This document shows positions 1-21,709 of a stretch of 21,709 nucleotides of DNA, piece after piece (within the stretch, counting starts at the first letter, position 1; each line of letters starts with the position of its first letter). A program made the position numbers and the translations under genes. The notes beneath the pieces were generated by a model. The model made no database searches, had not been told where the DNA came from, and was given only the letters and a program-made list of their open reading frames with translations. The stretch covers positions 1 through 21,709 of the IMG/VR virus record IMGVR_UViG_3300020109_000149; one strand, given 5' to 3'. The stretch is from a virus.

Positions 1-891
1 GAACCTGAAGATGAAGAAGATGAAGAAGAAGAAAAAGAAAAACCAAAGTTTCAATCTTTTGATATTGAAGATCTAACGGATACCGAACAATTAGAGTTGG
101 AAAAACACAAGAGAAACATCATCAATGCTATAATTCAAGGATCTGCAAAAAAGGGACATTATATTTTCCAAAAACCCTCAGTTAAAAGAGCCCTAGATCG
201 CATCAACCCACAATTGTTTTCACTCTACTTGGCAATCATGGCGGTAAACGATTTCATGTATTTTACCTCAGAGAGTATGATTGAAATGATGAGCCAAACA
301 GGAACTGGTGTTGCTGGAAAAGTTGAATTAGATCCCGATGATGAGGATGGCGGTGAGGAAGGTGAAGAAGATGATGGAGAATCTCAAATTGATACCGTAA
401 TTAAAGCACAAGGATTGATATTCCCAATTTTATGCCATGAAATCATAAAAGGTATCGAAGAATCCAAAGGAAGACATGGTTTACCAAAGGAACCTGAAAT
501 GCGTACAAAGGTACAACAACAAGTTGATACCTTAGCAAATGAACCAATGCAACTTCGAATTGGGCCAGAAATTGTAGAAAAAATTCGTTTTTCACTTCCC
601 GATGAAATGTTTGATGAATCTAATAAAGGATTAATAAATTGGTTCCACATCTTGTTATACCAAATCGAAGCAAGAGAATTTTTGGAAATAATCGGTGACG
701 CAATATCACAGGACAAATCCAAAAACCAAAAAGCTACCGCTAAGTTCGAAAAAATCATGAAAGAGGCTCAGGACATGAAATCAGAGTTTGAAAATTACAA
801 AGAAGACAATGATATTGAATCTGAGGACGGGGATGATGAAGACGGATTAGACGATTTCTTAGGAAGTTTGGGTATATCGAGACCCAAATAA
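1..891 (+). CDS. Acidic protein of unknown function upstream of terminase (5' end outside window)
   Basis: The reading frame is open from the first base of the window, so the gene is cut at its 5' end. A TTG at 97 is an internal codon, not a credible start: the 32 codons before it are in frame and encode a Glu/Asp-rich stretch typical of this protein. The visible 296 residues have an acidic head, a helical region, a second acidic run (around 309-385), and an acidic C-terminal tail ending about six residues before GISRPK. I do not recognise the family. It ends 6 nt before the terminase gene, which suggests co-transcription and translational coupling. In T4 the gene before the large terminase is the small terminase (gp16), but this protein is longer than gp16 and shows no recognisable DNA-binding motif, so that role is only positional. 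Another virion or packaging role is equally possible. Confidence 0.8.
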   Translation, partial: EPEDEEDEEEEKEKPKFQSFDIEDLTDTEQLELEKHKRNIINAIIQGSAKKGHYIFQKPSVKRALDRINPQLFSLYLAIMAVNDFMYFTSESMIEMMSQTGTGVAGKVELDPDDEDGGEEGEEDDGESQIDTVIKAQGLIFPILCHEIIKGIEESKGRHGLPKEPEMRTKVQQQVDTLANEPMQLRIGPEIVEKIRFSLPDEMFDESNKGLINWFHILLYQIEAREFLEIIGDAISQDKSKNQKATAKFEKIMKEAQDMKSEFENYKEDNDIESEDGDDEDGLDDFLGSLGISRPK

Positions 892-897
892 TTTTCA

Positions 898-2655
898 GTG
901 ACAAAAGAACAATTAATTATTGAAGTAACGAAGTGTATGAAAAACACTCCGTATGCGATGAGAACCTATCTTCAAACTTTTGACAATACGGTTAAAAAGT
1001 TTGTTCCGTTGGATCTTTTTCCTGATCAAATAACTTTGGTTGAAGACTACGATAACTTTAACGAAAATATTGCATTGAAGTATAGGCAAGCGGGTGTATC
1101 CACCGTGACCGCAGCTTGGGCCTCAAAAAAGTTAGTTTTTGCGAAAAAAAACAACCCTGAGAAAATCTTGATTATAGCAAACAAACTTGATACTGCTGTT
1201 GAGTTTGCTAACAAAGTCAGATCCTTTTCAGAACAATGGCCAGCTTGGGTAGGTGTTGGATTTTCAATAGAAAAAAACTCACAAAGACATTTCAAATTTA
1301 CAAACAATTGTGAAGTAAAAGCTGTTGCAACTTCAAAAGACGCTCTTCGCGGATATACACCAACAATATTAATATTTGACGAAGCCGCTTATATTGAGGC
1401 CGATGATGATTTTTGGGCTGCTTGTATGGCCTCACTTTCAACAGGAGGAAAAGTGATTGTAATTTCCACTCCGAATGGGTATGACCCGATATATTACGAA
1501 ATTTATGAACAATCAATGAGAAACATGAATACTTTCAAGATTACTGAGTTGTTTTGGTATAAAGATCCAAGGTACAATAGGGATTTACAAATGGTGAAGT
1601 GTGAGGATCTTACCGACTATCTATTAAACCGTGAAAATTACAAAAACACAGAAGTTGTTAATTTGGAAGTAGATAATCCGTATGAAAGGAATTATGATAT
1701 AGTAAAAGATTATATTAAAAAGGGTTATAAACCTTGTTCATCATGGTTTGAGGGAATGGTAAAAAAACTTAAATATGACAAGAGAAAAGTAGCTCAGGAA
1801 CTTGAGTGTAACTTCCTTGGATCAGGCGACAATGTATTTGATTCCAATCTTTTAACAAAAATAAAAGATAATGATGTGAAAGAACCCGACGGTAAAATGA
1901 TGGCAGGTAATCTTTGGATATGGAAAGACCCTGAAATGAGTCACCGGTACATCATGGGTGTAGACGTTTCAAGAGGTGACTCAGAGGATTTTTCTTGTAT
2001 ACAAATCATTGATTTTGATGCGAGAGAGCAAGTATTTGAATATGTAGGTAAAACTCCTCCTGACGTTTTAGCAGAAATAGCTTATAAGTGGGGAAAAATG
2101 TATAACGCCATGATAGTCACAGATTTGACGGGTGGGATGGGTGTTGCTACAGCAAGAAAACTACAAGAACTAGGATATAAAAATCTCTATGTTGAAGGAT
2201 TGACAGAGAGAAACAAATACAAGTGGGATCCGAAAAGAGACGAAAAGATACCAGGTATCAACTTCAATGCAAAGAGGGTACAGATAATAGCATCATTGGA
2301 GGAAGCGTTGAGGCATGAATTTAAAATAAGGTCAGAGAGACTCCTAAATGAAATGGGTAAATTTATTTATGTAAATGGTAGACCTGACCATCAAAGGGGT
2401 CATCATGACGATGCATTAATGTCCATAGCAATGGCAATCTATGTTGGGGATACAGCATTTCAAAATTTACAAAAAGTTGTACAACAAACTAAAATTATGA
2501 TAGACTCATGGCATACAGAGCGTAGTGAAAACAAAATAAGATCTGATTTTTTTAATCCACATATTCCTGTTTCAAACAACCAAAATCCAAGATATATTAA
2601 CGAAGCGTCGAGGGAAGACTACAGAAAATACGGGTGGTTATTTGGAGCCAAATAA
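898..2655 (+). CDS. Terminase large subunit (T4 gp17-like ATPase/nuclease)
   Basis: This is the DNA-packaging motor that docks on the portal, pumps DNA with its ATPase and cuts it with its nuclease. The 585 residues match T4 gp17 (610 aa) in length and domain order. The ATPase half shows a Walker A-like loop YRQAGVST at about 62-69, Walker B ILIFDE at 157-162 with the catalytic Glu162, and the coupling motif STPNG at 190-194. The RNase H-like nuclease half shows Asp356 (in MGVDVSRG), Asp409 (in IVTDL) and the HHDD cluster at 502-505. The Walker A loop has Val where Lys normally stands. The start is GTG at 898, 6 nt after the previous stop; the next in-frame ATG (937) would lose 13 residues. 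The portal gene follows after 37 nt. Confidence 0.93.
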   Translation: MTKEQLIIEVTKCMKNTPYAMRTYLQTFDNTVKKFVPLDLFPDQITLVEDYDNFNENIALKYRQAGVSTVTAAWASKKLVFAKKNNPEKILIIANKLDTAVEFANKVRSFSEQWPAWVGVGFSIEKNSQRHFKFTNNCEVKAVATSKDALRGYTPTILIFDEAAYIEADDDFWAACMASLSTGGKVIVISTPNGYDPIYYEIYEQSMRNMNTFKITELFWYKDPRYNRDLQMVKCEDLTDYLLNRENYKNTEVVNLEVDNPYERNYDIVKDYIKKGYKPCSSWFEGMVKKLKYDKRKVAQELECNFLGSGDNVFDSNLLTKIKDNDVKEPDGKMMAGNLWIWKDPEMSHRYIMGVDVSRGDSEDFSCIQIIDFDAREQVFEYVGKTPPDVLAEIAYKWGKMYNAMIVTDLTGGMGVATARKLQELGYKNLYVEGLTERNKYKWDPKRDEKIPGINFNAKRVQIIASLEEALRHEFKIRSERLLNEMGKFIYVNGRPDHQRGHHDDALMSIAMAIYVGDTAFQNLQKVVQQTKIMIDSWHTERSENKIRSDFFNPHIPVSNNQNPRYINEASREDYRKYGWLFGAK

Positions 2656-2656
2656 C

Positions 2657-2664
2657 TATTTATA
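2657..2664 (+). promoter_or_regulatory. TATTTATA motif upstream of portal gene
   Basis: An exact TATTTATA lies just after the terminase stop codon, 28 nt before the portal ATG. It is one of eight exact copies in the window, each directly upstream of a gene and in sense orientation. It is a candidate late promoter element. Confidence 0.5.
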
Positions 2665-2692
2665 TTATCTATGTAATAAGTAAAATTGTAAA

Positions 2693-4525
2693 ATGGATAA
2701 TAAGAACCTAACGGTATGGCAACGACTTTCCGCCGCATTTGGACCTAACGCACTCCTTAATCAGGATTACCCGACCTTTCATTTCGACAAAGAAGTTTTG
2801 TTAAAAACACAAGACAAGGCTCAATATGAGAAGGAAAAGTTACAAGCACAACAAACTTTCTATTTATCGAATCAATGGGCAAAAATTGAGAATAATTTGT
2901 ATTCTCAAGCTGTGTATTATGAACCGACTAGATTAGCCTCAGTATACGATTACGAGTCTATGGAGTACACTCCTGAGATATCAGCCGCTTTAGACATATA
3001 TGCTGAAGAATCTACAACCACCAATGAAGACGGATTTATTCTACAAATTTATTCTGAGTCAAAGAGAATCAAAAGTGTCTTAGCAGATTTATTCAATAAC
3101 ACACTTGATATAAACACCAACTTACCTATGTGGACAAGAAATACATGTAAGTATGGTGATAACTTTGTCTATTTGAAATTAGATCCTGAAAAGGGGGTTG
3201 TCGGAGTCCAACAATTACCTAATATTGAGATCGAAAGGGTTGAGGCAGGAATGCACGAAAAAAGAGCTCAATCACTTGAGGATCCTACAGCTCAAAGGGC
3301 ATTACATTTCAAGTGGAAAAATAAGAACATGGAATTCCAATCATGGGAAATCGCTCACTTCAGATTATTGGGTGATGATCGGAAACTTCCATATGGTACC
3401 TCCATGCTGGAAAAAGCAAGAAGAATTTGGAAACAACTTTTACTTTCCGAAGACGCGATGTTAATCTATCGTACATCAAGAGCGCCTGAAAGAAGAATTT
3501 TCAAAGTTTTTGTTGGAAATATGAACGACGAAGACGTTGAAGCATATGTACAACGTGTTGCTAATAAATTCAAAAGAGACCAAGTTTTAGATCAGAAGAC
3601 AGGTAATGTGGATCTCAGATTTAATCAGATGGCTGTAGACCAAGACTACTTTGTACCTGTAAGAGATCCGGCTGCTCCTTCACCTATCGATACTCTACCC
3701 GGTGCTGCGAACCTCGCAGAGATAGCCGACATTGAATATATTCAAAAGAAATTATTGACGGCACTTAGAGTTCCGAAAGCCTTTTTAGGATTTGAAGAAG
3801 TTGTTGGTGACGGTAAAAACCTTTCATTACAAGATATCCGTTTCGCACGCACAATTAATAGAATTCAAAAGAGTATGTTACAAGAGCTGAATAAGATAGC
3901 AATCATACATCTTTTTCTAAACGGATTTGAGGAAGAGATTGCCAATTTCACTTTAGGTTTAACAAATCCATCTACTCAAGCTGATCTTCTGAAAATTGAT
4001 GTTTGGAAAGAAAAAATTCTTTTGTATAAAGATGCGGTGTCCGATCCTGGTAACGGTATTCAACCCGTATCTTCAACATGGGCTAAAAAACATATTTTGG
4101 GGATGTCCGACGATGAAATCAAACTTGACTTACAACAACAAAGAATTGAAAAAGCAGTTGGTGAAGAATTAAAAAATACACCAACAGTAATACAGAAAAC
4201 AGGAATATTTGACAATATAGATAAATTATATGGATCAACAACTGGATCTACCGACACTGCTGGATCAACCCCAAGTGGTGAGGTATCAGAACCTGCGTTG
4301 GGGGCATTACCTTCTGAAACGACACCACCTCCAACTGAAGATGTCGCAGCACCTGAGGTAACAGGACCTGAAGTAGAACCAACAGTACCAGAATCACGAT
4401 TCGACAATATGAATATTTTGGTCGATTCGGACATGATTAAGGGTAAAACAATTTTGGACTTGAGTCATGGCCAACAATATTTAGGAGAAATTGAAAAAGA
4501 GTTAGACGACTTACTAAATTCCTAA
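2693..4525 (+). CDS. Portal protein (T4 gp20-like)
   Basis: This forms the dodecameric ring at the unique head vertex through which DNA enters, and to which terminase and later the neck attach. The 610 residues include the recognisable gp20-type core, with the stretch PKAFLGFEEVVGDGKNLSLQ followed by a helix running through the RFARTINRIQ segment. The protein is longer than T4 gp20 (524 aa). The extra length is mainly at the C-terminus, where about residues 515-568 are a low-complexity Pro/Thr/Glu/Ser tract, followed by a short folded-looking tail ending ELDDLLNS. It starts with ATG at 2693 with no Shine-Dalgarno sequence. It follows terminase directly, whereas in T4 genes 18 and 19 lie between. 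A TATTTATA motif precedes it. Confidence 0.93.
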   Translation: MDNKNLTVWQRLSAAFGPNALLNQDYPTFHFDKEVLLKTQDKAQYEKEKLQAQQTFYLSNQWAKIENNLYSQAVYYEPTRLASVYDYESMEYTPEISAALDIYAEESTTTNEDGFILQIYSESKRIKSVLADLFNNTLDINTNLPMWTRNTCKYGDNFVYLKLDPEKGVVGVQQLPNIEIERVEAGMHEKRAQSLEDPTAQRALHFKWKNKNMEFQSWEIAHFRLLGDDRKLPYGTSMLEKARRIWKQLLLSEDAMLIYRTSRAPERRIFKVFVGNMNDEDVEAYVQRVANKFKRDQVLDQKTGNVDLRFNQMAVDQDYFVPVRDPAAPSPIDTLPGAANLAEIADIEYIQKKLLTALRVPKAFLGFEEVVGDGKNLSLQDIRFARTINRIQKSMLQELNKIAIIHLFLNGFEEEIANFTLGLTNPSTQADLLKIDVWKEKILLYKDAVSDPGNGIQPVSSTWAKKHILGMSDDEIKLDLQQQRIEKAVGEELKNTPTVIQKTGIFDNIDKLYGSTTGSTDTAGSTPSGEVSEPALGALPSETTPPPTEDVAAPEVTGPEVEPTVPESRFDNMNILVDSDMIKGKTILDLSHGQQYLGEIEKELDDLLNS

Positions 4526-4533
4526 TATTTATA
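4526..4533 (+). promoter_or_regulatory. TATTTATA motif upstream of the 4547 gene
   Basis: An exact TATTTATA followed by an A run, 13 nt before ATG 4547. Same sense orientation as the other copies. Candidate late promoter element. Confidence 0.5.
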
Positions 4534-4546
4534 AAAAAAATTGACC

Positions 4547-5245
4547 ATGACTTTTGGAGAGGTTAAATCCATAATTGAAGAAAGTTTGATTGAATCCTAT
4601 AAAGATTCTGAAAATTTCAAAGGTGTGATGAAAGAATTCCACACTAATATCTTAACTAATAAGTCTCTATCAAAACTGTACTCTTTGTATGATGATCTGA
4701 CTTCTCAAAAGTCTTTGTCCGAAAAAGATGCGAGAGAATATATCGAGGAAGGTATATCTTTGATAAGATCTATATTAAAAGGAGCAAAATTACCAAAATC
4801 TAGCTCTAAACAAATTCAAAATAAATACAAAGATTTGGATACTTTGGTTTACACAAAAAATTTTGATATCTCTGAAAGAGTCTCAGCAAAAAATAATATA
4901 ATTTCAAATTTGACCAAATCTCCAAATGTTTCTAAAGAATCAATCAATCTTCCATTAACATCTATGGTTTCAGTAGCCAATCAGACTTTGAAAAGTTACA
5001 TCGAAACGATGGATGAATCTACCAAAAAAGATTTCTTTAAAATAATCAAATCAAATCAAAATGATTTGGAGAAAGAGTTCACAACCATCAAAGAAAGTGC
5101 TATAAACAAACTTCAAACTCTGTTGGAGGGCGAAAATGAGTTTGAACTTAAGACAAAAATTTCAGAAACAATAGATAGATTAAAGAATGAAGAGTTCAAT
5201 CAGATGAATTTTGTTAGGATTAAATCACTTGAAAAATCAATCTAA
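4547..5245 (+). CDS. Unknown helical protein in the prohead-core position (between portal and protease)
   Basis: This 232-residue, Lys/Glu/Ser-rich, predicted mostly helical protein has no family I recognise. I place the start at ATG 4547; a TTG two codons earlier (4541) is in frame but less likely. Its location between portal and protease is where T4 has the small prohead-core genes 67 and 68. Its N-terminus contains KSIIEESLIES, closely resembling KSIVEEALIQM at the N-terminus of the scaffold protein encoded at 7347. That similarity, plus position, makes a prohead-core or internal-head role a reasonable inference, not a demonstrated one. Its TAA stop overlaps the TAG stop of the convergent bS21 gene. 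Confidence 0.8.
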   Translation: MTFGEVKSIIEESLIESYKDSENFKGVMKEFHTNILTNKSLSKLYSLYDDLTSQKSLSEKDAREYIEEGISLIRSILKGAKLPKSSSKQIQNKYKDLDTLVYTKNFDISERVSAKNNIISNLTKSPNVSKESINLPLTSMVSVANQTLKSYIETMDESTKKDFFKIIKSNQNDLEKEFTTIKESAINKLQTLLEGENEFELKTKISETIDRLKNEEFNQMNFVRIKSLEKSI

Positions 5246-5427
5246 TTATTGATCATTTTTTCTTTGTAAATCGCCTTAAGTTTTTGTGCTCTTTTTTTGA
5301 TTGAAGGTTTAACATATTCTTTTTTTTCAAAAAGTTTTTTTTGTTGTTTTGTTTTTATTACCTTGGATTTCAAGTTTTTGAGAGCTTTTTCAATATTATC
5401 GTTTCTTCCGATTTCAATAATTAACAT
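5242..5427 (-). CDS. rpsU: Phage-encoded ribosomal protein bS21, Bacteroidota type
   Basis: This 61-residue, strongly basic protein has the layout of Bacteroidota bS21: the start MLIIEIG, then NIEKALKNLK, a Lys-rich linker with VIKT, the segment YVKPSIKKRAQ, and KAIYKEKM near the end. bS21 sits on the 30S platform next to the 3' end of 16S rRNA. In Flavobacterium, bS21 with bS18 and bS6 sequesters the anti-Shine-Dalgarno tail; from memory, a Tyr at position 54 is part of that pocket, and this protein has Tyr54. It is the only minus-strand gene inside the head-gene block, and its stop overlaps the stop of the convergent 4547 gene. The upstream region has a sigma70-like TTGTCA-N17-TATATG and a dyad GTCAA-AA-TTGAC. 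Phage bS21 homologues are known from other large phages; the assignment here is by motif recognition. Confidence 0.85.
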   Translation of the reverse strand: MLIIEIGRNDNIEKALKNLKSKVIKTKQQKKLFEKKEYVKPSIKKRAQKLKAIYKEKMINN

Positions 5428-5447
5428 ACTAACATATATTTCAAAAA

Positions 5448-5459
5448 GTCAATTTTGAC
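5448..5459 (-). promoter_or_regulatory. Dyad and sigma70-like promoter upstream of bS21
   Basis: On the minus strand, GTCAA-AA-TTGAC forms a 5-bp dyad around a 2-nt centre. It lies inside a TTGTCA-N17-TATATG arrangement resembling a -35/-10 pair, with TATATG ending 5 nt before the bS21 ATG. That spacing implies a very short or absent leader. The dyad is where an operator could sit. The region is AT-rich, so chance similarity is possible. Confidence 0.3.
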
Positions 5460-5518
5460 AATTATAACCTTTTTTCATAATATTTTAAAAAACAAATAAA
5501 CTTTGTATATGAAAAAAA

Positions 5519-5983
5519 ATGAAGAAAGGAAAAACCTCAAAAATTAATAACTTCGAATCCCTCAAAGTAAATTATGGGACAGTAGATTCAAAAAAATTAA
5601 AATCAATTTACATAAACATACAATCATGGGTCAATCCCAAAATCGTATCTGATAATTGGAATAGAATTGTATGTAATTTTAGTCGAGAAATCAAACACAC
5701 AATTTATTACCAACTTGATAGAAAAATTTTCGAGGACAAATTAATTGTAGATTTGGATCTCAGGACCTCGGGAATCGTATTTGGAAAAAAATCATTCCTC
5801 AATTTGGAAATTAATCTTTTCACTTTACAACAAATAGATTTCAAATCAAATATTATCAGAGACTCAGTAAAAAAATTAGTATCCTTGATAAATTCAGAAA
5901 ACTTTAAAAGTAATAATTATTTTGATTTTACACTAACCAAAAACGGAGATATTATAAAATCAAAGTCAGAAGTATATTTATAG
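5519..5983 (+). CDS. Conserved-looking protein of unknown function
   Basis: This 154-residue Lys/Asn-rich protein has a basic N-terminus (KKGKTSK) and an alternating pattern that suggests a beta-rich fold, with IVDLDLRTSGIVFGKKSFLN near the middle. I do not recognise it. There is no signal peptide or membrane segment. It starts with ATG at 5519, without a Shine-Dalgarno sequence; an ATG at 5509 is in another frame. It sits between the divergent bS21 gene and the prohead protease, and its stop codon overlaps the TATTTATA motif that precedes the protease. It is probably co-expressed with the head genes. Confidence 0.75.
   Translation: MKKGKTSKINNFESLKVNYGTVDSKKLKSIYINIQSWVNPKIVSDNWNRIVCNFSREIKHTIYYQLDRKIFEDKLIVDLDLRTSGIVFGKKSFLNLEINLFTLQQIDFKSNIIRDSVKKLVSLINSENFKSNNYFDFTLTKNGDIIKSKSEVYL
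5975..5982 (+). promoter_or_regulatory. TATTTATA motif upstream of prohead protease
   Basis: An exact TATTTATA that runs into the stop codon of the preceding gene, ending 12 nt before ATG 5995. Its placement across a stop codon, constrained by coding, makes chance occurrence a little less likely. Confidence 0.45.
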
Positions 5984-5994
5984 AAAAAGTTTTG

Positions 5995-6708
5995 ATGAAA
6001 CAATATAAAATACTTGGACCACATGAAACAGGAAAAGGAATTTTGATTGAGGATGATGCTGGATATCTATCTCCATTAGATAAGTTGAATGAATCTATTT
6101 TGAAAGAAGCTCAAGATAGAGACTACAAAAAACCATTCGAATTTTATGCTGTACTCCAAAAATATAATACAGCTAACAGAAATGGAAGATTTTATCCCGA
6201 GACCATACTAAAGAGAGAGGCAGAAAAATATAAAAACACAATCAAAAAAGGACTATCAACTTCTGAATTAAATCACCCTGAGTCTTCGTTAATTGATCTT
6301 GACAGAGTATCACACATAATTACTGACATATGGTGGGAAGGTAATATTTTAATGGGTAAATTAAAATTATTAACATCTCCAGGTTTTCATGAGAGTGGCA
6401 TTGTGTCCACCAAAGGAGATATCGCAGCAAATCTTTTAAGACAAGGAGTCACTATGGGAGTATCATCTCGTGGCGTTGGATCCTTGAAAAAAATAGGGGA
6501 GAGGAATGAAGTACAAGATGACTTCGAACTAATATGTTTTGATCTTGTTTCATCACCGTCAACACCAGGAGCATATTTATTCCCGAATGTTGAAGATAGA
6601 ATGAAATATGAAGAAAATTTAGAGGAGGAGAAAATTACTGAGGTAAAAATTGAAGGAAATAAGTCTATTGATTTAATGAAAAAACTCACCGATTATTTAG
6701 ATAGATAA
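5995..6708 (+). CDS. Prohead core protease (T4 gp21-like serine protease)
   Basis: This 237-residue enzyme matures the prohead by cleaving scaffold and capsid proteins after (L/I)-x-E sites. The T4 gp21/herpesvirus-type protease signature is visible: the catalytic His is His94 in SELNHPE, and the nucleophile lies in GVSSRG, Ser157 or Ser158, preceded by TMGV. The segment FDLVSSPSTPGAYLFP is also typical of the family. The length is close to T4 gp21 (212 aa). I chose ATG 5995; a TTG one codon earlier is in frame but unneeded. It lies upstream of its probable substrates, the scaffold (7347) and capsid (9017), in the same order as T4 genes 21-22-23. Confidence 0.92.
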   Translation: MKQYKILGPHETGKGILIEDDAGYLSPLDKLNESILKEAQDRDYKKPFEFYAVLQKYNTANRNGRFYPETILKREAEKYKNTIKKGLSTSELNHPESSLIDLDRVSHIITDIWWEGNILMGKLKLLTSPGFHESGIVSTKGDIAANLLRQGVTMGVSSRGVGSLKKIGERNEVQDDFELICFDLVSSPSTPGAYLFPNVEDRMKYEENLEEEKITEVKIEGNKSIDLMKKLTDYLDR

Positions 6709-6717
6709 TTCTAAACC

Positions 6718-6927
6718 ATGAACGAAAAATTTTTTGTTGCAAAAATTACTTATGATTTACCTGATGAAAACACAGGAAAAATTAAAAAAATCAAAGAAGA
6801 AAAACTTGTTAAAGGTTTTTCGGTAACCGATGTTGAAGCTAAAGTTACAAATAGATTCGAAGGTTTCTCAAATGAATGGAGGATCACCTCGGTATCTGAA
6901 AGTAAAATTGATGAAGTAATTAATTAA
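6718..6927 (+). CDS. Small DUF4494-like protein
   Basis: This 69-residue protein resembles the DUF4494 family found in Bacteroidota and their phages: FFVAKITYD at the start, then a lysine-rich loop, KLVKGFSVTDVEAKVTNRF and a C-terminal strand WRITSVSESK. The resemblance to the pattern F-x-x-K-(V/I)-x-Y...(A/G)-x-S-(F/V)-T-(E/D)-x-E-A-(R/K) is by eye. The function of the family is unknown to me. It starts 9 nt after the protease stop and is followed immediately by a terminator, so it is the last gene of this transcription unit. Confidence 0.75.
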   Translation: MNEKFFVAKITYDLPDENTGKIKKIKEEKLVKGFSVTDVEAKVTNRFEGFSNEWRITSVSESKIDEVIN

Positions 6928-6951
6928 AAGTGGTTTGAGACCACTTTTTTT
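6926..6951 (+). terminator. Rho-independent terminator after the DUF4494-like gene
   Basis: AAAAGTGGT (6926-6934) pairs with ACCACTTTT (6940-6948) around the loop TTGAG, a 9-bp stem that starts in the stop codon of the preceding gene. A T run follows. It separates the protease unit from the next gene, which has its own TATTTATA motif at 6961. Confidence 0.85.
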
Positions 6952-6960
6952 ATTTGGTGA

Positions 6961-6968
6961 TATTTATA
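6961..6968 (+). promoter_or_regulatory. TATTTATA motif directly after a terminator
   Basis: An exact TATTTATA starts about 10 nt after the terminator T tract and ends 10 nt before ATG 6979. A new transcription start is needed here, so this copy is the best contextual support for promoter function. Confidence 0.6.
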
Positions 6969-6978
6969 AAAAAAAATT

Positions 6979-7290
6979 ATGAATATCCTATTAACTTCTC
7001 CTATATCAGATTCTCCAAAAAAAGTGATTGAAAACGGTACTATTCAAAATGGTATAAATTTGGCACAATCTCTTGGATTGGCACAATATAATCTAATCAA
7101 GTACGAGGTAGAAATAGTGAAAAATGATCCAACCGGTTCAGGTTTTACTGTGGAACTAAATGATTCAGGTTCTTTTAGAAGTCTTATCGTGTTTGATACA
7201 ACAGAATCTAACGTTTTGAGTTGGGTCAGTTCAAACTATCCTGACGCAACAATACAGAGATTTCAAAAAACTCAAATTGTGTTAGCGTAA
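6979..7290 (+). CDS. Small protein of unknown function
   Basis: This 103-residue protein has no family I recognise. It looks like a small alpha/beta domain, with strands in YEVEIVKND, FTVELND and SFRSLIVFDTT, and ends with a strand TQIVLA. There is no signal peptide, membrane segment or catalytic motif. It stands as a short unit of its own, with a terminator and TATTTATA motif before it and another TATTTATA motif between it and the scaffold gene. Its location between protease and scaffold suggests a virion-related role, but that is only positional. Confidence 0.75.
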   Translation: MNILLTSPISDSPKKVIENGTIQNGINLAQSLGLAQYNLIKYEVEIVKNDPTGSGFTVELNDSGSFRSLIVFDTTESNVLSWVSSNYPDATIQRFQKTQIVLA

Positions 7291-7315
7291 AACGAAATTT
7301 TTTCAATTAACACAC

Positions 7316-7323
7316 TATTTATA
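7316..7323 (+). promoter_or_regulatory. TATTTATA motif upstream of scaffold gene
   Basis: An exact TATTTATA ends 23 nt before the scaffold ATG at 7347. No terminator separates it from the preceding gene, so the scaffold may also be reached by readthrough. The capsid gene, lacking its own copy, may depend on this one. Confidence 0.5.
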
Positions 7324-7346
7324 AGTTAAAATAATAACAATTTATT

Positions 7347-8987
7347 ATGCAAGAAAATAAATCAATTGTTGAAGAGGCGTTGATTCAAATGAAAAATGTT
7401 GAACAAGCAATCGCCGAGAATGCAAAAGGAATACTTCGTTCTACAATGAAAGAAGAAATCGGGCAATTAGTAAAAGAATCTCTATCGGAGCAAGACGATG
7501 AAGATGAGGTTGACTTAGACTCAGAAGTAGATACTGATGATGAAATGGATTCTGATGAAGATGAAATGGATACTGAGGTTGATAATGAAGATGAAATGGA
7601 CATGGACATTGAGATGGACATGGATATGGATTCTGAAAGTCCTATAGACTTAACAGGAGCATCTGACGAAGAAATTCTTAAAATTTTTAAAGCAATGGGC
7701 GAAGAAGATGGAATCATCGTTAAAAAAGATGGTAATGATATTCATATTACTGATAACAATCAGGACGCTGAATACCTTGTTAAATTAGGAGAATCTATGA
7801 AAGAAGAAACAGTCGAACAAGATGACATGGAGGAGGACATGGATGTGGATTCTGATGGACCCGACATGAATACTGTAAGTGATGAAAACATTGACATGAT
7901 CGTTGACAAACTTTTCGATTCCGATCATTCTTTAGAAGAGGATGATAACGAAGACGAAGAAGTTGATGAAATTGTTTATGAGATTAGTCTTGACGAAGAT
8001 GATGATATTGAGGAAGATGATGATATTGAGGAAGAGGAAGAGATTGAAGAAATCGAAGAGGATACCTATGAAGGAATGCATCATAACATTGAAGAAGAAG
8101 ACGAAGAAATGCAATTCGACATTGACACAACTGAAGAATCTTACGACCATGAAAAGGTCGGAGTAAAAGAGGCTAAGATGGCCGTAAAACCAGTAGGTAA
8201 GGGCATCGGAAAACCTGACTTCAAATATGACGGTGAGACTGAATACAAATCACCAAAGAAAATGAAGCAAGGAACAAAAGGCGTTGGTATGGGTAAACCT
8301 AAATTTGAATACAAGAAAGGTGAAAATATGGAGGGAAAATCCAAAGTTGTTAAAGCAGAGACAAAAGAAGGTCAAGGATACAAAGACAAAGAGGATGAAA
8401 GGTTATCAATGAAGCATGGTAAAATTGCTTCGAAAAACCTTAAAACCACTAAGGCTCGTAGAGATGATGCTGGTTTCGAAAAAAGAGAAACCAAAGAAGC
8501 TGCTAGAACTTACGGGTTTGGATCAGCGGATAATTCGAGAGGTCTAAGAAAAGGTATTACTAATAACAGAAACCTCACATACGAATCCCTTGAAGTAGAA
8601 GTGAAACAACTTAGAGAAAAAAATGAAGAGTACAGAAAAGCACTTAACATTTTCAGATCGAAACTAAATGAAGTTGCAATCTTCAATTCAAATTTAGCTT
8701 ACGCTACTAGATTATTCACAGAACATACTACAACTAAAAAGGAAAAAATTAACATCCTTAGAAGATTTGATAGTGTTGAATCATTGAAAGAATCTAAAAA
8801 CCTATACAAAACTCTAAAAGATGAGTTGTCACAAACTGAAACAACACCTTCTAAATCTATCAACGAATCAGTTGGTAAAATCGAAAAGGTTGTATCTACT
8901 GGGTCAGCAACAAATCTAATAGAAACCAAGACTTACGAAGCACCTCAATTCTTAAGAATTAAGGATCTTATGAATAAGATTGGATAA
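7347..8987 (+). CDS. Prohead core scaffold protein (T4 gp22-like), unusually acidic and long
   Basis: This is the probable assembly core around which capsid protein polymerises and which the protease then degrades. It has 546 residues, about twice T4 gp22 (269 aa). Residues 1-45 form a helix containing KSIVEEALIQ; 45-265 are extremely Asp/Glu-rich; 270-405 are basic; 410-546 are helical, including a stretch FNSNLAYATRLF that resembles gp22-type C-termini. Two pairs of internal repeats are visible: TGASDEEILKIF (103-114) with NTVSDENIDMIV (175-186), and GIGKPDFKY (286-294) with GMGKPKFEY (314-322). An exact 18-bp tandem duplication lies in the acidic region. Position between protease and capsid gene supports the call; the acidic insert itself matches nothing specific. 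Confidence 0.85.
   Translation: MQENKSIVEEALIQMKNVEQAIAENAKGILRSTMKEEIGQLVKESLSEQDDEDEVDLDSEVDTDDEMDSDEDEMDTEVDNEDEMDMDIEMDMDMDSESPIDLTGASDEEILKIFKAMGEEDGIIVKKDGNDIHITDNNQDAEYLVKLGESMKEETVEQDDMEEDMDVDSDGPDMNTVSDENIDMIVDKLFDSDHSLEEDDNEDEEVDEIVYEISLDEDDDIEEDDDIEEEEEIEEIEEDTYEGMHHNIEEEDEEMQFDIDTTEESYDHEKVGVKEAKMAVKPVGKGIGKPDFKYDGETEYKSPKKMKQGTKGVGMGKPKFEYKKGENMEGKSKVVKAETKEGQGYKDKEDERLSMKHGKIASKNLKTTKARRDDAGFEKRETKEAARTYGFGSADNSRGLRKGITNNRNLTYESLEVEVKQLREKNEEYRKALNIFRSKLNEVAIFNSNLAYATRLFTEHTTTKKEKINILRRFDSVESLKESKNLYKTLKDELSQTETTPSKSINESVGKIEKVVSTGSATNLIETKTYEAPQFLRIKDLMNKIG
7995..8030 (+). repeat. 18-bp perfect tandem duplication in the scaffold gene
   Basis: GAAGATGATGATATTGAG occurs twice back to back (7995-8012, 8013-8030), encoding two six-residue units EDDDIE. 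It is in frame and lies in the most acidic part of the protein, consistent with expansion by replication slippage. Confidence 0.9.
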
Positions 8988-9016
8988 TAAAATATAAAAA
9001 CAAAAAAAAATAAAAA

Positions 9017-10819
9017 ATGGGAGCATTATTAGAATCAGGTCTCGTTGGTAACATCGGTCTTAAGCACCTTAAAGTTATCAAGGAAGACACTATCAACAAA
9101 TGGGACAAATTAGGATTCTTAGAGGGTCTTAAAGGTCACCAAAAGGAAAACATCGCTCAGCTTTTCGAAAACCAAGCATCATATTTGATCAATGAAGCAG
9201 CTACAACTGACTCATCAGGTTCTTTCGAAACTGTAGTTTTCCCAATCGTTAGAAGAGTTTTCTCTAAACTTTTAGCTAACGATATCGTTTCAGTACAAGC
9301 TATGAACCTACCAATTGGTAAGTTGTTCTACTTCGTACCTCACATTCAGAGATATCAGTCTCCGGATGAATTATTACCTACAAATGGTGGTGATCACTAT
9401 GCACCGTTTGGGGCACCTAACGGACCGTCATCACAAAATGCTGGTTACAACCAATACGATAAAGATCTTTATGATCTTTTCTATGAGGGTAACGAACCAG
9501 ATTTGGATCCCCCAGGTCTATTCGATTATTCCAAAGGTACATTTTCGGCAGAGACCATTACAGCTTCTACGCAAGTATGGAATTCTGCAGGAAGTGCTCT
9601 AATCCAATCAGGATACGTTGCAGGTACTTACAGAAAAGTAATCATGGCACTCTCAGGTTTCAACAGTGCAGGTCAAGGTCAATTGATCGGACCAGACGGT
9701 AACGAACAAGATACTGAAGCTTTCTTATCTTCTTTACAAGTTCTTCCAATCACTAATGCAACCGCTAATGGATTCTCAGGTGTTAACTCACCAGTATTAT
9801 TCAGAGTTGTAACTCAGGTTTACGGACAAGGTATTGTACAATACGGTGGACAAGCAACTACTTCATTCCCTTCAACAGGTAATGGTGGATCTTACAACAA
9901 CATATGCGATGCTAATGGCGTAATTTATCTTGAAGCTGATCTTCAAGTTCCTTGTGAAGTAACTTCTTCTTCACTTGATGGTTATTCTGGATTCACTACA
10001 ACAGTGAACACAGACTACAACCAAGCATTCAAGTGTAAGTATAGAGTTTACAAAGAAATGGAATTCGAAGACAGATTGGGTGAGGTTTCTTTCGATCTAC
10101 AGGCTGTAACAGTATCTGTAACTGAAAGAAAACTAAGAGCTCAATGGTCACCTGAATTGGCTCAAGACGTTGCGGCATTCCACAACATCGATGCTGAAGC
10201 TGAATTAACTGCTCTATTATCAGAGCAAGTTGCAGCTGAAATCGATAGAGAGATCCTAAGAGACCTTAGAAAAGGTGCAGCTTGGAACTTAAGATGGAAC
10301 TATAACGGATGGAAGCAATTGGGTAGCAATGCAGTACCTTATACACAAAAGGACTGGAACCAGACGCTTATCACAGCAATCAACCAAATTTCAGCTCAGA
10401 TCCACAAATCAACTCTAAGAGGTGGTGCTAACTGGATCGTTGTATCTTCTGAAATCAGTGCAATTTTTGATGATTTGGAATATTTCCACGTATCAAACGC
10501 GGCTCCTGAGCAAGATCAATACAACATGGGTATTGAAAGAGTTGGTTCTCTTTCTGGTAGATATCAAGTTTATAGAGATCCTTACTTCCCAGCAAACCAA
10601 GTGTTATTGGGTCATAAAGGAACATCATTACTTGACACAGGTTATATCTACGCACCATATGTACCTTTACAACTTACTCCAACAATGTATAACCCATTCA
10701 ACTTCACACCTATCAAGGGTATCATGACTAGATACGCTAAGAAAATGGTTAACAACCGTTTCTATGGTAGAATCACAGTTGATGGAGTTAGAACATTTGA
10801 TTTGAGAGAGTTAAGATAA
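9017..10819 (+). CDS. Major capsid protein (T4 gp23-like)
   Basis: This is the shell protein, 600 residues against 521 in T4 gp23. The N-terminal region resembles gp23: INKWDKLGFLEGL, then IAQLFENQ (T4 has IAKIFENQ), and later VSVQAMNLPIGKLFYFV (T4: GVQPMNSPTGQVFALR). An (I/L)-x-E protease site is visible as LINE at 57-60, followed by AATTD, so the mature protein probably starts at Ala61, close to the T4 cleavage after residue 65. The C-terminal part contains VPLQLTPTMYNPFNFTP and ends RTFDLREL. It starts with ATG at 9017, 29 nt after the scaffold stop, in a purely A-rich leader without a Shine-Dalgarno sequence. Codon choice looks more GC-flexible than in neighbours, as expected for a very highly expressed gene. 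A strong terminator follows. Confidence 0.95.
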   Translation: MGALLESGLVGNIGLKHLKVIKEDTINKWDKLGFLEGLKGHQKENIAQLFENQASYLINEAATTDSSGSFETVVFPIVRRVFSKLLANDIVSVQAMNLPIGKLFYFVPHIQRYQSPDELLPTNGGDHYAPFGAPNGPSSQNAGYNQYDKDLYDLFYEGNEPDLDPPGLFDYSKGTFSAETITASTQVWNSAGSALIQSGYVAGTYRKVIMALSGFNSAGQGQLIGPDGNEQDTEAFLSSLQVLPITNATANGFSGVNSPVLFRVVTQVYGQGIVQYGGQATTSFPSTGNGGSYNNICDANGVIYLEADLQVPCEVTSSSLDGYSGFTTTVNTDYNQAFKCKYRVYKEMEFEDRLGEVSFDLQAVTVSVTERKLRAQWSPELAQDVAAFHNIDAEAELTALLSEQVAAEIDREILRDLRKGAAWNLRWNYNGWKQLGSNAVPYTQKDWNQTLITAINQISAQIHKSTLRGGANWIVVSSEISAIFDDLEYFHVSNAAPEQDQYNMGIERVGSLSGRYQVYRDPYFPANQVLLGHKGTSLLDTGYIYAPYVPLQLTPTMYNPFNFTPIKGIMTRYAKKMVNNRFYGRITVDGVRTFDLRELR

Positions 10820-10839
10820 TATGGTCTAACCAAAATATT

Positions 10840-10868
10840 AAAGGGTCCTTCGGGACCCTTTTTTTTTT
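10840..10868 (+). terminator. Strong rho-independent terminator after capsid gene
   Basis: AAAGGGTCC (10840-10848) pairs with GGACCCTTT (10853-10861) around a stable TTCG tetraloop, followed by an uninterrupted T run to 10868. It closes the head-gene transcription unit. Confidence 0.95.
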
Positions 10869-10875
10869 ATTTTTA

Positions 10876-10883
10876 TATTTATA
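10876..10883 (+). promoter_or_regulatory. TATTTATA motif 3 nt before a start codon
   Basis: An exact TATTTATA, 8 nt after the terminator T tract and only 3 nt before ATG 10887. If it is a -10-type element, transcription would begin inside the gene; either the true start codon is further downstream or the motif acts in another way. Confidence 0.5.
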
Positions 10884-10886
10884 AAC

Positions 10887-12113
10887 ATGATAAAACAAAA
10901 TTTGAATATTGATTCGAATGAAGTTCTAAGGATTTTAAATTTACATAAAATCGCAACAAAAAATCATTATATTCTGAGAGAACAGACAGAGGTTGTAATT
11001 GGTATCGACAAAAAAACGGAAGAAAAATATTTTCCAACACAGAAGCTCGGAGACAAATTCGAGTATGGGGTTTATGACTCACCCTCTGTAAAATCAGAGA
11101 TTCAAAGATTAAAACCTCAAATCGAAGATTTTATTGATAAAACTGATGCTAATAAATTCATTGTGAATGTATCTGCGGGAGAGTCCCAAGTTACAAATCC
11201 GAAAGGATTCGAAAAAAAAGGGAGTTTGGCATTAGAAAGAGCCAGAAGCATAAAAAAATATTTTGAAGAAATATTCCCTTATTTTGTAAAAAAAGGCACA
11301 CTTGTTATTTCTATACCTCCCGATGTTGATCATGTAAAAATAGGGGAAACACCATATAAAAGAGGTGACCAAAACAACCCCGATAAAAAGAGAAAATACA
11401 GAGAAGAGCAGTTTGTAAATTTTGATATCACGGGTTCAGGTTCTAAAACTACAGAAGTAGTGAAAACAAAATTTTTGTGTAATACGGAACCGCTAAAAAA
11501 TGAAGGTGGGTATTTGATGGCTGATTTAGATTTTACTCAAATAGTTCCTTGGAAGTTGAATAGAGGAGAGGGTCTTGTTTATATTACAATTGAAACTATT
11601 AATATGCCTGATATCATTTATTTTGAATACAATGGTAAGATTTATGGTGATACATTATTTAGAGGTCTCAATACTGATCCTTATAGGATTTTCTTGGGCA
11701 CCTCTTTGAGATCGAAATTTGGTAACGCTGATTTACCTGCTCAAATGGGTGATAATAAAATTACAGGTTTGAATTCAAATGATTCGAGAATAATTGATTC
11801 ATTAGATGAAATGAAGAAATGGGGACTATCTGAAAGTTTCCGAAATACTTTTGGACCCAACTCTTCTTTGTCTAATAGTCAATATATGGATGCTTTCAAT
11901 AGATTTGACAGGTCGGGTAAAAAGAAAAGATTATTGTCAGACTTAGGTGAATATTTCCCATGGGGTATCCTTACTTCCGAAATGGGGAAAGGAGTTCATA
12001 AGATAGGTCCTATTCAAAAAATAGATGGCGTGGATGAAATCAAGATTTATAATGTAGCTCCAGTCGGCACTACTAAGTGGAGTATCTACCTTAATTGTAA
12101 AACCCCTGAATAA
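10887..12113 (+). CDS. Unknown protein with OmpA-like segment
   Basis: This 408-residue protein is not recognised as a whole. Residues 91-183 resemble an OmpA C-terminal-like (peptidoglycan-binding) fold: FIVNVSAGES, then LALERARSIKKYF (compare the family pattern L-S-x-x-R-A-x-x-V-x-x-x-L), and later KYREEQFVNFDITG (compare R-R-V-x-x-x-I). The rest, 190-408, is beta-rich with no known motif. The N-terminus is odd: VLRILNLHKIATKNHYILRE, a helical peptide ending in a possible L-x-E protease site. No signal peptide is present, so a virion protein is more likely than an exported one. Its last 171 nt are overlapped antisense by the gene at 11943-12359. There is no Shine-Dalgarno sequence. Confidence 0.75.
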   Translation: MIKQNLNIDSNEVLRILNLHKIATKNHYILREQTEVVIGIDKKTEEKYFPTQKLGDKFEYGVYDSPSVKSEIQRLKPQIEDFIDKTDANKFIVNVSAGESQVTNPKGFEKKGSLALERARSIKKYFEEIFPYFVKKGTLVISIPPDVDHVKIGETPYKRGDQNNPDKKRKYREEQFVNFDITGSGSKTTEVVKTKFLCNTEPLKNEGGYLMADLDFTQIVPWKLNRGEGLVYITIETINMPDIIYFEYNGKIYGDTLFRGLNTDPYRIFLGTSLRSKFGNADLPAQMGDNKITGLNSNDSRIIDSLDEMKKWGLSESFRNTFGPNSSLSNSQYMDAFNRFDRSGKKKRLLSDLGEYFPWGILTSEMGKGVHKIGPIQKIDGVDEIKIYNVAPVGTTKWSIYLNCKTPE

Positions 12114-12359
12114 GATTGGATACAATTTTTTGATATCATCTTCATAGTAATCTAAATATATCTTTTTTTCAAAATCAAAAATTCTTAATTGTGTTACCTT
12201 AATCGTGTCCTTTTTGTTGTACCAAGAAACAAAGGTCACGTGCTTTCCGATAATTGAATCAACGTATTTTAGAACTGGAGCATTTTCTTTTTTTATTTGT
12301 GCAGCAACATTTATGAAAAATAAAGGGCATACAAATAAAAGTAATATAATTTTTTTCAT
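11943..12359 (-). CDS. Small exported protein, antisense-overlapping its neighbour (possible moron or truncated gene)
   Basis: The 138-residue frame begins with a convincing signal peptide: MKK, a hydrophobic core IILLLFVCPLFFI, and NVAAQ, a Bacteroidota-like cleavage region. The mature part after about residue 21 is KKENAPVLKYV onward and matches no family I know. Residues 83-138 lie antisense to the 3' end of the 10887 gene, so only about 82 codons are independent. That suggests the gene lost its original 3' end and now reads into its neighbour. A TATTTTTG (TAnnTTTG, the Bacteroidota -7 element) lies at 12394-12401, 34 nt upstream, consistent with its own host-type promoter. The role is unknown; an envelope-acting product is inferred from the signal peptide only. 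Confidence 0.6.
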   Translation of the reverse strand: MKKIILLLFVCPLFFINVAAQIKKENAPVLKYVDSIIGKHVTFVSWYNKKDTIKVTQLRIFDFEKKIYLDYYEDDIKKLYPILFRGFTIKVDTPLSSADWSYIINLDFIHAIYFLNRTYLMNSFPHFGSKDTPWEIFT

Positions 12360-12393
12360 AAGATTATTTTGTGCAATATTAAATAAATTTGCT

Positions 12394-12401
12394 CAAAAAT
12401 A
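12394..12401 (-). promoter_or_regulatory. Bacteroidota-type TAnnTTTG element upstream of the exported-protein gene
   Basis: The minus strand reads TATTTTTG, matching the Bacteroidota -7 consensus TAnnTTTG, 34 nt before the start codon. No clear -33 element is seen, and the region is AT-rich. Confidence 0.35.
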
Positions 12402-12570
12402 AAAAAAATCTCTAAAAATATAAGAGTATTTCAGTTTCATCATACAGGTATTGTCATAAGAAACAGTTAGATATGGTTTTAAACCTTTTTAAGACACTAA
12501 TAATAAATTTGTGATATACCCTGAGAGGATAAAGATAATAGTCCTAAAGGGATGTAATTGCAATTAACTG

Positions 12571-12645
12571 TGGTCGGAGTCGAACGGATACACCCCACAA
12601 CTTTGGTTTCCAAGACCAGTTTGTCTACAAGTATCAGAATTTATG
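12571..12645 (-). pseudogene. Degenerate tRNA-like sequence, possibly tRNA-Pro(UGG)
   Basis: Read on the minus strand, the segment holds GTTCGACTCC, a T-loop signature; the loop CTTGGAA closed by TGGT/ACCA, which has U33 and would give anticodon UGG (Pro); and TTGTAGA, resembling a D-loop TTGGTAGA that lost a G. Three features argue against a working tRNA: the T-stem pairs only 3 of 5 positions (ATCCG against CCGAC), the spacing between anticodon arm and T-arm is about 8 nt too long, and I find no clean 7-bp acceptor stem. It could be a decayed phage tRNA or a different structured RNA. Confidence 0.3.
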
Positions 12646-12658
12646 AAAATAGCCCTTT

Positions 12659-12868
12659 CTAATTTTGTTCGAGTATCCTCAATGATCTTGATATCGATTC
12701 ACTTTCATTCAAATCGAATAGACCGTTTCTAAACCCGTGTCTCAGGGCTTCTGACACAATCATAAGTGCTTGTTCTTTTTTTAGATTGTCAAGAAAAATA
12801 CCCAAAGACTTATTATCCTTGTATTGAATGGTCTCAAATAAAAAATATGATTCTGTTGTTCCTGTCAT
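12659..12868 (-). CDS. Small protein of unknown function
   Basis: This 69-residue protein has no family I recognise. It has a helical, leucine-rich middle (LGIFLDNLKKEQALMIVSEA) and a C-terminal helix ESISRSLRILEQN. There is no signal peptide or membrane span. It is divergent from the 12903 gene, with 34 nt between them that contain a TATTTATA motif facing the plus strand; the reverse complement TATAAATA faces this gene 16 nt from its start. It is isolated from other minus-strand genes, so it is less certain than its neighbours. Confidence 0.55.
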   Translation of the reverse strand: MTGTTESYFLFETIQYKDNKSLGIFLDNLKKEQALMIVSEALRHGFRNGLFDLNESESISRSLRILEQN

Positions 12869-12884
12869 AATCTTCTTATTTCAA

Positions 12885-12892
12885 TATTTATA
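12885..12892 (+). promoter_or_regulatory. TATTTATA motif between divergent genes
   Basis: An exact TATTTATA ends 10 nt before ATG 12903. It lies between divergent genes, so either orientation could be meaningful, but the plus orientation fits the other copies. Confidence 0.5.
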
Positions 12893-12902
12893 ATATAAGA
12901 GT

Positions 12903-13610
12903 ATGATTATAAAACTAAATGAGACAACAAGGACGAAGGGATCTGGTAGATATGAGATACCAATAATTATGGGTCCTGAAGATTGGAAGAAAAGTAGTCT
13001 TCAACCATTTACTAACGCGGTTTCCAAATACGTTAGCCCCAAAAATTCTCACGATTCGTACGATGGGGATATGAGTCAAAATCAAAAACAAATAGATACA
13101 GACGAAAAGTTTTATAAGAAGGTTAAAAATATGTTGAAAAAAGTTTCTAATAGTAAAAGTGATAAAGGTGATAATATTCATGGTTATAATCCTGAAACCG
13201 TTAAAAAGTACAAAAAAAAGTTTGACATGAAAGAAGAAAAAGATATTGAAAAAATCCTCAAAGAAGATTTAGCCGTTTGGTTTGGAACTAAAAAAAAATC
13301 AAAGGGTAGTAAACAACCACAAGGTCCTTGGGTTAATATTTGCCGTAGAGATAAAAATGGTAAACATCCACCCTGTGGTAGACCTCAAGCTGACGACAAA
13401 TCTTATCCAAAATGTAGAGCCATGGGGGTTGCAAGAAGAATGTCTGACTCACAGAAAAAATCTGCATGTTCTCAAAAAAGAAGAGCGGAGAAGAAGGATA
13501 CTCAAACAGGTAGGGGTCAGAAGCCTGTAATGACCTCGTATAAACCGAGGAAAGAGAGTTTAGAACAAATAATCAAAAAAGTTTTGAGAGAATCAATCCA
13601 ACCTCGATAG
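12903..13610 (+). CDS. Basic protein with DUF5872-like cysteine module
   Basis: This 235-residue, Lys-rich protein has a poorly ordered N-terminal half and a conserved-looking C-terminal module from about residue 121: EDLAVWFGTKKK, GPWVNICRRDKNGKHPPCGR, YPKCRAMGVARRM, and SQKKSACSQKRRAEKK. Such modules (DUF5872-like, by memory) recur in large phages and other large viruses; function unknown. Four cysteines occur at regular spacing and could bind metal, which is inference. The last residues, LEQIIKKVLRES, resemble the N-terminus of the protein at 14034-14501. Its 3' end overlaps the convergent 13593 gene by 18 nt. The strong positive charge would suit a DNA- or head-associated protein. Confidence 0.8.
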   Translation: MIIKLNETTRTKGSGRYEIPIIMGPEDWKKSSLQPFTNAVSKYVSPKNSHDSYDGDMSQNQKQIDTDEKFYKKVKNMLKKVSNSKSDKGDNIHGYNPETVKKYKKKFDMKEEKDIEKILKEDLAVWFGTKKKSKGSKQPQGPWVNICRRDKNGKHPPCGRPQADDKSYPKCRAMGVARRMSDSQKKSACSQKRRAEKKDTQTGRGQKPVMTSYKPRKESLEQIIKKVLRESIQPR

Positions 13611-14006
13611 TATAGTTTTTAGAGAATATTGGATGTTCTGCCTAATTTCATTTTCAAGTTCGTTTCTTGTTTTTTCTAAATTTTCATCGAACAAATATTT
13701 CAGTTTTTGAAAGTTTTCTGTGCTTTGTACATAAACAGTATAACTATACGTGTGATTGATAATATGTATCGTATGGTTCTCTATCAATATGTACATCCTC
13801 AAAGATTCGTTTTTGATGATCCTTTTGGAAGAGATTGGAGAAAAACTTAATTTTGAACTTGGATGTGTAATCAGCTTGAAACTTATTTCGCACGCGAATT
13901 CTTCCTCACTAGTAATCAGTGGCTTGGGATCAAATTTATCCTTCAGAGTTAAAAATATCCGATACAAAAGTCTCGGTAAAAAACCTACAACTTTATTTTT
14001 CTCCAT
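13593..14006 (-). CDS. Protein of unknown function, end of the minus-strand operon
   Basis: This 137-residue protein shows a basic, hydrophobic N-terminus (FLPRLLYRIFLTLK) and a C-terminal helix rich in Glu/Asn/Lys (ENLEKTRNELENEIRQN). I do not recognise it. It begins 27 nt after the stop of the 14034 gene and could be either the last gene of that operon or separately expressed: TATATTTG, a Bacteroidota-type TAnnTTTG, lies 4 nt upstream with a TTG 19 nt before it. Its 3' end overlaps the convergent 12903 gene by 18 nt. A plus-strand frame antisense to it has no recognisable features and is judged spurious. Confidence 0.65.
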   Translation of the reverse strand: MEKNKVVGFLPRLLYRIFLTLKDKFDPKPLITSEEEFACEISFKLITHPSSKLSFSPISSKRIIKNESLRMYILIENHTIHIINHTYSYTVYVQSTENFQKLKYLFDENLEKTRNELENEIRQNIQYSLKTILSRLD

Positions 14007-14010
14007 TATT

Positions 14011-14040
14011 CAAATATAAGAAAGATTCAATCATTAACAA
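14011..14040 (-). promoter_or_regulatory. Bacteroidota-type promoter upstream of the 13593 gene
   Basis: The minus strand reads TTG (14038-14040), 19 nt, then TATATTTG (14011-14018), matching TTG-N17-23-TAnnTTTG as known for Flavobacterium. It lies 4 nt from ATG 14006, so transcripts would be leaderless or nearly so. Confidence 0.4.
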
Positions 14041-14501
14041 TAGACTCCTGAGCAACGCTTATTACCATCCAAACCTGCTATTCTTCCTTTACAAACAGAC
14101 ACTGCATACCCATTAGCGTAAGCAGAAGGGTAAACTTTGAATTTTGCTTTTGCCGCCGCTTTACCTCTGGCACAAAGTTTTGTACCTGTTTTTTTCCTTC
14201 CCTCCTGAAGATCCTCGTATTCGATGTACGTATCCTCGACTCTCATATGATTCATAAAAAAATCAAAAACTTGATCCATATTTGTTTTAGCTTCACTAAT
14301 ATGGTCATCAGCCCAATCATGACCTTTTTGAATTATGGAATCAATCATGTCAGGATCCATACTCAATATTATATCTGCTTGTCTTTTAATTTGCTCCAAA
14401 TTAGAAAAAGTCATGTAATTTTCCATTCTATTCTCTTGGAGGACTTTTTTTACTATATCACTTAGTTGTGACTCTGATATTTTTACTATTTTCTGTGCCA
14501 T
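14034..14501 (-). CDS. Basic protein with a conserved KLCARGKAAAK-type C-terminal module
   Basis: This 155-residue protein has two parts. The N-terminus, ISESQLSDIVKKVLQE, is a short amphipathic helix ending in an L-x-E site. The C-terminus from about residue 106 carries KLCARGKAAAKAKFKVYPSA, followed by YANGYAVSVCKGRI and two further cysteines near the end. This C-terminal motif recurs in many T4-like and other large phages and some giant viruses; I know no assigned function. It starts inside the stop of the 16027 gene (TAATG), so translation is coupled to that structural gene. Virion or head-internal location is inferred from the operon and the N-terminal peptide. Confidence 0.85.
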   Translation of the reverse strand: MAQKIVKISESQLSDIVKKVLQENRMENYMTFSNLEQIKRQADIILSMDPDMIDSIIQKGHDWADDHISEAKTNMDQVFDFFMNHMRVEDTYIEYEDLQEGRKKTGTKLCARGKAAAKAKFKVYPSAYANGYAVSVCKGRIAGLDGNKRCSGVYC

Positions 14502-16027
14502 TATTTTTTATTTACGATTTGAAATTGTAATTGTTTCTTATAAGTATCTTTCTCTCCGTTAGTATTCACTCTTATGTCAACAAAATATTCATTTGGTATT
14601 TTATCTCTCATATCAAATATGAAATAAAATTCATTAGGGGTTCTGTTAATCTTAGTCCAGTTTTGTACTTGCACTTCCGTTTGACCTTCCATGACATAGA
14701 TACGATAGTAAGCTTCAACGTTTTGTAGTACAGTGTTGGAAGTATATGCTTTTTTTACCACCACACCAACTTTTCTAATGTCTGTGTTTAGGATCTTTTC
14801 ATTTTGATTGATACCGTAAAAACTGAAACCAAACTGAGATGGATCCTGTGATTGAGATCCAATTATTATATTTGCTTGGATTGGTTGTAAAACGAATTGA
14901 TTTTTGACTGCGGGTAAGTTTTCACCGTCGAGAATTATCTCTGACCAATTGTCGTAGAATATACAAGGTGTTGAGTATGATCCCAAAGAGTTTGGTACTG
15001 ATACTTCATATACTCCTTTTGTTACCAAACAAGTGGTAAGATCGTTTAGATCAGGTACCACCACACCATTTGCGTCCAAAATATCAACCGTTGGAGGTTC
15101 ATCTAAATTAACAAAGTCACCATTTTGATATACGTAAAGATAGAGTTTGTTGATCCTACCTTTAGTAAATGTATTTCTATCATCGTCAATCAAATCATCA
15201 TAGTTTGTCAACAGATATGGTTGGTAGAAAGTTTGTGTATGTCTAGAAAAAAACCCAACACTATAGTTTTCAGTCAGGCCAGTAATATTTTCAATTTGAG
15301 GCACGTAAGCAATACCCCAACCTGTAGATCCAGTTGTTCCTCCACTCAAAATAGAATTAATCTCATTGGTCATGTCAAAATTGATATCTTCATCTCCGAA
15401 CTCGAAATGCTGTATATCAATAATTGTAAGAGCTGAATAATTTAGACCCGATAGTGATCCTATTTGTGAGTTACTATTGTCATATATTCCAGGATATGAC
15501 CAATTTTCAATTGTGGTTCTCGCACTCCAATTTGAAGGTCTTTCTGAAAATGCTTTGTCTGTAAAAACTACGTTCGGTGAAAGTTGTCCTGTTGCAGAGT
15601 TTCGTGTCATTGCGAAAGGATAAAAATCATAGCCTACACCCTCGTCCCAATTTTGTGGGGATCCTGTGCTTCCTGAATATTTGGGAATTTTGAAAAGAAT
15701 CAAATCGAATGATGTAGCTCTTCGTGCACCATCTGACATGAAACCATTGAGTAATTCCTCATCAAATGAAGATGTGTTTGTCATTGTCAAGGTATGAGTG
15801 ATTCCTGTGTATCCGCTAGTACATCCTGTAGATATCTCCCCCGACTGAACTTTCTCAGTCAAAGAAGTTATATCTAAATCAAATATAAATCTTGAAAAAC
15901 CAGCAGGAGGTAAAATTTGTTGACTTGTTCCAAAATTTAATTGCATGACAGGATTCCTTCCTGTATTCACAAGATTATTTTGGACAATTGTATTGTTCTT
16001 GCTAAAATATGATCTGAAAATTGACAT
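14501..16027 (-). CDS. Large beta-rich structural protein (tail/baseplate region)
   Basis: This 508-residue protein is a probable virion component. It is dominated by predicted strands with Gly/Ser/Thr-rich loops (for example SGGTTGSTGWG near residues 229-239). Residues around 260-280 contain FFSRHTQTFYQPYLLTNYDD, a pattern resembling DNRLRE-type beta-sandwich domains, and the C-terminal third (PTVDILDANG onwards) resembles Ig-like domains. No enzyme motif is visible. I chose ATG 16027; a TTG one codon earlier is in frame. It follows the gp5-like gene by 19 nt and overlaps the next gene by 1 nt. A tail fibre or baseplate decoration is the likeliest role. Confidence 0.8.
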   Translation of the reverse strand: MSIFRSYFSKNNTIVQNNLVNTGRNPVMQLNFGTSQQILPPAGFSRFIFDLDITSLTEKVQSGEISTGCTSGYTGITHTLTMTNTSSFDEELLNGFMSDGARRATSFDLILFKIPKYSGSTGSPQNWDEGVGYDFYPFAMTRNSATGQLSPNVVFTDKAFSERPSNWSARTTIENWSYPGIYDNSNSQIGSLSGLNYSALTIIDIQHFEFGDEDINFDMTNEINSILSGGTTGSTGWGIAYVPQIENITGLTENYSVGFFSRHTQTFYQPYLLTNYDDLIDDDRNTFTKGRINKLYLYVYQNGDFVNLDEPPTVDILDANGVVVPDLNDLTTCLVTKGVYEVSVPNSLGSYSTPCIFYDNWSEIILDGENLPAVKNQFVLQPIQANIIIGSQSQDPSQFGFSFYGINQNEKILNTDIRKVGVVVKKAYTSNTVLQNVEAYYRIYVMEGQTEVQVQNWTKINRTPNEFYFIFDMRDKIPNEYFVDIRVNTNGEKDTYKKQLQFQIVNKK

Positions 16028-16038
16028 CAACCTTTATC

Positions 16039-16046
16039 AATAAATA
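16039..16046 (-). promoter_or_regulatory. TATTTATT, near match to the late-promoter-like motif
   Basis: The minus strand reads TATTTATT, one mismatch from TATTTATA, filling the short gap between the gp5-like gene and the structural gene, 11 nt before ATG 16027. Confidence 0.35.
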
Positions 16047-17519
16047 TCAATTGATTCTAATATTACTGTTGAGAATTTTTTGAGACCCTTGTTGTATTTC
16101 TTGAAGGATATCTTGAACTGAAGTCCCATTTGTGGCAATAGTGGTTGGGGGGAGTTGATGATAAGGGTGTGAATGACCAACCAAAAATTTTACAATCAAA
16201 CTTAGGAGCTTGAGTAACTCTTCACCTCTAACACTACTTGATGTGCTATTTATTATCTCGTCCACAAATTTGTTTTGATCAATACCATATAAAGTTCCAT
16301 CAAGATTGATAATTGGTTTTCCTGGTATTTGTGATTTGTGTGACAAAAAATACAAAATATCACCGCCCAAAGTGGAAATCGACTGAGGATCTGACGTATA
16401 TTCAATTAATGGTTCTACTACCCTTTTGGGGGAGAATTGTTGACCATAAGCGTTTTTAAAAAATACTAAACCTGAACCAGTAACACTAGCGGTAGGGTTC
16501 GGTAAAACTTGTGTATACAAGAATGATACGTTGGTCAAGGTGTCATCTGTTGTTGGAGCAGTGGATGATAGATATTTTGATATTGTAATACTAGGTCTGA
16601 AGAAAAAAGGTGTATCCTTGTTATTATTATATGCCTGAAGTGTTGTGTTAATTTTAAGTATTACATCCGACATGGATAAGCTCTCGATTCTGATGACTTC
16701 CGACAAAACAGTATTATTATAATCTTTCGATAAACTGAATTCATCATTTGTTAGAACATCGCCTTGAAATTTGAAGATATTGATTTCCCCATTAAAAACG
16801 TTTTGTTTGTTTTCAGGATTGTATAACGTATATTCTATCAAGTATTTAACAGGTAGAATGACTTCAAGAAGTGTTTTATATTTTTTGAATCCGTTTTGTC
16901 TTTTTGTTTGGTTGAATTGTGATAATTGTATAAAGGCTCGTCTATTGTATGCCACAGGAAATTCCCTTGGGTTTGTGCTAAATGTCTTTCCCGCTCTTAG
17001 GAGTACTTCATTACTTTTCAACACCATGTCAGCAGTTCCTCTACCGAGAATAGCGTTGTCGCCAGGTTCTGGAAAAACACCCTTACTTTTGTCATCTTTG
17101 TAAGTCCCTGTGAATTTGTCCTTTATAGATGGATATTGTTCATATTGAAGACCTGTACCAAGCATACTGTTTGACCCTTGGTTATCCTGCCTTGATGTAA
17201 GCAAGGGTGAGGAGTATGGACCTTGAATGTAAAATTGATTTGAGTATTGAATACGAGGATTCTGATAAATAATCTGAACCATCTCGGTTGGTTTCGGAGT
17301 TTGGCTTATAAAGAATGGTAAAAGAGGTAAAAATACAAATGGGTCTTTTGTGGTCCAAGGATCATTAATTTCATTCCAGTCAGGAATTGCATTGTAAATC
17401 GCTTGAACATTATCTGTTTGAGCTGATGCTCTGATCCTTCCAAGCATGAGTGGGTCTTGATCATCAAAGACGTTTGCTTGAAATAGTATTTTTGAATATA
17501 TCAAATTAGGGTCAATCAT
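16047..17519 (-). CDS. gp5-like baseplate hub/spike protein with N-terminal OB-fold
   Basis: This 490-residue protein probably belongs to the central baseplate spike. Residues about 15-100 have the hallmark of a gp5/VgrG-type OB-fold: DDQDPLMLGRIRASAQ, then PDWNEINDPW and FVFLPLLPFF, with TEMVQIIYQNP. Next comes GDNAILGRGTADMVLKSNEV and LLRAGK, a motif common in baseplate OB proteins. No lysozyme domain as in T4 gp5 is visible; the middle is of unknown fold, and the C-terminus has HSHPYHQLPP at about 449-458. I chose ATG 17519, which overlaps the upstream stop as TGATG; a GTG one codon earlier is possible. Baseplate function is well supported; equivalence to gp5 specifically is less sure. Confidence 0.82.
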   Translation of the reverse strand: MIDPNLIYSKILFQANVFDDQDPLMLGRIRASAQTDNVQAIYNAIPDWNEINDPWTTKDPFVFLPLLPFFISQTPKPTEMVQIIYQNPRIQYSNQFYIQGPYSSPLLTSRQDNQGSNSMLGTGLQYEQYPSIKDKFTGTYKDDKSKGVFPEPGDNAILGRGTADMVLKSNEVLLRAGKTFSTNPREFPVAYNRRAFIQLSQFNQTKRQNGFKKYKTLLEVILPVKYLIEYTLYNPENKQNVFNGEINIFKFQGDVLTNDEFSLSKDYNNTVLSEVIRIESLSMSDVILKINTTLQAYNNNKDTPFFFRPSITISKYLSSTAPTTDDTLTNVSFLYTQVLPNPTASVTGSGLVFFKNAYGQQFSPKRVVEPLIEYTSDPQSISTLGGDILYFLSHKSQIPGKPIINLDGTLYGIDQNKFVDEIINSTSSSVRGEELLKLLSLIVKFLVGHSHPYHQLPPTTIATNGTSVQDILQEIQQGSQKILNSNIRIN

Positions 17520-17713
17520 CACGTTCTTTTTTCATATTCCTCCAAAATTAAATTATATGTTTCCTCAACCTTATCGAAATAGTGTGTCAAATTTATAATT
17601 TCTTTTTTTATATTTTCATGTTCTAAACTAAGATGCTGCATCATATCAACCATTTTTTTGTTTGGCGTATTTTTCAGATCCTTAATGCTTTCTCTAATTT
17701 CTTCAAAGTTCAT
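17519..17713 (-). CDS. Small coiled-coil protein in the tail operon
   Basis: This 64-residue, almost fully helical protein has heptad-like spacing of Leu/Ile/Met through NKKMVDMMQHLSLEHE and the C-terminal half. I do not recognise it. It starts 1 nt after the stop of the large 17715 gene and its stop overlaps the start of the gp5-like gene as TGATG, so it is translationally coupled on both sides. The tight packing argues that it is a genuine gene, perhaps a small chaperone or baseplate component. Confidence 0.75.
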   Translation of the reverse strand: MNFEEIRESIKDLKNTPNKKMVDMMQHLSLEHENIKKEIINLTHYFDKVEETYNLILEEYEKRT

Positions 17714-17714
17714 A

Positions 17715-19643
17715 TTAAAATTTTTTTCCGCTCATAGTTAATTGTCCTGGTCTTCCTGATGGTAGAATAATATCAGGGGGTATTGCAACTTGTACGTATC
17801 CTGAGGACGCTTCGGATATTTCTTGGCCTGTCTGTCTCGCCAACTCAGCAATCAACCCAAAATTAGGAGTCCCATCAGCATTTGGACCCGTTGGTAAACC
17901 AAATTTCTGTAATTGTTCGATTACATTTATGGTTGTACCCTCAGGAGTGGTTCCACCAAGAAGAGGAGATAAAAGCATCAGTGGGTATGGTATTTTTAAT
18001 CCCAATCCTCTTTGAATAATACCAAGTATACTTAAAATATTATCAATCAGAGATTTACATTTTCTGTAATCATCGATGAGAATAGCTATTGCAGTAACAA
18101 CTTCCAAAAGAGAAGCAATCATCTGATATTGTTTCATAACTTTAGATTTCGATATATCTCTTAAGACAGATTGAACGAGGACTAATAAATCTCTTTTTAT
18201 AATCTCGAAGAGTTCCTCAACAAAAAGGGAACCAACTTTCGATACGAAAGAAATGAAGAATTTTTTGAATTTAATTAAAAATTCTTCCAAAGATTTTAAT
18301 TCTGCCACATATTCATTACCAATCGATATTGCCATGATAAAAATTGGTAGTAGTACCTTTGGAGACAACACCGTTGCAACGATTGCCAAAGGAATTTTTG
18401 ATAAAAGGTCTTCATCTATTTTCAACTTTACATTAAAATCGTTCGGAATTTTTAATTTCCAAGAAGGATCATCGGACGTAGAATTGATAATTTTTTCGAT
18501 GTTGGCTTGTAAAACTTTCGGGTCATCAATATTCTCCGTGTTGATAGCATCCAACATTTGATTAACAATGTTATTGTAATCTACCTCTACCTTTAAGTTA
18601 TTACATTCAACAAATTCTAAAGACCGTAATTGAATATTTGAAATTTTGTTTTCAATAAATGCCCTATCTACATCAGTCATCTCAAAAAATGAATCATCGA
18701 CTCCGTCCAATTCAGCAACTTTAGATATACCACTTACATCAATTTCTTTTCTGTTATCGAAACATAAACCTAATACTCTTTGGACAATTAATCCAAATTT
18801 AGTTTTTGATTCTATATCTCCGGAGCCGATTGTTGCTTTAATATCCACAGCGTTTGTCAAAAGGTTCACAATTTCGGACATGATATTAGTAGAGTCCATA
18901 ATCCTAATTGTGGACATGTAATCAGAAAGAAACTCACCGACATTACCTTGGGATTGTCTTTGTTCAAGTTTGACTTTGAAAAAATCACCAGTAACCCCTC
19001 TAGCGTTTTGAGTAACATAACTTATGTCAAAAAGTTTCTGTTGTGATGAACCTAAGTAAGGATTTCCAAAAAATGAGGAAAAGGTCTGACCCGGTGATTG
19101 AGTTCTGTTATAAAGTTCTTTATTCATGGAAAAAGGGAACTCTCCGAAAATGGGAGTATTTTTTTCATAAAGAAGTTTACCTATACTAGAGTTAGGATCT
19201 GTTTTTAATTTTCCAAATATATCAATTACCTGAACAGGAATGAAAATGGATGAAGATGTATTGTATTTTTGTTCTTGAGCACAACCCACAGCTTTCAACA
19301 TCTCATTATCCATGATTTGTTTAATTTTTGGTTCACATCTTGTATATGCCTCTAAAAATTTCTTTTTTATATCACCCAAAAAACCTGTCCCTGATCCAGC
19401 ATTTTCTTTTGCAAGACTCATAAGATTTTGTAGTTGTGACTGACCTTGTCTTTGATATCTTTTTTTTTGTTCTTTGAGTTTTTCTAGTGGAGATAGTAGG
19501 TTATTATCAAATTGATCAAACGGTATTTTTTGATTTGAAGCTTCAAGATTTTTTGCTGCGTCAGAAACCTCTCTGAATGTTTTCAGAGATTTGATTTTTT
19601 CTTGAGCTTTTTGGTAGGAATTATTTAAATCTAAAGAGGGCAT
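17715..19643 (-). CDS. Large structural protein with hydrophobic segments (baseplate/tail region)
   Basis: This 642-residue protein is not recognised. Its N-terminus is helical and charged (1-90). The middle (130-350) is mixed. Residues 416-441 form a strongly hydrophobic stretch (IPLAIVATVLS, then LLPIFIMAIS), followed by long helical segments to about 545, including LLEVVTAIAILI at 512-523, and a Pro-rich hydrophobic piece PYPLMLLSPLLGG at 552-564. The C-terminus is extended, with IPPDIILPSGRPG. It precedes the coiled-coil and gp5-like genes with 1-nt spacing, so a baseplate or hub-linked role is inferred. The hydrophobic part may be buried in assembly or may insert into the host membrane; the sequence does not decide. 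Confidence 0.8.
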   Translation of the reverse strand: MPSLDLNNSYQKAQEKIKSLKTFREVSDAAKNLEASNQKIPFDQFDNNLLSPLEKLKEQKKRYQRQGQSQLQNLMSLAKENAGSGTGFLGDIKKKFLEAYTRCEPKIKQIMDNEMLKAVGCAQEQKYNTSSSIFIPVQVIDIFGKLKTDPNSSIGKLLYEKNTPIFGEFPFSMNKELYNRTQSPGQTFSSFFGNPYLGSSQQKLFDISYVTQNARGVTGDFFKVKLEQRQSQGNVGEFLSDYMSTIRIMDSTNIMSEIVNLLTNAVDIKATIGSGDIESKTKFGLIVQRVLGLCFDNRKEIDVSGISKVAELDGVDDSFFEMTDVDRAFIENKISNIQLRSLEFVECNNLKVEVDYNNIVNQMLDAINTENIDDPKVLQANIEKIINSTSDDPSWKLKIPNDFNVKLKIDEDLLSKIPLAIVATVLSPKVLLPIFIMAISIGNEYVAELKSLEEFLIKFKKFFISFVSKVGSLFVEELFEIIKRDLLVLVQSVLRDISKSKVMKQYQMIASLLEVVTAIAILIDDYRKCKSLIDNILSILGIIQRGLGLKIPYPLMLLSPLLGGTTPEGTTINVIEQLQKFGLPTGPNADGTPNFGLIAELARQTGQEISEASSGYVQVAIPPDIILPSGRPGQLTMSGKKF

Positions 19644-19648
19644 TTAGG

Positions 19649-20011
19649 TTACAGTTTGTACGATCCCTCGTCACTATCCACTTCTTTTTGAATTAAATTT
19701 TGAATTAAATCGTCGTCCAAGTCAGACAATGAAAAACTCTCTTGCTGATTGTTAGACTTCTCCCATATCGAAGCTTGAAGTTTCGAAAGGCTTAACTTTT
19801 TTTCAACACAATCATTAATAATCTTTTGTTGTTTTTCTATCACAGGTCCTATTGTTTGCATATCCTCAGGATCTTTCATGAAAGACAACATTTTGTTTTG
19901 AACTCTTATTGCAGTATTTCTTTGTTCCACAAGTTCATTGTAAATTTCCTGCATTAGAGACAGAAGTGATTCTTTTGTAAAATTTATTTCTTTTCGTTGT
20001 GGACGAGGCAT
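19649..20011 (-). CDS. Small helical protein of unknown function, next to the late sigma gene
   Basis: This 120-residue protein is helical from about 13 to 90 (FTKESLLSLMQEIYNELVEQ and onward) and ends in an acidic tail with FSLSDLDDDLIQNLIQ. I do not recognise it. It begins 19 nt after the sigma factor stop and has its own TATTTATA motif 4 nt before its ATG. T4 gp33, the late-transcription co-activator, is of similar size (112 aa), so a gp33-like role can be considered, but no sequence match supports it. A small structural or adaptor protein of the tail operon is equally plausible. Confidence 0.7.
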   Translation of the reverse strand: MPRPQRKEINFTKESLLSLMQEIYNELVEQRNTAIRVQNKMLSFMKDPEDMQTIGPVIEKQQKIINDCVEKKLSLSKLQASIWEKSNNQQESFSLSDLDDDLIQNLIQKEVDSDEGSYKL

Positions 20012-20015
20012 ATTG

Positions 20016-20023
20016 TATAAATA
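20016..20023 (-). promoter_or_regulatory. TATTTATA motif (minus strand) after the late sigma gene
   Basis: The minus strand reads an exact TATTTATA in the 19-nt gap after the sigma factor gene, 4 nt before ATG 20011. It is the only exact minus-strand copy and keeps the sense orientation relative to its gene. Confidence 0.5.
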
Positions 20024-20030
20024 CTTTCAG

Positions 20031-20777
20031 TTAAATTTTCAATTTAGATTGGGTGAAAAGGTAGAGTCTCTTAAATCGTTTTATTGCACTTCTAATCTCT
20101 TTTGTACTCAAATTTGTCATTTCCCTGAGTGATAGTAATATCACATTTTTATTAAATTTGTTGTTGTCAGCGCCTGAGAAAATCAATTCGTAGTTCTCAA
20201 ATATATCTATCAAAGCATATCCGAGTTTCTGTTCGTTATCACTCAGAGACTCTGAATCCATAAACAATTTAAGATCATTGATATATTTTTTTATCAATCC
20301 CTCTACGTCTGAAACGTCGTCATCGATTCTATAAATCAAATCTGGTCTTTGTTCAAGAGATGAGGAAATGTCCTCATAACTCACCTTTCTATTAGTTTCT
20401 TTTTGGTCCTTGATTATTTGGCCCATTAGATAATTCTTACATATCGTACCGAAATAAGAATAAGCCTTTTTGTTTTTTGCGGGCTTGAATTTGTCCACTT
20501 TCGTCATTAAAAACGAATGTGTGTCGACATGGATTTCAACAAAATCCATGTCTTTACGATACAATCTATATCGTCTGATTATTGACGAAATCATCTTATC
20601 GAGAGGAGCCCGTAAGTATTCGTTGTAAATTTTGTTTTTTTCCTGCCACGTTTCAGCGACGAGGAAATTTCGAACCGCTGTTTCTTCTCTTACATCGAAA
20701 TAATTTTCTTTGACTGTTTTTCTACCTCTTTTTTTTGATAGTGTTTCTTCTGTTTGACCAGAAAGAATCTTGATCAT
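20031..20777 (-). CDS. Late-transcription sigma factor (T4 gp55-like)
   Basis: This 248-residue protein probably directs host RNA polymerase to phage late promoters. Residues about 52-125 resemble sigma region 2: YLRAPLDKMISSIIRRYRLY, a conserved-looking HSFLMTKVDKF, then AYSYFGTICKNYLMGQIIKD, comparable to the region 2.3/2.4 pattern A-Y-x-x-x-I-x-K-N in gp55-type factors. A C-terminal helical part with LREMTNLSTKEIRSAIKRFK (about 213-236) could be a second DNA- or polymerase-binding helix. T4 gp55 is 185 aa. The N-terminal 40 residues are basic. It overlaps the upstream glycosyltransferase gene as TAATG. The likely target is the TATTTATA motif found before several genes here; that link is inferred. 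Confidence 0.82.
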   Translation of the reverse strand: MIKILSGQTEETLSKKRGRKTVKENYFDVREETAVRNFLVAETWQEKNKIYNEYLRAPLDKMISSIIRRYRLYRKDMDFVEIHVDTHSFLMTKVDKFKPAKNKKAYSYFGTICKNYLMGQIIKDQKETNRKVSYEDISSSLEQRPDLIYRIDDDVSDVEGLIKKYINDLKLFMDSESLSDNEQKLGYALIDIFENYELIFSGADNNKFNKNVILLSLREMTNLSTKEIRSAIKRFKRLYLFTQSKLKI

Positions 20778-21583
20778 TATTCATTCGTTGTTTGGTATTT
20801 TATTGACCTATCGTCAACGAAGAAATATTCTTTTTTGGCGGTTTGTAGCCAAAATCTAACTTCGTCATCTGTAAGAATTGATTCTCCATTCTTATAATTC
20901 CAAAATATTGAACCCTCTCTTAAGTTTGTGTGCTTGTATCCTAATCTTGGAATAGACATAATTGTAACCGAATTATATGTCATTCTGAGTAAGAACTCAT
21001 AGATAAACGTAAGTTTTATTGAAGATTTGAATCCACCAAAGTCTTGAATTGAGTTTTTTCTCAAAACCATACCTGATGTTTGGAAGTTTGTGTAATCATT
21101 GAGTGTTTCATTTGTTAGATACCCCATTTCTTGAGAGAAGTTTGCCGCAAAAGAAGCTTCATTTGTAAATCCTTGGAACACTCCTTTATCATTCGTATCT
21201 ACAACGATTGGGAGAAATGCATCAACATTAGGGTACGCCTTCATGTATTTTGCAACATTCTTGAACCATATAGAGGAATACTCATCATCGAACTCAAAAA
21301 AAGACACCCAAGGGTTCTTGGCTTTTTCTACACCATAATTTACTTGAGAGCAAAAATTGGGTTCTTTCTCCCATACGTATTTGTTCACGTTGAGATCACC
21401 AAAGTCGTAGGAATCTAATACTTTTATAAGAGATTCCTCTTGAGTGTGAACAATAATTAACTCATCTATAGGTAATTGTTGATTCTTTAGAGATTGAATT
21501 GCTTTACCAAAAAATTCTGAGAAATCTCTAACAACTGCGGACTTTATAGGTAGTATAATCGAAACATTTAATTTTTCTGACAT
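20777..21583 (-). CDS. Family 2-like glycosyltransferase
   Basis: This 268-residue protein has a GT-A fold of the GT2 type. It opens with NVSIILPIK, followed by a helix and AIQSLKNQQLPIDELIIVHT, the usual nucleotide-sugar binding half. The metal/sugar motif appears as FFEFDDEYSS at about 115-124, with a DDE in place of the classic DxD. The acceptor half includes FQTSGMVLRKNSIQDFGGF and ends with YKHTNLREGS. Known roles of phage glycosyltransferases include DNA base modification and virion glycosylation; nothing here decides between them. It starts 2 nt after the stop of the partial gene on its right and overlaps the sigma factor gene, so it is in the same operon. Confidence 0.85.
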   Translation of the reverse strand: MSEKLNVSIILPIKSAVVRDFSEFFGKAIQSLKNQQLPIDELIIVHTQEESLIKVLDSYDFGDLNVNKYVWEKEPNFCSQVNYGVEKAKNPWVSFFEFDDEYSSIWFKNVAKYMKAYPNVDAFLPIVVDTNDKGVFQGFTNEASFAANFSQEMGYLTNETLNDYTNFQTSGMVLRKNSIQDFGGFKSSIKLTFIYEFLLRMTYNSVTIMSIPRLGYKHTNLREGSIFWNYKNGESILTDDEVRFWLQTAKKEYFFVDDRSIKYQTTNE

Positions 21584-21585
21584 AA

Positions 21586-21709
21586 TTAATTATTTTGTAA
21601 TTTTTGTAGTTGATTTTCGAAAGATTCTGCTCTCTTGATTTGATACTCTTCGAAGATTTTGCAAACTTGTTTTCCGAACTCAGTAAAATCACTATACTTG
21701 TTCACTGTT
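21586..21709 (-). CDS. C-terminal end of an unidentified protein (cut by window edge)
   Basis: A minus-strand frame is open from the right edge of the window to a TAA stop at 21586-21588. It gives 40 residues, starting TVNKYSDFTEFGKQVC and ending with a helical, Gln/Glu-rich tail QLQKLQNN. The stop lies 2 nt before the glycosyltransferase ATG, which matches the tight spacing in the rest of the operon and supports it as a real gene end. Too little is visible for a function. Confidence 0.65.
   Translation of the reverse strand, partial: TVNKYSDFTEFGKQVCKIFEEYQIKRAESFENQLQKLQNN

Follow-up and report, generated by a model that had tools for sequence, protein, structure and literature searches.

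An antisense bS21 gene in the head cluster of T4-like phages keeps Tyr54 and has no extended Shine-Dalgarno sequence

In Flavobacterium johnsoniae, mRNAs without a Shine-Dalgarno (SD) sequence are initiated normally only when the ribosomal protein bS21 is present (PMC9976891). The host gene, rpsU, carries an extended SD that is read by ribosomes lacking bS21, and both this autoregulation and the effect of the Y54A substitution have been published (McNutt et al. 2023, PMC9976891). Phages can encode bS21 as well. Chen et al. (2022, PMC9723584) described jumbo myophages of Bacteroidetes, falling into clades a-e, in which a reverse-strand bS21 gene sits in the head cluster between two hypothetical genes, flanked by the large terminase (TerL), portal, prohead protease and major capsid protein (MCP) genes, and in which Tyr54 (or another aromatic residue) is retained next to a divergent N-terminal helix. 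Metatranscriptomes in that study showed the phage bS21 expressed with structural genes, late in infection; the authors predicted Bacteroidetes hosts, proposed that the protein serves a takeover of host translation, and raised its packaging into virions as a possibility (PMC9723584). The main text of that paper does not deal with promoters, terminators, leaderless mRNAs or tmRNA, discusses SD sequences only in general, and makes no statement on a missing SD, a start-adjacent element or a bS21-less clade (PMC9723584). A further precedent, the bS21 of pelagiphage HTVC008M, is likewise phage-encoded but differs in its alphaproteobacterial origin and non-Bacteroidota host, and in that its incorporation was shown experimentally: it entered Escherichia coli 70S ribosomes, which were then nearly inactive (~5% activity in vitro; Mizuno et al. 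2019, PMC6375957).

The window analysed here is a stretch of 21,709 nucleotides from a viral metagenomic record (IMG/VR IMGVR_UViG_3300020109_000149). This large virus of predicted Bacteroidota hosts is also present in IMG/VR as a 149-kb contig (L003/G001), in which the 12-kb locus is identical apart from noted exceptions. Between positions 97 and 10819 every gene lies on the plus strand save bS21, and Pfam identifies a T4-like head cluster (Table 1), which marks the window as coming from a T4-like myophage. The arrangement agrees with what the first-pass annotation had described, a bS21 gene antisense to the head genes, alone on its strand and sharing overlapping stop codons with its neighbour: the TAA of gene X (5243-5245) overlaps the TAG of bS21 (5244-5242) by 4 nt. 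Family searches with genes X and Y, Pfam and PHROGs among them, gave no confident match; gene X occupies what we take to be the site of the prohead core genes in T4. Towards the far end of the window, a glycosyltransferase family 2 protein is encoded at 20777-21583 on the minus strand (PF00535, E 1.1e-9), and a candidate late sigma factor at 20031-20777 on the same strand was set aside, its phrog_234 match (E 0.009) being too weak for use.

Table 1 Features of the bS21 locus and of a related contig (window coordinates unless a contig is named)
Feature	Coordinates	Strand	Remarks
Large terminase (TerL), T4 type	898..2655	+	PF03237, E 1.1e-12
Portal protein, T4 gp20 type	2693..4525	+	PF07230, E 3e-81
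Gene X (portal-bS21 interval), conserved uncharacterised protein	4541..5245	+	Convergent with bS21
Phage bS21 gene	5242..5427	-	61 aa; ATG start, TAG stop; ORF reading 5427->5242
AT-rich element abutting the bS21 start codon on its 5' side	5428..5439	-	Candidate -10/-7 element; sense ATATATGTTAGT
TTTGAC, -33-like box of the putative gene Y promoter	5454..5459	+	Opposite side of the shared bS21-Y intergenic region
Gene Y, conserved uncharacterised protein	5519..5983	+	Divergent from bS21
Prohead protease, T4 gp21 type	5992..6708	+	PF03420, E 4.7e-25
Major capsid protein (MCP), T4 gp23 type	9017..10819	+	PF07068, E 9.8e-71
tmRNA	L162:19243-19665 (G001 contig 119243-119665)		RF00023, 85 bits in G001

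Profile searches bear out the proposed identity of the antisense ORF. Pfam PF01165 (Ribosomal_S21) matched residues 4-56 with 39.1 bits (cut-off 27; E 6.2e-10), the PHROGs collection's own S21 family matched with E 1.8e-4, and the NCBIfam equivalog TIGR00030 reached 28.4 bits, about 0.5 bit below its cut-off of 28.95. In the PDB the top matches were the F. johnsoniae bS21 (7jil_z, E 1.3e-07) and another bS21, 9i5v (E 1.2e-06). The phage protein probably shares the fold family of the former and its C-terminal helix, and its Tyr54, which had been picked out beforehand from the sequence, aligns exactly with the F. johnsoniae Tyr54. An AlphaFold model built from 25 sequences places helices at residues 12-25, 28-35 and 41-60 (mean pLDDT 84, pTM 0.42), and the PDB top matches of this model in a fold search were bS21 chains, at a non-significant level (E 0.3, TM 0.62). 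The ORF is not a chance reading frame, since it has 86 unique full-length relatives with a median pairwise dN/dS of 0.18 (70 usable, non-independent comparisons), a value by which the phage bS21 is under purifying selection. Window positions 5242-5427 on the minus strand are thus confirmed as a genuine phage bS21 gene with Tyr54.

The assignment to the Bacteroidota type also held up. In a tree with host proteins (outgroup, an E. coli sequence entered by hand), the phage proteins formed one clade nested among Tyr54-type Bacteroidota bS21 (SH-aLRT 93, from an alignment of only 64 columns), and by this placement the phage bS21 is of Bacteroidota origin. Position 54 is Tyr in 77 and His in 9 of the 86 unique full-length phage proteins; in the sample from the host phylum, 24 proteins have Tyr or His there and 17 others have Arg. 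What sets the phage proteins apart from F. johnsoniae bS21 and the other hosts is the block spanning residues 16-28, in which a phage-specific, near-invariant LKSKVIKTKQ segment (L19, S21, V23, I24, K27 and Q28) is not found in hosts. All 86 phage proteins have K27 and Q28, residues that are uncommon or absent in hosts, and Chen et al. independently noted divergence of phage bS21 at positions 21, 23, 25 and 28 (PMC9723584).

We gathered 150 related loci from two scans of viral contigs. Where both flanking genes are present, an antisense bS21 lies between X and Y in 123 of 126 loci with no exception in position or strand, and the convergent 3' ends of X and bS21 overlap by 4-9 nt in 117 of these 123. 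The gene is missing from three loci (L124, L125 and L137), whose X-Y gap holds, by inspection, a terminator-like hairpin followed by a T-run; bS21 was not found elsewhere on these partial contigs (9.6 to 47.7 kb). In the portal tree the three loci group with two undetermined relatives in a single clade (support 100) that branches from within the bS21-bearing phages, and the bS21-less clade therefore reads as a single secondary loss. The earlier description of the gene as "inserted" is accordingly misleading for this lineage, since nearly all relatives share the site and the few without the gene look like secondary loss. The outgroup phages of Chen et al. likewise lack bS21 (PMC9723584). Two further loci, L066 and L068, carry bS21 with no head genes of the phage family detected nearby.

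A search of genome contigs with the phage bS21 returned only Pedobacter and one Phycisphaerales locus, and no prophage; in a phage collection the matches were limited to four huge phages from metagenomes, at ~50% identity and with E values of 0.03 or worse. Among cultivated Bacteroidota phages, the nearest by its portal (38%) is Flavobacterium phage immuto (MW353175), which has the same T4-like head order and no antisense bS21 between its portal and protease genes. Five contigs were also searched for phage versions of bS6 and bS18, the other proteins of the pocket, and neither turned up.

We then compared translation signals, scored as the longest exact SD match, between the phage genes and a host set in which 56 of 91 bS21 genes had been recovered from a sample of Bacteroidota genomes, 24 of them with Tyr or His at position 54. 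A match of at least 7 nt occurs in 12 of these 24 host genes versus 0 of 80 unique phage upstream regions, where the longest is 6 nt, and AGGAG is found in none of the 80. The extended SD of the autoregulation type, present in F. johnsoniae rpsU (PMC9976891), is a feature of many host genes rather than of the protein family, and the phage gene does not have it. Synthesis of the phage protein should consequently be independent of the host's feedback loop, and we infer that the phage bS21 escapes host autoregulation.

In place of an SD, the sequence directly upstream of the ATG contains an AT-rich element that reads GATATTTGTAATAT in relatives and is degenerate in the window. Of the 80 unique intergenic regions, 59 contain the motif TAT[TA]T[TGA]TA (9 expected), and in 49 of the 80 it ends 4-5 nt before the ATG; TAnnTTTG, which is like the Bacteroidota -7 box, occurs in 14 (3.5 expected). 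The element resembles both this host box and TATTTATA, a sense-strand motif found upstream of many structural genes, in the window before 4541, 5992, 6979, 7347 and 10887. Upstream of genes in G001 the latter motif occurs 23 times in sense and 3 times in antisense, and for gene X it is found in 34 of 64 cases; the motif is a candidate late promoter. A position weight matrix of TATTTATA gave the bS21 upstream regions no score, partly as the element abuts the ATG and so falls beyond the scanned stretch; for this reason direct counts were used for the bS21 element, and no identity between the two motifs is claimed. In F. psychrophilum the -7 box spans -12 to -5, and leaderless transcripts make up only 5.5% of mapped mRNAs (PMC9723704). 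Read either as a -7 box or as TATTTATA, the element would put the transcript start a few nucleotides from the ATG, which suggests a near-leaderless bS21 mRNA.

The first-pass annotation had credited the gene with its own promoter-like region, and this stands as far as conservation across relatives goes, the element being degenerate in the window itself. An alignment of relatives gave no conserved -33 box for bS21. GTCAAA was tried as its -35 box and rejected: it is the TTTGAC of the divergent gene Y, is kept in the bS21-less relatives and lies at variable spacing from bS21. TTTGAC is present in 79 of the 80 unique intergenic regions, with TAnnYTT at a fixed spacing of 20 in 60, so that in the relatives gene Y appears to have a clear sigma-A-like promoter; in the window this predicted promoter spans 5454-5486 and its -7 part is imperfect.

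Of 14 related contigs tested for a tmRNA gene (RF00023), 8 exceeded the cut-off of the family, and each of these 8 also carries bS21 (Table 1; the further ones are L257, L258, L259, L260, L261 and L262). ARAGORN predicted similar tags (GNTFAKMSALGLMREASVVAA and variants) in 5 of the 7 contigs run, gave a different tag for L260 and found no tmRNA gene in L261; SmpB was not found in the 8 tmRNA-bearing contigs. On L163 (G001 120001-140000) ARAGORN predicted 11 tRNA genes, including two each for Trp and Ile(gat).

Taken with the published expression data, these observations favour a reading to which we assign a probability of about 0.62, namely that a selectively maintained phage bS21, made with the structural proteins and independently of feedback, enters the 30S subunit, keeps the anti-SD sequestered and alters the path of the mRNA. 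The protein would enter host 30S subunits late in infection, in place of or beside host bS21, and its C-terminal helix with Tyr54 would keep the 16S rRNA 3' tail sequestered, as in the host, so that ribosomes would stay in an SD-blind mode suiting SD-less phage mRNAs. The non-host block 16-28 would change the mRNA-facing part and is the likeliest seat of any preference for phage mRNAs. As ribosomes fill up with phage bS21, host rpsU should be translated less. For the protein of the window, we infer both incorporation into ribosomes and an mRNA preference; that host bS21 is replaced and translation thereby reprogrammed is a plausible idea, and one already in print as a hypothesis (PMC9723584, PMC6375957, PMC9976891). 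Counting against such a takeover, one clade of close relatives, seen on partial contigs, lives without bS21. A more specific version takes the phage gene as a feedback-free rpsU, in which a near-leaderless late mRNA with no extended SD, with host rpsU off, would make ribosomes phage-type late in infection, the tmRNA being a second translation-directed gene; this we put forward tentatively, as possible though improbable in full.

Among the alternatives, the one that survives best is that extra host-like bS21 simply completes new or damaged 30S subunits late in infection, with specificity unchanged. The conserved Tyr54 and C-terminal anchor fit this well, as does the need of F. johnsoniae for bS21 in normal SD-less initiation (PMC9976891), but a near-invariant non-host block at 16-28 is unexpected if only the host function is kept, and we consider the idea unlikely. 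The same block, strongly unlike that of hosts and facing the mRNA, would suit a protein that enters ribosomes and mainly inhibits initiation on host mRNAs, with no redirection to phage mRNAs. Phage bS21 may indeed be a poison, since that of HTVC008M left E. coli ribosomes ~5% active (PMC6375957); that test, however, used a foreign host, and in related phages bS21 is expressed late, alongside structural genes whose own translation requires active ribosomes (PMC9723584), which leaves such a shut-off quite unlikely.

That the gene is perhaps expressed early had been suggested at first, and a host sigma-A promoter would be the natural source of such timing. The resemblance of the upstream element to the Bacteroidota -7 box speaks for it, as does the clear sigma-A-like promoter of divergent gene Y, but the element is also like TATTTATA, bS21 has no conserved -33 box, and late co-expression with structural genes is published (PMC9723584), so that early timing is not supported and seems distinctly improbable. 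Finally, a non-ribosomal role, as a small basic protein in the capsid or an RNA-binding regulator whose function is reflected in its head-cluster position, would account for the conservation of that position and accords with the virion packaging raised by Chen et al. (PMC9723584), but all ribosome-binding features of bS21 are kept, Tyr54 included, and we regard it as very improbable indeed.

The bS21 arrangement itself was already known, having been published in 2022 by Chen et al.; what is added here is a conserved start site without the host feedback signal, one bS21-less clade and a conserved tmRNA, details that sharpen the test of the takeover hypothesis. Bacteroidota ribosomes hide their anti-SD tail with bS21, and it is by way of this tail that the hosts regulate bS21. 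A phage that supplies bS21 free of the regulatory signal would offer a natural experiment in specialised ribosomes, and would allow a direct test of the published takeover hypothesis in a Flavobacterium laboratory strain.
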